NCBI GenBank assembly: GCA_013288805.1
Contig: JABDBE010000002.1
Coordinates: forward strand, 1 to 64,000
Length of the DNA stretch: 64,000 bases
Direction of reading: 5' to 3'
Source: Acidobacteriota bacterium
GTDB taxonomy: Bacteria > Acidobacteriota > Terriglobia > Terriglobales > Acidobacteriaceae
Position 1 is the stretch's first letter. Every line of letters begins with the position of its first letter. This document shows, in pieces, positions 1-64,000 of the stretch. The notes under the pieces are model-generated. The model was not told where the DNA came from. It worked only from the letters and a program-made list of their open reading frames with translations, and did not search any database. Both the position numbers and the translations under genes were made by a program.

Positions 1-2
1 GC

Positions 3-137
3 TATCGCGTCACTGCTGTGCCTGCGGATCCGACTTCTGGGACGCGTGCCTTTTGCAGCGATGAATCTGCGGCGATTCGTTTCTCTATCGACGGCAAGGC
101 TGAATCATGCCTGAGCATTGGCAAGCCATTGCAGTAG
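3..137 (+). CDS. C-terminal end of a type IV pilin-like protein (5' part outside window)
   Basis: An open frame enters from the left edge and stops at TAG after 44 residues. The tail has two cysteines in the setting AFCSDE and AESCLS and ends GKPLQ. Acidobacterial prepilin-like proteins commonly end this way, with a cysteine-bounded loop and a final 'PLQ'-type tail. The family call is from memory of that pattern. The start, any prepilin peptidase site and the N-terminal helix lie outside the window, so the role (pseudopilin or fused pilin-like domain) cannot be decided. Note that the truncated protein at 675-1394 ends exactly where such a domain would begin. Confidence 0.55.
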   Translation, partial: YRVTAVPADPTSGTRAFCSDESAAIRFSIDGKAESCLSIGKPLQ

Positions 138-181
138 GGGACGATTAGTAAGTCCGGCAGACGAAGTAGCAACTCCCGACG

Positions 182-559
182 CTACTCGGCCTCGATGTCC
201 ACCACATGAATCGTCTCGGTCTTTGGATCCAGGAACCCACGGAGCCTAACTTTCTCGCCGACGAAGCCCCGCGGTAAATCCTGGTTATCGAGATGGTAAA
301 CGTGCCCTTTGGATGCCAGCACGAATTTGCCTCCCATGTGCACAATGCAAAATTGCGAGCACGAGGCCGGCGTGCTTCCCGCGTCTCCGGACTTCGACTT
401 CAGCATCTCCTGATGCGATTGAGTCAGGGAGTGAACATTAAGCGCACACTGGCTGTCGGAAATCTCACCCCGAAAGGTTTTTGGTTCTTCCTCGCCTGCG
501 TACGCCGCAAACGATAGCGACAGGACCCACACCATACTCAAAATCGTGATTCGATTCAT
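182..559 (-). CDS. small secreted protein, DUF5818-like
   Basis: 125 residues with a clear signal peptide (about residues 1-21, cleavage after AYA). The mature part starts with a strand and a DSQCA motif (Cys38), has Cys67, Cys71 and His74 in ASCSQFCIVHMGG, then a beta-rich tail whose last third reads as a small OB-like barrel. The DSQC plus CxxxC/H layout resembles acidobacterial DUF5818-type exported proteins; metal binding by the Cys/His set is inference. The ATG is supported by a purine-rich site (GGAGAG) a few bases upstream. The gene follows the CuA-like fragment at 577-678 closely, with an 18-base gap. Confidence 0.75.
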   Translation of the reverse strand: MNRITILSMVWVLSLSFAAYAGEEEPKTFRGEISDSQCALNVHSLTQSHQEMLKSKSGDAGSTPASCSQFCIVHMGGKFVLASKGHVYHLDNQDLPRGFVGEKVRLRGFLDPKTETIHVVDIEAE

Positions 560-576
560 ACACTCTCCTCAATAAT

Positions 577-678
577 TTATGGCGTCACTACAAACCTCAT
601 GAACATTCCTTCGTGCTCTTCACTGCAAATTACGGTACACACAACTACGTATTCGCCGGCTTCATCGGGAGCGGTCAT
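577..678 (-). pseudogene. C-terminal fragment of a CuA-type cupredoxin
   Basis: A 33-residue frame begins with an ATG that overlaps the stop of the upstream gene (ATGA). It contains PDEAGEY followed by CTVICSEEHEGM. The spacing C-x3-C-x3-H-x2-M is the CuA copper ligand pattern of cytochrome c oxidase subunit II, N2O reductase and related cupredoxins. Only the last strand and loop of the fold are present. The upstream ligand strand, signal peptide and remaining barrel are missing, so it cannot fold as a cupredoxin alone. It looks like the 3' end of a gene whose front was deleted and replaced by the gene at 675-1394. Confidence 0.55.
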
Positions 679-1394
679 GGGAAACTCGCTGCGTAGGTGA
701 TCTCGGCAGCATTGAGTGTGCGGACTGCGGCTACAGCTGTGGCTTCATTCGCCGCGCTCGATGCCGCCGATAGATTCATTACTTGCGGGGCAGACGAACT
801 CGGCATCGCGGCGCCTACGCCGGTTACGGCCGGCCTCACATTCTTCGTCATGGCTTTTAGAAATTCGGGATCAGACAGCGAGACGCCGACCGCAGCCGAA
901 ATCTCGTTAAGCCGCCAGCTACCCGCTTCCTGCTTCATGGTAAGGGTGAGCCGGAATTTCGCACCCGCGGTTTGGGTCTCTCCGTCTTTCGAACCGTGGA
1001 ATGCAAGCTCAATTTCGTCTTCGTCGCCTCGCAGTTCATCGCGTTCTACCGTGATTTCGAATTTGCTGTGTGCCAGGGGATCGTCGATTAGCAGGAGCGT
1101 TGGCCCAGCTTCAAAAGTCTGCAATTGCTGCCCTCGGGCACTCAGTTGGCTGGTGAGAGCGGAGAACCCGGCGAGCATGGACGCTCCTGAAGCCGGTTCC
1201 GCTTTTCGCAGGGCGGCCTGCGTCGCTTGCGGGAGATGTTTCTGGAACGTCCCAGGCGTTTTGCTGAAAAACATTTCAAGCAGCGCCTGGCGGGCAGTTT
1301 GAGATGTAGCTTGTGCGCTGGCAAACGGGTTGCCGAAGAGTAGAAAAAACGTACCACCGAAGATCAGAGCGAGAAGCTTCTTGGTCCTGAGCAT
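675..1394 (-). CDS. secreted acidobacterial protein, truncated in a C-terminal pilin-like segment
   Basis: 239 residues with a signal peptide (about 1-27, ending FASAQA). Residues 30-165 form an alpha/beta region that I recognise only as a recurrent acidobacterial unknown (features: EMFFSKTPG, a long acidic VERDELRGDEDEIE stretch, SWRLNEIS). From about residue 215 the sequence NEATAVAAVRTLNAAEITYA matches the start of the mature pilin helix region seen in acidobacterial pilin-like proteins, but the ORF stops four residues later. Full-length relatives would be expected to continue for about 80-100 residues. The stop overlaps the start of a CuA-like fragment, which suggests a deletion fused two genes out of frame. 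Confidence 0.6.
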   Translation of the reverse strand: MLRTKKLLALIFGGTFFLLFGNPFASAQATSQTARQALLEMFFSKTPGTFQKHLPQATQAALRKAEPASGASMLAGFSALTSQLSARGQQLQTFEAGPTLLLIDDPLAHSKFEITVERDELRGDEDEIELAFHGSKDGETQTAGAKFRLTLTMKQEAGSWRLNEISAAVGVSLSDPEFLKAMTKNVRPAVTGVGAAMPSSSAPQVMNLSAASSAANEATAVAAVRTLNAAEITYAASFP

Positions 1395-1641
1395 GGCCGC
1401 CTCCCCAAGCGTCGCTGTTGATGATTGCAGCTCGAACCGCTATCTGCCAGTTACATAAGTAAGGAGCCACAGATCCAACGGCGAGTTTGCCGAATGCCCT
1501 TAAGATTCGTGACTTGGGTCATCGTCCAGATGGTTACCGGTGTTTCACGATCCCCACCAACGAGCCATTGTTGAAACGCCTTCCGTAGCGCAAGCTGGTA
1601 GCAGTCGAGAGCAAGTTTGAGAGCTATCGGGGGGAGAGAAT

Positions 1642-1770
1642 ATGGCTGAGTTTCTGCGCAAAACGCGGGCGTCGGGTGTGGTCGAGAACGTTGCCGAGTA
1701 CCTCGTCATGCTGTTCGTTGCCGCAATGACCGGGGTGAGTACACTGCGCCTGCTAGGGATTCTGCCTTAA
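1642..1770 (+). CDS. putative 42-aa single-span membrane protein
   Basis: A short ORF of 42 residues begins MAEFLRKTRASG and continues into one hydrophobic stretch (about residues 19-41: EYLVMLFVAAMTGVSTLRLL). A very strong Shine-Dalgarno run (GGGGGGAGAG) sits 4-12 bases before the ATG, and a rho-independent terminator lies about 95 bases downstream. That combination argues for a translated unit. The basic N-terminus followed by one span suggests an inner-membrane micro-protein with its N-terminus inside. I do not recognise a family. It fills most of the gap between the genes at 1394 and 1903. Confidence 0.45.
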   Translation: MAEFLRKTRASGVVENVAEYLVMLFVAAMTGVSTLRLLGILP

Positions 1771-1865
1771 TTGGCATCCAGCAAGGCTTAAGATGTTTGT
1801 CTATTAAACTACTAGACTTTAATCGTTGGACTGTATACAATTCCGACTGCATCACCTGAGAAAAG

Positions 1866-1905
1866 GCCCGGAATCGTGGATCTCCTCCCGAACCGGGCTT
1901 TTTTA
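1866..1905 (+). terminator. rho-independent terminator, possibly bidirectional
   Basis: GCCCGG at 1866-1871 pairs with CCGGGC at 1893-1898 and is followed by TTTTTT. On the other strand the stem is followed by CCTTTT, so it may also stop the minus-strand oxidoreductase gene that ends at 1903. Confidence 0.65.
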
Positions 1906-3348
1906 TTCTTCGCGCTCTTTTTCCATCATAAGAGATTTCTTCGACGGAATATTCTGATTCAACCGAAAGAAGTTGTTGGGATCGTAGTGCGACTTAACCT
2001 CGACCAGGCGCTCCCATCGTTCACGATAGGCTTCGGGCACGCGGTCGTCCTCGTCGCCGCTCATGAAATTGACATAAACTCCCGGAGCCATTGACGGACG
2101 AAGCTGATTAAACAGATTGCGAATCCACGCGACGTTCTCAGCGTCCTCCGACGGTTCTAACCAGTTGGCCAGCAGATTGATGACGAATGGCGAACTCCGA
2201 TCGCCGAACGCGGTTTCCTCAGGAGCAACTCGCGCCGCGGCTCCGCCCAGATACGCAAGTTCGATCTGCGTCGCCGGAGAAGGAACAGTGGCCAAAGCCT
2301 GGACCATTTGCTCGATGCTGGTGTCGTCGAGAGATTTAAAGTATCCAGACTTGGTGTAATAGCGGCGGCCGTGCGGAAATTCGTTGTCGGCCATGGTTTG
2401 CAGAGCGAGGTAGGGCACGACCCTCCTGCTTACTGCGATCGGATTGCCCAGAGAGAAGATGTGATTGAGATACGGTTCGCCCTCCTCGGGATCGCCCAGC
2501 CAAAGCACGGACTCGCTCGCGACCGCACGTCCGCGGACTTCGACTGGTACGTTTTCAGTGTTGGGAGCGAGACGAAGATTCAAGTTCCATTTCAACTGGT
2601 CGGGCGCTTCCGGCATGAAATCTCTCCAGCGCTGTACGAGGCCGGAGATGTCGTCTTCGAGACATAATCCTTCAGCCAGGACCACCGACCTTAAGGGGTA
2701 GAGCTTTACTTCGAACTCAGTGACGACTCCGAAGTTGCCACCGCCTCCTCGCAAGGCCCAAAACAAGTCGGCGTTTTCTCTTGCGCTCGCATGCACAATC
2801 GAGCCGTCGGCGGTCACCAGCGTAAAGCCTTCGACGTTGTCGCAAGATAACCCATGCAAGCGAGTCAGCCAGCCGAATCCTCCACCAAGAACCAAACCGG
2901 AAGCGCCGGTGTGCGAGACTACTCCCGAGGGAAAAACGAGACCGTGTTGCTGCGTGGCTGCATCGATCGAACCAAGCAGACAGCCGCCGGCGAAGCGCGC
3001 CTTGCGGGCTTGGGGATCAACTGCTGCGTGGCGCATTAGCGAAAGATCGATCACCAGTCCGCCGTCGCATGTGCTGAAGCCGGCGAGGCTGTGACCTCCG
3101 CAGCGCACTGCGGTGAGAACGCCAGCGGCCGCGGCGGCGCGGACCGCACTTTGCACATCCACGACGTCTGCGCAGCGGGCTATGAGAGCGGGGCTACGGG
3201 CTGCCATTGCGTTCCAAATGCCCCGCGCCTGGGAGTAGCCCTCGTTACCAGGACGGAGCAAATCTCCGCGAAATTGGCGCTTCAGTGACGAAAACGTTTC
3301 TTCGATGCCTGTCTTCATGCGGATTTGTTGACGGCTGGACTCAACCAT
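1903..3348 (-). CDS. FAD-binding oxidoreductase, berberine-bridge-enzyme type
   Basis: 481 residues, usual size for bacterial BBE-like flavoproteins. The FAD domain spans about residues 40-215, with RCGGHS (His86, the expected 8-alpha-histidyl FAD attachment) and the glycine-rich GLVLGGGFGWL loop. The C-terminal BBE motif YDPNNFFRLNQNI is present near residue 460. The cysteine that gives the second covalent FAD link in bicovalent members is replaced in the GVVSHTGASG region, so FAD is probably held by one bond. No signal peptide is seen. Substrate is unknown; relatives oxidise sugars, alkaloids or polyphenols. An AAGGA site precedes the ATG. The gene is divergent from the PIG-L deacetylase. 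Confidence 0.88.
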   Translation of the reverse strand: MVESSRQQIRMKTGIEETFSSLKRQFRGDLLRPGNEGYSQARGIWNAMAARSPALIARCADVVDVQSAVRAAAAAGVLTAVRCGGHSLAGFSTCDGGLVIDLSLMRHAAVDPQARKARFAGGCLLGSIDAATQQHGLVFPSGVVSHTGASGLVLGGGFGWLTRLHGLSCDNVEGFTLVTADGSIVHASARENADLFWALRGGGGNFGVVTEFEVKLYPLRSVVLAEGLCLEDDISGLVQRWRDFMPEAPDQLKWNLNLRLAPNTENVPVEVRGRAVASESVLWLGDPEEGEPYLNHIFSLGNPIAVSRRVVPYLALQTMADNEFPHGRRYYTKSGYFKSLDDTSIEQMVQALATVPSPATQIELAYLGGAAARVAPEETAFGDRSSPFVINLLANWLEPSEDAENVAWIRNLFNQLRPSMAPGVYVNFMSGDEDDRVPEAYRERWERLVEVKSHYDPNNFFRLNQNIPSKKSLMMEKEREE

Positions 3349-3474
3349 GCTCCTTGCGGCGAAGTTCTTGCTGCAAAAGTAATGGTACTTATCTCCAACT
3401 TCTGGCGTCTAAATCATATTCGCAAGTGATTAAGATGCGGAGTTTTTCAATGACCGCACTCCAACGGGAGACCA

Positions 3475-4836
3475 GTGAAACTTCGACACTCGCTCTGCTT
3501 ACTCACACTTTTCACAGCGACCCTCGTCGCACAGACGCCAAAACCTTCCCCAGCAACCGAGCCGGATATTCGGTTCAAGGCCGATGTTCTGTTGGTGGTG
3601 GCCCATCCGGACGATGAAACCGGAGTCTCCGCTTATCTGGCGCAGCTTTTGGATCAGCACAAACGCGTTGCCGCAGTCTATCTGACTCACGGCGAAGCCG
3701 GCCACAATAACATGGGGCCAGAGCGGGCCGCGGCGTTGGGGGCGGTCCGCGAAATGGAGTTGCGTCATGCGATGACCAAGCTTGGAATCGACAATGTGTG
3801 GTTTCTGGACGGACGCGATACTCCCACTCAGAATGTTTTGGAATCTCTGGCGAATTGGCACAACGGAACAGCTCTGGAAGAAGTCGTCCGTATGGTGCGC
3901 TTCACCCGACCAGAAGTGATTGTGACCTGGCTACCCGGATTCTTCATTGGCGAAAATCACGGAGACCATCAGGCTTCCGGCGTGTTGGCCACGGAAGCGT
4001 TCGATATGGCGGGCGACCCAACGGTATTTCCAGCGCAGCTCGCGGCTCCGGTGCACGTCAACGAGACCCTATTCGACGGTTTGCGGCCCTGGCAACCTAA
4101 GAAGATTTATTACTTCTCCGACGCTCAGGAGCAAGACCAGTTTAAGAAGACCGGGCCGGAGTACCAAGTTACCGAAATCTCACCCGTGCGTAAGTTGCCC
4201 TATTGGCGCATCGCGGTGGAGGAATTCGAATTTCACCTCAGCCAATACCGTGATTACATCGAAGGTCTTGCGAAAAAAGACGATCAAGATCTCGTGAAAG
4301 ACGGTTGGTCCGATCCAGTGCAGCTGACCTTCGGGAAATCGAACGTGGGAGGGAGCATCACAGGCGATGTTTTCGAGGGCGTGAGCTCGGAACCGATTGC
4401 GTTTGTCCGTCCGGCGGAAGAAGTGACGAAACCAACGATAGGCATTTCGGTCGAGCTTGCGGGTCCCTGGGGTTTCTACGATACGTTCCGGCGCGCACAT
4501 GGCCTGCAACACTTGCCGCAGGCCGCCGTGCCGGAGATCGCAATTGCCGGCGGAGCAACTTTGCAGATGCCATTGCTTCTCCGCAACGGCACTGCGATAT
4601 CGAAAGAAATAACCTTATCAGTAACATCGCCCGAAGGGTGGGCCACCAAAGACGGCGTCGGAAGTTACACTATTCGATCCGGAGATGAGTTGCCGGTGCT
4701 GATCACGCTCGACTCGCCGAAGAATGCCGAGAGCAAGAAGGCCGAGGTCGTTTGCCACGCCCAAGCTGATGGGCAGACCGTGGCCACGATCAAACTAGAG
4801 GTGCACCTCGGTACGGGAGGCCTGCCTCAATATTGA
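3475..4836 (+). CDS. secreted PIG-L (LmbE-type) deacetylase
   Basis: 453 residues starting at GTG with GGGAGA in good position. A signal peptide covers about residues 1-20 (ending LVAQ). The catalytic zinc motif is AHPDDE (His44, Asp46, Asp47), completed by HGDH (His162, Asp164, His165), so the metal site looks intact. The fold covers about residues 35-290. The last 100 residues form a beta-sandwich-like domain (NEW3/CARDB style) that may bind carbohydrate or position the enzyme. Family members deacetylate N-acetylglucosamine conjugates and related amides; export suggests an extracellular glycan substrate, which is inference. Confidence 0.85.
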   Translation: MKLRHSLCLLTLFTATLVAQTPKPSPATEPDIRFKADVLLVVAHPDDETGVSAYLAQLLDQHKRVAAVYLTHGEAGHNNMGPERAAALGAVREMELRHAMTKLGIDNVWFLDGRDTPTQNVLESLANWHNGTALEEVVRMVRFTRPEVIVTWLPGFFIGENHGDHQASGVLATEAFDMAGDPTVFPAQLAAPVHVNETLFDGLRPWQPKKIYYFSDAQEQDQFKKTGPEYQVTEISPVRKLPYWRIAVEEFEFHLSQYRDYIEGLAKKDDQDLVKDGWSDPVQLTFGKSNVGGSITGDVFEGVSSEPIAFVRPAEEVTKPTIGISVELAGPWGFYDTFRRAHGLQHLPQAAVPEIAIAGGATLQMPLLLRNGTAISKEITLSVTSPEGWATKDGVGSYTIRSGDELPVLITLDSPKNAESKKAEVVCHAQADGQTVATIKLEVHLGTGGLPQY

Positions 4837-4840
4837 GGCA
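4823..4840. terminator. perfect 18-bp palindrome between convergent genes
   Basis: TGCCTCAATATTGAGGCA is its own reverse complement and spans the TGA stop of the PIG-L gene. It sits between two converging genes, so a bidirectional stop or RNA 3' end is likely, though no long T-run follows. Confidence 0.4.
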
Positions 4841-4869
4841 GCGGCACAAACCTCTTAGCCCGCGCGAAT

Positions 4870-7011
4870 CTATTGCTTCTTCTTGCTGCCGAACAATCCC
4901 ATGATCTGGTTCACGGGATTCTGCTGCTGTCCGGCGGCGGGTTGGCCCTTCTGTCCGCTCAATCCACCCAGTATCGAAGAAGCGGCGCCCAAGGGATTAT
5001 CCCCGTTGGGTATCAAGCCTTTCAGTTTCATCTGGGCCATTTTCTGGACGTCGGGCACAACCTTTGGATTCTGGAAAGTGCCGGTAACAATCGCCGGTAT
5101 TACTAGCTCTCCCTGATTATTCGCCAACGCGGTAGTCATGTAGCCGCCGACGCCCGTGCCCCCGGCCTGTTGTGTGAAGGCTTTTGAGAGCACGGCCGTG
5201 AGTTGCATATTGAGGGTCTGGCTGGCCAGGTTGGCAGTACCGGTCGCGCCTACGTTGCCGATATCAAGAGTCGCCTGCAGATTGTTGGTCTGCGCGACCC
5301 CGTTCTTGACCACGATGTTTCCGGTCATTTTCTGAACGTTGGTATAGCCCTGATCTTTTCCTCCCTGGGAAGAACCGATCATGGAAAGAAGTTGGTGAGA
5401 AATGTCGACTCCCGCATAGCGCACGTTGTTGAAGTTGATGTTGATCGTTCCGTTGAGCGCTTTCACGATCTGATCCGAGCTAATGGATTGCAGCGGACCT
5501 GCTGCGCTCATATCGAGAGCGAGATTTCCCGAGCCGCTGATCTTGTCGAGCGAGGTTACGCCGTAGGCTTTGGCCATGGAGAGAAGATCGGGCAGGGCTG
5601 CTTGCGGAGCACGTACCGTCGCATTCACCTGCGGCGCATTGGAAGTGTATTGCTTCATGGAGAATTGCACGGCCGCCGTGGTTCCACCCGAAGTTACATT
5701 GAAGTTGTCAGAATGAATCTCGGTTGGCGTCAGCGCAATATTCACCGTCTTGACCTGAACCGGCTTGGCGATTTCTTTCCCGGAAATCTGCAGGTTGTTG
5801 CCTGCCAGAGTTCCGTTGAGCGCGGGCTTATCCGCAGAGCCCTGAGCCTTGATGTCGGCATTGATTTGTCCGGTCACGGTCGTGCCGGGAGCGAAGGCAA
5901 TGCCCGCAGCGGCCGCCAGGCGGGCAATCTCTGCGATGGAAACGCTGTTGGCTTTCAGTTCCACATCAACCTGCGCCGGTGTAGGCTTCGAGTTCATCGT
6001 GCCCGTGACGGACACCGGCGTCGGACCTAATTTGATCGCGCCCTTATTAATCTTTAGTAAATCATTAACCAGGTCGTCGCTGACGTCGTAGTCCACGTTG
6101 ATCGGGTATCCCACATCGATGCCGTGCAACTTTGGTTTGTCCAGATTCATCTGTCCGTTTGCCGATAGGTTTCCGTTCGCGCTGGCGATATCTGTGTGTC
6201 CAGAGAGCACACCGTCGGTGTTGACTAGCGCCGGAGTCTGCAGGAACTTTTGCAGTTCTCCAATCTCGACTCCCTTTAGTTCTAGAGTTCCCTTGAAGGG
6301 CGTGCTGGCGGGATTCGTGTGCGAGAGTGGCCCACCCTTGCCTTGTAGCTGCACTTCCTGGCTCCCCGAACCGGGCAAGTGAACCGATGCCTCCAGGTTG
6401 AACGGAGTGTTGGGAGCGAAATCCGTAAGCTTGAGATTGATGTTGTTGTAGACAGTTCGCGGCTTGTGGTCCTGCAGATCGGTGATTGCGACCAATCCAT
6501 CGTTGATTGCCAATTCGCCCAACGAGAATTGTTGCCCGCCGGACTCGGCTGGCGCGGGAGACGGAGCGGGTGTCCGTGGCGGCGCACCCGGAGCAGACGC
6601 CGATGGCGGCGCTGTTGCAGGCGCACTTTGACCAAGCGAGGCGAAATTCCACACGCCCTGCGCGTTCTTGATCAATTCGACGCTGGGACGTTCCAACGAA
6701 AGCGAATCGACCTCTACCGACTTGCTAAGCAGGGGAAGGAGTTTTACCGAAACGCTCAACTCCTGGGTTTGAATGAACGGGCGATTGCTGAACTTCGGAT
6801 CGTCAGCGATCGAAAGGTTCGCCACTCGAAAACGAAGCGGGAACAGCCCCAAACTCATGTCACCCAAACTGACTTTTCGATTCAACTGCTGCTCGAGTTT
6901 GGTCTGGACCGTGCCCCGGTAGTCGTTAGGATTGAAAGTCGCCAAAAGCACGCCCACGGCAACTACGATGATGAGCACTACGATTCCGATGACGATTGCG
7001 ATTTTGCGCAT
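4870..7011 (-). CDS. AsmA family inner-membrane-anchored envelope protein
   Basis: 713 residues. One N-terminal membrane span (about residues 4-25) is followed by the AsmA N-terminal region with NPNDYRGTVQTKLEQQLNRK, typical of the family. A Pro/Ala linker lies around residues 133-155, then a long beta-rich part with the C-terminal AsmA region (near 480-660). The tail is Gln/Gly-rich and ends KKKQ. AsmA-like proteins are periplasmic beta-groove proteins linked to outer-membrane assembly and lipid transfer. The gene stands alone, convergent with the deacetylase gene. Confidence 0.88.
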   Translation of the reverse strand: MRKIAIVIGIVVLIIVVAVGVLLATFNPNDYRGTVQTKLEQQLNRKVSLGDMSLGLFPLRFRVANLSIADDPKFSNRPFIQTQELSVSVKLLPLLSKSVEVDSLSLERPSVELIKNAQGVWNFASLGQSAPATAPPSASAPGAPPRTPAPSPAPAESGGQQFSLGELAINDGLVAITDLQDHKPRTVYNNINLKLTDFAPNTPFNLEASVHLPGSGSQEVQLQGKGGPLSHTNPASTPFKGTLELKGVEIGELQKFLQTPALVNTDGVLSGHTDIASANGNLSANGQMNLDKPKLHGIDVGYPINVDYDVSDDLVNDLLKINKGAIKLGPTPVSVTGTMNSKPTPAQVDVELKANSVSIAEIARLAAAAGIAFAPGTTVTGQINADIKAQGSADKPALNGTLAGNNLQISGKEIAKPVQVKTVNIALTPTEIHSDNFNVTSGGTTAAVQFSMKQYTSNAPQVNATVRAPQAALPDLLSMAKAYGVTSLDKISGSGNLALDMSAAGPLQSISSDQIVKALNGTININFNNVRYAGVDISHQLLSMIGSSQGGKDQGYTNVQKMTGNIVVKNGVAQTNNLQATLDIGNVGATGTANLASQTLNMQLTAVLSKAFTQQAGGTGVGGYMTTALANNQGELVIPAIVTGTFQNPKVVPDVQKMAQMKLKGLIPNGDNPLGAASSILGGLSGQKGQPAAGQQQNPVNQIMGLFGSKKKQ

Positions 7012-7269
7012 GGAAGCCTCCCAAGAACTTAAGTCGCGGATCTCGTCCCCAAGCGAATTCCGTAGAAGACTATCTTATATCGGTTCGTTGGTGCTGTGCT
7101 TCGGTTCCAAAACAAATTGCAGGCAAGGGCGACGGCGCAATCGCGTTGGTGGAATTGCTTTCCAAATAAAATCTACGAAAGACAAGGAAGTCCGCAGGGC
7201 AGCCAGTGCTCCAGCTACCCACGCGGACTCCTGATTTCACAAAACGAACTGTGGCTTAGCCGCTGCTTC

Positions 7270-8193
7270 TTACTGCTCAACCAGATCTTTCGAGCGGAGC
7301 ACGAAATCGACGTGTCGCTCTCGATTCACACCTACTGTCTGGTAAAGATCCATGGCCTCGAGGGCGATCACTTTCTGCTCTCCATCCAGACTCACGCAAT
7401 GGAGCTGTCCGGCTTCTAGCCAATAATCACGAGCGATCCATGCGCCACCGCCCTTCAGCACGATGACCGTGGTTGGCTGCTGTTTGGGCTGAACCTCCGC
7501 TGTATGCTGCACGAAATTGGCCGGCTGCAAGGTTGCGGGTTGCTCTCGCGGAGCTGTGGAAGCCGGAATGTAGAGTGCGGAGGGAGAATAGTTATAGCTG
7601 CTAGGGGTGGCCCATGGTGGCATGGGAACCGAAGCTCGGGCCGCCACTGGAATTTCGATGTCTTCCATCAGTCGCATGGTCAGCCGAGCTTCGCCCTTGA
7701 AAGTTGGAAACGGTCCGCGGTTGGGAAGGGTGATGAGCTTGACCGGCCAGAAGACCGGAATCGCCCAGAGCGCGGCGTCTCTCTTGGGATGACCCTTGCT
7801 GTGAACCTTGCCCTCGGCGTCCACTCTCAGGTGGGGCGCTGAAATTACTTTCGCCGTAAGAGGATAGACCTGCGCACCGGGCAGGACGATGCGATCAAAA
7901 TCGATTTCAATCCAGCCCTTGCCGACAAAGTGTCCGGGGTTTTTATAGTCCTGAAGGTGGCCACCTAGCTCCGCGCCGCGGGGAAAGACTGAACGCCCGA
8001 AGGCGGTTACATGGCTCAAATAGCAAAGCACGGGATCGCCTACTTGTGCCGTCTTGGACGAGAAGTTGGGTTCATCTAATGTGCATTGCAGAAGCGTTCC
8101 GGCGGGGATAATCTCATCGCTGGCCGCAGCGCGTGCGCCTAGGCTGGCCGAAACACACAAAAGAACGGTTAGAACGAAATAGCTTCGGGTCAT
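7270..8193 (-). CDS. secreted protein with a TrbI/VirB10-like beta domain
   Basis: The start is placed at the internal ATG at 8193, preceded by GAGGAGAAGC; the open frame continues upstream but without a ribosome site. The protein has 307 residues with a signal peptide (about 1-22). The region IPAGTLLQCTLDEP through GAELGGHLQDY is like the small beta-barrel of TrbI/VirB10 proteins, which in acidobacteria often occurs outside conjugation loci. The C-terminal third is Pro/Gln-rich and ends in a short beta unit. No type IV secretion genes are nearby, so an envelope or cell-surface role is more likely than conjugation. Confidence 0.7.
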   Translation of the reverse strand: MTRSYFVLTVLLCVSASLGARAAASDEIIPAGTLLQCTLDEPNFSSKTAQVGDPVLCYLSHVTAFGRSVFPRGAELGGHLQDYKNPGHFVGKGWIEIDFDRIVLPGAQVYPLTAKVISAPHLRVDAEGKVHSKGHPKRDAALWAIPVFWPVKLITLPNRGPFPTFKGEARLTMRLMEDIEIPVAARASVPMPPWATPSSYNYSPSALYIPASTAPREQPATLQPANFVQHTAEVQPKQQPTTVIVLKGGGAWIARDYWLEAGQLHCVSLDGEQKVIALEAMDLYQTVGVNRERHVDFVLRSKDLVEQ

Positions 8194-8347
8194 ACGAGCT
8201 TCTCCTCGGGAGTCTTCGTTAAGGAGCGCGCCCCATGCCGCCACAGCTCGAAAGCGGGGGAATCTTACCACGGAAAAGCTTGCGCTACCAAGGTAAATGC
8301 GAGGGTAGGGAACTATCTTTAGGAATCATAGCTTCGGTTGGCAAGAC

Positions 8348-8875
8348 TTAGCGGTGGTTGAGGTCGTAGATGACGGCGAACCCCGACGCCCCAATGTCGA
8401 GCATGGGGGTAACCCGCTCCAGCCGATGGTGCCCGGTTTTGTGAAAAAGGTAGCTGAGTCCAATAACTCCTGCGGTTTCGCCAGCGAAATTCACCGCCAG
8501 CCCCGCGGTACTGCCGCTGAAAAAGCGGGTTACCGGGTTCAGTTCTTTTCCGCCGCTTTGCAGAATCGAGCGGGTTAGAGCAAAATCGGCGGCGCTGAGA
8601 ACAGCAACCGTCGTGAAAAGAGCCCGATTCTCTGTGTCCCAAAACCTATGCTGTGCGGGCGCTTCGGGTAGGGAAACGGGTACAACCGGCGAACCTGCCA
8701 GTACGCCAGCATCACTGGAGGCGGCATTGCCCGAAACGGGGTTCGTTGTGCCGGAGTTAAGTAGGCCATCATTAAGGTTCGCTAGGGAAATTCCTTGCGC
8801 GAAAGCTGGCACAGACAGCAGCAGCAGAACAATCAGGCCCATGCTCCGCCAAAGCATGGCAGAGAAGAACCTCAT
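8348..8875 (-). CDS. exported or membrane protein of unknown function
   Basis: About 175 residues starting MRFFSAMLW, or 183 from an earlier ATG at 8899; neither start has a good ribosome site. A signal peptide or first span covers roughly residues 5-27 (ending AFAQG). A low-complexity Asn/Ser/Gly segment follows. The second half has two hydrophobic helices (FTTVAVLSAADFALT; GLAVNFAGETAGVIGLSYL) with conserved-looking NPV and HKTGHHRLE between and after them. The layout resembles small acidobacterial membrane proteins of unknown role. Confidence 0.6.
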   Translation of the reverse strand: MRFFSAMLWRSMGLIVLLLLSVPAFAQGISLANLNDGLLNSGTTNPVSGNAASSDAGVLAGSPVVPVSLPEAPAQHRFWDTENRALFTTVAVLSAADFALTRSILQSGGKELNPVTRFFSGSTAGLAVNFAGETAGVIGLSYLFHKTGHHRLERVTPMLDIGASGFAVIYDLNHR

Positions 8876-9171
8876 ATGCGTGAATGGGGGAGCGGTCATG
8901 TTTCTGGTTCGGTTCGCCCGCCCAGCCGCAGCAATTCAGCCGCCGATTGATTCCAAGGGTCGCCATTGTTTACCGTCCAGCAGTCAGTGATTTGCGCAGC
9001 TTCATGGAGACAGCGGTAGAAACATTGTGTGCAAACTATTGCAGACCGAGAGAGTTTTGGACAGTTGGCCTAGCCGCCGGGAATCAACCCGGAGGTCAGG
9101 AGTTGGTTCGAAAGGACGCCTGAAGGCGCGCGCAGCTTGGGATTCGAGCCACTTGCAGCAACCTGCAAAAA

Positions 9172-10182
9172 TCACGGAATCGTGGCTTGGGCCTGATTGG
9201 AGTAAACACTCTCTTCGTTGTCCGAATTGACCGCCGTGGTCACGTAATAGTATGTGTTGCCATCGGCCACCGAAGTGTCGGTGTAGGCGGTGTTCGAATC
9301 TAAAGAGGAATTGATCTTGGCGTAAGGGCCCCCCGACTGATTACCGCGATAAATATTGTATCCGACGACATTTTGCGAAGTGCTGGCGATCCATGAAAGG
9401 CCGACGGTATGATTCTGTGAGACGATGCCAGTGCCATTCAGAAGTTCCCGCGCGAGAGTCAACCCATTCCCATCCATGAAGGAGAGCGTAGCTGATGCCG
9501 TGCCACTGGCTTGAGGAGTAAACGTAACCGTAAATCCCTGGTTTCCGCCGGCGGGAATGGTCAGCGGGAAGGACAGTCCACTGAGGGTAAATTCGGCGCT
9601 GCTGCTCCAAGCAAACGAAACGGTTATCTGACTCGCGCCGGCGCTGAGGGTTCCCGCCTCGCTGGCACTCAATCCCACCTGCACCGTGCCAAAGTTCATG
9701 GTTGCCGGGTTAATGATGAGCTGCCCGTCATCCGCTGACCCCTCGCCCGTCAATTCCATTCTCAGAGCCGGGTTCGAGATGCTCGAAGCGTCCGAAACAA
9801 AGGCAACGCTGCCACGGCTGGCGCCCCTGGATCGCGGGGCAAACGCGCCACTGAATGTGTAACTCTCTCCCCGCCCGAGCGTAACGGGTAAATCCAGCCC
9901 GACAACGGCAAAGTCGCCTCCCTGGGTGACGACCTGCAGCAACCTGACGGCTGAATCTCCCCAGTTCGTCAAAGTCACAGTCTGGACGTGTCGACGGCCG
10001 ACTGGGACTCTTCCGAAAGCAAGATTCAGGGGTGTAACGATTAGGCGTTCCTTTTTTGAGTTCGATAAAGCGGACTTGGTGGTGATAGGATCGTGCGCAC
10101 CCGCTGGAAATGTCGATAGGAAAACGATCGCGATCACGGCCCACGAAACCGGCAATCGAGACATAGCGCGGGGGAATTTCAT
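9172..10182 (-). CDS. choice-of-anchor D protein with two ASPM/SPD-2/Hydin repeats and an FN3 domain
   Basis: 336 residues. A signal peptide covers about 1-30. Two Ig-like repeats follow, each marked by NFG-type starts (LAFGRVPVG, MNFGTVQVG) and PGG/AGG-GFTVTFTP strands. The last 85 residues are a fibronectin type III domain with SWIASTSQNVVGYNIYRG and TYYYVTTAVNS. Such proteins are secreted adhesins or matrix components. The C-terminal domain is nearly identical in layout to that of the upstream paralog at 10447-12390, so these are tandem duplicates with different repeat number. Confidence 0.82.
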   Translation of the reverse strand: MKFPRAMSRLPVSWAVIAIVFLSTFPAGAHDPITTKSALSNSKKERLIVTPLNLAFGRVPVGRRHVQTVTLTNWGDSAVRLLQVVTQGGDFAVVGLDLPVTLGRGESYTFSGAFAPRSRGASRGSVAFVSDASSISNPALRMELTGEGSADDGQLIINPATMNFGTVQVGLSASEAGTLSAGASQITVSFAWSSSAEFTLSGLSFPLTIPAGGNQGFTVTFTPQASGTASATLSFMDGNGLTLARELLNGTGIVSQNHTVGLSWIASTSQNVVGYNIYRGNQSGGPYAKINSSLDSNTAYTDTSVADGNTYYYVTTAVNSDNEESVYSNQAQATIP

Positions 10183-10446
10183 ATCGCGATTGTGGAAGGT
10201 TATCGACTAAAGCGAATAACGGAAGGTCCCCGGTAGTACATCTGGCTGAACCCAGGGACGGACCTTATGAACGCATGTCCTTTCTTGTGAAAAGTCATGC
10301 AAGATTAAACAAATACATTAAGTTCCGCAAGTGGAAATCTTTCCGGACAGGATGTTTGGCAGGGCCGGTGCTTTCTCCGGAAGCGGGCCCACATCAGCAT
10401 GTGCCCCACTCCCGGAGATGTCGAGTTTCCCTAGGCGAACCAAGAA

Positions 10447-12390
10447 CTACGGCGGAGGAATTACAGCCGTCGTCTGATTGGAGTAGGCGCTCTCTTCGTT
10501 ACTCGAATTGACTGCGGTGGCTACGTAGTAATAAGTCTGCCCGTCGGCGACGGTGGTATCGGTGTAGACGGTGCTGGCGTTCAGCACTGGATTGATTTTC
10601 GAATAGGGCCCGCCGGACTTGATGCCGCGATAAATGTTATACCCGCTGATGTTCTGCGATGTGCTCGCGGTCCAGGAGAGATTAACGGAGTGCTGCGGGG
10701 GAGGGGTGCCGACGCCCGTAAAGGTTTCCACGGTCGGAGAGTTTGCAGCATTGCTGGTGAACGAGACACTGCCGGAGGCTGTGCCGGTCCCTGCAGGCGT
10801 AAACGTTATCGTAAACTGCACGTGCTGGCCTGCGGGAATCGTGACCGGGAACGAGATTCCGCTCAGAGCATAAGCTGATCCGTTAAGAATGTCAGAAGAG
10901 ACCGTGACACTCTCGCTGCTAGCGGTGAGCGTCCCAGTTAGTTGCGAGTTGGTTCCCACGACCACGTTGCCAAAGTTCAACGTGGTCGGAGAGACAGCCA
11001 ATGTTCCCTCAGGCACAGGTGTTCCTGTGCCGCTTAGTGGGATGGACAAGTTCGGGTTCGACGCATTCGAGACAATTGAAACACTTCCACTGTCACTCCC
11101 AGGGGAGGGCGGCGTGAACGTAACAGTGAAGGTGTAATGTTCCCCGGGAGTGAGCACCAACGGCGGGTTCAACCCGCTCATCGTGAAGCCCGTTCCTCCG
11201 ACCGAAGCCTGCGAGATATTAACGTTGACTCCACCCGAGTTGGTCAGAGTTTCCGAGAGTTGCTGGTTATTGCCGACCTGCACGCTGCCAAAACTAAGGC
11301 TTGATGGACTCGGCGCGAGCGAACCCGGCGCCAGGCCGTTTCCGGATAGCGGAACATTCAGACTGGCGTTCGATGCGTTGCTGGTGATCGCCAGATTTCC
11401 GCTGCTGTTGCCGGCAGAGGACGGGGTAAAGGTGACGCTGAAGCCTTGGCTCTGTCCGGACGTGAGGGTCAAGGGCAGACTCAGCCCGCTCACGCTGTAG
11501 CCTGTGCCTGTGGGATTTACTTGAGTGACGGTGACGCTGGATCCACCAGAGTTGGTAAGAGTTTCTGTGAGCGCCTGGTTACTGCCCACTTCCACGCTTC
11601 CAAAGTTAAGACTGGCGGGACTGGGCGTAAGAGCACCTGCCGTCTGTCCGCCTCCCGTGAGTGGGACGTTTACCATCGAGGTGGCCCCGGTGTTCGCGAT
11701 GGCTAGGTTTCCGCTGACTGTGCCCGCAGATTGCGGAGTAAAGGTGACGCTGAACGATTGCCCTTCGCCAGCCGGCAGGTTCAAGGGCAAAGTCAATCCG
11801 CTCACGGCAAAGCCGGTGCCAGTAGGAGTGACCTGCGTGACCGTCAGGGCAGATCCGCCGGTGTTGTTCAGAGTTTCAGTGAGCGTTTGTTTGTTGCCCA
11901 CGAGAATGCTTCCAAAGTTAAGGCTCGAAGAACTTGGAGTGACCGCGCCCGCTGTCAGCGAGCCTCCGGAGAGAGCGACGTTAACCGTGGGTGTCGAGCC
12001 TGTGTTTGCGATTGCCAGATTTCCAGTGACAGCGCCAGCGGACGCTGGCGTAAAGATGACGGTAAAACCCTGGCTTTGACCGGACGCCAGTGTCAGCGGC
12101 AAACTCATTCCGCTCACGGTAAAGCCTGCGCCGGTGGAGGTCACCTTAGAAACGGTCAGGCTCGATCCGCCCGAGTTGGTCATAGTGGCGGGCTTGCTTT
12201 GGTTGTTCCCGACATCCACGATGCCGAAACTAACACTGGTCGGCGCGACCGTAAGCTCTCCGGGCTTGGGGTTGTTCGGAGGAGGAGGGGAGGACTTGTT
12301 CGAGCTGCTTAGGCCTTGGCAGCCCAGCATCGTCGCAAGAGCGAGAAGTACAACAAGCGCATTCCAGCGGGCAGGAAGCTGTCTCATCAT
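10447..12390 (-). CDS. putative lipoprotein with five choice-of-anchor D repeats and an FN3 domain
   Basis: About 647 residues from the double ATG at 12390/12387; the frame stays open to 12495 but the extra 35 residues are unlike a signal peptide. The N-terminus ends in a lipobox-like TMLGC, so the mature protein may be lipidated. A Pro-rich stalk (SSPPPPNNPKPG) leads into five repeats of roughly 105 residues, each starting like LNFGSVEVGSNQ. A terminal FN3 domain carries SWTASTSQNISGYNIYRG. The repeats are also very similar at the DNA level, so copy number could change by recombination. Likely a surface-exposed adhesion or matrix protein. Confidence 0.83.
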   Translation of the reverse strand: MMRQLPARWNALVVLLALATMLGCQGLSSSNKSSPPPPNNPKPGELTVAPTSVSFGIVDVGNNQSKPATMTNSGGSSLTVSKVTSTGAGFTVSGMSLPLTLASGQSQGFTVIFTPASAGAVTGNLAIANTGSTPTVNVALSGGSLTAGAVTPSSSSLNFGSILVGNKQTLTETLNNTGGSALTVTQVTPTGTGFAVSGLTLPLNLPAGEGQSFSVTFTPQSAGTVSGNLAIANTGATSMVNVPLTGGGQTAGALTPSPASLNFGSVEVGSNQALTETLTNSGGSSVTVTQVNPTGTGYSVSGLSLPLTLTSGQSQGFSVTFTPSSAGNSSGNLAITSNASNASLNVPLSGNGLAPGSLAPSPSSLSFGSVQVGNNQQLSETLTNSGGVNVNISQASVGGTGFTMSGLNPPLVLTPGEHYTFTVTFTPPSPGSDSGSVSIVSNASNPNLSIPLSGTGTPVPEGTLAVSPTTLNFGNVVVGTNSQLTGTLTASSESVTVSSDILNGSAYALSGISFPVTIPAGQHVQFTITFTPAGTGTASGSVSFTSNAANSPTVETFTGVGTPPPQHSVNLSWTASTSQNISGYNIYRGIKSGGPYSKINPVLNASTVYTDTTVADGQTYYYVATAVNSSNEESAYSNQTTAVIPPP

Positions 12391-12717
12391 AGATGACCCT
12401 GTTGTCTCCCCCGAATCTATAAATCTGGGGCGAAGAGGTAGTCTGAACGCCGCACCGGCCATTGGGTAGGTCGCGGAAGGACGTGCCGAAAGCAACCGAG
12501 GGCCAGTTTTGCAGACAGGCTGAATTCACCGCCGTGCACGGCAATCGGACAACTCAAATCAGGCCAAAACCAGCTACCCGACCCTCGAATTTCGGCTGAA
12601 GGATTGGACCATGGCACCCGCGGGAATTGGCCTCCTGGGCAGCAGCCTTCGTGCTCTTTTGACCCCGACGTAACCACAATTAGCATCGGGTTCTGGTCGC
12701 CAAAGTAACCTCACACT

Positions 12718-13092
12718 ATGAGCAATGTTAACGGCGTTGTGTGGTCCTCCTCCCCTCCGCAGGAGCGCAAGTATAGGCGCTTCCAACTCCAATATCCGGT
12801 TCGCCTGAAGGTTTGCCATGTTGACTTGATAGTCGAGTTCGAGGCGGTCAGCAAAAATATCAGCATCTGCGGCCTGCTGTTGGAGACCTCTTCCATGATT
12901 CCGCAGCACACTCCGGTAAGTTTTACCGTGACCGTGGACGGTCGCGAGCTTGATCGTCCTATTCGGTTTGTGGGTGAGGGTAAAGTAGTGAGGGTCGACC
13001 GGAAGCCTGGACGGGAAGTGTTTGCGATCGCGGTGGAGTGTGCGCAACCGATCCAGCAGATCGATCACTATCTCGAAGCAACCGGAAGTTGA
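12718..13092 (+). CDS. PilZ domain protein
   Basis: 124 residues formed almost wholly by one PilZ domain. It opens with the c-di-GMP-binding arginine cluster ERKYRR, then the second signature SKNISICGLLLE, then VSFTVTV and a closing strand EVFAIAVEC. PilZ domains bind cyclic di-GMP and control motility, polysaccharide or adhesion. The second motif lacks the classical D/NxSxxG form (here NISICG), which is a tolerated variation. No good Shine-Dalgarno is visible before the ATG. A 164-residue frame on the opposite strand is a shadow. It lies upstream of, and divergent from, the surface-protein gene at 10447-12390, which may be relevant to adhesion control (inference). Confidence 0.8.
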   Translation: MSNVNGVVWSSSPPQERKYRRFQLQYPVRLKVCHVDLIVEFEAVSKNISICGLLLETSSMIPQHTPVSFTVTVDGRELDRPIRFVGEGKVVRVDRKPGREVFAIAVECAQPIQQIDHYLEATGS

Positions 13093-13183
13093 GGCAAATT
13101 CTGATTGGCCAGCGATCTGGAGCGTCGATTGGGAATCGCTTGAACGAATGATCGATCCAATCTCAGCGTGAACCTCTCAGCGT

Positions 13184-16100
13184 TTACCTTGGACTTTCCC
13201 CGGCTGACCCGGCGTTCTCGGCCGCAGGCACGACGATGGCCTGAATGTTCTGGCCAGCCATCATCTTCTGAAAATCGGCGAGTTCGGTTCTTTGGATTTC
13301 CGCCCAATGGGCGATCGAAACATCCGCCTGCTGCTTCAGCTTTTCGAAGACTCGATATTCGGCCTCGGTCGGAGCGGAATCGGTTCCGACCCCGACCGCC
13401 ATCGCCAGACCGGCGAGCTTGCTGTCGACTTTCTGCGGGTAAGACAGCGAATCTTCATTCGATTTAATTTTCATCTGCGCCAGATCGTCGCGCACCAACA
13501 ATAGATTCTTGTCGAGCGCGTCAGCGGCCACAATCGTGTTCTTCACCGCCGCGTCATCCGGGAGCCGTTTTCTCAGTCCATCCACTTGCTCGCGCACGTC
13601 CTGAATCTGGTTTACCGTGTCGTAAACCCGGCTGAGTTGGTCGCGCACTTGAATGAGCAGATCAAATTGTTTTTGCAAATCGGCCTGCGAAACTTGGACC
13701 CGTGGATCCATTGTTACTTCGAATGCCGCGCTCTGACTTTTTCCATCAACGGTGAGCCGTACCTGGTATTTGCCTGGAACCGCCAATGGACCTCGGCCGC
13801 CGTCTTTATATTCCCAGAGATAGTAATCGGGCACGCGCGAGATCCCGGTGTAGCGCAGGTCCCAGACAAAACGATTGAGCCCGGCTTCCGGCTTGATCTG
13901 TTTTTCCGGCTTCTTATCCTCGGGAGTCAGAGGCTCGTCCAGTTCTTCCGTCTTGTTGCTGGAGTATTTTCGAATCACGCTGCCGGTGGCGTCGAGAATC
14001 TCAATCGTCGTTTCGCCCTTTGGTTTGTCTTTAAGAAAGTAGTAAATCAGCGTCCCAGTGGGAGGATTGTCTCCAACCATTACAGGCTTGGGAGCGTCCT
14101 CGTCTTCGCTCGGATTCTGGAATCGCATCGCGGTCGCGGGAGTGTACAGGTGTGCCTCTTGTTTGGCGTCATCGCTGTATTGCCGCAGCGGAGAAATATC
14201 GTCGAGAATCCAAAACGCACGCCCATGCGTAGCCACAACCAGATCGTCATTCTTCACCATCAAGTCGTGAACCGGCGTGGTAGGCAAATTAAGTTGCAGA
14301 GCACGCCAATCCGCGCCGTCGTTGAAAGACACATACACGCCACTCTCAGTGCCCGCATAGAGCAGGCCGCGTTTCTTGGGATCTTCGCGAACCGCACGGG
14401 CAAACGCGTTATCTGGAATCCCCTTCACCATCTTCACCCATGTTTTGCCGTAATCGTTGGTCTTGTAAATATAAGGACGCATGTCGTCCGACTGATGCCG
14501 ATCCACAGCTACGTAAGCTGTACCCGCATCGTGCGGCGAAGCATCGATCAGGCTGATGCGGCTCCAGTCCGGCAGATCCTTGGGCGTGATGTTGCTCCAG
14601 GTCTTTCCGCCATCGCGCGTGATGTGCACGAGTCCATCGTCCGTGCCCACCCAGATCAAACCCTTCACCAGCGGCGATTCGGCAACGGCGAATATGGTGT
14701 CGTAATATTCCGTGCCCGAGTCATCCTTGTCGATCGGACCACCCGAGGCCTGTTGCTTACTCTTATCGTTGCGCGTGAGATCGGGACTGATGGCTTCCCA
14801 ATCCATCCCAGCATCAGTCGTTTTGAACAAGCGTTCCCCGGCGTGGTAGAGCGTATTTGGATCATGCGGCGAGATCACAATCGGCGCCGTCCACTGGAAA
14901 CGGTGTTCCAGCTTCGCCGCCCCGCCACCGTCACTGATCTCGGGCTGCACTGAGATGTTCTTCGTCTGTCCATCGTGCTTGTCGAAGCGAGTAATCACAC
15001 CTTCATACTCGCCGGCATAAACAATGTTAGGATCCGGCGGGTACGGAGCAATGTAGCCTGCCTCTCCACCTCCAACCGCATACCAGTCCGCACGATCGAT
15101 GGACCCGTTATCGCTACGGCTGGGTATCGCGACTGAACCCAAGTCCTGCTGGGAGCCATACAAATAGTAAGGAGTGCGCGTGTCGATGGCCACGTGATAA
15201 AACTGCGCCGTCGGCTGGTTATCCTGGCGTGTCCAGTTCTTGCCGCCATCGAGACTCAGCGTGACCCCGCCGTCGTTCGAGACCATCATGCGGTTCGGAT
15301 TCTTGGGATCGATCCACATGCCGTGATTGTCCCCGTGAGGAACCTTCACCTTGTTGAAGGTGTGCCCGCCGTCGCTCGATTTGTAAAAGTCCACATTCGC
15401 GATGTAAACCACATCCGCCGACTGCGGGTCCGCAACGATATGCATGTAATACCACGCACGCTGCCAGAAGGCGCGATCATTGTTCAGCAGCTCCCAGGTT
15501 TCGCCGCCATCGTCGGAACGATACAGACCGCCCTCGGACGCTTCAATCAGCGCGTATACACGATCGGAATTCGCGGCCACGGCGATTCCAATTTTGCCGT
15601 AGGGCCCTTTGGGCAGGCCGTGTTCTTCAAGTCGCTTCCATGTGCTTCCGCTATCGTTCGAACGATAGAGTCCGCTGCCGGGGCCTCCGCTCGACAGTCC
15701 CCACGGAGTGCGCCGCGCCTCCCACAACGATGCGAAAAGAATATGAGAGTTGTGTGGATCGAACGCGATATCGATGCCGCCCGTGTTCTCGTCCTTGTAC
15801 AGGACTTTTTCCCACGTTTTGCCTCCATCAGTGGTACGAAAGATGCCGCGCTCAGTATTCGGGCCGAAAGGGTGGCCCAGCGCGGCCACATAGACAACAT
15901 CCGTATTCTTGGGGTCGACAATCACTTTTCCGATTGCCCGCGAGTCGCGCAGGCCGACGTTTTTCCAGGTCTTCCCGCCATCGACTGTCTTGTAAATTCC
16001 ATCGCCGTGCGAGATGTTGCCGCGAATGCACGCTTCGCCCGTCCCTACGTACACGACGTTTGGATCCGAAGGCGCAACCGCCAGGCTTCCAATCGCAGAT

Positions 16101-16447
16101 ACTGCCTGCTTATCGAAAACGGAAATCCAAGTCATCGCGCCGTCGGTGGACTTCCATACCCCTCCGCCGGTCGAGCCGAAGTAATACGTGTTCGGATCGC
16201 CCGCAACGCCCGACGCAGTCAACGACCGTCCGCCGCGGAACGGCCCCACCAGCCGGTATTTCATGCCTTTGAACTGGGGATCTTCATTGTCATCGTCGCC
16301 CGAGGAAGTTTTGTCGCTCTGCAGCTCAGGAGTTTTCCGCACTTTCTCTTCGGTTCGACTCTGCGCGAAGCTCGTGCTTGCAAACCATATCAAGAGAACG
16401 CATGCAATCCACGCAGTTCGACCGACTGTCCACTTGAAAACATTCAT
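13184..16447 (-). CDS. large secreted VPS10/sortilin-like BNR-repeat protein
   Basis: 1087 residues from the ATG at 16447 (a GTG four codons upstream is possible). Signal peptide about 1-28 (ASTSFAQ). At least eight BNR/Asp-box signatures such as STDGAMTW, TVDGGKTW, SNDSGSTW and TRDGGKTW mark a double ten-bladed propeller of the sortilin/VPS10 type through about residue 760. A beta-domain follows, then a helical C-terminal region (about 930-1070) with LQKQFDLLIQVRDQLSRVYD. Acidobacteria carry many such 'glycosyl hydrolase' exoproteins; real activity is usually unproven. Long frames on the other strand are shadows of this gene. Confidence 0.9.
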   Translation of the reverse strand: MNVFKWTVGRTAWIACVLLIWFASTSFAQSRTEEKVRKTPELQSDKTSSGDDDNEDPQFKGMKYRLVGPFRGGRSLTASGVAGDPNTYYFGSTGGGVWKSTDGAMTWISVFDKQAVSAIGSLAVAPSDPNVVYVGTGEACIRGNISHGDGIYKTVDGGKTWKNVGLRDSRAIGKVIVDPKNTDVVYVAALGHPFGPNTERGIFRTTDGGKTWEKVLYKDENTGGIDIAFDPHNSHILFASLWEARRTPWGLSSGGPGSGLYRSNDSGSTWKRLEEHGLPKGPYGKIGIAVAANSDRVYALIEASEGGLYRSDDGGETWELLNNDRAFWQRAWYYMHIVADPQSADVVYIANVDFYKSSDGGHTFNKVKVPHGDNHGMWIDPKNPNRMMVSNDGGVTLSLDGGKNWTRQDNQPTAQFYHVAIDTRTPYYLYGSQQDLGSVAIPSRSDNGSIDRADWYAVGGGEAGYIAPYPPDPNIVYAGEYEGVITRFDKHDGQTKNISVQPEISDGGGAAKLEHRFQWTAPIVISPHDPNTLYHAGERLFKTTDAGMDWEAISPDLTRNDKSKQQASGGPIDKDDSGTEYYDTIFAVAESPLVKGLIWVGTDDGLVHITRDGGKTWSNITPKDLPDWSRISLIDASPHDAGTAYVAVDRHQSDDMRPYIYKTNDYGKTWVKMVKGIPDNAFARAVREDPKKRGLLYAGTESGVYVSFNDGADWRALQLNLPTTPVHDLMVKNDDLVVATHGRAFWILDDISPLRQYSDDAKQEAHLYTPATAMRFQNPSEDEDAPKPVMVGDNPPTGTLIYYFLKDKPKGETTIEILDATGSVIRKYSSNKTEELDEPLTPEDKKPEKQIKPEAGLNRFVWDLRYTGISRVPDYYLWEYKDGGRGPLAVPGKYQVRLTVDGKSQSAAFEVTMDPRVQVSQADLQKQFDLLIQVRDQLSRVYDTVNQIQDVREQVDGLRKRLPDDAAVKNTIVAADALDKNLLLVRDDLAQMKIKSNEDSLSYPQKVDSKLAGLAMAVGVGTDSAPTEAEYRVFEKLKQQADVSIAHWAEIQRTELADFQKMMAGQNIQAIVVPAAENAGSAGESPR

Positions 16448-16544
16448 TGAGTTCACCACCCCGTGAAAAGGAAACTTCAGTGTACCGCCTGGAATCGTCT
16501 CACGAAAGCACCCCTGCTAAGCAATCTGAAATTGTCTTGTGCCC

Positions 16545-17432
16545 TTAAGTTTTCTTCTTTCCCTTGAGCATTGCCGCCGCAGCCCGTAACTCCTTCCGCT
16601 TATTAGCATCGACAACCGGGTAAGCCAGTTTCAGATCCTCCATGGTCTCAACAATCGCCGCCGCCACAACCACGTGAGTGAACCATTTATTGTCGGCCGG
16701 GATCACATACCACGGCGCTTGCGGGCTCGCCGTATGGATAATCATGTCCTCGTAGGCCTTCATATAATCGTTCCAGTATTCGCGTTCACGCACATCGGCT
16801 TCGGAGAATTTCCAGTTCTTTTCCGGGCGATCGAGACGGTCCAGAAACCGCTTCTTCTGCTCTTTCTTCGAAAGATTGAGAAAGAATTTGCGGACCACGA
16901 TTCCATTGCGCGTCAGATAACGATCGAAGCAGTTAATGTCCTCGAAACGATCCTTCCAAATGTCTTTGGTCAACAAGGATGGAGGAATTCTTGAATTCTT
17001 CAATACCTCCGGATGCACCCGCACCACCAGCACTTCCTCATAATAAGAGCGGTTGAAGATACCGATCTGGCCGCGCTCCGGCAGCCTCCGCAGGGCACGC
17101 CACAGGTAGTCGTGATTCAGCTCCTCCACTGATGGAGTCTTGAACGAATGCACCTGGCAGCCCTGCGGATTGACCCCCGACATCACGTGCTTAATGACGC
17201 CATCTTTGCCGGCCGCGTCCATGGCCTGGAAAATAAGCAGGACACCCCAACGGTCCTGGGCGTAGAGCTTGCTCTGCAAATCGGTCATGTCCGCGATGCC
17301 ATCGGCCAGAAGTTTTTCCGCGTGTTTCTTCGAATGTATCTTGCCCGTGTCTTCCGGATCGAAATCCGTCAAGCGGAACTTGCTTCCGTCCTCGATGCGA
17401 TAAGGCTCGACCAGCTTGCTCGCCCAGCTCAT
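16545..17432 (-). CDS. polyphosphate kinase 2 family enzyme
   Basis: 295 residues, the usual length for single-domain PPK2. The Walker A loop is MDAAGKDG (residues 71-78). The lid and Walker B areas include IFNRSYYEEVLVVRVHPE and RKFFLNLSKKEQKKRFLDR. PPK2 enzymes transfer phosphate between polyphosphate and nucleoside mono- or diphosphates; which substrate class cannot be told from sequence alone. Cytoplasmic. The gene is followed on the same strand by the VPS10 protein, about 100 bases away, with no sign of shared function. Confidence 0.92.
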   Translation of the reverse strand: MSWASKLVEPYRIEDGSKFRLTDFDPEDTGKIHSKKHAEKLLADGIADMTDLQSKLYAQDRWGVLLIFQAMDAAGKDGVIKHVMSGVNPQGCQVHSFKTPSVEELNHDYLWRALRRLPERGQIGIFNRSYYEEVLVVRVHPEVLKNSRIPPSLLTKDIWKDRFEDINCFDRYLTRNGIVVRKFFLNLSKKEQKKRFLDRLDRPEKNWKFSEADVREREYWNDYMKAYEDMIIHTASPQAPWYVIPADNKWFTHVVVAAAIVETMEDLKLAYPVVDANKRKELRAAAAMLKGKKKT

Positions 17433-17721
17433 AGGAAGCCTCCATCCTCCCAGGTAATACGAGGAAAGATGCAGTCTACATCAGCGTGAGCAATGTAAGC
17501 GCATGCACTTCAGTCCCGAGTGCGCCTCGATCTACGTGGTTGCAAGCCGTTGCAACTGTCGCAAACAGTGCGTTGTCTGGTTACTTCGCAGGTTACTTTC
17601 CCAAACTATTGTGCTACGTCTATGGCCCATTCGGGCGTTGCGCTTGCAGTGCGGGCTTGCTAACTTGACCTCATTGAGCCTCCCCTTAAGGTGCTGTGGA
17701 AGACCTTCTTGGGGGTGAGTT

Positions 17722-17844
17722 ATGAAACTTGTTCATCTGTGCTATGCGGCGTTGGGGTTTGCGGTGGCTCGTTGGATTTTTAAGCGGGAGCCCATGCCCA
17801 TAGCTGATCCGGTCACTCGTTTCCGCTCATCTGGCTTGCTGTAA
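17722..17844 (+). CDS. putative 40-aa small protein
   Basis: MKLVHLCYAALGFAVARW starts a 40-residue ORF. A GGGGGTGAG site lies 3-11 bases before the ATG. The stop at 17842-17844 is followed only 4 bases later by a perfect terminator hairpin, a strong sign that the ORF is a transcription unit. The first 20 residues are hydrophobic with a basic end (WIFKREP), suggesting a membrane-associated micro-protein. No family recognised. It occupies the gap between PPK2 and the next gene. Confidence 0.45.
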   Translation: MKLVHLCYAALGFAVARWIFKREPMPIADPVTRFRSSGLL

Positions 17845-17847
17845 ACT

Positions 17848-17904
17848 TCACGGACGTGTGGCGCCCTGTTGCGCTACTACTTCGTCCCGCACGTCCGTGA
17901 TTTT
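17848..17904 (+). terminator. rho-independent terminator with 11-bp perfect stem
   Basis: TCACGGACGTG at 17848-17858 pairs perfectly with CACGTCCGTGA at 17890-17900 and is followed by TTTT. It lies directly behind the 40-aa ORF. Confidence 0.7.
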
Positions 17905-18060
17905 CACTCTTAGGCGTCCATGCACCTCGCGTTCCCCCTCTCTGCAGCTCCCGGTGTCCCTAAGGTTCTAATACCAACGTTCGCCCCACCGCGCGATTGC
18001 CCACCCTTTTTCTGACTACAATTTGCTTTAGGGAAATCCTCGGTTTTCGGACGAGTACTG

Positions 18061-18801
18061 ATGAAATATCGGTTTTATCTCGGCGTCTTCCTGGTTTTTC
18101 TAGGCTCAGTCTCGCTGGGAATGCTGCTGCCAGTTTGCGCCGCGCAATCGCAGGACGAAGTATCTCTGGGCGATCTGGCGCGCTCCCTGCGTCAGAGCAA
18201 AGAGCCCAAAGAACCAGCCGCGCCGAGCATCATCGATAACGACAATCTCACCCAGGTGATTGACGATGTCGAGCACTTCCGGCTTGGGGCAAGACCGACC
18301 TTTACCTTTGAGGGTGGCGCAACCCATTTTCAGATGTCTTCCCCCGATGGAACTTGCAGCCTTTCCTTCAACGCCAACAGTACGGCGTTGCTCTCCAGTC
18401 CCTACGTATCGCAAGACCTCCCGCAGAGTGAACTCGCGAAGTTGGACGGGCCTGCGAACATTCATGGAGACACATTGGAAGTCTCGATGTACAACGCCAG
18501 TTCGTGGAACGTGCGCGAAATCACGGTCGGCCTTACTCTTGTGCGCCATGACGATACGACTGCTGATGACTATGGAGCCGCGAAACTCCTGCCTGCCGCC
18601 GCCGAAGATGCGACCGCAGCCGACAAGCGTTCGGACGTAACGCTTCTACTGCATTTGAAAGGATCGTCCGCACCTTTCGCGACTACTGTCTATCGGGAAA
18701 AGCTGGACGAAAATCTTGACGACGGCCAAGAGTGGCATTGGGCGATCGTGGAGGCGAAGGGGATTCCCCCTGCTACGGTCGCGGATGGTTCAAAACATTA
18801 G
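18061..18801 (+). CDS. secreted acidobacterial protein of unknown function
   Basis: 246 residues. Signal peptide about 1-28 (PVCAAQ). Right after it comes the short motif SLGDLARSLRQSKEP and then IIDNDNLTQVIDD, a pattern I have seen at the N-terminus of many exported acidobacterial proteins of unknown role. The middle part is beta-rich with one cysteine (DGTCSLSF). The C-terminus holds a hydrophilic insert (residues 178-200) and an acidic DDGQEWHW segment. It has no clear operon partner; the next gene converges on it. Confidence 0.65.
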   Translation: MKYRFYLGVFLVFLGSVSLGMLLPVCAAQSQDEVSLGDLARSLRQSKEPKEPAAPSIIDNDNLTQVIDDVEHFRLGARPTFTFEGGATHFQMSSPDGTCSLSFNANSTALLSSPYVSQDLPQSELAKLDGPANIHGDTLEVSMYNASSWNVREITVGLTLVRHDDTTADDYGAAKLLPAAAEDATAADKRSDVTLLLHLKGSSAPFATTVYREKLDENLDDGQEWHWAIVEAKGIPPATVADGSKH

Positions 18802-18879
18802 TCGGGCTGCTCGCTGTACTATTCAACGCAGCAATCGGCTGTAGAGACATAGCTAGCAATGTCTCGACAATTCGTATTT

Positions 18880-19665
18880 CTAGTTGCTTGTGATTGCACT
18901 TCCTGCCGACCCCTCGCGTCGCCAGATGGATAATGCCGGCGCTCCCACCGCGAGCGCGCCGAGGCTGGCCGGTTCTGTGGGCGCAGCGGGACTTGCGGCA
19001 TCCGGTTGCCCGACACTGCTGTCGACTTGTTCCTTGGTCTGGCCAGCGATTATCGCCTTGTTAGGGATGGTCTCGTAAGCGTAACCGGTCAGAACGGCGG
19101 TCAGGGGTACTCTTTGCACCCTGGCGCTAACGCTCAACCGCGCCCACCCGTAGTGGGTCTCGCCATTGACTTTGAACCTCAGGCCGAGGTAACGACCGCT
19201 GACATTCAGCCAGCTACCATAGGAGACAGGGTTGGAAGGCCCGTAAAAAACGGAAGCCATCAAAGCCGACTTGTGGTTGAAGGAGTTACCGGCCTGAATC
19301 CGCGCTCCTCGTGTGAGCGCCTTAGCGAGTCTGATGAAGCCATTGTGGGAATAGCGGGCTTCAACCGCGTTACCTTTCCCCGGCTTTTCAAACAGTGTGA
19401 AGAAAGCCGTGCTGTCCCCCATGTTTGTTGTGTTCAGGATCGTGAAATCGGTGACGCCATCATGGTTGAGATCAAGTTTGTAACTTTCGTTCACTCCGAT
19501 TCTGATGTGAGCGGGCGTGTAGACAATCCTCGCCTCGCACGGCTCGACCAAAGCCAGCAGGCTCACTCCGGCTGCACTTGCTGCCAGTGAGTACATGTTG
19601 AGTTGGTGATGGACGGAATCGGAAAGCTTGGAAGGTGTATCGCTGGACCCGGACGACCGTTTCAT
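18880..19665 (-). CDS. secreted protein with EF-hand-like loop and PEP-CTERM-like tail, copy A
   Basis: 261 residues starting at the ATG at 19665 (GGAGC nine bases upstream); the frame is open 36 bases further. Shared plan with the next two genes: a signal segment (MYSLAASAAGVSLLALVEP), a calcium-loop-like DLNHDGVTDF, a core ending LGLRFKVNGETHYGWARL, then TGYAYETIPNKAI, a Ser/Pro-rich linker, and a tail PASLGALAVGAPALSIWRRE. The tail has the order Pro, short hydrophobic stretch, Trp-Arg-Arg, like a PEP-CTERM sorting signal, though the Pro-Glu-Pro is reduced to TEPAS. Function unknown; probably exported and surface-held. Confidence 0.75.
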   Translation of the reverse strand: MKRSSGSSDTPSKLSDSVHHQLNMYSLAASAAGVSLLALVEPCEARIVYTPAHIRIGVNESYKLDLNHDGVTDFTILNTTNMGDSTAFFTLFEKPGKGNAVEARYSHNGFIRLAKALTRGARIQAGNSFNHKSALMASVFYGPSNPVSYGSWLNVSGRYLGLRFKVNGETHYGWARLSVSARVQRVPLTAVLTGYAYETIPNKAIIAGQTKEQVDSSVGQPDAASPAAPTEPASLGALAVGAPALSIWRREGSAGSAITSN

Positions 19666-19763
19666 AAAGAATTGCTCCGAAGACCACGTATTGCTCATCA
19701 CCCCAGAACGAGAGGCAACAGGCAGGCCCTGTTCAGAGCCGTGGCCTTAAAGCAGGCCGTTGC

Positions 19764-20540
19764 CTATTGTGTATTGGCCGCTGATTCCTTCCTCCGCCAG
19801 ACAGATAGTCTTGGCGCTCCCATGGCTAGCAGGTCCAAGCTGGCTGGTCGAGGAGCACGCAAAGGGGAAGCTGCACCTGATTCTTCGACACCGGCATCAT
19901 CTGGTCCCTTCGTCGCGCCGGTGATGATGGGCTTGTTGGCAATGGTCTCGTAAGCGTAGCCGACTATCGTTGGACTAGATTCCCCAGCCAAGCGGATATG
20001 GGCCCAACCGTAGTGAATTTTTCCCTTGATGACAAACTTTAAACCCAGGTAGGCCTCTTTTTTGTTCAACCACCGACCGGCGCAGCCACCGCCGGAAGTG
20101 CCGCCGGCGCAGGCCCACATCGACAAAGCGGAATGCCCCTGTGGAAAGGGGCTGTTCGGTCCTACCGTCTTCCCGTGTCCGAGCGCAAACGCCTCCGGTT
20201 CAGAGTCGTTTTTCTGAGTTCCGACCACTCGGTTGGATTGCTGGACCGGAGCTACGGTCATAGAGGACTGGTGGAATCCTTCGGGCACACGCCTCCTTTC
20301 CGTGGTATAGACAAAGGAAAATTGAAAATCGTTAATGCCATCGTGATTCAAATCCAATTCGACCACGCCGCCGTCCTGCACGATCGGAATGTTGGCAAGA
20401 GTATGAACGATTTTGGCTTCGGCAGGATGCGTCAACGCCAGCATGCCTACTCCAGCGGCTCCAGCCGCGATCGCATACGCATTGAGCCGTTGGCTCATAG
20501 GTTCAGAAAGTTTGCAGGTGGGTCGGGGCGATGGTTTCAC
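19764..20540 (-). CDS. secreted protein with EF-hand-like loop and PEP-CTERM-like tail, copy B
   Basis: 258 residues from the GTG at 20540, chosen because GGAGGAG lies just before it and because the resulting start (KPSPRPTCKLS) aligns with copy C (RATCKLS). It has DLNHDGINDF, YLGLKFVIKGKIHYGWAHI, GYAYETIANKPIITG and the tail PASLDLLAMGAPRLSVWRRK. It differs by a longer basic/Gln-rich insert (around residues 85-125) and by a Cys pair in ACAGGTSGGGCAG. Same-strand tandem with copies A and C at spacings of about 100-140 bases, so local duplication is the likely origin. Confidence 0.75.
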   Translation of the reverse strand: MKPSPRPTCKLSEPMSQRLNAYAIAAGAAGVGMLALTHPAEAKIVHTLANIPIVQDGGVVELDLNHDGINDFQFSFVYTTERRRVPEGFHQSSMTVAPVQQSNRVVGTQKNDSEPEAFALGHGKTVGPNSPFPQGHSALSMWACAGGTSGGGCAGRWLNKKEAYLGLKFVIKGKIHYGWAHIRLAGESSPTIVGYAYETIANKPIITGATKGPDDAGVEESGAASPLRAPRPASLDLLAMGAPRLSVWRRKESAANTQ

Positions 20541-20682
20541 GGGATTCTCCTCCGGGGACGGCACATTATGCGTCCGCTCGGAACATCAGTCAATATGCAA
20601 GTGTTTGCGCAGTTTCTTGAATGAATAAGGACGACCTGCGATTGAGCGCGGTCGATGGAAGATTAGAATACCGAGCCGTACT

Positions 20683-21462
20683 TTAGTTATGTTCGGGCGC
20701 CGAATCCTCCCGCCGCCAGATCGACAGTCCATGCGCTCCGAGTGCCAGCGCGCCAAGCGTAGCAGGTTGCGGAGAGTTTGGAATTAGCGCTGCATCGGGT
20801 CCCTCAGGAATGTCATCGGTGCCCTTGGTCTGACCCGCAACGATTGCTTTGCCCGGGATGGTCTCGTAGGCGTAGCCAGTCAAGACAGCGTGCAAGCTCT
20901 GGTGCGGAAAGCTCACGTTGAACCGTGCCCAGCCAAAGTGATACTTGCCGTTGATCTTGAATCGGAGCGCAAGATAGCGATTTCTGACACCTTTTCCACC
21001 ATTTGCCCAGAGCCCACTAAACCCATAGGTCTTGCCGCTACCCCATATCCCTTCGGCCATGAAGCTCTCATGGCCGGTGAACCGGCCCTTGGCCCATCCT
21101 CCGATAACAAACCCTGCTTTGACATCCCGTGCCGAATCTATAGTTGCGCCGAGGATTTCATCCGCCGAACTGGAAGTGCCGGCACCAAGGCAAAACAATG
21201 CAGACGCAGTGGCAGAAACGTCCGGGTGTTCGAGAGCAATATTAAAATCTGTAACCCCATCGTGGTTTAAGTCAAGATCATAAATTCCGTACACCATCAC
21301 CACGTTAGCTGGCGTGTAAACGATCTTAGCCTGCGCCGATTGTGTCAACGCGAGCAAACCCGCTCCCGCCGCGCTGGCAGCAAGAACATACGCGTTGAGC
21401 CGTTTATCAACTGAATGGGAAAGCTTACAGGTTGCGCGAGGCGAGCGGAGAGATTCTTTCAC
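20683..21462 (-). CDS. secreted protein with EF-hand-like loop and PEP-CTERM-like tail, copy C
   Basis: 259 residues from a GTG with AGAGGA about ten bases upstream. Signal segment LNAYVLAASAAGAGLLALTQSAQAK, with cleavage likely after QAK or AQA. Calcium-loop-like DLNHDGVTDF, core RYLALRFKINGKYHFGWARF, then LTGYAYETIPGKAIVAGQTKG and tail PATLGALALGAHGLSIWRRE. First gene of the three-gene array in the transcription direction. The upstream region to 21565 has no obvious operator. As with its paralogs, no exosortase gene is in the window, so sorting by an exosortase is only suggested by the tail. Confidence 0.75.
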   Translation of the reverse strand: MKESLRSPRATCKLSHSVDKRLNAYVLAASAAGAGLLALTQSAQAKIVYTPANVVMVYGIYDLDLNHDGVTDFNIALEHPDVSATASALFCLGAGTSSSADEILGATIDSARDVKAGFVIGGWAKGRFTGHESFMAEGIWGSGKTYGFSGLWANGGKGVRNRYLALRFKINGKYHFGWARFNVSFPHQSLHAVLTGYAYETIPGKAIVAGQTKGTDDIPEGPDAALIPNSPQPATLGALALGAHGLSIWRREDSAPEHN

Positions 21463-21564
21463 GGCGGGCCATCCTCTGAAGACAACACATTATTGTTCCG
21501 CCTAAGACTTATGTCAATGTTCAGACTTTCGCACCGCCGATTGCGCCTCGACACATGCTCTTCT

Positions 21565-22566
21565 CTAGTAGATTACTTGCACCGCTTCGGTGCGCCCGCT
21601 CTTCATGCTGCGATACGTAGCGTCCAGGATTTCCTGATTGCGCCAGCCTTCTTCACCGGGGATGGGAAACTCGGCTTTGCCTTCGACAGCATCAGCGAAC
21701 GCGTCCACCTGGAGCGCGTAGGCTAGCCGGTTCGAGACTGTGTGGGTGTCCACAACAGTGCCACCACGCCGCAGTTCAAGATTGATGGGATGCTCGACGG
21801 TCAACGCATTGTCAGCCCATAGCACACCAGTTTCCCCAACCAGCTCGAGAGGCGTGCGGTATTCGGCTAGGAATGAAACCGAAACTGTAGCCAGCGTGCC
21901 GCGCGAGAATTCGAGCACCATCGTTGCGCCCGCTTCTACTTCGCAAGCATTGCCCGGAATCTCGCGAGCGCTTACCCGCGATACTTCGTCCTGCAGAATG
22001 AAGCGCAGCGTGTCGATACAGTGAACCCCAACATCAGCGACCGGTCCGCCACCGGAGACCACGGGATCGTGAATCCATGTACGCGCATGTCCATGGGATG
22101 CGGGAAAAGAAAATTCCGAGCGCGCAAAAACCAGTTTGCCGATTTGTCCCGCGGACAACTGTTGCCGCAACCACGCCGTGCTCTCTTCAAAACGAAAGAC
22201 CTGGGCCACTCCCAACAGAACTTTGGCCTTGCCCGCTGCTTCGACCATTTGCCGGCACTGGTCGGAATTCACCGCCATGGGTTTCTCGCACAGTATCGGT
22301 TTGCCACATGCGGCTGCGACCAGCACATCCTCTAAATGGCAAGCGTTCGGAGTGGTAATGAACACGGCGTCAACCTGGGGAGAGCGGCACAACTCCTCAG
22401 CCGAATCGAAGGCCAGAGGAATATTGTGCTGGCGCGCCGATTCCTTCGCCTTGGCCATTTCGCGCCGGGACAGAGCGGTCACCCGGCAGTTCTTGGCCAG
22501 CGCAAAACCGGGTATCACGCGCTTCACCGCGTGCAATCCGAAGCCGATAATTCCGAAGTTGATCAT
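21565..22566 (-). CDS. Gfo/Idh/MocA family oxidoreductase
   Basis: 333 residues. The N-terminal Rossmann fold opens with FGIIGFGLHAVKR (GxGxxxxxR in place of the common GxGxxG). The catalytic EKP signature is CEKPMAVN near residue 95. The C-terminal alpha/beta domain has a GGGPVADVGVHCIDTLRF stretch with the usual Asp and His of the active site. These enzymes use NAD(P) to oxidise or reduce sugars, inositols and similar compounds; the substrate is not evident. Cytoplasmic, monocistronic, upstream of the propeller lipoprotein on the same strand. Confidence 0.9.
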   Translation of the reverse strand: MINFGIIGFGLHAVKRVIPGFALAKNCRVTALSRREMAKAKESARQHNIPLAFDSAEELCRSPQVDAVFITTPNACHLEDVLVAAACGKPILCEKPMAVNSDQCRQMVEAAGKAKVLLGVAQVFRFEESTAWLRQQLSAGQIGKLVFARSEFSFPASHGHARTWIHDPVVSGGGPVADVGVHCIDTLRFILQDEVSRVSAREIPGNACEVEAGATMVLEFSRGTLATVSVSFLAEYRTPLELVGETGVLWADNALTVEHPINLELRRGGTVVDTHTVSNRLAYALQVDAFADAVEGKAEFPIPGEEGWRNQEILDATYRSMKSGRTEAVQVIY

Positions 22567-22575
22567 GGTTTGCTA

Positions 22576-22606
22576 ACGTAGGCGCGGGCGTCCATGCCCG
22601 TGCCGT
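22576..22606. repeat. REP-like GC-rich imperfect palindrome
   Basis: GCGCGGGC at 22582-22589 faces GCCCGTGC at 22596-22603 across a short loop. Similar GC-rich palindromes lie in other gaps (28684-28708, 34037-34056, 39435-39455), so it may belong to a dispersed intergenic repeat class. Confidence 0.35.
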
Positions 22607-22663
22607 GCCGCCGAGGTCATATCCGGAAGCGCCTGCTCGGCAGCACGAAGCTCTCCGCGGAAT

Positions 22664-23767
22664 TTATTTTGTAACTCCCATCGATGAGGGTGAAACCCCG
22701 GTCGCTGCCGACTGCGAGGTTTCGGCAAGAGCTCCTGTACTCGTATCAATCGACAGCGCAGTAACGCTGTTCGCCGTCTGACTTCCGACGTAAAGAAACA
22801 GATTATCGGGGTCCAGCACTTCGAACAACGGAGCGATACCAACGCTAAAAGGGGAACTCGTAATCTCCGTGAGCACCCCCGTGACGGGAGTCACAGTGAA
22901 CGCAGAGACGTTCGTGGATCCCTGATTGCCCACATAGAGATAAGTATCCAAAGCCACCACGGATGTGGGCGTAATCCCGGTAGCAAATGTACCCAGCAGC
23001 GTTAAAGCACCAGTGCCGGGATTAATGTTCAGTACCGAAACCGTGTTGTCGGCCGAGTTCGTCACATAGACGAAAGTTCCCGCTGGATCGACCGTGATAG
23101 CCCGCGGTCCATTGCCCACTTGCGCCGGCAAGCCAGCCACTGGCGTCAAAACGCCAGAGGCTATGGTGTACGCAATAACCGAAGTCAAATCTGGATTCAC
23201 CACGTAAAGGAATTTTCCCGAAGGAGCGATTGCCAGCGAGAACGGATTGTTAAAGGTGGTAAAGGGCGATCCCGCGATCTGGCTAAGAGCTCCGGTTCCA
23301 GCATTGATGGAGTAAGTCGAGATACTGCTAGAGAGTTCATTGATCACGAAAAGATAACTGCCTCCGCTGTCCATAACCATCGAAACCGGCGTGAGTCCGG
23401 TGGTGGTTCGGGGCAGCACTTCCTGCAGCGAGCCTATCGAGCTGTTGATGGTGAACAGCGAAATATCGTTCTCGTTTCGATTCACAACATAAACGTACTT
23501 GCCGGAAGGATGGACCAGAACCGATGTCGGGGAACTCCCCGCAGGAAACGGCGATCCCACAATGGTGGTGAATTGGGCCTCGGCGTTGTTGTTGACGCTG
23601 CTGCCGCTGGTTTTAATGCGGAAGGCCGCCACCGCGTTCGAGTTTGGCAGAGTGACGTAAGCGGTATGCGAAGTGGACGACGATGAAAAAATCGAGGGGG
23701 AACCGCATCCCATCAGCGGCGCCAGCCCCACGGCAATAAGAACCAGGCATATTCGCTTGCTCGGCAT
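22664..23767 (-). CDS. lactonase-type beta-propeller lipoprotein
   Basis: 367 residues from the ATG at 23767, preceded by AAGGGG; the frame stays open for 52 more codons without a ribosome site. Residues 1-22 end in a lipobox (LMGCG), so lipidation is likely. The remainder is seven propeller blades, each with a motif like HPSGKYVYVVNRNENDIS or DPAGTFVYVTNSADNTVS, typical of the YVTN/6-phosphogluconolactonase (PF10282-type) fold. Secreted members in acidobacteria have unknown substrates and may be binding proteins rather than lactonases. Confidence 0.85.
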   Translation of the reverse strand: MPSKRICLVLIAVGLAPLMGCGSPSIFSSSSTSHTAYVTLPNSNAVAAFRIKTSGSSVNNNAEAQFTTIVGSPFPAGSSPTSVLVHPSGKYVYVVNRNENDISLFTINSSIGSLQEVLPRTTTGLTPVSMVMDSGGSYLFVINELSSSISTYSINAGTGALSQIAGSPFTTFNNPFSLAIAPSGKFLYVVNPDLTSVIAYTIASGVLTPVAGLPAQVGNGPRAITVDPAGTFVYVTNSADNTVSVLNINPGTGALTLLGTFATGITPTSVVALDTYLYVGNQGSTNVSAFTVTPVTGVLTEITSSPFSVGIAPLFEVLDPDNLFLYVGSQTANSVTALSIDTSTGALAETSQSAATGVSPSSMGVTK

Positions 23768-23840
23768 CAATCGAGCCCCTTCGAAAAAAGTGGACGCTTC
23801 GACAAGTCTAAGAAACATGGTTCGGGACGTAACGCCTTGT

Positions 23841-24431
23841 TCAAAGTTTGGGCCGCCGGCCAAAGTGACCGAGGTGGAAAACCAACCCGGTCGATATCCG
23901 TACATCGGTCTGACTCGTGCCAAACGTGTCGGTGTGCAGGTAATCGGCCATGACGCGAAACGTGAACCGCGGAGTCAGGTCCCGGTCGTAACCTCCTCCG
24001 AAGGCGTATGCGCGCCCGACGCTTTCAAATCCACTCTTGATCAAGGTCGTGATACCGATCGTATTCTCCGCTTTGCCAATAAATGCATGAGCGAAGTATT
24101 TTGATTTGTCCTTGCGCAAGTTATATTGCGGACCAATCATGTAATTGTATGCCGTGATCATGGATCCATAGCCACCGCTTCCATCCGCCGTCACGCTGAA
24201 GCGCCGGGTGATGTTATAGGTGACCTCGCCGTTGAATCCGTTCAGGTTGGACCAGCTCGGATAGCCAAGCGGCGGGGAATCGAATCTCATATAGGAATAG
24301 CCGCCAAAGAACTCCCATTGAGGAGCGATCTGTCCCGCCGAAAGGGAAGATGCCGCCGTGACGACCGAAAAAACCATGAAGAGGAAGATTGCCGTTCTCT
24401 TGCAGACGATGCCCAAACGCTTGCTGGCCAT
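23841..24431 (-). CDS. outer-membrane beta-barrel protein
   Basis: 196 residues. Signal peptide about 1-33 (SSLSAGQ). The mature part alternates hydrophobic and polar residues in about eight strands (WEFFGGYSYMRF, GFNGEVTYNITRRFSVTADGSG, YNYMIGPQYNL, FTFRVMADYLHT) and ends with an aromatic/hydrophobic strand VRISTGLVFHLG, as in OmpA-type or OmpW-type eight-stranded barrels. The last 15 residues add GRRPKL. No peptidoglycan-binding domain is present. It lies upstream of the propeller lipoprotein on the same strand, separated by about 70 bases. Confidence 0.78.
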   Translation of the reverse strand: MASKRLGIVCKRTAIFLFMVFSVVTAASSLSAGQIAPQWEFFGGYSYMRFDSPPLGYPSWSNLNGFNGEVTYNITRRFSVTADGSGGYGSMITAYNYMIGPQYNLRKDKSKYFAHAFIGKAENTIGITTLIKSGFESVGRAYAFGGGYDRDLTPRFTFRVMADYLHTDTFGTSQTDVRISTGLVFHLGHFGRRPKL

Positions 24432-25287
24432 TAGTATGAAATTACCAACTTCCCTCCAGAATTGTGCTCGGTCGACGGTACTGTAGCAGCGCTTTACCTT
24501 CGCACGTATGCCTTGTGAAGTCTAACTGTCTGGAATCAAACACGATTCTACCCGGGACTCAGCCCACGCTTTTGGTATCTGTAACTTACTGACTCCAGGA
24601 TCCCTAAATTGCCGGCAAATCACCAAATCTGCGTACGCCGTGTGTACATTGATTAGTGATTTCTTCGCGAAGTCGCGCCACATTTTCCTCGCCAAACCTT
24701 GTGTACAACGAGCATAAGGTCTCGCACGATTTCCTCATGCAGTTTGTGCTCGAAGGAGAAGTCTAACAGACCCCTTCTGCTATTCCCAGATGGCGCTGTG
24801 AGAGTTTAGATGCAGGGAAGGCGAGGAACAGCGGCCCCCAAAAGTTCGAGCATCACGCAGCGCATTCATGGCTCTCGAAGGCTACGGGGAACCGGTGTGG
24901 CCTGCTCATCATCATCCACTTTAAGCATCACGAAATCTCTTAAGCATCACGAGATTTCACGACCCCTAGGTACAGCGTCCTGAGGCTGGAACGCCACTGA
25001 AGGTACTTAATGTCTTGTAGCGTCCGGTCCCGCCATGACAAAAGTCTTGCACAGGCAGGTGACGACTGCGAAACCTGGTAAGTGACGGTCGATGACGATG
25101 CCATTCAATTACAAGAAATACTGTAGGAAAATCTCGACCTTCCGAGGGTAAAATGTCTGCCCGAGTAGGAAGCCCGAAGCATAGCACTGCGCCTAACGAC
25201 TTCGGTGCTCAGCCATTAAGGTGCAAACATATTCACAACCGGTTTGGTACGGCTTGTGCAACGATGTGCTCCGGGGCGGAGGTACTG
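24432..25287. other. gene-poor stretch with short ORF and 19-bp tandem repeat
   Basis: No convincing gene. On the minus strand 24604-24738 encodes 44 residues containing GEENVARLREEI and GVRRFGDLPAI, which read as protein-like but have no ribosome site. TTAAGCATCACGAAATCT at 24921 is repeated 19 bases later with one change (TTAAGCATCACGAGATTT). A second minus-strand frame at 24966-25187 has no recognisable features. The stretch may hold decayed gene remnants. Confidence 0.3.
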
Positions 25288-25449
25288 ATGATAAGGTCCC
25301 GATACCCGATGTGCGTTATTTGTAATGAGCCCGTTGACCTGCGGACAGCCAAGACCAACAATGAAGGTCAGGCAGTTCACGAAGAGTGCTACCTGATGAA
25401 GATGAAAAATAATCCGCCAACCGAGAATCCCGAGGAAACTAGCCAGTGA
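25288..25449 (+). CDS. small zinc-ribbon-like protein (53 aa)
   Basis: Starts at the ATG at 25288, where GGAGG lies 6-10 bases upstream; the frame is open from 25153 but the extra 45 residues are atypical. MIRSRYPMCVICNEPVDL gives a CxxC knuckle, and VHEECYL gives a second His/Cys pair 19 residues later. The spacing C-x2-C...H-x2-C fits a single zinc knuckle. Similar tiny proteins of the type 'CVICGxPVDL...GQAVHEECY' are common in acidobacteria, with unknown function. Confidence 0.65.
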   Translation: MIRSRYPMCVICNEPVDLRTAKTNNEGQAVHEECYLMKMKNNPPTENPEETSQ

Positions 25450-25636
25450 GCGACTGAGATTCGAGCAGAGCTTGGATCTCTTGCATCCGGCCACGGCGCT
25501 CGTCGTAGGCTCGGGCTGCTTCATTCGATAACCCTATGTATCTGGCGTCTCGGGTCGCCCTTGGGCGCAGCTCAGACGTGCGCGACAATCCGTTTTTCCG
25601 TTTTTGCACCGATCTGCCGTAAGGTGGCACGAACAA
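25439..25636 (-). CDS. possible small protein, convergent with the zinc-ribbon gene
   Basis: A 65-residue frame overlapping the end of the zinc-ribbon gene by 11 bases on the other strand. Its second half, LSNEAARAYDERRGRMQEI followed by QALLES, is a regular amphipathic helix and looks coding. The first 30 residues are Arg-rich and may be upstream noise; a later start is likely. No family recognised. Confidence 0.25.
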   Translation of the reverse strand: MFVPPYGRSVQKRKNGLSRTSELRPRATRDARYIGLSNEAARAYDERRGRMQEIQALLESQSLTG

Positions 25637-25732
25637 TGACAGAGTGTTTCACAACCCGCAAAAGATAGGTAGAGATCAAAAGATACGTTGAGATACCGAC
25701 TTGGGGCTCCAGGTCGTTAGGGGGTGGTTGTC

Positions 25733-25792
25733 ATGAAACATGACCTACGGTATTCGCTGTATTGCCAGGGGAAAGCGGTTGCGCTAGTTTGA
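25733..25792 (+). other. very short ORF ahead of a terminator
   Basis: MKHDLRYSLYCQGKAVALV (19 aa) follows a GGGGGTGG run and precedes, by about 90 bases, the terminator at 25880. The arrangement is like the 40-aa ORF at 17722, but the peptide is too short to judge as a gene; it could be a leader. Confidence 0.2.
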
Positions 25793-25879
25793 GCATACAC
25801 GGTTCAGCGGTCATGGGTTAGCGTTAGGCTGTCTCGACATTCGGACCCTCACGACCGCTCATCTCCTAGCGTTTCCCCG

Positions 25880-25908
25880 GGCCGGACCACAAGTGTTCCG
25901 GCCTTTTG
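25880..25908 (+). terminator. rho-independent terminator
   Basis: GGCCGGA at 25880-25886 pairs with TCCGGCC at 25897-25903, followed by TTTTGTT. It marks the end of a plus-strand transcript in the gene-poor gap before the kinase gene. Confidence 0.6.
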
Positions 25909-26111
25909 TTCTTCAACGTACCCGCCCGATGCGGAGCCAAGCTCCAGTTTACTCCGTAATCCCACCGGATCCCGCGTCTGCCGACATCCGGCGTTCCGCG
26001 TCGAAAACGGATTTTCTTGAAGGATATTCTGCACCAATAACTGTGCAAAACGGCAGTTGACATCACGACCGCCCCGGCCTAACATGCCGACAATCGCCGC
26101 TTCAGATTTGC

Positions 26112-28679
26112 ATGATTGGTAAAGTCCTGGGTCACTATCGGGTGGTCGAAAAGATAGGCTCGGGAGGGATGGGCGAAGTTTACCGTGCCAGCGATGAACG
26201 CCTGGGGCGGGACGTCGCCGTCAAGATACTCAAACCCTCTCTGGCCCATGATCAGGACCGCCTGCGCCGTTTTGAGCAGGAAGCCCGTGCCGCCGCTGCT
26301 CTGAGTCATCCCAATATCGTTGCCATTTATGACATCGGCATGCACGATGGTGCCCCTTACATCGTCTCCGAGCTGCTCGAAGGGCAGACCCTGCGCGAAC
26401 GCTTGCTCCATGGTCCAATCCCACGGCGTCAAGCGTTAGATTTTGCCCAGCAGATTGCGCAGAGTCTGGTGGCAGCCCACGAGAAGCGTATAGTCCACCG
26501 CGACCTCAAGCCGGAAAACCTGTTCCTTACCAGAGATGGTCGGATCAAAGTCCTCGATTTCGGAATCGCCAAGCTCCTGAGTTCCGCATTCGATTCCGAA
26601 GGCGACGAGGCCGTCTCGATCGCAAGTATGACCACGCAGACCAGATCAGGATCGATCCTGGGAACCGTGGCCTACATGTCGCCGGAGCAGTTGCGCAGCA
26701 AACCTGTGGATCATCGCAGCGACATATTCAGTTTTGGCGCAATTCTTTACGAGATGCTCATTGGCAAACGTGCCTTTGCCGGCGAGACCCAGGTCGACAC
26801 CATTACCGCGATCCTCAAAGAGGATCCGCCGGAGATGATTCGCGAAGGCCGGGACATTCCGACCGCGTTTGAACACGTGGTCCGGCATTGTTTAGAAAAG
26901 GAGCCGGAGAATCGCTTCCAATCGGCGCGTGATTTGGCATTCGCGCTCAGCACGTTGTCGGACGTTACTACCGGGACACACCTGCTTCCCTTCCGCTTGA
27001 GGTCGACGCGCCTTCGGACCTGGTTGCCCCGCATGGTAGGTGGGTTGGTGCTGGCTGCCCTCGCCCTTTATGTGGGAGTCAGGCTCCGAACCGTGCCAAA
27101 TCCCGAATTCCGCCGCGTGACGTTCGAGCGCGGTACAGTTTACTCCGCCCGCTTCACCCCCGACGGGCGCACCGTCGTCTATGGAGCTTCGTGGAATGGC
27201 GGTCCGCTACGGATTTATTCCACCATCCCCGATTCCTTGCAGGCGCGGCCGCTGGACCTGAACTCCGCCTATCTTCTGGGCATCTCGCGCAGCGGGGAAC
27301 TGGCTCTGACCTTGCGCGGAAGGCCGGGTTCGCGTCTTGACTTCGAAGGCGGAGTTCTGGCTGAGTCTCCGATGATCAACGGAATGCCGCGGGAGATTCT
27401 GCAGGATGTGACTTGGGCGGACTGGAGCCCCAGCGGAGAAGTTGCCGTGGTTCATCACGAGAATGGACGCGACAAGCTGGAGTTTCCTATTGGCAAAGCT
27501 CTTTACGAGACCAGCGGATCGATCAGCAACCTCCGGTTTTCTCCGGATGGAAGCCGGATCGCCTTCCTCGATCACCCCAAGCGATGGGATGACGGCGGTT
27601 CGGTTTGCGTCATCGACCTGGCCGGAAACAGAACCACACTTTCGTCTGGTTGGGGATGGGCATACGGTCTGGCTTGGGCTCCCAAGGGGAATGAAGTGTG
27701 GTTCAGTGCGGTGGAAAGTGGATCGAGTAACCGCTCTCTGTGGGCGGTAAGTTTGTCGGGGCGCCAGCGCAAAGTTCTCACCGTCCCCGGTGGCTTTACG
27801 GTGCAGGATATCGCTCCCGACGGGCGCATCCTGGCCACCATCGACAACGAGCGCCTGGCTATGGAGTGGAGCGGCAAAGACAAACAGGTGCGTGATCTTT
27901 CCTGGTACGACTGGAGCATCGCGAAGGATGTTTCGCCCGACGGCCAGTGGGTATTATTTGAAGAGGGATCGGAACCCGCCGGTCCGAAGGATGCTGTCGC
28001 CATTCGCAAGGTTGACGGCTCTCCTCCCATTCGTTTGGCCGACGGCACTGCGGACACGCTGTCGCCCGACGGTAAATGGGCGATCTCGTTCTCGCGAACC
28101 GGTCCAGCGCAGCTGACTTTGCTTCCTATCGGCCCCGGTCAAGCGCGCAATATCCCGTTGCCGAGCTTGGAGCGTTTGCAGAACGGCTCCCACTTCCTGC
28201 CTGATGGCAAACGAATCGTCTTCAATGGAAATGAACCCGGACGCCCGGGTCGCACGTATGTTGTCGATGTGGCTGGCGGCAAACCTGAGCCCGCCACTCC
28301 CGAAGGCATCTTTGCCACTCTGCCTTCGCCTGACGGCAAGCTCCTGGCGGGTGAGACTGCCAACTACAAACTGGACCTGTTCCCGCTCGACGGAGGAGCA
28401 GTGCATCACATACCCAACGTAGAGGCCGGCTACGTGCTCGCGCAGTGGTCGGCTGATAGCAAAGCCCTGTATGTCTTTCGCTCCGGAGAAGTGCCGCTGA
28501 CTATTCAGCGCCTCGATATTGCGACCGGCGAGATGAAACCGATTCGAGAACTGGTGCCGGCCGGCCTTGGCGGAGTGGTTTCGATCGCACCCGTGATCAC
28601 CGATGTGAATGCTTCCGAGTTCGCCTACAGTTACTACCAAACTTTATCGGTGCTGTACGTGATTTCGGGCTTGAACTAA
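26112..28679 (+). CDS. membrane Ser/Thr protein kinase with PD40 propeller sensor
   Basis: 855 residues. The kinase domain (about 8-270) is complete: glycine loop GSGGMGEV (16-23), Lys38, catalytic HRDLKPEN (Asp131), DFG (149-151) and an activation segment rich in Ser/Thr. A membrane span lies near 305-323 (MVGGLVLAALALYVGV). The rest is a WD40-like PD40 propeller with repeated SPDG/APDG turns (FSPDGSRIAF, SPDGQWVLF, SPDGKLLAG). This architecture is typical of acidobacterial receptor kinases, with the propeller outside. The ligand is unknown. No strong Shine-Dalgarno is seen before the ATG. It is followed by a vapC remnant on the other strand. Confidence 0.93.
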   Translation: MIGKVLGHYRVVEKIGSGGMGEVYRASDERLGRDVAVKILKPSLAHDQDRLRRFEQEARAAAALSHPNIVAIYDIGMHDGAPYIVSELLEGQTLRERLLHGPIPRRQALDFAQQIAQSLVAAHEKRIVHRDLKPENLFLTRDGRIKVLDFGIAKLLSSAFDSEGDEAVSIASMTTQTRSGSILGTVAYMSPEQLRSKPVDHRSDIFSFGAILYEMLIGKRAFAGETQVDTITAILKEDPPEMIREGRDIPTAFEHVVRHCLEKEPENRFQSARDLAFALSTLSDVTTGTHLLPFRLRSTRLRTWLPRMVGGLVLAALALYVGVRLRTVPNPEFRRVTFERGTVYSARFTPDGRTVVYGASWNGGPLRIYSTIPDSLQARPLDLNSAYLLGISRSGELALTLRGRPGSRLDFEGGVLAESPMINGMPREILQDVTWADWSPSGEVAVVHHENGRDKLEFPIGKALYETSGSISNLRFSPDGSRIAFLDHPKRWDDGGSVCVIDLAGNRTTLSSGWGWAYGLAWAPKGNEVWFSAVESGSSNRSLWAVSLSGRQRKVLTVPGGFTVQDIAPDGRILATIDNERLAMEWSGKDKQVRDLSWYDWSIAKDVSPDGQWVLFEEGSEPAGPKDAVAIRKVDGSPPIRLADGTADTLSPDGKWAISFSRTGPAQLTLLPIGPGQARNIPLPSLERLQNGSHFLPDGKRIVFNGNEPGRPGRTYVVDVAGGKPEPATPEGIFATLPSPDGKLLAGETANYKLDLFPLDGGAVHHIPNVEAGYVLAQWSADSKALYVFRSGEVPLTIQRLDIATGEMKPIRELVPAGLGGVVSIAPVITDVNASEFAYSYYQTLSVLYVISGLN

Positions 28680-28683
28680 TGTG

Positions 28684-28708
28684 GCCGCGAGCGTCGTCGC
28701 TCGTGCGA
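28684..28708. repeat. REP-like GC-rich palindrome behind the kinase gene
   Basis: CGAGCG and CGCTCG face each other across a 4-base loop (TCGT), just downstream of the kinase stop codon. No T-run follows, so it is more like a repetitive palindrome than a classical terminator. Confidence 0.3.
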
Positions 28709-28726
28709 GTCCAGAAGATCGCCGGC

Positions 28727-28975
28727 TTACTTGGTCCAGTCCTCGACCTTCAGTCGCTTGATTCGCCGGAAGACAGGATCGTGGGTCACCAGGACAAGTT
28801 GGGCGGAGAGCGCGTGAGCAGCGATCATCAGGTCCAAGTTGCCCATGGGCTTCCCAGTTCGTTCGAGTTCCGTTCGAACTTGCGCGTATTGCTGGGCGGC
28901 GTCTGAATCCCAAGCGAGAACCTCGACCCGCAATTAGAATTCCCCGACGGCGGTCTTCAGCGCCCGCGCCACACT
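28727..28975 (-). pseudogene. vapC (PIN-domain toxin) remnant
   Basis: The last 68 codons read as the C-terminal half of a VapC toxin: the LAWDSDAAQQYAQVR helix, then GNLDLMIAAHA with the third acidic residue, then VLVTHDPVF and the terminal VEDWT. Going upstream in the same frame there is a TAA, then about 13 more codons (ARALKTAVGEF) that fit the preceding helix of the family. The N-terminal DTN motif and first strand are absent, and the stop of rmuC lies immediately upstream. No VapB partner is present. A dead toxin gene interrupted by a nonsense codon and a 5' truncation is the simplest reading. Confidence 0.6.
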
Positions 28976-28981
28976 ATCAGG

Positions 28982-30343
28982 CTAGGCGCTGGCTTTGTCG
29001 GTCAAGGGGAGCATGGGTTCGTCGGTCTCTTGGATGGTTCGGCTGGCAGTGGCGGCATCCAGATCCAGCTGCTCCTGGCCGCTGAGCACGGTCACGCGGC
29101 CGCGGTACGTCTTCAAATGCGTTTGGGCCTTGTCGAAAGCTTCTTGAGCTTTGCTCAAACTCTTGCCGACGTTCTCAAACTGGCTCTGGAAATAGTCGAA
29201 CGACTTCTGCGCTTTCGACAATTCCAAACGGCTCTTCTCGAAGCGGCTGGCGACTTCATACCACTTGTGCACCAGCGCGATCGTCTGCAAAGTCATCAGC
29301 AAACTATTAGGCGAGACTGGAAAGACGTGCTGCAGGTTCAGCCAGTCGGCGAGCTCGCGATTGCGAATCACTTCCATGTAGAGCGTCTCGCTGGGCAAGT
29401 ACATCAGAGCGATATCCGTGGTGCCGTTTTCCGGCTGGATATAGGCCTTGATGCGTTTCGCTTCCGTCTTCATCACGCGCACCAGCGCGACTCGGGCTTC
29501 TTCGATCTCGGCTTCGACGTTGCTTTCAAATAAAGCCAGCACAGCTTCACGCGGGAATTTCGCGTCAATCGGTAAGCGTCGGTCAGGGAATTGGATGATG
29601 GCGTCGGCCCGTCCGCCGCCCTCGGGAAGTTGCGCCTGCATTTCAAACATGTGAACTGGAAGAAAATCAGAAAGCAGGCGCTCCAGGCTGGCTTCCCCAA
29701 ATTTGCCACGCAGGTGAGGCAGCTTGAGCAGATTGTTCAAATCGTTAATCGAGTGGCCGAGAGCTCCAACTTCACGGAGCTGTTCTTCCGCCGCTTTCAA
29801 GTGCTGCTGCACTTTCTCGAACTGGGCGAATCCTTCTTTAATGTTCTGATCAAGTTTCTGCTGAACCTGGTCGGTGATGTCGAGCAAGCGAGCATCCACG
29901 CGGTCGCGAATCGAATCCAGACTCTGCGCCGTTTTCTGATTGAGACCGTCGAACTCGGATTTCAGCTGCGCCGTGGTAAGCGCGAGAGACGAAGTCAACT
30001 CGGTACGAGCCTGCGCCAATCCTTCGGACTGCTCTTGGCGACCAGCTTTCATCTGGTCTTCCACGGCGGAACGAATGGCCGAGAAGCCATCGCCCAGCCG
30101 GTCAGCTACTTGTAGTCCAATGGCCCCTTTAGTATGTTCAAGGCGCATGGCGGTGTCAGCCGTAGCCGAGGCAAACTGCGCCGAGAGGTTTTGGCGCGCG
30201 GCTTCGGCCTGACTCGCAAGCTCTTTTAATGCTTCGAGTTGCGAGGAAGTGCCAAACCTTCGCTGAAATAGCGAAACGGCCAGTATCAAAAGGACTACTT
30301 CCAAAACGAGAACCAGACCAAGCAGGAACGCGAATAAAGTCAA
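28982..30343 (-). CDS. rmuC: RmuC family DNA recombination protein
   Basis: 453 residues from a TTG at 30343. An N-terminal membrane span (residues 2-27) leads into a long coiled coil (about 35-185: repeated Gln/Ala/Glu heptads). The RmuC nuclease-like domain follows (about 195-400) with LKLPHLRGKFGEASLERLL, DAIIQFPDRRLPIDAKFPRE and the late ALMYLPSETLYMEV strand. RmuC limits inverted-repeat-driven rearrangement in E. coli and is predicted to be a restriction-fold nuclease. The fold's Asp/Lys residues (PIDAKFP) are kept. Single gene, divergent from the CAP protein. Confidence 0.92.
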   Translation of the reverse strand: MTLFAFLLGLVLVLEVVLLILAVSLFQRRFGTSSQLEALKELASQAEAARQNLSAQFASATADTAMRLEHTKGAIGLQVADRLGDGFSAIRSAVEDQMKAGRQEQSEGLAQARTELTSSLALTTAQLKSEFDGLNQKTAQSLDSIRDRVDARLLDITDQVQQKLDQNIKEGFAQFEKVQQHLKAAEEQLREVGALGHSINDLNNLLKLPHLRGKFGEASLERLLSDFLPVHMFEMQAQLPEGGGRADAIIQFPDRRLPIDAKFPREAVLALFESNVEAEIEEARVALVRVMKTEAKRIKAYIQPENGTTDIALMYLPSETLYMEVIRNRELADWLNLQHVFPVSPNSLLMTLQTIALVHKWYEVASRFEKSRLELSKAQKSFDYFQSQFENVGKSLSKAQEAFDKAQTHLKTYRGRVTVLSGQEQLDLDAATASRTIQETDEPMLPLTDKASA

Positions 30344-30469
30344 TGCGAAACTGTCTCCCTTGTAATCGTGCCTCAGCCGATTCTAGAGCGTATGGTCGTA
30401 GAAACAAAGCAGCAAAGTTGGTCCCCCAAACGCGATCCTCCCGGGTCCTGAACGTGGGTAAGGGAAAAC

Positions 30470-31327
30470 ATGTTTCGGGTCCCAACAGCTTGGCTGGCGA
30501 TGTTTTTGATCGGCGGAGCGGCTCCGGTAAAGGATCCGAAATCGCCGCCCGCAAACGTGTTGAATGTGGCCTCGGCGCAGCAGCCCTCCCCCAATGATCG
30601 ATCGCCCTATGACGCCGAGGCCGAGCGCGCACTCTTCGACATGGCAAACCAGGCGCGGGCGCAAGCCGGAGTCGCACCCCTGCAACGGGACGAGGGTTTG
30701 ACCCAAGCCGCGCGAGCGCATACTGCTGCGATGGCCGCCCAGCAGGAGCTTTCGCATCAGTTTGCTGGCGAGCCCTCCCTGCAACAGCGGCTGGCCGCCA
30801 ACTCTTCGCTGCATCTGGATAAAGCTGGAGAGAATGTTTCCGTTGCGAGCAGCGTGGAGCAGTCGCATCAAGGCTTGATGCACTCGCCGCCGCATCGTGA
30901 GAACCTGCTGAATCCCGGTTACAACGTGGCCGGATTCGGCGTGGTCCGAGCCGGTTCCTCGCTATACGTCGCGCAGGATTTCGCCCACAGCCTTCCGGCC
31001 TATTCGCCTCGGCAGGCCGGGGGCCTGGTAAGCGGAAGCATCGCTCACTTACGGCGGGATGAGAACTTACCTCCGTTGCTGTGGGTGGATAGCGACGCCG
31101 CCGAGAATGCCGCCTGCTCCATGGCGCGCACGGATTCGCTGAAGACCGTGTCCGCTCACGGATCCTACGTGGTTCGTTACACCACCGAGCAACCGGAGAC
31201 CCTGCCAGACGCGGCAGCCAAGGCCATCGAAAACCGCGCAGTCCGTACGTTCTCGGTTGGAACCTGCTACGCGCGCACTAGCAGCTATCCGAATGGCGTG
31301 TATTGGGTGACGTTGGTCCTGCAGTGA
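30470..31327 (+). CDS. secreted CAP-domain (SCP/PR-1-like) protein
   Basis: 285 residues with a short signal peptide (about 1-20, WLAMFLIGGAAPV). The CAP domain covers about 45-170: LFDMANQARAQAGVAPLQ, the first His in ARAHTAAMA, then LSHQFAGEPSL, AGENVS and the closing HSPPHRENLLNP followed by VGFGV-type strand NVAGFGVVRAG. Both histidines and the Glu of the CAP cavity appear present. The C-terminal 110 residues form a separate domain that ends CYARTSSYPNGVYWVTLV. The role is unknown; relatives bind sterols, peptides or cell wall. The ATG follows AAGGGAAA. Confidence 0.85.
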   Translation: MFRVPTAWLAMFLIGGAAPVKDPKSPPANVLNVASAQQPSPNDRSPYDAEAERALFDMANQARAQAGVAPLQRDEGLTQAARAHTAAMAAQQELSHQFAGEPSLQQRLAANSSLHLDKAGENVSVASSVEQSHQGLMHSPPHRENLLNPGYNVAGFGVVRAGSSLYVAQDFAHSLPAYSPRQAGGLVSGSIAHLRRDENLPPLLWVDSDAAENAACSMARTDSLKTVSAHGSYVVRYTTEQPETLPDAAAKAIENRAVRTFSVGTCYARTSSYPNGVYWVTLVLQ

Positions 31328-31389
31328 CGATCCGCCAGCCGCCGCTTTCCCTGTGCTAACCTGCAATTCTGGAAGTGTTCCCGCCTCCC

Positions 31390-32334
31390 ATGAACGCACT
31401 CCCCGAGACTCGCATCGGCACGGCCGGTTGGAGCTATAAAGACTGGGATGGCGTCTTTTATCCTCCGGGCATGCAGCGCGGAAAGCGGCATGCGCTGGAA
31501 TTTCTGGCCCAGTGCTTCGATGTAGTCGAGATCAACACATCTTTTTACGGACACATCAAGCCGGAACTGGCCAAGCTTTGGGTGCGCAAGGTCGCGGTCA
31601 ATCCAAAGTTTATGTTCACGGCGAAACTACACCGCTCGTTTACGCATTCTCCCATTGCGGTGATGGAGCCTACATCGGCCGCGACCATCAAGCCCAACGA
31701 TGAGGATGAAAGGCTGGCGCGCGAGGGTCTCGATGCGCTGGCTTCGACCGGAAAACTGGGCGCGCTGCTCATTCAATTTCCAGTCTCGTTCAAGAACACA
31801 TCGTTGAACCGCGAATATCTGGAGCAGTTGTTGCGGCAGTTCATCGAGTTTCCCCGCGTAGTCGAAGTGCGACATGAGAGCTGGAACAATCCCGAAACGA
31901 TCAGCTATTTCACGGAGAGAAATGTCGCCTTCTGCAACATCGACCAGCCGCTGATTGGGCGCTCGCTCGAAGCCACGGAACATGTGACTTCACCGGTTGG
32001 ATACGTGCGGCTGCACGGCCGGAACTACGATCAATGGTTTGAAGCCGAGAAAGGCGCGGATCGCTACAACTATCTGTACAGCGAAGCAGAATTAACGGGA
32101 TGGAAAGAGAAAATCGAGCGCATCGCGCAGAAAGCCGAAGTCACCTACGTAGTCGCGAATAATCATTTCGAAGGGAAGGCCGGAGTCAACGCCCTGCAGT
32201 TAAAACACATGCTGAGCGGGCAGCGCGTGAAAGCGACCGAGACGCTATTGCAGCATTATCCCGCGCTGAAGAGTATTGCCGATCCGATTGCAGATGATGA
32301 CGACGGATTGCCTCTGCTATCGATGTCATCATAA
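31390..32334 (+). CDS. DUF72 family protein (YecE-like)
   Basis: 314 residues from the ATG at 31390; a GTG five codons earlier is possible. The N-terminus RIGTAGWSYKDWDGVFYPPG is the DUF72 hallmark, followed by VEINTSFYGH, AKLHRSFTH, LLIQFPVSF, VEVRHESW and YVRLHGRN, in the usual TIM-barrel order. The family resembles endonuclease IV in fold but lacks a proven activity. Likely cytoplasmic. It ends about 160 bases before the tRNA gene; a hairpin (GGGTTCC/GGAACCC, 32346-32369) lies behind it without a T-run. Confidence 0.9.
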   Translation: MNALPETRIGTAGWSYKDWDGVFYPPGMQRGKRHALEFLAQCFDVVEINTSFYGHIKPELAKLWVRKVAVNPKFMFTAKLHRSFTHSPIAVMEPTSAATIKPNDEDERLAREGLDALASTGKLGALLIQFPVSFKNTSLNREYLEQLLRQFIEFPRVVEVRHESWNNPETISYFTERNVAFCNIDQPLIGRSLEATEHVTSPVGYVRLHGRNYDQWFEAEKGADRYNYLYSEAELTGWKEKIERIAQKAEVTYVVANNHFEGKAGVNALQLKHMLSGQRVKATETLLQHYPALKSIADPIADDDDGLPLLSMSS

Positions 32335-32498
32335 GGTTTCGTGATGGGTTCCTTCCCGTTTTGGAACCCGTTCGGCAAAGACTGGTCATCCGTCACAACC
32401 GTTGAACCCCGAATTCTGCAAGGATCGTATGGGATCTGTGGTGGGTTCGGCGCATGAAGGTGCGAGCGCACTTTATTCCGACCGGCGAAACAGCTAGC

Positions 32499-32573
32499 GG
32501 CCCCCTAGCTCAGCCGGATAGAGCGCTTAGGTTCGCACCTTAGAGGTCGTGAGTTCGAATCTCACCGGGGCCA
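32499..32573 (+). tRNA. irregular tRNA gene, isotype uncertain (Arg-like body; anticodon CGC or UCG)
   Basis: GGCCCCC opens the acceptor stem and CGGGGCC A closes it (C7-C66 is mismatched). The D arm is GCTC-AGCCGGATA-GAGC and the T arm is perfect (GTGAG-TTCGAAT-CTCAC). The region between the D arm and the variable loop has one base more than normal. Read with loop TTCGCAC the anticodon is CGC (Ala) and the stem has two wobble pairs; read with loop GTTCGCA it is UCG (Arg) but the stem does not pair. A at position 20 fits Arg. CCA is not encoded. The gene may be functional or degenerate. Confidence 0.65.
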
Positions 32574-32665
32574 CCCTACCGCTCAGTTACGAAAGTACAT
32601 TCGAGCTTGACATCAAGTCGAGCGAGAGCGAGACTTTAACTTGTAAGGTGCGAACCTAAGCGCTC
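32521..32665. repeat. 22-bp perfect inverted repeat, one arm inside the tRNA
   Basis: Positions 32521-32542 (start GAGCGCTTAGG, covering the D-stem 3' side and most of the anticodon arm) are matched by their exact reverse complement at 32644-32665. The match is exactly 22 bp and stops on both sides. The arms are 101 bases apart. Confidence 0.85.
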
Positions 32666-32682
32666 AGCTTAGGAAGGTTTTC

Positions 32683-32711
32683 AAAGGCGGCCGCGAAGCC
32701 GCCTTTATTTA
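32683..32711 (+). terminator. rho-independent terminator behind the tRNA locus
   Basis: AAAGGCGGC at 32683-32691 pairs with GCCGCCTTT at 32698-32706, followed by ATTTATT. It likely ends the tRNA transcript, so the inverted copy at 32644-32665 would be inside that transcript. Confidence 0.7.
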
Positions 32712-32741
32712 TTGGCAACCTCTCTGTCAGTAAACTCTTCG

Positions 32742-33980
32742 TTATCGCGCCGCCACTTCTTCCCTGGCAGCGTAGTGGCTCTCCACGTATTCATCCATGA
32801 TCTTGATGAACTCGGCCACGATGTGGTCGCCCTTTAGCGTGGTGAACAGGCGGCCGTCGACGTAGACTGGGGCCTTTGGTTCTTCGAAGGTGCCGGGCAG
32901 GGAAATGCCCAGGCTGGCGTGTTTGGATTCGCCGGGGCCGTTGACCACGCAGCCCATGACTGCGACTTTCATTTCTTCGACGCCAGTGTAACGATCTTTC
33001 CACGTCGGCATTTGCTCGCGCAGGTAGGATTGAATCTGCTGCGCCATTTCCTGGAAGAAGGTGCTGGTCGTGCGGCCGCATCCGGGGCAAGCGGTGACCT
33101 GCGGAGTGAAGCTGCGGATTCCGAGCGATTGCAGAATCTGCTGGGCTACGCGGACTTCTTCGGTGCGATCGCCGCCGGGCGCGGGCGTGAGCGAAACGCG
33201 GATGGTATCGCCGATGCCTTCCTGCAGCAGCACTCCGAGAGCGGCGCTGGATGCGACTACACCCTTTGCCCCCATGCCCGCTTCGGTCAGTCCAAGGTGC
33301 AGCGGATAATTGCAACGCGCGGCCAGCGCGCGATAAACATCGATCAAGTCCTGCACGCCGCTGACTTTCGCACTAAGAATGATTTGGTCGGCGCGCAAGC
33401 CGTGCTTCTCAGCAAGTGCGGCAGAATTCAGTGCGCTCACGACCATGGCTTCCATCGTGACTTCGCGGGCGTCTTTCGGGTCGGAGAGGCGCGAGTTCTC
33501 GTCCATCATACGAGTGAGCAGAGCCTGATCGAGCGAGCCCCAGTTCACGCCGATGCGGACCGGCTTTTGATTCTCGACCGCGACTTCAATCATAGTGCGA
33601 AAGTTGGAATCGTCTTTCCGTCCGATGCCAACGTTGCCGGGGTTAATTCGATACTTGGCCAGCGCGCGGGCGCACTCGGGATATTTCTTGAGCAGTTGAT
33701 GTCCGTTGTAATGGAAATCGCCAACGATGGGGACGTTGATGCCTTGCTTGTCGAGTTGCTCGACGATGGGCGCGACCGCGGCCGCGGCGTCTTCGTTATT
33801 CACGGTGACGCGAACCAATTCGGAGCCCGCACGAGCTAGCGCCGCGACCTGCTGGGCGGTCGAGGGAATGTCTGCGGTATCCGTGTTCGTCATAGACTGC
33901 ACCACAACCGGTGCATCGCTGCCCACGCGAACCCCATTGATCGAACAAGTGACGGTTTTTCTGCGTTGAATATTAGCCAT
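32742..33980 (-). CDS. ispG: 4-hydroxy-3-methylbut-2-enyl-diphosphate synthase
   Basis: 412 residues. It catalyses the sixth step of the MEP pathway, reducing MEcPP to HMBPP with a [4Fe-4S] cluster. The TIM-barrel part begins [15 protein letters not shown] and includes [11 protein letters not shown] and INPGNVG. Cluster ligands are visible as [13 protein letters not shown] (Cys298, Cys301) and CVVNGPGE (Cys344, Glu351), all intact. It is the compact bacterial two-domain form without the plant-type insert. Last gene of the uppS-cdsA-dxr-rseP cluster on the minus strand, about 100 bases after rseP, with a GC-rich hairpin in that gap. Confidence 0.97.
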
Positions 33981-34036
33981 GCGGAAGTTCTATTTTAACA
34001 CGTGAAGGAAGCGGGACAGGTGTCTTCGCCGGTCCA

Positions 34037-34056
34037 GCCGGGCGGCGACGCCCGGC
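34037..34056. repeat. GC-rich hairpin between rseP and ispG
   Basis: GCCGGGCG and CGCCCGGC pair perfectly across a GCGA loop. It lies in the 99-base gap behind rseP and could be a REP-like element, an mRNA processing site or a weak attenuator. There is no T-run. Confidence 0.4.
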
Positions 34057-34079
34057 CTCAAGGTTCCATGAATTGGAGC

Positions 34080-35426
34080 CTACGGTAGTCTCTGCATCAT
34101 CCCAGGCAGAGTCTTAGCCAAATCGTTATAGATCACCATCACCGCAAACAGCACCAGAAACACGAATGCAGCCTGGTAGATGCGTTCTTTAATCTGCAGG
34201 CTGATATCGCGGCGCATGATGCTTTCGACGAACAGCAGCAGGATTACGCCGCCATCGAGAATGGGAATCGGGAGCAGGTTGAAGATGCCCAGATTCAGAC
34301 TGATCGCGGCAGTCAGCGCCATCAGCGGGGTCCAGCCTTTCTCCGTCGCTGCTTCTCCAGCGGCGCGGCCAATGCCGATTGGTCCTTCGATGGTGCGCAT
34401 CGAGATCTTGCGCTGAATCATCTTCTGTACGAGTTCGAGGATGAGGAGCGAGCCTTCCTTATTTTGCTCGATGGATTTGCGGAAGGCAGCGCCCAGCGGC
34501 AATGCGCTAACCTTCATCGGTTGGCTGCCCAGTCCCACACGATAGCGTTTCTCTTCCTGGCCGGGGATATCCGTTAACACCGGCTGCATGGTGAAGGTCT
34601 TCTGTTGCCCATTACGAAGGACTGTAAGCTCAATCGGTTTTCCCTGAGTTTGCTTCAAGGCCTCAATCATGGCCTCGATGGCAGGGATGGATTTGCCGTC
34701 GACGGTGAGGATTTCATCGCCGATTTTGATTCCAGCCTTCTCCGCCGGCATACCCTTCTCCAAATCGGTCACCGTGACGCTGGGTTCTTTGGGATCCCAT
34801 CCCGCGAATCCCATCTGGTTTACGCCGTAGGCTTCGGGCACGATGGTCTTTTCAAAAGACTTTCCGTTGCGTTCGAAGGTGATATCTAAAGGCTGATTCG
34901 GGCTGAGGGCTTCTTTCGGAACGACTTGCTTCCAGGTAGGATTATCGATTCCGTCCAGGTGGGCGATACGATCGCCAATCTGAATTCCGGCTTTCGCTGC
35001 CGGAGTGTCAGGCAATACCCAGCCGATCACCGCGGGCTCATCCAGCACCGCCGGATATTCGTAGTGAACCATGTAGACAAAGGTGAGCAGGCCGATGGCC
35101 AGCAGGATATTCATGGACGGACCGGCAATCGCGATCAGAAAGCGATGCCAACGCGGGTGCGACAGGAACTCGCCAGGATCGCCGGTGCGCTCATCCATGG
35201 GATTCTCGCCGCTCATTTTCACGTACCCACCGAGCGGGATGGCACTAATGCGATAGTCGGTGTCGCCACGGCGAAAACCGAGCAACCGCTTGCCAAATCC
35301 AATGGAGAAAACTTCGACCCGCACACCCAGCAACTTCGCAACCGCGTAGTGGCCGAATTCATGGATTAGAATCATGAATCCCAGGACCACCGCAACCGCG
35401 AGCACAGCTATAAAAAATCCCGACAT
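34080..35426 (-). CDS. rseP: site-2 protease, regulated intramembrane metalloprotease
   Basis: 448 residues. The first membrane span holds the zinc motif HEFGH (His22, Glu23, His26). The last third has the second motif LLPIPILDGG with the third zinc ligand Asp. Two PDZ domains lie between (about 115-195 and 205-290), both with carboxylate-loop-like sequences (GWVLPDTPAAKAGIQIGD and EKGMPAEKAGIKIGD). In proteobacteria RseP cuts anti-sigma factors after DegS; its target here is unknown. Ten bases after dxr on the same strand, probably co-transcribed. Confidence 0.95.
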   Translation of the reverse strand: MSGFFIAVLAVAVVLGFMILIHEFGHYAVAKLLGVRVEVFSIGFGKRLLGFRRGDTDYRISAIPLGGYVKMSGENPMDERTGDPGEFLSHPRWHRFLIAIAGPSMNILLAIGLLTFVYMVHYEYPAVLDEPAVIGWVLPDTPAAKAGIQIGDRIAHLDGIDNPTWKQVVPKEALSPNQPLDITFERNGKSFEKTIVPEAYGVNQMGFAGWDPKEPSVTVTDLEKGMPAEKAGIKIGDEILTVDGKSIPAIEAMIEALKQTQGKPIELTVLRNGQQKTFTMQPVLTDIPGQEEKRYRVGLGSQPMKVSALPLGAAFRKSIEQNKEGSLLILELVQKMIQRKISMRTIEGPIGIGRAAGEAATEKGWTPLMALTAAISLNLGIFNLLPIPILDGGVILLLFVESIMRRDISLQIKERIYQAAFVFLVLFAVMVIYNDLAKTLPGMMQRLP

Positions 35427-35435
35427 ATTTCTTGA

Positions 35436-36641
35436 CTATTCCCTTCGATAGGTGGAAGCACTTCGCCCTGCCGCGGCATATCCCAACTGGTCTATCTTTT
35501 CGTGAGCGATCCGACGGGCCTCTGCATCTGCTTCCAATATCTTGCTTATAGATTCCAGCTTCCCGACTTCCGTTTCGGCAAGAACCATTTTAATTATGTC
35601 AGGAACCTGGGTAAAGCGTATACAACCATCGAGAAATGCGGCGACGGCGACCTCGTCGGCGGCGTTCAGGGCCACAGTTTTTGCACCCCCAGCCTCCGCT
35701 GCTTCATAGGCCAGACTCAGGCAGGGGAATTTTGCCATGTCCGGAGGCTCGAAATCGAGGTGTCGTAAGTCCATGACCGGGAAGCGCATATCGGATGGGA
35801 TGCGCTCCGGATAGGTCAACGCATAGAGGATGGGCAGCCGCATGTCCGTCACCGAGAACTGAGCAAGTATGCTGCCATCCACAAATTCGACCATGGAATG
35901 GATCGTGGATTGGGGGTGCACGATGACCTGCACTTGGCTTGGCGGCAGATTGAACAAACGACAGGCCTCAATGACCTCAAAGCCCTTATTCATCAAAGTT
36001 GCCGAATCAATGGTGATGCGGCGGCCCATCTTCCATGTGGGATGGTTCAGGGCTTGCTCGACCGTGATGGAGGAAAATTTTGACGCTGGAGCGTGAAGAA
36101 ATGGTCCACCGGAGGCAGTCAGCCAGATCTGCCGAACCTCGTTCATCCGTCCGCCGCGCAGACATTGGTGGATCGCATTGTGTTCGCTATCAATCGGCAA
36201 CAAAGGTTTGCCTTGACGTCGGGCTTCGGCGGTAATCAGTTCTCCCGCAGCCACTAAGCATTCTTTGTTCGCCAAGCCAACTGTCTTGCCGGCGCGTACG
36301 GCTTCGTAGGTGGCTTCGAGTCCGGACACACCCACGATGGCGCTGACCACGAACTCCGCTTCCGGATGGGTCGCAACTTGCACGGTTCCCGCAGTTCCGT
36401 AAACGACTTCGACTCCGCTTGTTCCTGCAGTCTTAAGACGAGAGCGGAGAAGCTCCGCATCTTTTTCAGCGGCAACCGACAGCACCTGCGGCTTCCATCG
36501 CCGAGCTTGCTCAAACGCAGCCTCGAGATTAAGGCCCGCAGCCAGAGCAATAATCTCGAACCGCTCCGGGTAGGATTCAACCACGTTAAGCGTGCTGCGG
36601 CCGATGGAGCCAGTCGAGCCGAGGATGGAAACGCGTTTCAT
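35436..36641 (-). CDS. dxr: 1-deoxy-D-xylulose-5-phosphate reductoisomerase
   Basis: 401 residues. Second step of the MEP pathway: NADPH-dependent rearrangement of DXP to MEP. The Rossmann start is ILGSTGSIGRSTLNV. The metal site is marked by LPIDSEHNAIHQCL, and the substrate loop by ASGGPF and LNHPTWKMGRRITIDSATLMNKGFEVIEA, all characteristic of the enzyme that fosmidomycin inhibits. The C-terminal helical domain is present. It lies between the phosphatase and rseP with 10-base gaps, so translation is probably linked within one mRNA. Confidence 0.97.
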   Translation of the reverse strand: MKRVSILGSTGSIGRSTLNVVESYPERFEIIALAAGLNLEAAFEQARRWKPQVLSVAAEKDAELLRSRLKTAGTSGVEVVYGTAGTVQVATHPEAEFVVSAIVGVSGLEATYEAVRAGKTVGLANKECLVAAGELITAEARRQGKPLLPIDSEHNAIHQCLRGGRMNEVRQIWLTASGGPFLHAPASKFSSITVEQALNHPTWKMGRRITIDSATLMNKGFEVIEACRLFNLPPSQVQVIVHPQSTIHSMVEFVDGSILAQFSVTDMRLPILYALTYPERIPSDMRFPVMDLRHLDFEPPDMAKFPCLSLAYEAAEAGGAKTVALNAADEVAVAAFLDGCIRFTQVPDIIKMVLAETEVGKLESISKILEADAEARRIAHEKIDQLGYAAAGRSASTYRRE

Positions 36642-36650
36642 TCAGTTCGA

Positions 36651-37178
36651 TTAGCGTACCGTATGCGAGGGCGCCAATTTCGTGCCTCCCAAGATTGCGG
36701 CATAGTGATCGAGCCAGCGGCGCTGCCCTGCTGTTTCCGGAACAGAAGCGCCACGCGAGGCACTCAGGCTCTTGATCGCCGCTTCGGGGGTGAACCCTTT
36801 CATGACAAGCAGAGCGGCGGATATCAATCCGCTTCGGCCAACTCCCTGCCGACAGTGGATTACAACATTCCTCCCTGCGGATAAGTCGGCGTCTAGTCTT
36901 TCCAGAGCCATTGCCACTTTGGCGTCCGAATCCGGCACGTCTCGATCCGGAATCGGAAACGATACGAACTGCATACCTCGCGCTTTAACGTGCTTCGCCT
37001 CGTCGTCGAGTCCGAGATCCTTCGCTTCTTCGGAAGTCAGCAAGGAGAACACGGTATCGATGCCTTCGCGCCGCCAGCTTGCCATCTCATCTTCGAGCCA
37101 GTCGTCGCCGCGAGGACGCGAGGCCATTGCCAATCGTCCCCGCCATGGTCCTTCTGCCCAATAGAGTTTTGTCGACAT
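36651..37178 (-). CDS. dual-specificity-type protein phosphatase
   Basis: 175 residues from the ATG at 37178 (AAGGA about ten bases upstream; a TTG two codons earlier is possible). The P-loop is HCRQGVGRSG, giving Cys109 and Arg115 of the C-x5-R signature, with a general-acid Asp likely in FPIPDRDVPD. The small size and lack of targeting signal fit a cytoplasmic dual-specificity or tyrosine phosphatase. It starts only 2 bases after the ParB-like gene ends and lies just before dxr. Why it sits in this biosynthetic operon is not known; phosphoprotein control of envelope synthesis is possible. Confidence 0.85.
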   Translation of the reverse strand: MSTKLYWAEGPWRGRLAMASRPRGDDWLEDEMASWRREGIDTVFSLLTSEEAKDLGLDDEAKHVKARGMQFVSFPIPDRDVPDSDAKVAMALERLDADLSAGRNVVIHCRQGVGRSGLISAALLVMKGFTPEAAIKSLSASRGASVPETAGQRRWLDHYAAILGGTKLAPSHTVR

Positions 37179-37180
37179 GC

Positions 37181-37438
37181 TCAATCGTTCCTTTTGATGA
37201 CTATTTCGCGTGGCAGCGCATCAACCGCCGTACCGCGCTTACTAAGAACATAAATGCGGTGATGTCCATCGAGTATAGTCCCGTCGGGCCTGGTTTTTAG
37301 GCAGTCGCGTTGCCCGGGGACCAGTGATTGTTTGATGACCTCAGTCTCAAGGGATTCGATTTTGGCAAGTTTGCCCGGGTTGAGCAGCGCCTCAGAGTGC
37401 AGTGGCTTCAGTGGCGGAAACGACCTAGGTTCCGACAT
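37181..37438 (-). CDS. small ParB/sulfiredoxin-like nuclease-fold protein
   Basis: 85 residues from the ATG at 37438; the frame is open further upstream, overlapping the end of cdsA, but that part is Ser/Gly/Arg-rich and unlikely to be protein. The core RPDGTILDGHHRIYVLSKRG is the ParB-N box (GxHR-type) found in ParB and in small stand-alone relatives. LEHS-type helices precede it. A single ParB box without the DNA-binding domain suggests a nucleotide or phosphotransfer role rather than chromosome partition. Followed with a 2-base gap by the phosphatase gene. Confidence 0.6.
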   Translation of the reverse strand: MSEPRSFPPLKPLHSEALLNPGKLAKIESLETEVIKQSLVPGQRDCLKTRPDGTILDGHHRIYVLSKRGTAVDALPREIVIKRND

Positions 37439-37508
37439 ATCCGACTGACTCCAACTACGTTCAAATAACAAACCCTGCCGAACTTCCTTTGGATAGCCTC
37501 GCGTTCCA

Positions 37509-38411
37509 CTACTGCATGACGCGCCAAGCCGCATAGTACCATAGCATTGGAGCGGCGAAGAGCAGGGCGTCGACGCGATCCAGCATGCCTCCGTGACCCG
37601 GGAGAATCGTTCCCGAATCCTTCACTCCGGCTCCGCGTTTGATCAACGACTCCACCAGATCGCCCAATTGCGCGGCCACGTTAATGGCCGCCGAGAGCAG
37701 CAGCGCAGGGCCCAATGGCGGTTTCTGCAATGCGAAGAAACCGTCGCGCCTTTCGATGAGATGCGCATTCAGCAGGGCCGTACTGATGGGCAGAGCATAG
37801 TTGTAGAGCAACATCCCCACCACCAGGCTTGCCAGCAGAGATGCCAGCGCCCCTTCCCAGGTTTTCTTGGGGCTGATGCGCGGCGACATCAGATGACGTC
37901 CGAGCGAGCGTCCAACGAAGTAGGCAAAAATGTCACCAGCCCACACCACCAGCAGCAAATACAAAAGCAGAAACGCCCCCGACCACTGTTCGCGCAATTG
38001 CACCAGAAATCCCAGCGGCAAGGCAACGTAGACAAAAGCAAAAGCGGAAACCATCGCAGCCGGAAACGCGCTGCTTAGATTCACCCTGCGCATGGCAATG
38101 GTGAGAAAGATAAATGGAGCAATGGCCGCCGCGAATCCCGCGCTGTAAACGAAGATTGCGGTCGAAAGCAGAGGTTTATCGCTCCCCGGATTGATGGCCA
38201 GAAGCAGGAAAAATAATCCGACAAAGATATAAGTCGGCCAACGCAGGGGCCGGATGCCGTAAGCCTCGGCGAGCTTGAGCAACTCCTGCACCGTGAGCAA
38301 CGCCACCAGAGCTGCAACCAGTGCCACCACGGACACGGGCGCGCGCAGCACCAGCAGCAGGACGATCGGAATCAAAACCACTGCGGTGAGAATTCGTTTG
38401 AGCAGTTGCAA
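37509..38411 (-). CDS. cdsA: phosphatidate cytidylyltransferase
   Basis: 300 residues and about eight membrane spans. It makes CDP-diacylglycerol from phosphatidate and CTP. The signature near the C-terminus is complete: GDLVESLIKRGAGVKDSG followed by LPGHGGMLDRVDALLF. The motif GDIFAYFVGRSLG and the cytoplasmic SPKKTWEG loop are also present. It directly follows uppS (5-base gap), as in many bacteria, so both are probably translated from one mRNA. Confidence 0.96.
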   Translation of the reverse strand: MQLLKRILTAVVLIPIVLLLVLRAPVSVVALVAALVALLTVQELLKLAEAYGIRPLRWPTYIFVGLFFLLLAINPGSDKPLLSTAIFVYSAGFAAAIAPFIFLTIAMRRVNLSSAFPAAMVSAFAFVYVALPLGFLVQLREQWSGAFLLLYLLLVVWAGDIFAYFVGRSLGRHLMSPRISPKKTWEGALASLLASLVVGMLLYNYALPISTALLNAHLIERRDGFFALQKPPLGPALLLSAAINVAAQLGDLVESLIKRGAGVKDSGTILPGHGGMLDRVDALLFAAPMLWYYAAWRVMQ

Positions 38412-38416
38412 GAGCC

Positions 38417-39274
38417 TCAGCTCCTGCCCGTCTTCGAAGCGTGCGGCGCGGACACTCTTGTCTGCGAAGCTTCGGCGCGGCCATGTTGAGAGGAGCCATC
38501 CCCGGCCAATCCGCCATAGCGCCGTTCGCGTTTCTGGTATTCCTCGATGCCCTCGAGTAAATGCACGCCGCGAAACTCAGGCCACAGCGTCGGGGTTACA
38601 TAGATTTCCGCGTAAGCCAGTTGCCAGAGCAGGAAGTTGCTCAAACGCATCTCGCCGCTCGTGCGAACCACCAGATCGGGATCGGGCAAATGCCGGGTGT
38701 AGAGATGACGGGATACGGCGTCCTCGTCAATTTCCAGATGATCCAGGCCTCCGTTGCGGGCGGCTGCGTCTACCATGGACCGGAACGCGTCCACCAGTTC
38801 GGTGCGCGCGCTGTAGTTGAGAGCGAGAGTCAAGACCATGCCGGTATTCTGGGCCGTCGCGTCACGCGCCCACTGCATTTTTTCCTGGACGGAAGACGGC
38901 AACTCGCGCTGGCGTCCAATGTATTCGAGGCGGATGTTGTTCTTGTTCAGCGTGGGCACTTCCGCTTTCAGATAGCGGCAGAGCAGGCCCATCAAGAAAG
39001 AGACTTCGCCCGCAGGACGCTTTTTCCAATTCTCTTCGGAGAACGCGTAGAGCGTGAGCGCGGGAATGCCGATGCGGGATGCAGTTTCGACGGTCGAGCG
39101 CACGGACGAAACTCCGGCGCGGTGTCCCGCAATGCGCGGCAGATGGCGACGCCGGGCCCAGCGCCCGTTGCCGTCCATGATAATGGCGATGTGTTTTGGG
39201 AGCCGCTTCGGGTCGAGCCGCTGATAAACTTCCGCTTCTTTGCGGTCCAGCCCGGCGGGAACTGTTGCTTGCAA
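38417..39274 (-). CDS. uppS: isoprenyl transferase (undecaprenyl diphosphate synthase)
   Basis: 285 residues. The cis-prenyltransferase motif HIAIIMDGNGRWARRR is at the N-terminus (Asp and Arg bind the diphosphate), followed by GHRAG, LYAFSEENWKKR and the closing region PDLVVRTSGEMRLSNFLLWQ and EIYVTPTLWPEF. It builds the C55 lipid carrier from IPP, linking the MEP genes downstream with cell-wall synthesis. The last ~40 residues (RAEASQTRVSAPHASK) are extra and low complexity. First gene of the cluster. Confidence 0.96.
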   Translation of the reverse strand: MQATVPAGLDRKEAEVYQRLDPKRLPKHIAIIMDGNGRWARRRHLPRIAGHRAGVSSVRSTVETASRIGIPALTLYAFSEENWKKRPAGEVSFLMGLLCRYLKAEVPTLNKNNIRLEYIGRQRELPSSVQEKMQWARDATAQNTGMVLTLALNYSARTELVDAFRSMVDAAARNGGLDHLEIDEDAVSRHLYTRHLPDPDLVVRTSGEMRLSNFLLWQLAYAEIYVTPTLWPEFRGVHLLEGIEEYQKRERRYGGLAGDGSSQHGRAEASQTRVSAPHASKTGRS

Positions 39275-39434
39275 GCGAACCTCTGCTGTTTGTTGACGCT
39301 AACACAGCAGGGAAGCCCCGCGCAATGACACCAAAGAGCCCCGGCATGCATACTTCTTGTCCCAGTCGACCCTTCTGACGATGGAGGATAAGGTTTCCCG
39401 CCCCGGCCGGAGTACGTTTCATCGCGCCGGTACG

Positions 39435-39455
39435 CGGGCAACGGCGCCCGCCCAC
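39435..39455. repeat. REP-like GC-rich palindrome
   Basis: GCGGGC and GCCCGC face each other across a short GC-rich loop in the gap between the protease gene and uppS. It resembles the palindromes at 22576 and 34037. Confidence 0.3.
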
Positions 39456-39458
39456 GCG

Positions 39459-40508
39459 CTATTGCTCGCGCATTTCTTCAGGCACGACGTTCAACGATAG
39501 TTTCTCCGTGTGCCGCAGAACTGTAAGCGTACTGCTTGCTCCCACGCGCGCATCGGTTAGCAAGCGATGCAAATCATCCACGCCCGCGACCGTCTTGCCA
39601 TCCATTGCGAGGATCACGTCTCCTTCTCGCAATCCGGCCTTCTGTGCCGGACTGCCATTCGTCACCGAGGCCACGATCACGCCGCTCTCGCTGGGCAGAT
39701 CGTAGAAGCGCACGACACGGCGAAGCAGCGGCACCGTCTGCGCTTCGACCCCGATGTAGCTGCGGCGGATTCTGCCGTCGCGCAGCAGACGTCCCGCAAC
39801 GAACTTCGCAGTATTGATCCCAATCGCGAAACAGAGTCCCTGCGCACCCATAATCGTGGCCGTATTCACTCCCACCACACGTCCATCGGAGGTCACCAGC
39901 GGGCCGCCGGAATTCCCAGGGTTAAGCGACGCGTCAGTTTGAATCACATCTTCGATCAGCCGTCCCGAGTAAGAGCGCAGCGAACGTCCGAGCGCGCTCA
40001 CCACGCCAGCGGTAACGGTGTACTGGAAGCCATAAGGATTCCCAATGGCAATCGCCAGCTGACCAACGCGCAGACGTTGCGAGTCTCCGAGCGGCGCGGC
40101 CACGAGATGCGGAGCATCGTTGCTCGGCAAACCAATGCGGATCACAGCCAGATCGGTCGCCGGATCGTCGCCGATCGTCTGAGCAGGGAAGCGTTGCCCA
40201 TCCGGGAGCGAGACATCGATCCTTGTTGCTCCGTGCACCACGTGGCTGTTGGTCAGCACCAGGCCGTCAGGCGTAAACACAAATCCCGAGCCTCCGCCCT
40301 GGCGCTCGCGCGGTTCACCCGAGCGGCTGCGCGCTGCCTGCGCCACATCAATCTTAACTACTGCCGGACTGATCGCTTCCGCCGCCCCGACAACCGCCTG
40401 CGAGTACGCGTCGAGCAAATCCGAATCGCCAAACGTTCTTGCTTCCGAGGGGTGGTTGATTGCCTCTGAATAATTCGCTAAAGGAAAAATACTGCCTGCC
40501 TGATCCAT
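39459..40508 (-). CDS. HtrA-like serine protease without a signal peptide
   Basis: 349 residues, family S1C. The triad is intact: NSHVV (His89), DPATDLAV (Asp119) and LNPGNSGGPL (Ser200). A single PDZ domain covers about 250-340 (EAGLREGDVILAMDGK). The N-terminus MDQAGSIFPLANYSEAIN has neither a cleavable signal nor a clear span, so it may act inside the cell or be exported another way. Family members degrade or refold damaged proteins. It lies upstream of uppS on the same strand with about 180 bases between them, so a separate promoter is likely. Confidence 0.9.
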   Translation of the reverse strand: MDQAGSIFPLANYSEAINHPSEARTFGDSDLLDAYSQAVVGAAEAISPAVVKIDVAQAARSRSGEPRERQGGGSGFVFTPDGLVLTNSHVVHGATRIDVSLPDGQRFPAQTIGDDPATDLAVIRIGLPSNDAPHLVAAPLGDSQRLRVGQLAIAIGNPYGFQYTVTAGVVSALGRSLRSYSGRLIEDVIQTDASLNPGNSGGPLVTSDGRVVGVNTATIMGAQGLCFAIGINTAKFVAGRLLRDGRIRRSYIGVEAQTVPLLRRVVRFYDLPSESGVIVASVTNGSPAQKAGLREGDVILAMDGKTVAGVDDLHRLLTDARVGASSTLTVLRHTEKLSLNVVPEEMREQ

Positions 40509-40667
40509 AGCTGCTAGATGAGATCAACAACAATCTGGATTCAACCCTCGGCTTTGTCTCCGCGCTTGCGTTGCATCTTCCCACGCTTTGGATTAAGCTG
40601 GCCCCACTTGGGGCAACTTACGCAACACACTTCCTGTAACCCTGATTATTGAAGGAGGAACATTCGT

Positions 40668-42308
40668 ATGCGATTTCGCATATTGGTTTTGCTCGTCCTG
40701 TCGTTTTGCTTGTCGTCGATTGCGCAAGATCATTCGGGTCACGGTCAGGCCAAGTCTGCAACGCTGATGCCGGGCCTGGGGAATGCTCATCATCCGGTTT
40801 CCACCAGCAATCCCGAAGCGCAGCAGTTCTTCGATCAGGGATTGCGTCTGATCTACGATTTCAATCATGACGAAGCGGCGCGCTCATTCCAGCGAGCCGC
40901 GGAACTCGATGCCAAGCTGGCCATCGCGTATTGGGGAATTGCCGAAGCCGTAGGGCCGAACTACAACGATCCAGCCAGCGAAGACCGGTTCAAACAAGCG
41001 CACGAGGCAATTCAGAAGGCGGTCGATCTCTCCTCCAATGCCTCGCCGAGCGAGCGGGCATACATTCAAGCCATGGCCAAGCGTTTCCCGGCGGACCCGA
41101 AGGCAGACTTTAAACAGGCGGCCGAGGATTATCACGACGCCATGCGCGAAGTGTCGAAGAAATACCCCGACGACCTGGATGCGGCCACTCTGTTTGCCGA
41201 GTCGGGAATGAATCTTCATTCCTGGGCCTTATGGCACGTGGACGGCACCCCCGAAGCGGGCACAGAAGAGATTGTGGCGACTTTGGAATCGGTGATCCGG
41301 CGCGATCCCAATCACCTGGGCGCGATTCACTATTACATCCATGCTACCGAGGCTTCTCCGCATCCGGAGCGCGCGCTGGCTGGCGCCAACCGGCTCGCGG
41401 CACTCGCACCGAATGCTGGACACATTGTGCATATGCCGGCGCACGTTTATATCCGCACCGGCGACTACGATGCAGCGGTAAAGACCAACCAACAAGCCGC
41501 CGCTGTCGACCGCGCCTACATCAAGGCGAGCGGTGCGCAGGGCATTTATCCGATGATGTACTACAGCCACAACCTGCACTTCATCGCCATGTGTGCCAGC
41601 ATGAACGGCAATTACTCCGAAGCCAAGAAGAACGCCGACTTGCTGGTTGCGAATGTTGGCCCGCATGTAAAAGAGATGCCGCCACTCGAAGGTTTCATGA
41701 CGATTCCCATGGCCGTGGATGTTCGCTTTCACAAGTGGAATGAAATTTTGGCCATGCCCCAACCCGATTCCACAATGAAGATCACCACCGGATTCTGGCA
41801 TTTTGCCCGCGGCATGGCTCTGGCCGGAACCGGCAAGCTGAGCGAAGCCGAAGCGGAATACAAAATCGTGTCCGAGGCGGAACAGAACACGCCGCCAGAC
41901 GTAGTCTTCGCCATGCCGATTAATAACAAAGCCAAAGACATCATGAAGATTTCCGAAGATGTGTTGGGCGCGAAGATCGCCGTCGCCAGGAAGGATAACG
42001 TTCAGGCCATCTCGCTCCTGACCGCCGCGGTGGCGATTCAGGATACGTTGAAATATGGCGAGCCGCCGGACTGGTTCTTTCCCGTCCGCGAGTCTTTAGG
42101 TGGCGTCTTGCTGATCAATCGCGACGCTCCGGGTGCAGAGAAAGTTTTCCGTGCGGACCTCGATCGCAATCCGCGGAATCCGCGCTCTCTGTTCGGACTG
42201 CAGCAGGCGCTAAAAGCACAAGACCGTAACTATGACGCGAGCTTTGTCGAAAGCGAGTTTCGCGATTCGTGGATGGGCGAAGAAGTCAAAGTCGACGACC
42301 TGGTATAG
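40668..42308 (+). CDS. secreted TPR-repeat protein
   Basis: 546 residues with a signal peptide (about 1-20, LSSIAQ). The site GAAGGAGGAA before the ATG is strong. The early mature region has HSGHGQ, then a TPR-like block (SNPEAQQFFDQGLRLIYDFNHDEAARSFQRA and ALAYWGIAEA) and further TPRs across the protein, ending with an acidic tail. This N-terminal arrangement, with the conserved AxQxFxxGLRLxYxFNHxEA layout, is common among exported acidobacterial TPR proteins of unknown role. Divergent from the HtrA gene. Confidence 0.85.
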   Translation: MRFRILVLLVLSFCLSSIAQDHSGHGQAKSATLMPGLGNAHHPVSTSNPEAQQFFDQGLRLIYDFNHDEAARSFQRAAELDAKLAIAYWGIAEAVGPNYNDPASEDRFKQAHEAIQKAVDLSSNASPSERAYIQAMAKRFPADPKADFKQAAEDYHDAMREVSKKYPDDLDAATLFAESGMNLHSWALWHVDGTPEAGTEEIVATLESVIRRDPNHLGAIHYYIHATEASPHPERALAGANRLAALAPNAGHIVHMPAHVYIRTGDYDAAVKTNQQAAAVDRAYIKASGAQGIYPMMYYSHNLHFIAMCASMNGNYSEAKKNADLLVANVGPHVKEMPPLEGFMTIPMAVDVRFHKWNEILAMPQPDSTMKITTGFWHFARGMALAGTGKLSEAEAEYKIVSEAEQNTPPDVVFAMPINNKAKDIMKISEDVLGAKIAVARKDNVQAISLLTAAVAIQDTLKYGEPPDWFFPVRESLGGVLLINRDAPGAEKVFRADLDRNPRNPRSLFGLQQALKAQDRNYDASFVESEFRDSWMGEEVKVDDLV

Positions 42309-42341
42309 GACTGCCTATTCCGAAGCCACGATTGTCTGTGA

Positions 42342-42836
42342 TCATCGGCTCGGCCGCAACCGCGTAGCTTCATTCGGAAGAGCGCAGGCTTGCGATGCGT
42401 CTTTCAAAGCTTCGTCCAAAGCCGCGCCTAACGAGGCAAGCTCTGGTTCGCTCATGACTTTCTGCATTCCTTCGAAAAGCTGGCGTTCTTCTTTGCGGAT
42501 GTGTTGCGCCAGCTTCTGACCGAAGTCCCCCAAGTCGCGCTGGCCTAAACTGCGAACCGCCGCGCGCGCGAAACAATCTCGAAGAAAGACATGTTCGGTG
42601 ACAAGTTCATCTACCAGTGACTTCAGCTCAACAAATCGCGCCGCGGCCGGAAAAAGTTCCTTCTCTTCCGCCGCAAAGTGAATTCCAATTTCACCTTCGA
42701 ACAGCTGCTGGATTTCAGCCTGCCACGCATCCAACTCAATCTCTCCACCCTGCATAGCCCGATCAAGCCGCACGCACAGCGCCAGCGCATGCTGATGCTG
42801 GCGCGACAGCGGGACGAGGTTTTTATCGCGCAGCAT
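42342..42836 (-). CDS. hemerythrin-like (HHE) domain protein
   Basis: 164 residues. The four-helix HHE domain is clear: LSRQHQHAL, then EGEIGIHFAAEEKELFP with the His/Glu pair, then DELVTEHVFLRD and LAQHIRKEERQLFEGMQ. Such proteins bind a non-haem diiron site and act in oxygen, iron or nitric-oxide handling. Cytoplasmic. Convergent with the TPR gene; the spacing and opposite strand give no functional link. Confidence 0.85.
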   Translation of the reverse strand: MLRDKNLVPLSRQHQHALALCVRLDRAMQGGEIELDAWQAEIQQLFEGEIGIHFAAEEKELFPAAARFVELKSLVDELVTEHVFLRDCFARAAVRSLGQRDLGDFGQKLAQHIRKEERQLFEGMQKVMSEPELASLGAALDEALKDASQACALPNEATRLRPSR

Positions 42837-42905
42837 CCCGCAATCATAAATGACAACTGGTGAACAATGAACTGATCAACAATGAACTGATCAAGAATGA
42901 ACCGA

Positions 42906-43739
42906 TCAACTGCCGGCGCCCACCGCCTGCCAGTCGCTCCCGTCCGAGCGCAAGGTGAGCCAGTCGGTGCGCACTCGGTCCCACTCCTGAATCAGCATCC
43001 CGTAAGACTCGAAGAATTGACGGATGCGCGGCCGATCCCAGCCCACGACATCTTCCAAGATCGGCGCCAGCACGGCCAGTGCATTGTTGCTGAGGATGGT
43101 TCTCTTCGCCACCTGCGAAACGTGCTTAGCCTCGGACACCGCGATAGTAAAGCCGTCACGAACATTCACGTGCAACATCACGTGCAGATCCGAGCTGCCG
43201 TCTCCCGTATAGATAATATGGTCCGGTCCGACTTGCCGGTCGCTCTGTAACCGATCGAGCACCGCCACTTTGCCGTACCCGGCGGTGGCGCGAGTAATGG
43301 ATTCAACCTGGCCTGCCTCGTTGTAGCAGAACTCGGTTCCATAAATATGATTGCGCGGGACCAGTCCCTCCAGTGCGGACTGAATCACTTCGACCGGAGC
43401 CGCCGACAGCACATAAAAATCGAAATGATAACCTTCGATGCCGCTCTCCAAAATCTGGTACAGCAGCGAAATGTTTTCCTTCAGCCGAATCTGTTTACCC
43501 ACTTTGAATAAATGCTCTTTGCGGACCCGCGTCTGAAACTCTGGATCATGCAGTAGCAGGTACGCCAACTCGGCGCCTTGTTGGACGAGATTGAGCTTCG
43601 CCATCCCATGCGCCTTGCGCTCGAACTCCGCAGTCGGAATGCCGACCAGTTCGCTGAGCACATAGCCAGAGTCGTTGAAAGTCAACGTCTGGTCGAAATC
43701 ACTAGCAAAGATATAACGTTTAACGGGTTTCTCACTCAT
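42906..43739 (-). CDS. HAD-superfamily phosphatase-like protein
   Basis: 277 residues from the ATG at 43739; a TTG start at 43775 is possible but adds an unlike N-terminus. HAD motif I is [13 protein letters not shown] (nucleophile Asp and second Asp). Motif II is in the [10 protein letters not shown] region and motif IV in [13 protein letters not shown]. The C1-type cap lies between. The arrangement is close to phosphoserine-phosphatase-like HADs; the substrate is not known. It is probably cytoplasmic. The gene is monocistronic, divergent from the fourth PEP-CTERM-like paralog. Confidence 0.82.
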
Positions 43740-43923
43740 GTTGCCATTAGATTCGATGGAACGCCAAAAGACCAATTAAAAACATTGATGCGGGTTATAA
43801 ACCATTGAGATTTAATCGTTTATTAACAATCCAGGCGGGTACGGCTATTAGACTTCGACAGTTAAGCCGCGTTGACCGTCGACCCAGCTAGATGCATAAC
43901 AAATGCCTTTTCGGAGAAGATTT

Positions 43924-44646
43924 ATGACCCGCACTCTCCGCCCCCGCAAACCGAGTACTCTCTCCAGGTCAACCCACCAGCGACTCAATTCGTATGCTCT
44001 GGCAGCGAGTGCGGCGGGAGTGAGTGTGCTGGCGCTGGCCAGGGCCTCCGAGGCGAAAGTTATCTACACGGAAACGCATCAAGTCACGCGCGCACGCGTT
44101 CCCCTCTACATTGATCTCAACCACGACGGCGTGAAGGATTTTGTACTGCGCACGATGTATTACAGAGGTTCGTACTCAGAGGTAGGGCTCGACGCAGCCG
44201 GATACGGCAACAACGCAGTCGTCGGGAAACGTTTCAGTCGCAGTAGCTATTTTTTTTCTGCTGCCTCCGCTTTGCCCGCAGGCGCCGAAATCGGACCAGA
44301 TCGCAAATTCCCCGTTCGTTTCCCATTTATGGCAGTGGAGCTTTTCAACCGTCTCCACACCAGCCAGCATTCCGACGTAGGCCCGTGGGTCGGCAAAGGT
44401 CAGGGTGTCAGGAATCGATACCTGGGACTAAAGTTCGTCATTCACGGCAAAATTCACTACGGCTGGGCCAGAGTCAGCGTCACCCTTGGGCACCAGCGGC
44501 AATACAACGATGTGAGTGGCACCCTGACCGGCTACGCCTATGAAACAATCCCGAACAAAGCCATCGTCACAGGAAAGACCAACGGCCGAGACGTGATCAC
44601 GTTCCAACCTGACACGCTAGGAGCCTTGGCGCGAGGAAAGAAGTAG
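43924..44646 (+). CDS. secreted EF-hand-like paralog without the C-terminal tail, copy D
   Basis: 240 residues from the ATG at 43924, preceded by GGAGAAG. It has the same plan as the array at 18.9-21.5 kb: LNSYALAASAAGVSVLALARASEAKV, the loop DLNHDGVKDF, RYLGLKFVIHGKIHYGWARVSV and GTLTGYAYETIPNKAIVTGKT. The end is different: after DTLGALA the ORF stops at ARGKK, so the hydrophobic anchor and WRR are gone. Reading one base later gives Arg-Glu-Glu, as would follow the lost WRR; a small deletion with frameshift would explain this. The protein is probably released instead of anchored. Confidence 0.75.
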   Translation: MTRTLRPRKPSTLSRSTHQRLNSYALAASAAGVSVLALARASEAKVIYTETHQVTRARVPLYIDLNHDGVKDFVLRTMYYRGSYSEVGLDAAGYGNNAVVGKRFSRSSYFFSAASALPAGAEIGPDRKFPVRFPFMAVELFNRLHTSQHSDVGPWVGKGQGVRNRYLGLKFVIHGKIHYGWARVSVTLGHQRQYNDVSGTLTGYAYETIPNKAIVTGKTNGRDVITFQPDTLGALARGKK

Positions 44647-44716
44647 CTGCAATCTCAACTTGTTGCAAAATCCCGGTTACATTCATCGACCAGCGGCCGG
44701 CCATTCTCCCAAAAGA

Positions 44717-46036
44717 TCAAAAGCTCACTTTAACCGGCACAGCGTAGATGTTGGGCTGATTGCCAGGTGATACCGTGCTGCCCCAGCTTACGACGAGGCT
44801 GCTGGGGTTCCTGGTCGAAATGCCAAACGTGTCGCCGGGCCACACGCCGCTGTTTCCAAACCCTTTCGAAATGCGCACCGGCGGGGTGAGCCATCCTTTC
44901 GCGATGGAAAATGTCCGCAGATAAAGCGCGTATCCGCGTGAATCGCTGTCGGAGAGCCAGGCTACATAAGCGATTCCGTTCGCACCCGCTGCAACCTCGA
45001 TGATGTGCGGAACGTTGAGCTTGTCCGGAATCGGCTTGATGGGCGTCGACCAGTGTTGGCCGTGGTCGGTCGAATAAGAGAGGTAGCCGATGTCGTTTGG
45101 GCTGCCGTCGGAGTTCTTACCCTGCGTGTCCCAGGTTGCGTAAAGATTGTCGCCGGCATCGATGCCAATCGCACCGTCGATCCACCACACGGCAAGCGCT
45201 ACTTTTCCGGTGCGGGAAGTAAGGAAAATTGGCTTCGACCATTCTTCGCCGCCATCGACCGACGAAGTGAAGTGCCCGCCCCAGGGGGCTAGCTGGAAGT
45301 TCTGCTGGTTGAGAGTACGGTCTGCCTGGTAATAGGTGTCGATCTGGCCGCTCGACTCCACGACCATGGGAGCGGTCTCGGCTCCGCCCCCGGGAAAATT
45401 TGGACTTACGTGAACCATGTCGCTGAACGTCTTTCCCCTGTCCGTCGACTTTTGCAACACAGCATTCAGGTCGCCGTAGGAATAAGAGCAACTACCTCCC
45501 TGCGAACAAAGAAGCTGTATGTAGGAATTAAACGGGCCGTAATCCCACGTGGCATACACCGCGCCGTCGGGAGCGGTCGCGAGGAAGACCCGGTCGCCCC
45601 AGTTGTTCTGATCGGGGGGAAGAAGCTGCGCCACCTGCGGAAAGGTAACCCCATGATCAAACGACGTTGCAACAACGGGGAACATCTGCGTGTTGCTGGC
45701 CAGCATATACCCCACATACAAAGTTCCATCTGGGCCGACCGCAACCGAAGGATCCCAGGAAAATGAAGACTGAGACAGCGGCATGGCTATCGGCGCCGAG
45801 AACCTGACCCCGCCGTCGGTCGAGCGGGCAAAGCCGATGCCTCCGCACCCGATCCACGCCTCATACACATACTTGCTTTGCGTTGGATCGGCCGCTTGCT
45901 CCACTTCCGCACTCCCATCACATCCATGGCTGATTTCTTGGATGGAACCTACATGATAAGTGACCGCTGCTGCTGCAGAGTTTGTAAGTGCGTAGGCGAT
46001 TAGGGTGAGGGTCATAACCACGGGCTTAAACATCAT
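44717..46036 (-). CDS. secreted sialidase-like BNR-repeat protein
   Basis: 439 residues from the double ATG at 46036/46033 with GGGAGA upstream; the frame extends further without a start signal. Signal peptide about 1-22 (SAAAAV). BNR/Asp-box signatures FARSTDGGVRF, KSTDRGKTFSD, SSVDGGEEW and YSTDHGQHW mark a six-bladed propeller of the sialidase type. The arginine triad and the Tyr/Glu pair of real sialidases cannot be assigned with confidence, so activity is uncertain. It has no operon partner. Confidence 0.78.
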   Translation of the reverse strand: MMFKPVVMTLTLIAYALTNSAAAAVTYHVGSIQEISHGCDGSAEVEQAADPTQSKYVYEAWIGCGGIGFARSTDGGVRFSAPIAMPLSQSSFSWDPSVAVGPDGTLYVGYMLASNTQMFPVVATSFDHGVTFPQVAQLLPPDQNNWGDRVFLATAPDGAVYATWDYGPFNSYIQLLCSQGGSCSYSYGDLNAVLQKSTDRGKTFSDMVHVSPNFPGGGAETAPMVVESSGQIDTYYQADRTLNQQNFQLAPWGGHFTSSVDGGEEWSKPIFLTSRTGKVALAVWWIDGAIGIDAGDNLYATWDTQGKNSDGSPNDIGYLSYSTDHGQHWSTPIKPIPDKLNVPHIIEVAAGANGIAYVAWLSDSDSRGYALYLRTFSIAKGWLTPPVRISKGFGNSGVWPGDTFGISTRNPSSLVVSWGSTVSPGNQPNIYAVPVKVSF

Positions 46037-46287
46037 CTTGTCTCCCTGGGGGTTGCCGAGTTGGAAAATGTTGCCACCGGTCCGGTGCTTGCTGGAAGAG
46101 TTGCGGCAGTATATCACCGTGCTGCTCCGTTGGAAGCATGATCGAGATTGTTCCTCGCGGCGGCAATCGAGTCGTTTCGTTTAACAGATTCGCCGCAAGG
46201 TCGCGGCGTCTACGTTGAATTGAATCGCCGAGTTGCGACGCTGGGATCCGCCTAGCAGCTACAAATGTTCTACCCAAGCCAAACTCG

Positions 46288-47538
46288 CTAGGGTGTAATG
46301 TGAAACAGCGTTCCGAAAGCTGCGAACCCGCCGAGCATCATGCTGCCATAGAAATCGCCGTGCGACCCTAAAGTCACGCCCGCCGGGAAAAATCCATCCT
46401 TGTTTTTTCCTGCCGTTTGCTCATCGAAATCGTAGAGGTCGGTATACTTCCCTCTCGTGTCGATTCTGAACAAGCACCCTGTATTGTGAGCGCCGTCGAA
46501 TTTTTGGGCGCCATACAAGTTGCCTTTCGAGTCCCTCACCAGGAGGTTGGCAAAGAACGAGGAACCGGCGATCTCGGGAGTAAAGGTAAACAGCACGCTG
46601 AAGACGCCGCTCTTGGTGTCCAGTTTGAAAATGGTTCCGTAGCCAAAAGGGTTGCCGTGGTGATCTCCGCCCCCGGACGCAATGCCATAGAGGTTGTCTT
46701 CCGAGTCGATAATCACACCGAGAGGGCCGGCGCCGTCTTTGTGGTTGCTGAACGTGTGCAGTACGGTGTACTTGCCGTCGACATCCACTTTGAAGATGGC
46801 TCCGCAGCCGGGGGCATTATTAATATGGTTGCCCACAGCCCGGCAGGTGCGGATGCCGCCAAACATCGCAGCGCCGTACAGGTTGCCTTTCGTATCCCGC
46901 ACCAGGCCGCTCTCGGGATACATTCCATCCGTTCCCTTAAACGTGTGGATTGTTGTGAACTTGCCGTTTGCGGTCATCTTGAAAAGCGTTCCACAACCCA
47001 ACCCGTGATAGTCCCAACCGCAATTGGGTGTGCCTCCGAAGGGGACCATGCCATAGACGTTGCCTTTCGCGTCCAAGGCGACAGGGGAATCTAAGGAGCC
47101 GAAATTGATATTGGCCGACGGGACATAGGATGTCTCCTTCCCGCCCGGAGTAAGCTTGAATACCACTGACAAGCCAGAGAAGCCACTGCCGAGAGTCGTC
47201 CCATAGAGGTTGCCACTAGCGTCCCGAACCAGGCTGGCGACCGGATACACTCCATTGTTCCCGCCGGTGAAGTCGTAGAGATCAGTGAACTTGCCAGCGG
47301 GGTCGACCTTAAACACGTACCCGCAACCGAAGCCACAGAGGCTGTTACCGCCAGCTTCGGCTGCGCCATACAAATTGCCTTTCGCGTCCCGGATCAGCGG
47401 AGTAGGATAACCGCCATCTGTTGAACCCGTGAACGTATGCAGAACCGTTAAGTTAAATTGCGCGCTCGCCAGCGGCACGGCAATTATCAATAGCGTCAAT
47501 CCCAGTATCGTCAAAATCAGCGACTGTGATGTTCTCAA
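46288..47538 (-). CDS. GloVer tandem-repeat secreted protein
   Basis: 416 residues. The TTG at 47538 is taken as start because GGAGG lies seven bases before it and the following residues form a signal peptide (LILTILGLTLLIIAVPLASAQ); the frame is open to 47607. The mature part is a series of about seven repeats with LHTF, GxYP, SLVRDxxGNLYGTT and VFKVD-type signatures, the GloVer repeat. The fold is expected to be a propeller-like ring. Secreted; role unknown. A 5' fragment of a similar gene lies 420 bases upstream on the other strand. Confidence 0.8.
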   Translation of the reverse strand: MRTSQSLILTILGLTLLIIAVPLASAQFNLTVLHTFTGSTDGGYPTPLIRDAKGNLYGAAEAGGNSLCGFGCGYVFKVDPAGKFTDLYDFTGGNNGVYPVASLVRDASGNLYGTTLGSGFSGLSVVFKLTPGGKETSYVPSANINFGSLDSPVALDAKGNVYGMVPFGGTPNCGWDYHGLGCGTLFKMTANGKFTTIHTFKGTDGMYPESGLVRDTKGNLYGAAMFGGIRTCRAVGNHINNAPGCGAIFKVDVDGKYTVLHTFSNHKDGAGPLGVIIDSEDNLYGIASGGGDHHGNPFGYGTIFKLDTKSGVFSVLFTFTPEIAGSSFFANLLVRDSKGNLYGAQKFDGAHNTGCLFRIDTRGKYTDLYDFDEQTAGKNKDGFFPAGVTLGSHGDFYGSMMLGGFAAFGTLFHITP

Positions 47539-47642
47539 GGCTTTGCCTCCGTCGATTGCGGTCAGCCCAAGATGTGGGCCGCCCCTATTCGGCGGTGAAA
47601 ATACCACCGCTACGCCGGGAGTTTGTCAAAGGATTGTAAAAA

Positions 47643-47960
47643 GATAAGGTCAGCAGATCGTAAAAAGTAAAAAGTAAGTAAAGAGAAAGAAAAGGTCGGC
47701 CAGGGCATAGCGCGTCGTACTGCCCAGCATTCGATCAGTGGTCAAAAACGTGTACTCGCCTGCTTTGATGATTTGGCTTTTAACGACGAGGTTACCGCAT
47801 ATTTACGGGCAGCGTCCCGGAATACCGGTATGGTAGGGGGCGTCGGCTGGCGAGGAGACCCATAGGCTCCTCGGGCATCCCAGTCCGTTTGATTACATTG
47901 TCGTAATCGGTGCCAGCGAGCAGCACAGATCGGATTCGTTAAGCTACGGGGAGGGTTATC
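47643..47960. other. gap with hairpin, no gene
   Basis: About 320 bases without a credible ORF. CGAGGAG at 47851-47857 pairs with CTCCTCG at 47867-47873, and the neighbouring TACCGGTA is self-complementary. The structure could be the leader of the GloVer fragment at 47961. Confidence 0.3.
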
Positions 47961-48149
47961 ATGCGAGTCGCGCCACACTCCATCGGATTGAGATCGAGAC
48001 TGGCGATCTTAATCGTGACCGCGTTGCTCACAACCAGGTGCGCGGCCACGGAGAAAATTCTGCATAACTTCAACCAAAACGGCAGGGACGGAACCAATCC
48101 CATCGCGGGCCTGATGTTCGGCCAGGAGCTGACTCGTTTGCTGGCGTGA
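47961..48149 (+). pseudogene. 5' fragment of a GloVer-type gene
   Basis: 62 residues: a signal peptide (about 1-27, ending TRCAA) followed by KILHNFNQNGRDGTNPIAGL, the typical first repeat start of GloVer proteins (LHxFNxNGxDGxNPxAGL). The reading then departs from the repeat (FGQELTRLLA) and stops, and no further repeat follows before the next gene. A GGGGAGGG site lies before the ATG. It is best read as the front of a gene that lost its body. Confidence 0.55.
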
Positions 48150-48176
48150 TCTTCGACACGACTCCCTGGGCTCGAC

Positions 48177-49127
48177 TCAGGAAGCTGACGGCGCGCTCAA
48201 CGGTCGATATCGCGCCTCGCGGTATTTCAAGCTGAATACGACTGCCACGATGGCCAGGACGATCGGGCAAAAGATACTGGCCTCGGGCCCGACCGTTCCG
48301 CCGGTCAGCCAGCGCGGCCCACTCAACGATGCGCTGAGAAGACTCTGGGAGGGTAGTAAGCCGCTATTTGGAACACCGTACAAGAACGTCTGACCCCAGT
48401 CATATCCCAGGTGAAAGCCGACCGCACACCATAAGTTTCCTGTGCGGCGGAGAAACAGGCACAACAACAAACCGAACGAAACCACCGACAGATCTCCCAA
48501 AACGGTTTCTCCGCCATTGGTGCCGTGAACCAACCCGAATAAACCCGAGAGCAAAAATGCGGACGGCCAAAATCCCATGCCACTGGTCAGTGTGAACTGC
48601 GCGTATCCGCGAAACAAGAATTCCTCGGCGAAGCCGGAAAGCAAAAATGCCAGCCCCCAGGCGGCCGCTGCGGTCAAAATCGCGGTGCCATGGATCGCCG
48701 CACTGGTGAACCGGACGCCATTCAGGGCGAAAATTGCAAGCACCGTAGTGCTGGTAGCGAGCAGGCCTATCAATAATCCCACGCGAAAGTTTTTCCCCAG
48801 CGCTTCGCTCCTGGGAAGGCCATATTGGCCCATCCTGCGGCCTTCAATCTTGCTCATGATCCAGGCCGCAACCGCCAGAATGAAGCAGACAAGTAGATCC
48901 GGCACGATGATTCTCATCGGTGTCAATTGCACTGGATCCAGCGCGGCCGGGAAGAAGCGCTTAAGGATCATTCGCGCCACGGCCGACATTGCCATTAGGA
49001 TCGCCATGAAGATGAGCAGGCGCCATCCCGCGCGCAAGCCATTCGGACCAATGAAAATTCGCTTGGTTGCCGAGTCCGCTGGCGGTGTCTGAGAATCACG
49101 TCGTATTGTCATTTCTTGAGCTGTCAT
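48177..49127 (-). CDS. CPBP family intramembrane protease
   Basis: 316 residues from the ATG at 49127, preceded by a GGGGGG run; about eight membrane spans. The CPBP (Abi/CAAX-like) motifs are present: FAEEFLFRGY (Glu168, Glu169 and Arg), LFGLVHGTNGG (His201) and the third HLGYDWGQ. These are the catalytic Glu-Glu-His-His set of the family. Roles range from prenyl-protein processing to bacteriocin immunity. The extended N-terminal part (20 polar residues) is unusual. Convergent with the GloVer fragment. Confidence 0.88.
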   Translation of the reverse strand: MTAQEMTIRRDSQTPPADSATKRIFIGPNGLRAGWRLLIFMAILMAMSAVARMILKRFFPAALDPVQLTPMRIIVPDLLVCFILAVAAWIMSKIEGRRMGQYGLPRSEALGKNFRVGLLIGLLATSTTVLAIFALNGVRFTSAAIHGTAILTAAAAWGLAFLLSGFAEEFLFRGYAQFTLTSGMGFWPSAFLLSGLFGLVHGTNGGETVLGDLSVVSFGLLLCLFLRRTGNLWCAVGFHLGYDWGQTFLYGVPNSGLLPSQSLLSASLSGPRWLTGGTVGPEASIFCPIVLAIVAVVFSLKYREARYRPLSAPSAS

Positions 49128-49142
49128 TGATGTGCCCCCCAA

Positions 49143-49486
49143 CTGCTTTTACGGAACAGGGCTTCCATAAGTTGCAATGGAGAAAAAATCGTAGGGGAGA
49201 AGACTGGCGTCGTTACCGACCGGCCGTGACCACGCCCACCGGCGTGTTAACCAGCAACGTGCCGTTCCACATGCTGAAGTAGGGTGTGAACTTGGCAGTA
49301 ACATTCTCAGCCGCCTCTGCGAAGGGGCGGCTTTCTTGTCGTCTCAGGAATCATTTTCGAGGTTCCGAGTAATCCTCTTTTTCCCGCATCCGCTGATGAG
49401 TGTCCTTATATCTCTCTAGCACTCATTGACGCCTGACTGAGGTTTTCAGCGCCATCTGTTCTCGAAGTTTGAGAGTTGTTTTTGCT
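49143..49486. other. gap with terminator, no gene
   Basis: No convincing ORF in this stretch; the plus-strand frame that enters it is antisense to the protease gene. It contains a terminator hairpin at 49309. Confidence 0.4.
49309..49338 (+). terminator. rho-independent terminator
   Basis: AGCCGCC at 49309-49315 pairs with GGCGGCT at 49326-49332, followed by TTCTTGT. It implies a plus-strand transcript in the gap, possibly a small RNA. Confidence 0.5.
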
Positions 49487-49891
49487 TTAGGTGACAGTCA
49501 AGACGAGGGCCTGGCTAGTCCCACCGCTCGAGCAGCCAAGATCGCTTGAGTTCCCGCTTGGAGTTTTGGCCGTCACGCTTGCCGCTCCAGGGGCAGAGAC
49601 CACGGAAGTTGTAACTGTGGCCTGCAACTGCTGACTGCTGGTGGCCAGAGTGCTTAGTGTCGTCCCGTTAACAACGACGACAGAAGACGAAACAAACTGA
49701 CTGCCATTCACAGTCAGTAGAAAGCCTTGTTGCACTTCCGCGAACGTAACCGTGCTCGGAGAAAGGGAGCCAATGATCGGCGCCGGTCGAGAACTTCCGC
49801 ACAGGGGATTGAGTGCGTTGCAGCCCTGGAACACTAGCAAGGCGACCAGAAGAGTGCTGCCCGGTAGCAAGAGAGCGCCGATTCGTTTCAT
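49487..49891 (-). CDS. small putative lipoprotein with an IPT/TIG-like domain
   Basis: 134 residues from the ATG at 49891; the frame extends upstream without support. The N-terminus ends VFQGCN, a possible lipobox. The rest is one Ig-like unit with PIIGSLSPSTVTFAEVQQ, LTVNGSQFVSSSVVVVNG and VTAKTPSGNSS, the sequence pattern of IPT/TIG domains. Probably surface-exposed, function unknown. Only one domain is present where larger relatives have several. Confidence 0.65.
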   Translation of the reverse strand: MKRIGALLLPGSTLLVALLVFQGCNALNPLCGSSRPAPIIGSLSPSTVTFAEVQQGFLLTVNGSQFVSSSVVVVNGTTLSTLATSSQQLQATVTTSVVSAPGAASVTAKTPSGNSSDLGCSSGGTSQALVLTVT

Positions 49892-50127
49892 ACTGCATCG
49901 TACACCTGTCTCACCATGGAAACTCAGCATGAAGATACTTTCAGTGCACGGACTGAGCGTAAAGGCTATTAACAACAGGGGCGACTATTCCTTGACGGCG
50001 GTAAGCCTCGGGCCAAAAGGCACCCCAGCCGCGTCTCATACGCTTCGCCCAGACTGCTTGCATTCTATTACCGCCAAGTACTACAGTCTCGAAAGCAGTT
50101 GCAAATTACAAGCGGAAGGAACCACCC

Positions 50128-51003
50128 ATGCTGAGGCAGGTCGCGGAGGGGGTGCTGATCCAGCAGAGCGAGTTCTGCCAGACCAACACTGTTGTCGTGC
50201 AAGGCCGGGCTGGTGTTTTGCTCATCGACCCCGGGATACTCGGCTACGAAATGGCTGCCCTCGCGGACGACTTTCGCGAGTTGGATCAGCCGGTTGCGGC
50301 AGGGTTCTCTACGCATCCACATTGGGATCACCTGCTCTGGCACGACCGGTTCGGCGCAGCGCCCCGTTACGGCACGGCACGATGCGCGGCCACTGTTCGA
50401 GATCGGCGGCTGACGGACGCAGATGCGAAGGCCCGCATCGCCGCCCAGTTTATAACGCCGGACATCGCCCCGCAGGTATCGCTGGATCTGTTCGGCCTCA
50501 TTGCCGCCCTGCCCGCCGAGGCGGCGCAGATTCCCTGGGATGGCCCTCGAGTCCGGATTGTCGAGCATCAAGCGCACGCCCCGGGCCACGCGGCGCTGTG
50601 GATTGAGGAACGCGGGGTTCTCGTGGCCGGTGACATGATTTCTGATTTCTTGATTCCGTTGCTCGACTTGAACGACACGGCTGACCCGATCGAGAACTAC
50701 CTCGCTGGCCTGCGGCTACTCGAGGGCGTGGCGGGCGATGTCGATGTCTTCATCCCCGGCCACGGGTCCATCGGCGGAGCTGATCAGATACACGCACGGA
50801 TCGAGCAGGATCGGGCGTACGTGCATGCCTTGCGTGACGCCCATGTTACCAGCGACCCGCGGGTCGGCCCAGCGGCCACGTACGATTGGGTGGCTGGCGT
50901 GCATGCAGGGCAACTCCAGCGTCTCGCCCAAAGAAGCGAGCGCAACGGGACGCCCGGCTGGAAGGGAAAAGAAGCTCCTCGTAAACCAACCTGCCTTTAC
51001 TAA
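50128..51003 (+). CDS. metallo-beta-lactamase fold hydrolase
   Basis: 291 residues. The zinc motif is THPHWDHLLW (His63, His65, Asp67, His68). A later His lies in EHQAHAPGHAALW, then Asp in LVAGDMI and the terminal His in IPGHGS, so the full set of metal ligands is present. Typical of glyoxalase II-like and related hydrolases, substrate unknown. Upstream GGAAGGAACC gives a ribosome site. Codon use looks more GC-rich than its neighbours, with many GCC/CGG codons, which could reflect transfer; this is an impression, not a count. Confidence 0.85.
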   Translation: MLRQVAEGVLIQQSEFCQTNTVVVQGRAGVLLIDPGILGYEMAALADDFRELDQPVAAGFSTHPHWDHLLWHDRFGAAPRYGTARCAATVRDRRLTDADAKARIAAQFITPDIAPQVSLDLFGLIAALPAEAAQIPWDGPRVRIVEHQAHAPGHAALWIEERGVLVAGDMISDFLIPLLDLNDTADPIENYLAGLRLLEGVAGDVDVFIPGHGSIGGADQIHARIEQDRAYVHALRDAHVTSDPRVGPAATYDWVAGVHAGQLQRLAQRSERNGTPGWKGKEAPRKPTCLY

Positions 51004-51118
51004 TTTCTTCCAAGCATTGAAAATGGTGAGTTCGCCCTCAAGTACCGGTTTTTCCTGAGTGCGGAGCGCATAATAAAAGCGTCATCGCCCGATCGCGGGC
51101 ACTGGAGCAGAAATCATC

Positions 51119-51304
51119 ATGGGAACTTCCGGAGAATTGATTCGCCTGATCAACTACGTGGACGACATTACGACCACGCTACGCCGCATCAACGCGTTCG
51201 TCGCAGCCATGGAAACTGACGAAAAGAAACGTCTAGCTGAAAGCCTGAAGGCGGCCGGGTCCAATCTCGACGCTCTTGTAGTTCGGTTGGAAAAGGGGCA
51301 GTAG
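51119..51304 (+). CDS. 61-aa helical protein coupled to the dehydrogenase gene
   Basis: MGTSGELIRLINYVDDITTT starts an almost wholly helical protein (two amphipathic helices, LRRINAFVAAMETDEKKRLAES and LKAAGSNLDALVVRLEK). Its stop overlaps the GTG start of the next gene (TAGTG), a sign of translational coupling. Family not recognised. The tight link suggests a partner or regulator of 3-hydroxybutyryl-CoA dehydrogenase, but nothing in the sequence shows this. Confidence 0.6.
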   Translation: MGTSGELIRLINYVDDITTTLRRINAFVAAMETDEKKRLAESLKAAGSNLDALVVRLEKGQ

Positions 51305-52206
51305 TGGCGCAGGTCCAAACCATCGCCGTCATCGGCGCCGGAACCATGGGCCGGGGGATCGCGCATGTGGCCGCGCTCGGCGGTTATCATACGATCCTCG
51401 AAGATCTGCTGCCCAATGCCCTGCGCCGGGCGGAGAACGAGATTCGCGGTAACCTCGACAAGGCCGTGGAAATTGGTAAAGTCTCCGCCGAAGATGCCAG
51501 CGCTGCCTTCGGCCGGTTGCGATACGCGGGCAGCGTCGAAGAAGCCGCGCGCGAAGCAGATTTGGTAATCGAAGCAGTGCCCGAAGAAATGGAGTCGAAG
51601 ATTGAGATCTTCACCCTGCTCGACAAACTCTGTCGGCCGGGAACCATTCTTGCTTCGAACACCTCTTCGCTCAGCATCACCGAGATCGCCAGCGTCACCT
51701 ATCGAGCTAAGAAATGCGTGGGAATGCATTTCTTCAATCCAGTTCACAAAATGAAGCTGCTCGAAGTTGTCCGTGCGCTCGAGACCGACGACGACACGCT
51801 GGCGACCGCAGCCGAAGTCGGTCGGCGGATGGGCAAAGAGGTCGTAGTAATTAAGGAATCTCCCGGCTTTATCACCAGCCGCATCAACGCCATGATCGGG
51901 AATGAAGCCTTCTACATGCTGCAGGAAGGCATTGCATCCGCGCAGGATATCGATAAAGCTTTGAAGCTGGGGTTAAATCATCCCATGGGACCGTTTGAGT
52001 TAGTGGACTTGGTGGGACTGGATACCCGGCTCTCAATCTTGGAATATCTCCACAAGAGTTTAGGCGAGAAATACCGGCCCGCGCCACTTCTGGTGCAGTA
52101 CGTAAAAGCCGGCCGCGTAGGCCGCAAAGCCGGGCGCGGAGTGTACGACTATCCCGACCAGAAAACTGAAGAGAAGAGAGCGCCGGTCGCCAAGGCTGGC
52201 GATTAG
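51304..52206 (+). CDS. 3-hydroxybutyryl-CoA dehydrogenase
   Basis: 300 residues from a GTG. NAD-binding motif GAGTMGRGIAHV (11-22), then SNTSSLSITEIA with the catalytic Ser region, then HFFNPVHKMKLLEVV with the catalytic His, and the C-terminal dimer domain with LGLNHPMGPFELVDLVGLD. It oxidises 3-hydroxyacyl-CoA in butyrate or fatty-acid metabolism. Short-chain specificity is inferred from its length and lack of a hydratase domain. The TAGTG overlap places it under translational control of the 61-aa ORF. Confidence 0.93.
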   Translation: MAQVQTIAVIGAGTMGRGIAHVAALGGYHTILEDLLPNALRRAENEIRGNLDKAVEIGKVSAEDASAAFGRLRYAGSVEEAAREADLVIEAVPEEMESKIEIFTLLDKLCRPGTILASNTSSLSITEIASVTYRAKKCVGMHFFNPVHKMKLLEVVRALETDDDTLATAAEVGRRMGKEVVVIKESPGFITSRINAMIGNEAFYMLQEGIASAQDIDKALKLGLNHPMGPFELVDLVGLDTRLSILEYLHKSLGEKYRPAPLLVQYVKAGRVGRKAGRGVYDYPDQKTEEKRAPVAKAGD

Positions 52207-52217
52207 CGACCGGCGCT
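52179..52217. terminator. 12-bp perfect hairpin between convergent genes
   Basis: AGCGCCGGTCGC at 52179-52190 pairs perfectly with GCGACCGGCGCT at 52206-52217, overlapping the dehydrogenase stop codon. It lies between converging genes, so it may end both transcripts. Confidence 0.55.
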
Positions 52218-52224
52218 TATCGCG

Positions 52225-53295
52225 CTAGTTCTTGTTGATGTCCTGCTTTGCTTCCAACTTCTTCACCATGGGTTCAAAGAAAATCTTCTGGTTGTCGGGA
52301 GCGCCGGCCAGCGTGATCTTAATCTCCTTGAGCGCATTGTCGTAGTCGCCCTTGGCCGAATAGATTCTCGCCGTGCCGTCGTGAACCACCCAGTCATTCG
52401 GATCTTTCTTGGCCGCCTGACGGAAATAGTCAAAAGCCTCATCCTGTTTCCCCTGACCCTGAAGTAAGCGTCCATAACCGTAGAGTTGAGCCGCCGTTGC
52501 CCGGTCTAGCGCCTGCTTCTTAGCCATTTCAGAATCATCCTTGCGGCCCATGGCTTCGAGGATCTGTGATTTGGTCAAGTAATTGTCAAATCGCGGCTCG
52601 GTTCGGATCGACGTCTCTTCGTATTGCAGAGCTTCGTTGAGATCATATTTGGCTGTGAGCAGATAGGTCGCCGCGTCGTCCCATCCTTCCCACGTGTATT
52701 GCGCCAGCCCCTGAAGCTGGTTATGCAGGCTGGCCTGCACGATGTCATGCACATTCACGTCGATCTTGAACGGAACTGCGACCTTTTCCCAGCGCAGCGT
52801 GGCGACGGCCGAATCCGCCTTCACATCGTCGAAGTCGAAAGCTAATGCTTCTTGAGGCTCCGTCGTCTGTGGTTTTACAGTCACCCTCAGTACATCGTCA
52901 GCCTGGTTGTAGGTAAAGCTGCCCCACGCTGTGTGGACTTTGGAGAAAATGACTGTCCACTGGTTTTCTCCTGGAATCGTAAAGAGCGCGTAGACGCCCT
53001 TCGCCAGCGGCTTTCCCTCGATCGATACATCGTCGGTGAACCTGATGGTCGTGTTTTCATTCGCTCCAGTACGCCAGACCTCGTTATAAGGCACAAGCTT
53101 GCCCCAGATAGGTCGTCCCTTGACCAGCGGCCGGGAATAGCTAATCGTAATGTCGGTGATTCCAATGCGCTGCGTCACCGCGGAGTGCTGGCTATCCCGA
53201 GGCAAGTCTAAGAGCGCGGACTGCGCTCGGCACAACGGATTTCCCAACGAGAATCCTGCGACTGCAACCAGAGCAACGACAAAATGTTTAAGCAT
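52225..53295 (-). CDS. secreted DUF2911 protein with C-terminal TPR repeats
   Basis: 356 residues from the ATG at 53295 with GGAGG upstream (the frame runs on to 53511 without a start signal). Signal peptide about 1-24 (LCRAQS). The DUF2911 domain (about 30-195) has the hallmark VTQRIGITDITISYSRP and RTGANENTTIRF. Two or three TPRs follow (ALQYEETSIR, YGYGRLLQGQGKQDEAFDYFRQA, SAKGDYDNALKEI). DUF2911 proteins are exported; function unknown. The TPR part suggests a scaffold. Confidence 0.88.
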   Translation of the reverse strand: MLKHFVVALVAVAGFSLGNPLCRAQSALLDLPRDSQHSAVTQRIGITDITISYSRPLVKGRPIWGKLVPYNEVWRTGANENTTIRFTDDVSIEGKPLAKGVYALFTIPGENQWTVIFSKVHTAWGSFTYNQADDVLRVTVKPQTTEPQEALAFDFDDVKADSAVATLRWEKVAVPFKIDVNVHDIVQASLHNQLQGLAQYTWEGWDDAATYLLTAKYDLNEALQYEETSIRTEPRFDNYLTKSQILEAMGRKDDSEMAKKQALDRATAAQLYGYGRLLQGQGKQDEAFDYFRQAAKKDPNDWVVHDGTARIYSAKGDYDNALKEIKITLAGAPDNQKIFFEPMVKKLEAKQDINKN

Positions 53296-53467
53296 GGAAT
53301 AACCTCCGCTTTTGAATTGTCTTCCGGGGAAACGTCCACCGGAACTGGATTGAGGAAAACGAGCATTTAGACGGATAGACATTCCGCCGGATAGCGAGTT
53401 GTAACAATTTGTAAAAAACGGGCGTGGATGGGGTGGGCATGTGGCGGGTCCTCGCCGCGCTGACCAT

Positions 53468-53740
53468 CTAGTAGTGATATCGGGCCTGCAGGAAGTCGAT
53501 CCTGCCTTCACTCACCCGATAAACGAGTCGATGTTCCTGGGTGACTCTTCGTGACCAGCAGCCTGCAAGTACGTACTTGAGCGGTTCCGGCTTTCCAATA
53601 CCTGTAAAGGGATCTCGCAGCACCGCTTCTATGAGTTCGAAGACTCGCAGTGCCACCTTGCGGTCTGTGGTTGTCCAGTAACGCAGATCCTGGCGAAACT
53701 CCGGGTGGAATATCGCTTCTCGTTCACCGGTTCGGGCCAA
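53468..53740 (-). CDS. Txe/YoeB-type toxin
   Basis: 90 residues from a TTG overlapping the antitoxin end by 17 bases. The family pattern is EFRQDLRYWTTTDRKVALRV, IEAVLRDPFTGIGKPEPLKY, then WSRRVTQEHRLVYRV and the terminal ARYHY, including the conserved His in the last motif. YoeB cuts mRNA on the ribosome. Catalytic Glu/Arg/His positions appear intact, so it should be active. Encoded after its antitoxin as usual, on the minus strand. Confidence 0.88.
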   Translation of the reverse strand: MARTGEREAIFHPEFRQDLRYWTTTDRKVALRVFELIEAVLRDPFTGIGKPEPLKYVLAGCWSRRVTQEHRLVYRVSEGRIDFLQARYHY

Positions 53741-54008
53741 GTCCCATCTCCCGACGCAGCTTTTCGATAGGCTCCGGCTTGCCTTTTCGCCCCACAGCCC
53801 GCCGCAGGGCGGTGAGTAAGCGTTGGGTATTCTTGGGCGATCGCAGCAGGTGAGCGGTTTCTATCAGGCCCATGAGTTCGTCCGCTGGGACCATCGCTAC
53901 TGTCTTCTCGCCCTTCCGGCGGACAATTACGACCTCGCGATCATTCGCGACGCGATCGAGTACGGAGGCGAGGCTCTGTCGAAGATTGGTGTATGTGGTT
54001 TCCGTCAA
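53724..54008 (-). CDS. Phd/YefM-type antitoxin
   Basis: 94 residues. The N-terminal DNA-binding part is TYTNLRQSLASVLDRVANDREVVIV followed by RRKGEKTVAMVPADEL, the YefM/Phd fold. The C-terminal stretch (PEPIEKLRREMGLGP) is Pro/Lys-rich and disordered, as expected for the toxin-binding tail. It should autoregulate the pair through the 75-base region upstream, which separates it from the divergent gene at 54083. It overlaps the toxin ORF, typical of coupled TA modules. Confidence 0.88.
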   Translation of the reverse strand: MTETTYTNLRQSLASVLDRVANDREVVIVRRKGEKTVAMVPADELMGLIETAHLLRSPKNTQRLLTALRRAVGRKGKPEPIEKLRREMGLGPNR

Positions 54009-54082
54009 GTTTGTCTCCTTAGTCTATTGTACAGGTTTCCTGTACGACAGCGACAATTACTTTAGAATCAGCTTCGGTACCT

Positions 54083-54379
54083 ATGTCAGCGAATGTCCGC
54101 CTTGATCGCGTCCTTGCCCAACTCCGTCTTTATGAGCATCCCCTGCTGGAGTTCTCCGCCCGAGCCAAGGGTGATGGCGTTGAACTGATCATCCAGTTCA
54201 AGAATCCTCCGGTGCCGGTGCACACTTACTACTTCGACTTCCATCCACGCGATCTGGACAGCTCTCAATTCGAGTGGACCCTGCAGCGGCAGCTCTACGA
54301 TTGTTTGCACGACTATCTGGTCGAAATGTTTATTCGTACGCCGCAAGATCGTCTTGAGCGTCAACGGGACGGCTTGTGA
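54083..54379 (+). CDS. 98-aa conserved-looking protein coupled to a methyltransferase
   Basis: 98 residues with a beta-strand/helix plan: VELIIQFKNPPVPVHTYYFD, then FEWTLQRQLYDCLHDYLVEM, then a basic tail. No signal peptide. The stop overlaps the GTG of the next gene by 4 bases, so it is probably co-translated with the MidA-like methyltransferase. I do not recognise a family; similar small proteins seem common beside this gene in acidobacteria (memory, not searched). Confidence 0.7.
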   Translation: MSANVRLDRVLAQLRLYEHPLLEFSARAKGDGVELIIQFKNPPVPVHTYYFDFHPRDLDSSQFEWTLQRQLYDCLHDYLVEMFIRTPQDRLERQRDGL

Positions 54380-55539
54380 CCCTGCGGCAGAAGATTGAAC
54401 AGGAAATTCGGGAGCGTGGGCCGATACCGTTTTCCCGGTACATGGAGATGTGCCTTTACGATCCTGCACTGGGTTACTACTCGCGGAACGCCGAGCAGTT
54501 TGGCAAGGCCGGTGACTTCTATACCTCCAGCGATGTGCATGCGGTCTTCGGACGCCTTCTGGCGCGGCAGTTCGACGAGATGTGGCGTGCGCTGGGATCG
54601 CCGGAGCGGATGGAAATCTTGGAAATTGGGCCGGGCCGCGGATTGTTTGCACAGGATGTGTTGGATTGGTCGCGAAAAAAGTTTCCGGCGTTTTTTGATG
54701 CAGTGCATTATTCGTTGGCGGAAAGCTCGCCCGCTCTGCGAGGGCGGCTGCAAGCGACCTTGGAACAGCACTTCGCAGCAGGGAAGGCTTCCCTCTGTTC
54801 AGACGGCGAGGCAGTCCTGCCGAGCGAGGCCGCTTTAGAGAGGCCTTTAACCGCTGAGGTTCCTATCATCGTCTTCGGCAACGAATTCTTTGACGCACTT
54901 CCAGTCGAGGTTCTCAGCTCGCAGGGCGAGTTGCGCATCTCAGAAAAAGACGGACGATTGCTCGAATCCTGGCAGCCTGCATCGGCAGAGGCATTGGAGT
55001 TTCTCGACCGCTACGGCGTGCATCCCGAGGCCGGTGAGCGAATCGAAGCTTCCCTGATCGCGCAACGTTACATGTCCCAGATTGCCGCTACGATAAAACG
55101 AGGGTTCATTATCGCAATTGACTACGGCTACACTCGACAAGAGCAGCTCGCTGGGCGACATCGGGGTACCATCGCTGCCTATCGCCAACACTCGATGAGC
55201 GCGAATCCTTACGAAGCGCCGGGAGAACAGGACATCACCGCCCACGTGAACTTCACAGTGCTCGCAGCCGCGGCCGAGGAACAAGGAATGCAGGTCCAGC
55301 CCTTGCTCACCCAGTCGCAATTTCTATTGGGAATCGGCGAGCACAATCAATTCGCCGACGCTTTTGAAGGATGCCGATTGCCGCAGGAACACGCCAAAGT
55401 TGCTCTGCAATTAAAACACCTGGTCACGCCTGCAGGCATGGGAGAAAGTTTTCAGGTGTTGGTGGCATCGAAAGGCATCAGCGCAGAACTGGTCTCAAAG
55501 CTAAGCGGGTTAACCTTTGGAAAAACGACCCGACCATAA
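54376..55539 (+). CDS. SAM-dependent methyltransferase, MidA/NDUFAF7-like (COG1565)
   Basis: 387 residues from a GTG. The N-terminal family motif is IPFSRYMEMCLYDPALGYY, followed by FYTSSDVHAVFGRLLARQ and the SAM-binding LEIGPGRGLFAQDVL, then NEFFDALPVE and IDYGYTRQEQL with HRGTIAAYRQH. In eukaryotes the relatives methylate an arginine of complex I subunit NDUFS2. A role in respiratory complex maturation is possible here but not shown. It overlaps the 98-aa gene upstream. Confidence 0.9.
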   Translation: MTLRQKIEQEIRERGPIPFSRYMEMCLYDPALGYYSRNAEQFGKAGDFYTSSDVHAVFGRLLARQFDEMWRALGSPERMEILEIGPGRGLFAQDVLDWSRKKFPAFFDAVHYSLAESSPALRGRLQATLEQHFAAGKASLCSDGEAVLPSEAALERPLTAEVPIIVFGNEFFDALPVEVLSSQGELRISEKDGRLLESWQPASAEALEFLDRYGVHPEAGERIEASLIAQRYMSQIAATIKRGFIIAIDYGYTRQEQLAGRHRGTIAAYRQHSMSANPYEAPGEQDITAHVNFTVLAAAAEEQGMQVQPLLTQSQFLLGIGEHNQFADAFEGCRLPQEHAKVALQLKHLVTPAGMGESFQVLVASKGISAELVSKLSGLTFGKTTRP

Positions 55540-55648
55540 AAGATATCCCTCGGTCCCATCAAAAACTTTTATCTCGACCGCATGGTTCCTCGGAAGCCAC
55601 CGAACCATCTATAACCCAGTCGCGTCCAATTCCGAAGGGGAGATCAGA

Positions 55649-56605
55649 TTGGAAACCGCCGCGCGTCCAGCTTCGTGGAAGGTCCTTCTTGCATTTGGGA
55701 TCATTTATTTTGTCTGGGGATCGACGTTCCTGGCAATACGTATCGGAGTACAGGAAGTGCCGCCATTCCTGCTGGCAGGCATGCGATTCTTCATTTCCGG
55801 TGTCGTCCTCTACGGCTGGCTGCGGCTGAAGGGCACGCCATCGCCGAACCGTCGCGAGTGGGCCGGTGCGACACTGCTAGGAACACTAATCTTCCTTGTC
55901 GATTACGGTTGCTTGTTCTGGGCCGAACAGCGCGTTCCCTCGGGGATTGCCGCAGTCGTGCTAGCCACGATCCCGGTATTTATCACGCTGCTCGAAATCA
56001 TATTTCTCCGCACACAGCGTCTTACTGTTCGACTCGGCTTGGCACTGCTGGTGGGTTTGTGCGGGGTTGCTGTGCTGACCCTTCATTCGTTCTCGTTCGG
56101 AGAAGTTCCCATCAATCCTGCCGGCGCCTTGGCACTGTTGGTGGCGGCGTTTACCTGGTCGGTGGCGACAATTCTCACGCGTAAGCTTTCGCTTCCGGCA
56201 TCGAAGCCGATGAGTGCAGCCGCTCAAATGCTCACGGGCGGAGCTCAACTGTTCGCGCTGGCCGCGCTCTCCGGTGAGTTCGCTGGTTTTCATCTGCAGA
56301 CGGTTTCGGCGAAGGCCTGGTACGCGCTTTTATATCTCATCGTCGCTGGTTCGATCGTCGGTTTTACCGCTTACGTCTGGCTGCTGCACCACGAATCGCC
56401 AACGAAAGTGGGAACCTACGCCTACGTAAATCCCGTGGTCGCCGTTGCTCTCGGATATTTTGTCGGAGGCGAATCGGTTGGTCCTCGCACATTTCTGGGA
56501 GCACTGTTTGTGTTGGCGAGCGTCATTGCCATAACCACGACACCCAAGACACGTCCTGCGGATGCCGGGAAGCACTCGGAACTGTCGGTTGCGAAGGCGG
56601 ACTGA
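55649..56605 (+). CDS. EamA (DMT) family transporter
   Basis: 318 residues from the TTG at 55649, chosen because GGGGAG lies eight bases before it and the open frame upstream is not membrane-like. Ten predicted spans form two EamA repeats; the first starts VLLAFGIIYFVWGSTFLAIRIG, the second has ALALLVAAFTWSVATIL. The final span is followed by a basic tail. It likely exports a metabolite such as an amino acid or nucleoside; substrate unknown. It begins shortly after the methyltransferase on the same strand. Confidence 0.88.
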   Translation: METAARPASWKVLLAFGIIYFVWGSTFLAIRIGVQEVPPFLLAGMRFFISGVVLYGWLRLKGTPSPNRREWAGATLLGTLIFLVDYGCLFWAEQRVPSGIAAVVLATIPVFITLLEIIFLRTQRLTVRLGLALLVGLCGVAVLTLHSFSFGEVPINPAGALALLVAAFTWSVATILTRKLSLPASKPMSAAAQMLTGGAQLFALAALSGEFAGFHLQTVSAKAWYALLYLIVAGSIVGFTAYVWLLHHESPTKVGTYAYVNPVVAVALGYFVGGESVGPRTFLGALFVLASVIAITTTPKTRPADAGKHSELSVAKAD

Positions 56606-56719
56606 GCCGCTCGAAAGCGTGGAATCACATCAGGTTGTGGTCTAGCCCGGAAGTACAAGGCCGGACGTTACTCGCAAAACCTCCGCTCGAAGGCTTAGGC
56701 GGCGATATGATCAGGGTCT

Positions 56720-57421
56720 ATGCGCCTTCGTGATCGCTTGGGGATAGTCGGATGGCTTCTACTGGCGGCTTTGGCCTTCGGTCAAACCAGCCAGCAAGCC
56801 AACTCTTCGCAATCGACGGGTACGCAACCAACCAGTTCACAACCAGCAACTACGCAGCCGGCGAACCCGCAACCAGCAAACCCAGGCCCGGTTAAACCAT
56901 CTGCCGTCGACGCTGCGGCCGCCGCCGCAAGGCAAGCGCGTGAATCCGCTCCGCCGATCAAAATAATCAGAAACCACGATTTAAACGATGGCAGCAATCC
57001 GCCTCCGGCCAAGTCTGCGCCAACACCGAACGACGCCGCAGAGCAAGCCGCCCGCGACAAGGCCACTGATGAAGAGGATCAACAAGAAGTACAACGGTTC
57101 GAAGCGCAAGGCAAGAAATTCCAGAGTCAAGTCAGAGTAGAGAAGCGCAAGATTATCGATATCCAGAACCACATCACAAGTCTCAAGAACGAGTTCGCGG
57201 CGTGGAGCACTGGGTTCGCCCAGGATGATGAAGCGCAGGCGTGCTGGACTTCGACTTATTACACACCTTATTACAAAGACTGGTGCGACCGGGGGCGAAA
57301 CTTGAAGGCGCAATACGAAGCGGCGCAGCGTCAGCTTGCCCAGGAAAAAACTAAGCTTGAGCAGATGCAGGAAGACATCCGGCGCAAAGGATACGGCAAC
57401 GGAGTGTACGACCCGGACTGA
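56720..57421 (+). CDS. secreted coiled-coil protein with Gln/Pro-rich region
   Basis: 233 residues. Signal peptide about 1-21 (ALAFGQ). Residues 22-60 are Gln/Thr/Pro repeats. A conserved-looking PIKIIRNHDLND follows at about 79, then a disordered Pro/Ala stretch. Residues 110-230 are a long coiled coil with two cysteines (EAQACWTSTYY and DWCDRGR). This domain order is known to me from many acidobacterial exoproteins of unknown function. Perhaps it is anchored through the Pro-rich part to the wall (inference). Confidence 0.65.
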   Translation: MRLRDRLGIVGWLLLAALAFGQTSQQANSSQSTGTQPTSSQPATTQPANPQPANPGPVKPSAVDAAAAAARQARESAPPIKIIRNHDLNDGSNPPPAKSAPTPNDAAEQAARDKATDEEDQQEVQRFEAQGKKFQSQVRVEKRKIIDIQNHITSLKNEFAAWSTGFAQDDEAQACWTSTYYTPYYKDWCDRGRNLKAQYEAAQRQLAQEKTKLEQMQEDIRRKGYGNGVYDPD

Positions 57422-57431
57422 GACTGGTCGA

Positions 57432-58841
<1,410 letters not shown>

Positions 58842-59016
58842 TGAGGGTTCCTGACCGGTACCTAAAGGTATGAAAGCAAGCAAAAATTATAACCTTTGTG
58901 CAGAAGAGTTGTGTGTGGCGATACTGTCCGGCGCGATGGAAGGTGGTTCGGCTTGAACTCACTGCGTGCTAGAATCTTTCTCTTCAATTCCAGAGATAAC
59001 TTTGGTCACAAAGCAA

Positions 59017-60075
59017 ATGTCCGACGCCGCTCTACTGGTTCCCGACACGCTCCCGCGCGCGCAGTTGGACTCGCGTTCGAGCATGCGGGTCGATGTGCTG
59101 GTGATAGGGGCCGGTCCTACCGGCCTGGCTTGCGCCATTGAAGCGCAGAGGGCCGGTTTCAAGGCGCTCGCGATCGATAAAGGCTGCGTAGTGAATTCGA
59201 TCTTCAACTATCCAGCCAACATGACTTTTTTTACCACGCCGGAATTACTCGAGATCGGCGACATTCCGTTCAGTACGGCCAACCAGAAGCCCACGCGTCA
59301 AGAGGCGCTCGAGTATTACCGGAAGGTAGCCGAGCATTATCGCTTGCCGATCGCGCAATATCAGTGGGTGAAAACCGTGAACGGCCAGGACGGGGATTTC
59401 CAGGTTACAACCACTGATCGGCTGGGTAGAATTTACGACTATCACACGCGCAAGCTGATCGTCGCGACCGGGTATTACGATCTGGCAAACATGCTGAACA
59501 TCCCCGGAGAAGATCTGCCCAAGGTGTTTCACTACTACCGCGAGCCTCATCCGTACTTCGACAACGATGTTCTGATCATCGGAGGAAAGAATTCCGCTGC
59601 GATATCGGCCCTCGATCTGTGGCGGCACGGAGCGCGCGTGACTCTGGTCCACCGCGCGCCGAAGATGCATCACCACGTGAAGTACTGGATCCTGCCAGAC
59701 ATCGAGAATCGCATCAAGAATGGTGAGATCAAAGCTTATTTCAACAGTTCAGTGGGAGAAATCTTGGCCGATCACGTCGTGATCTACACGCCCGAGGGAA
59801 TGGTTCGCGTGAAGAACGATTTTGTTTTTGCCTTGACTGGATACCATCCTGATTATGATTTTCTGCGCTCGATGGGCATCGAGCTCTCGACCGAGCAATG
59901 CCGACCGGTGTGCGATCCGGAAACACTGGAAAGCAATGTGCCCGGCATCTATGTGGCGGGGGTAATTGTTGCCGGTTCTCGAACGAACGAAATTTTTATC
60001 GAGAACGGACGCTTCCACGGCCAACTGATCGCGCGGCACTTGAAGTACAAATTAGGATCTGCAGGGGGAGCTTAG
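59017..60075 (+). CDS. YpdA family FAD/NAD(P) oxidoreductase (putative bacillithiol disulfide reductase)
   Basis: 352 residues from the ATG at 59017; GTG at 58966 and ATG at 59083 are alternatives, none with a good ribosome site. The FAD motif is VLVIGAGPTGLACAIEAQRAG. The second dinucleotide motif is VLIIGGKNSAAISALDLWRHG. The thioredoxin-reductase-like CxxC redox pair is absent, which is the YpdA hallmark. It keeps the cysteine of CVVNSIFNYP. In Firmicutes YpdA reduces bacillithiol disulfide, so the organism may use that thiol; this would need bshA-C, not seen here. Confidence 0.82.
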   Translation: MSDAALLVPDTLPRAQLDSRSSMRVDVLVIGAGPTGLACAIEAQRAGFKALAIDKGCVVNSIFNYPANMTFFTTPELLEIGDIPFSTANQKPTRQEALEYYRKVAEHYRLPIAQYQWVKTVNGQDGDFQVTTTDRLGRIYDYHTRKLIVATGYYDLANMLNIPGEDLPKVFHYYREPHPYFDNDVLIIGGKNSAAISALDLWRHGARVTLVHRAPKMHHHVKYWILPDIENRIKNGEIKAYFNSSVGEILADHVVIYTPEGMVRVKNDFVFALTGYHPDYDFLRSMGIELSTEQCRPVCDPETLESNVPGIYVAGVIVAGSRTNEIFIENGRFHGQLIARHLKYKLGSAGGA

Positions 60076-60085
60076 ATCGGTCCCC

Positions 60086-60418
60086 TCAAGCCAGAGTCAC
60101 CGCTTCCTCTCCCAGTTGTTGATTGATCAAACGGGACACTAAAGGTTTCAGCTCTTCTCCGGTCTTCTGCAGGACAAAGACCTGACTCGCGTCCGACCAA
60201 TCCAGCTTGAAACTTGTGGCGAGCGCGGAAATCCAAATCTGCCGAACTGGCGCATTGGGCGAGATGACAAACCGGGAGCCGTCTTCGAAAGAGATGTGCA
60301 GAGCTCCCGACTGGTCCTCGACCTCAAGATCAGCGGATTCTTCAGCGGTAATCAGACTCTGTTTGAGGGACTCAAGGGCGGCGTCGGCCTGTTTGCGAAA
60401 ATCGTTCTCATCGAGCAT
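60086..60418 (-). CDS. cyaY: frataxin-like iron donor protein
   Basis: 110 residues. MLDENDFRKQADAALESLKQ begins the first acidic helix. The beta-sheet has ALHISFEDGSRFVIS and then APVRQIWISALATSF, where frataxins have APxxxIWxA. The C-terminal helix ends EELKPLVSRL. CyaY supplies or gates iron for Fe-S cluster assembly on IscS. Convergent with the YpdA gene by 10 bases. Single-gene arrangement is normal for cyaY. Confidence 0.82.
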   Translation of the reverse strand: MLDENDFRKQADAALESLKQSLITAEESADLEVEDQSGALHISFEDGSRFVISPNAPVRQIWISALATSFKLDWSDASQVFVLQKTGEELKPLVSRLINQQLGEEAVTLA

Positions 60419-60468
60419 GAAAAGATTATAAAGGCTCTCGCCCGTCAGCTTTCAGCCGCATCAGTCAG

Positions 60469-62406
60469 CTATTTCAGCAGATACTCTTTCACAAACATCA
60501 CCGTGGCATAAAACTGGAAATCCTGATTTGCCTTCTTCGCAAAGCCGTGACCTTCATCCTTTGCCATCAGCCACCAGACCGGTGTGCCATTCTGCCGAAC
60601 GATTGAAACCATCTGCTCCGATTCGCTCACCGGGACTCGCGGATCATTCTTCCCGGCGATTACGAACAGCGGCTTGGTGATCTTCTTGGCGTTGTTAAAC
60701 GGGGCAATGCTCTCCAGGAAGTCGCGCATCTTGGGGTCGCGCTCATCGCCGTACTCCACGCGTCGCAGATCCTGACGGTATCCCGAAGTGTGCTCGAGAA
60801 ACGTGACCAGATTAGACGGACCAACAACATCGACCGAGCAGCAGATGCGGTCGTTGTAATTCGTAGCGACGGCCAGCGTCATAAAACCACCGTAGCTGCC
60901 GCCGGTTATCAGGACGCGGCTGGAATCGAGATCAGGCTGAGTCTGAATCCAATCGAGGAGCGCATTGATGTCCTGATACGACCCAGCGCGCCGGAAACCA
61001 TTGTCGAGGGAAAGAAATGTCTTTCCATAGCCGGTCGAGCCGCGAACGTTGGGCGCGATCATCGCAATCCCCAGCTCGTTCATGTAGTAGTCCCAACGAC
61101 CGGGGAAGCCAGGCCGGTATTGACCTTCAGGGCCACCGTGAATATTGATCATTACCGGCCGCTTGCCCGTGAACTTTGTTGGAGGACGATAGAGAAAGCC
61201 GCTGATGCTGCGCGCGTCCCAGGATTTCCAGTGGATGAGTTCGGCCTCGGGAAAGTCCGCGGTGTTCAATCCTCCAGTTTCGCTGAAGGTCCATCGTTCC
61301 ACCTTTCCGCTTTGCACATCCAGCGAGTAAACGTCGGAACTCGAGCGAGACGAGGACAAATTGAATCCCAAGTCGCGACCGTTCTTGTGCCAACTCACGC
61401 CTGAGATCACGCCTTTAGGCAGGCTTGGGACCGGTTTCTCTTTGCGACTTTTAGTGTCGAGCAAGTGCAACACCCCAAAGCCGTCTTCGTTGGCTACAAA
61501 TGCAATCGTCTTACCGTCATAGGAGAGTTCGAATTCCTCCACATCCCAGGGAATCTTGCTGGTGAGATAGCTGTGCTCTTTGGTTGCCAAATCAATGTAG
61601 GCCAGACGCAGGAATTCCGAATCCTTATCCGTTGTCGCGTAGATGCCCTTACCATCTTTACTGAAGCGGCCGCTGTTGTACGCAATCTTTGCTGGCCCAC
61701 CCTTGGGTGTGATGAGCGTTTTGTCTCCGCTGGTGGCATCGACGATCCAGAGGTAAGTCTCCTCGGCCGAGATTTCTTCCGACACGAGAATTTTCTTTCC
61801 GTCAGGCGACCAGTCCAAAGCTTGCCAGCCACCACCCGCGAGTTGCGCCACCAGTCGATCCGTCTTCGGATTCGCCGGGTCGATGGCATACAAATCAAGG
61901 TCATTCCCGGTGCGGCGCGTGGAGGTGTAAGCCAGTTTGTCGCCAGAGTAATTCCACACCGGATCCGTGTTACGTGACTTACCGTCGGTAAGCAGGGTGA
62001 CGTTTCCCGTTGCTACGTCATAACGATAAAGTTGATAGAACTCGCCGCCACCCACATCCTTCGAGAACACGAAGGAATCATCTTTGGTAGGCGGATAAAG
62101 AGCGCCAGCCACTCGGTCTGGATAAAAAGTCAGTTGGGTGCGCGCGCCGCCCGGCATTTTCACCATATGGACTTGATAAGTATCGGCAAACCGCGTGGCA
62201 ATTAACATTTCGCGTCTCGTCGGATTCCAGCTGTCCAAAACGGCGGCGCGAAAATTCGTGTAGCGCTCGATGGTTTCGGCTAATGACGTGGGAATCTTCG
62301 GAATTCCCTCGGAAACCAGATTCTCGTTTGGAGCAATTTGATCTGCTTGGGGAAAGGCAGCCGCGGTGAGCACCAGCACAGCCAGAATGCGTGATAGAGG
62401 TTTCAT
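60469..62406 (-). CDS. secreted S9 family prolyl-oligopeptidase-like peptidase
   Basis: 645 residues with a short signal peptide (about 1-19). The N-terminal part (about 60-380) is a WD40-like propeller with repeats such as YSGDKLAYTSTR, WSPDGKKILVSEE, LSYDGKTIAFVA. The C-terminal alpha/beta hydrolase has GGSYGGFM (Ser504), NDPRVP (Asp588) and DEGHGF (His620), a complete triad. S9C/S9B members remove di- or acyl-peptides. Exported, probably periplasmic nutrient hydrolysis. Same strand as cyaY, about 50 bases apart. Confidence 0.92.
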   Translation of the reverse strand: MKPLSRILAVLVLTAAAFPQADQIAPNENLVSEGIPKIPTSLAETIERYTNFRAAVLDSWNPTRREMLIATRFADTYQVHMVKMPGGARTQLTFYPDRVAGALYPPTKDDSFVFSKDVGGGEFYQLYRYDVATGNVTLLTDGKSRNTDPVWNYSGDKLAYTSTRRTGNDLDLYAIDPANPKTDRLVAQLAGGGWQALDWSPDGKKILVSEEISAEETYLWIVDATSGDKTLITPKGGPAKIAYNSGRFSKDGKGIYATTDKDSEFLRLAYIDLATKEHSYLTSKIPWDVEEFELSYDGKTIAFVANEDGFGVLHLLDTKSRKEKPVPSLPKGVISGVSWHKNGRDLGFNLSSSRSSSDVYSLDVQSGKVERWTFSETGGLNTADFPEAELIHWKSWDARSISGFLYRPPTKFTGKRPVMINIHGGPEGQYRPGFPGRWDYYMNELGIAMIAPNVRGSTGYGKTFLSLDNGFRRAGSYQDINALLDWIQTQPDLDSSRVLITGGSYGGFMTLAVATNYNDRICCSVDVVGPSNLVTFLEHTSGYRQDLRRVEYGDERDPKMRDFLESIAPFNNAKKITKPLFVIAGKNDPRVPVSESEQMVSIVRQNGTPVWWLMAKDEGHGFAKKANQDFQFYATVMFVKEYLLK

Positions 62407-62474
62407 TTTCTGATCCTGTCGAGGAGTTACGTCTCAAAGTTTGTTACGTCGGAGACGTCAGTTGGAAATGAGGC

Positions 62475-62807
62475 TCAAGCCGCGTGCAGACCGTCAATCT
62501 TCGCGGCCATGATGAAGTCGCTTTCGGTCAATCCATCGATCTTGTGAGTCCACAAGGTAATTTCCGCCTTGCCCCAGGCCAGCAGAATATCGGGATGGTG
62601 CCCTTGCTCTTCGGCCACCGCGCCCACCCGATTCACAAAAGCGAGCGCTTGCTTGAAATCAGGAAAAGTAAAAGTGCGGGTGACGTGATGTTCGTTAATT
62701 ACCTTCCACTGGGGGACTTGCTGATGAAGCGCTTCGAGTTCTTTTCCCTTGAGCGGGGGTACGCCACCGCGGCAGGGTACGCAGGTCTTGCTGGCAAGAG
62801 AAGTCAT
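62475..62807 (-). CDS. 4a-hydroxytetrahydrobiopterin dehydratase
   Basis: 110 residues from the ATG at 62807 (GGAG eight bases upstream; the frame is open for 36 more codons with no support). The pterin-carbinolamine dehydratase pattern is complete: TRTFTFPDFKQALAFVNRV, EEQGHHPDI and WGKAEITLWTHKIDGLTESDF, including the paired His residues at the active site. An extra N-terminal CVPCRGG CxxC is common in bacterial members and may bind metal. It regenerates pterin cofactor or acts in molybdenum-cofactor-related roles. It lies upstream of the S9 gene. Confidence 0.93.
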   Translation of the reverse strand: MTSLASKTCVPCRGGVPPLKGKELEALHQQVPQWKVINEHHVTRTFTFPDFKQALAFVNRVGAVAEEQGHHPDILLAWGKAEITLWTHKIDGLTESDFIMAAKIDGLHAA

Positions 62808-62985
62808 TGGAAAATCTCCGCAGGTATTGTAGCGGTTGAGGGACTTGAATGCATGGCCGGGTCGTATTTTTAGAACAGACTTTCCGAGTCGAAACGGTTC
62901 TCCCGGCAGCGTCACAATTTCCAGTTGACAACACCAACAGACACGCTAGAGACTTGCCCGTGCAGTGATCGAATAGGAGGAAGCC

Positions 62986-63564
62986 ATGACCACGCTGGAA
63001 ACAGGATTTAGACGCGCGTCTCAAGCCTCGCTGGTGTTGTCGATCGTACTGATTATCTTCGGAGTCCTTGCCATCGCCCTGCCGATGGCCACGTCCGTCG
63101 GGGTCGTCATTGTAATTGGCTGGATAGCAGTACTCGACGGTATCGTGCAACTTGTCCACGCCTTTCAGTCCCAGGGCATTGGCCACATTGCCTGGAAGTT
63201 GCTCGTCGCGGTCGTTTACATTGTGGCCGGAGGTTACTTCATCGCCCATCCAGTCTTGGCGACTGCCACTTTTACTCTCGTGCTGGGGATATTCCTGTTC
63301 GCAGAGGGAGTCGCGGACGTCGTCGCCTATTTCGCCACCCGCAAAAGTGGCAGCTCACCGTGGATGCTGCTGGATGGAATCGTTACTCTATTTCTGGGCT
63401 TCTTGATCTGGAATCAGTGGCCCGTCAGTTCGCTTTGGGTTATCGGGACACTGGTCGGCATCAGCATGATCATGACCGGCACTACGCGCCTGATGATGAC
63501 TTTGGCGGCTCGTAAGCTAGTGGGTGAGGCTGGCGATAGCCGGTTAAGTCAAAAGGCGGCGTAA
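62986..63564 (+). CDS. HdeD family (DUF308) membrane protein
   Basis: 192 residues and six membrane spans in three pairs, each with a small repeated motif: VLSIVLIIFGVLAIALPMAT, IVAGGYFIAHPVLATATFTL and DGIVTLFLGFLIWNQWPVSS followed by WVIGTLVGISMIMTG. This is the DUF308 repeat found in the E. coli acid-resistance protein HdeD. Its exact function is unknown. An AGGAGGAAG site precedes the ATG. Divergent from the pterin dehydratase gene. Confidence 0.9.
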   Translation: MTTLETGFRRASQASLVLSIVLIIFGVLAIALPMATSVGVVIVIGWIAVLDGIVQLVHAFQSQGIGHIAWKLLVAVVYIVAGGYFIAHPVLATATFTLVLGIFLFAEGVADVVAYFATRKSGSSPWMLLDGIVTLFLGFLIWNQWPVSSLWVIGTLVGISMIMTGTTRLMMTLAARKLVGEAGDSRLSQKAA

Positions 63565-63602
63565 CTCGAATCGGACTTGAGTCGTGTCAGCTTTAGCCCC
63601 GG

Positions 63603-64000
63603 TCAGAAGGGAATGTCTTCGTCGCTGATCGGGGTTGAAGCTGCCGCGTGTTCCGGTTCCGGTGTGCGCTGGTCGAAATTGTTTCCGCCTGCGGAGGCGC
63701 CGCGGGAGCGTCCACCGGAATCATCTCCGGCGCCTTCGCCACGGCCGCTCAGTAGCACCAAATCATTGGCGATGATTTCTGTTTTGTATTTCTTCTGGCC
63801 GGTTTCCTTATCGTCCCAGGAACTGGTACGCAGGCTGCCTTCGATAAAGCATTTGCCGCCCTTTTTCAAATACTCTCCGACGATTTCAGCCAGGCGCTGA
63901 AAGGCCACGATGTTGTGCCACTCGGTGCGATCCTGCCACTGGCCCTCTTTGTCCTTGAAGCGTTCATTGGTGGCGATCGAGAACTTGGCCACCGGCATGC
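63603..64000 (-). CDS. ssb: single-stranded DNA-binding protein (5' end outside window)
   Basis: About 132 residues in the window, open past the right edge. The OB-fold part starts PVAKFSIATNERFKDKEGQW and continues RTEWHNIVAFQRLAEIVGEY, KGGKCFIEGSLRT and YKTEIIANDLVLL. The Gly/Ser/Arg-rich disordered linker follows, and the tail is the conserved acidic DEDIPF tip that recruits partner proteins. The first ~35 residues of the usual SSB (MxKxINKVILIGxL) are beyond the window. Full-length SSB is about 165 residues. Confidence 0.95.
   Translation of the reverse strand, partial: MPVAKFSIATNERFKDKEGQWQDRTEWHNIVAFQRLAEIVGEYLKKGGKCFIEGSLRTSSWDDKETGQKKYKTEIIANDLVLLSGRGEGAGDDSGGRSRGASAGGNNFDQRTPEPEHAAASTPISDEDIPF

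Follow-up and report, generated by a model that had tools for sequence, protein, structure and literature searches.

The locus analyzed here is probably one copy of a recurrent, RNA-only module, present many times over in soil Acidobacteria, that resembles a toxin-antitoxin (TA) pair, in which a mistranslating tRNA would be silenced by a small RNA (sRNA) antisense to its anticodon. It lies in a window of 64,000 nucleotides, the whole stretch of DNA that was analyzed, and has the following features.

32347 to 32498, + strand: conserved leader 5′ of the tRNA, with a partial palindrome TTCCCGTTTTGGAA at 32353 to 32366 (aligned in 11 copies)
32499 to 32573, + strand: chimeric tRNA with an Arg-type body, a CGC (Ala-codon) anticodon, a C7-C66 mismatch and an 8-nt loop (ARAGORN, Rfam and body comparison)
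32521 to 32542, + strand: target arm, comprising the 3′ strand of the D-stem and the anticodon stem and loop, with the anticodon CGC at 32534 to 32536 (exact complement of 32644 to 32665)
32607 to 32612, + strand: TTGACA, the −35 element for the antisense sRNA (conserved in 14 copies)
32630 to 32635, + strand: −10 element GAGACT, weak, with a 17-nt spacer (copy alignment; not flagged by a generic promoter scan)
32642 to 32710, + strand: predicted antisense sRNA of about 65–70 nt (16 strong copies by covariance model R1; predicted start placed by reference to the promoter)
32644 to 32665, + strand: antisense arm, the 5′ end of the sRNA (complement of 32521 to 32542)
32655 to 32673, + strand: sRNA hairpin 1, CCTAAGC-GCTCA-GCTTAGG (at two base pairs both partners have changed)
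32683 to 32706, + strand: intrinsic terminator stem of the sRNA (terminator scan and alignment fold)

The 22-nt segment at 32521–32542, within the tRNA, is exactly complementary to 32644–32665 downstream, as a preliminary description of this DNA had stated and sequence comparison bore out; when mismatches are allowed the complementarity grows to 27 nt (93%). Chance was ruled out for the 22-nt match by a control of 84 tRNAs from the window's genome (G000) and one relative (G146), in which a single ordinary tRNA had downstream antisense to its anticodon arm as long as 10 nt; the one longer case (13 nt) is a further module of the class (G000:C42). ARAGORN (CGC anticodon) and Rfam (49.5 bits, against a gathering cut-off of 29 for RF00005) both call a tRNA with a cloverleaf at 32499–32573/5, and an Rfam scan of the locus returned no family except RF00005 above gathering. 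The tRNA has the 7/5 form with a short variable loop. Its oddities, an extra base in the anticodon arm and the C7-C66 mismatch, had been pointed out before and are visible in the sequence. The anticodon had been called ambiguous between CGC and UCG; of the two, CGC fits the fold, and other copies show a clean CUAGG-UUCGCAC-CUUAG arm. With its mismatch and enlarged anticodon loop, the window's own tRNA is probably partly decayed or weakened, and its sRNA appears intact.

The tRNA is flanked by a DUF72 gene on one side and ispG on the other. No tRNA was found between these genes in relatives that keep the pair, and the gap between them is about 30–45 bp in two such relatives (G009 and G014); the module was therefore most likely gained in the lineage of the window. 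The leader merits separate mention. In the window (32454–32463) and in other copies it holds GGTGCGA(A), which is complementary to the anticodon loop of the tRNA, as the sRNA is, and which may pair with that loop in cis before processing. The palindrome reads TTCCCAAATNGGGAA in the best copies (alignment A1), about 140 bp 5′ of the tRNA, and is possibly an operator or the end of an element. A small protein gene in the leader was ruled out by inspection, since its indels are not multiples of three.

In all 14 aligned copies a TTGACA-like and a GAGACT-like hexamer are separated by a spacer of near-constant length (about 17 nt) whose sequence varies; a few nucleotides past the second hexamer the antisense starts. 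The promoter of the window escaped the generic scan because its −10 element is weak. The downstream arm is most likely the 5′ part of a separate sRNA with its own promoter, judging from this arrangement. The terminator that the preliminary description had placed at 32683 was confirmed (32683–32706). The computed duplex between the window sRNA and its own tRNA has an energy of −45.6 kcal/mol, compared with −30 or weaker for ordinary tRNAs, and in a co-fold of the two RNAs the cloverleaf is opened.

A DNA search of 398 genomes from the same family as the host, with the whole intergenic stretch as the query, returned more copies that span both the tRNA and the downstream arm. Many of the genomes are MAGs, and those with an exact pattern match are acidobacterial (Terriglobia) MAGs. 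Alignment shows that the copies share a leader, a tRNA, a CTTGACA-containing linker and a final segment made up of antisense, hairpin and terminator. R1, a covariance model of the downstream (sRNA) part only, found 16 strong copies in the host family, ten with a tRNA and six with the sRNA only. Among the latter, the anticodon arm of the tRNA is partly deleted in G100:C130, the tRNA is interrupted by repeats in G068, and the sRNA has no adjoining cognate tRNA in G408, G357, G353 and G381. The first DNA search, whose query included the tRNA, returned no tRNA-only CGC copy; the excess of sRNA-only over tRNA-only copies from R1 is partly by design, since the sRNA model was the query.

The genes flanking the copies are unrelated and no conserved neighbor gene was found across them, with the exception that DUF72 stands beside the window copy and 5′ of one of the two G100 copies. 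A search for carriage by phages or plasmids gave tRNA-sized or short matches, or none. Also rejected were 17 viral contigs with the D-arm word of allo-tRNAs (defined below), which do not hold tRNAs of the module kind, and a gammaproteobacterial pattern match (L128), which lies inside an ORF and is due to chance. At G068:C12:73494-78517 (L120), dispersed repeats that share the core CCTGTCATCCTGAGCG occur both next to and within the broken module and remove the 5′ half of the tRNA. On G064:C172 (L123), two CGC-type modules in opposite orientation (140–345 and 5567–5777) lie near the ends of a 6-kb contig and flank genes for S-adenosylmethionine synthetase and S-adenosylhomocysteine hydrolase.

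Further modules of this kind carry other tRNA bodies and anticodons (GCU, CAG, GAG, GCG, GUC, AUC and others), with the sRNA altered to match. R1 had weaker matches in another family of the class (f7), three of which have a different tRNA upstream together with its own antisense. In G598 and G584 this is a GCT tRNA that lacks the long arm of tRNA-Ser; the antisense in G598 is 18 bp long, and between the two modules there is a compensatory change, from CCCGCT/AGCGGG to CCTGCT/AGCAGG. In G481 the tRNA has the anticodon CAG and a long variable arm, again with an 18-bp antisense. GAG modules have antisense of 22 bp in G612 and 12 nt (exact) in G584, and the GCG module of G598:C88 has one of 14 bp, by inspection. 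In the CAG, GAG and GCG tRNAs the acceptor stem has 8 bp and the T stem 4 bp, which is the allo-tRNA form, and four f7 modules are 8/4. In G381 (L208, C21), a complete module, whose tRNA has the anticodon GTC and a body of Ala type, is back to back with the orphan CGC-type sRNA; the tRNA is at 1412–1485 (− strand) and the orphan sRNA at 1609–1714 (+ strand), as if modules cluster. The control case G000:C42 is a further module with an ATC anticodon and an Ala-type body, and the window's genome, which is 54% complete, has four modules in view (the window, C47, C52 and C42). The same genome has a cluster of irregular, low-scoring tRNA-like genes at G000:C151:1907-2370 (L349), which could be a phage-type tRNA array. 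The preliminary description had made its reading depend on whether the inverted arm persists in relatives; it is conserved there and covaries with the tRNA.

The association was also examined blind to the antisense. R2, a model built only on the allo-tRNA body, was run on the 398 family genomes with no use of the antisense and gave 67 matches, of which two lie in the genome of the window. Antisense of at least 10 nt to the anticodon arm within 220 nt was present downstream of 47 matches and upstream of one. Two matches (G091 and G305:C52) were taken not to be allo-tRNAs and were dropped, leaving 65 tRNAs for permutation. Of these, 47 had at least 10 nt of their own antisense downstream, whereas in 5000 permutations of the partners no more than 13 of the 65 reached that length; the longest match averaged 11.7 nt for true partners versus 7.0 nt for permuted ones, and the matched stretches comprised 38 distinct sequences. 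Among the 47, a few weak cases with antisense within 25 nt of the tRNA are probably due to chance. The 18 allo-tRNAs without clear antisense may reflect decay, divergence or other causes. Duplex energy favored the downstream over the upstream side by more than 5 kcal/mol in 47 cases and the reverse was never seen; the automatic anticodon calls in that energy table are wrong for a few entries, namely the six labeled GTG, which read GAG by eye. When R2 was applied to 139 genomes of the phylum, with light sampling outside Terriglobia, only ordinary tRNA-Ser was found outside the host family.

These results bear on two further explanations of the inverted arm. A leftover of integration, which the preliminary description had offered, does not agree with the inverted orientation of the repeat, and no direct repeat of the tRNA is present within 31800–33200. 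It had also suggested a decayed tRNA copy; the window tRNA does look partly decayed, but decay does not explain the arm. Decay combined with an accidental inverted duplication by template switching would agree with that appearance and with the lack of the locus at the DUF72–ispG junction of the relatives examined, and a template switch could have made the match exact in the window copy and in G100a. Covariation in dozens of cases that also have a promoter and a terminator argues otherwise, and the permutation test refutes this account as a general explanation; for the locus at hand we consider it almost certainly wrong.

Promoters were sought at 45 loci kept from the 47. The best promoter is typically TTGACA-N16/17-TATNAT, its −10 element ends 4–8 nt ahead of the antisense in most loci (mode 6), and it beats shuffled sequences at p<0.05 in 35 of the 45. 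This placement bears on the proposal, made in the preliminary description, of a self-sequestering precursor in which both arms share one transcript and the downstream arm unfolds the tRNA. There is no terminator between the tRNA and the arm, the alignment folds as one strand in just this way, and read-through transcripts would contain both arms. Against it stand the near-consensus promoter positioned to start an RNA at the antisense in most of the 45 loci, the window-type promoter with its constant spacing, and the six copies that keep the arm without the tRNA. A separate promoter between the arms had been named in advance as evidence against the precursor, and a promoter-like sequence is what lies there, its hexamers about 17 nt apart, set to start a separate sRNA at the antisense. 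The downstream arm is most likely no self-sequestering part of one precursor, and we regard the cis account as very doubtful.

The tRNA bodies were compared after removal of the anticodon arm. The window type is nearest to tRNA-Arg. For the G598 GCT type tRNA-Arg(TCG) comes first and tRNA-Met a close second, and the best match of both the GTC and the ATC type is tRNA-Ala(GGC), less strongly so in G146:C55. G3:U70 is kept in the GTC and ATC types. By the bacterial Arg identity set (PMC9976931), the window type keeps G2-C71, C3-G70 and A20, and the G598 type keeps A20 and C35. Charging of the window tRNA is uncertain because G35 stands in place of the Arg determinant C35. SerRS relies little on the anticodon (PMC9976931), and allo-tRNAs put Ser at Leu codons in E. 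coli (review PMC7609411), so most module tRNAs are expected to bear an amino acid foreign to their codon. As judged from these comparisons, the module tRNAs are chimeras of Ser-, Ala- or Arg-type bodies with the anticodons of other amino acids, and those of Ser type correspond to the allo-tRNAs in the literature. The window tRNA shares with allo-tRNAs the disagreement between anticodon and body (Arg-type, CGC) and lacks their 12-bp acceptor branch (8/4 or 9/3) and long variable arm.

We propose that the first RNA of the module is a chimeric tRNA, with the body of one amino acid and the anticodon of another, and that the second is an sRNA of about 65 nt made from its own promoter just 3′ of the tRNA. 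The first 12–22 nt or so of the sRNA, complementary to the anticodon loop and stem, would be followed by a hairpin and the terminator. By pairing with the anticodon arm the sRNA would open the arm and hide the anticodon, so that the tRNA could not decode. The sRNA is presumably the less stable of the two; once it is exhausted, the stable tRNA would be set free, insert the wrong amino acid and poison translation. The module would then act as an RNA-only toxin (the tRNA) and antitoxin (the sRNA), probably for addiction or for a growth stop upon transcription shut-off. The sequences show the architecture with its conservation and covariation, where promoter and terminator lie, the disagreement between body and anticodon, and that sRNA-only copies exist; expression, pairing in cells, aminoacylation, the RNA stabilities and toxicity are inferred. 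Several points count against this reading: the charging of the window tRNA is uncertain, 18 of the 65 tRNAs found by body have no clear antisense, the excess of sRNA-only copies is partly by design, and allo-tRNAs have been expressed in E. coli with no lethality mentioned in the review (PMC7609411).

The same architecture would be expected if the chimeric tRNA were a useful missense suppressor, conditionally turned on, with the sRNA as its off-switch, and allo-tRNAs are competent for translation in E. coli (PMC7609411). We hold such controlled mistranslation to be rather unlikely, because the many unrelated and shifting anticodons in related genomes, the patchy distribution over scattered loci, the several modules per genome and the survival of sRNA-only remnants fit a selfish, addictive TA unit better than an adaptive recoding device. 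The sRNA-only copies would also suit a tRNA-like sponge that titrates or stabilizes an sRNA whose true targets are mRNAs. That idea has a slim chance of being correct, given that the antisense tracks the anticodon arm of whichever tRNA adjoins it and that tRNA and synthetase-identity features are retained in most bodies.

We put at about even the chance that the TA-like modules constitute a new class of RNA-only TA system, with a mistranslating chimeric tRNA as the toxin and an anticodon-masking sRNA as the antitoxin, spread across Terriglobia with many anticodons. Allo-tRNAs were reportedly described in 2017 without a clear natural function, and the module would give them a partner and a testable role. 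We know of no earlier natural system in which the error-making tRNAs of a bacterium are under antisense control; if correct, this would be the first known natural antisense control of error-making tRNAs that a bacterium keeps. The pairing of anticodon and sRNA is predictable from sequence alone, the module could act in stress, addiction or phage defense, and it points to a way of turning off individual suppressor tRNAs in laboratory use.

Type I TA systems have an RNA antitoxin, and in type VIII the toxin is also RNA. The module resembles both in that a small RNA would neutralize an adjoining RNA by base pairing, and it leaves sRNA-only remnants; an adjacent, base-pairing candidate RNA antitoxin with its own promoter can be read from the DNA. 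What sets it apart is that a tRNA would be the toxin and that masking would fall on the anticodon. In Streptomyces, a tRNA-Pro with an Ala anticodon serves deliberate mistranslation with a dedicated synthetase; body and anticodon disagree there too, but that case is not known to involve an antisense RNA. Allo-tRNAs (Mukai et al., 2017, as covered by review PMC7609411), which have the 8/4 or 9/3 form and occur in Acidobacteria among other groups, are likewise chimeric with non-matching anticodons, and modules C47 and C52 of the window's genome have the allo-tRNA body, whereas the window tRNA is 7/5 and Arg-type. An antisense sRNA partner is not mentioned in that review, and a literature search found none for allo-tRNAs, although prior notice in other papers is possible. 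CreTA, in which the CRISPR-regulated RNA toxin CreT sequesters a rare tRNA (PMC8501985), is also an RNA-only pair that affects translation through a tRNA. There, CreT acts by titrating a tRNA of the host, and CreA, a guide resembling a crRNA, by repressing transcription; in the module, by contrast, the tRNA is itself the proposed toxin, and the antitoxin would be an antisense RNA to that tRNA, with its own promoter and no promoter guide.
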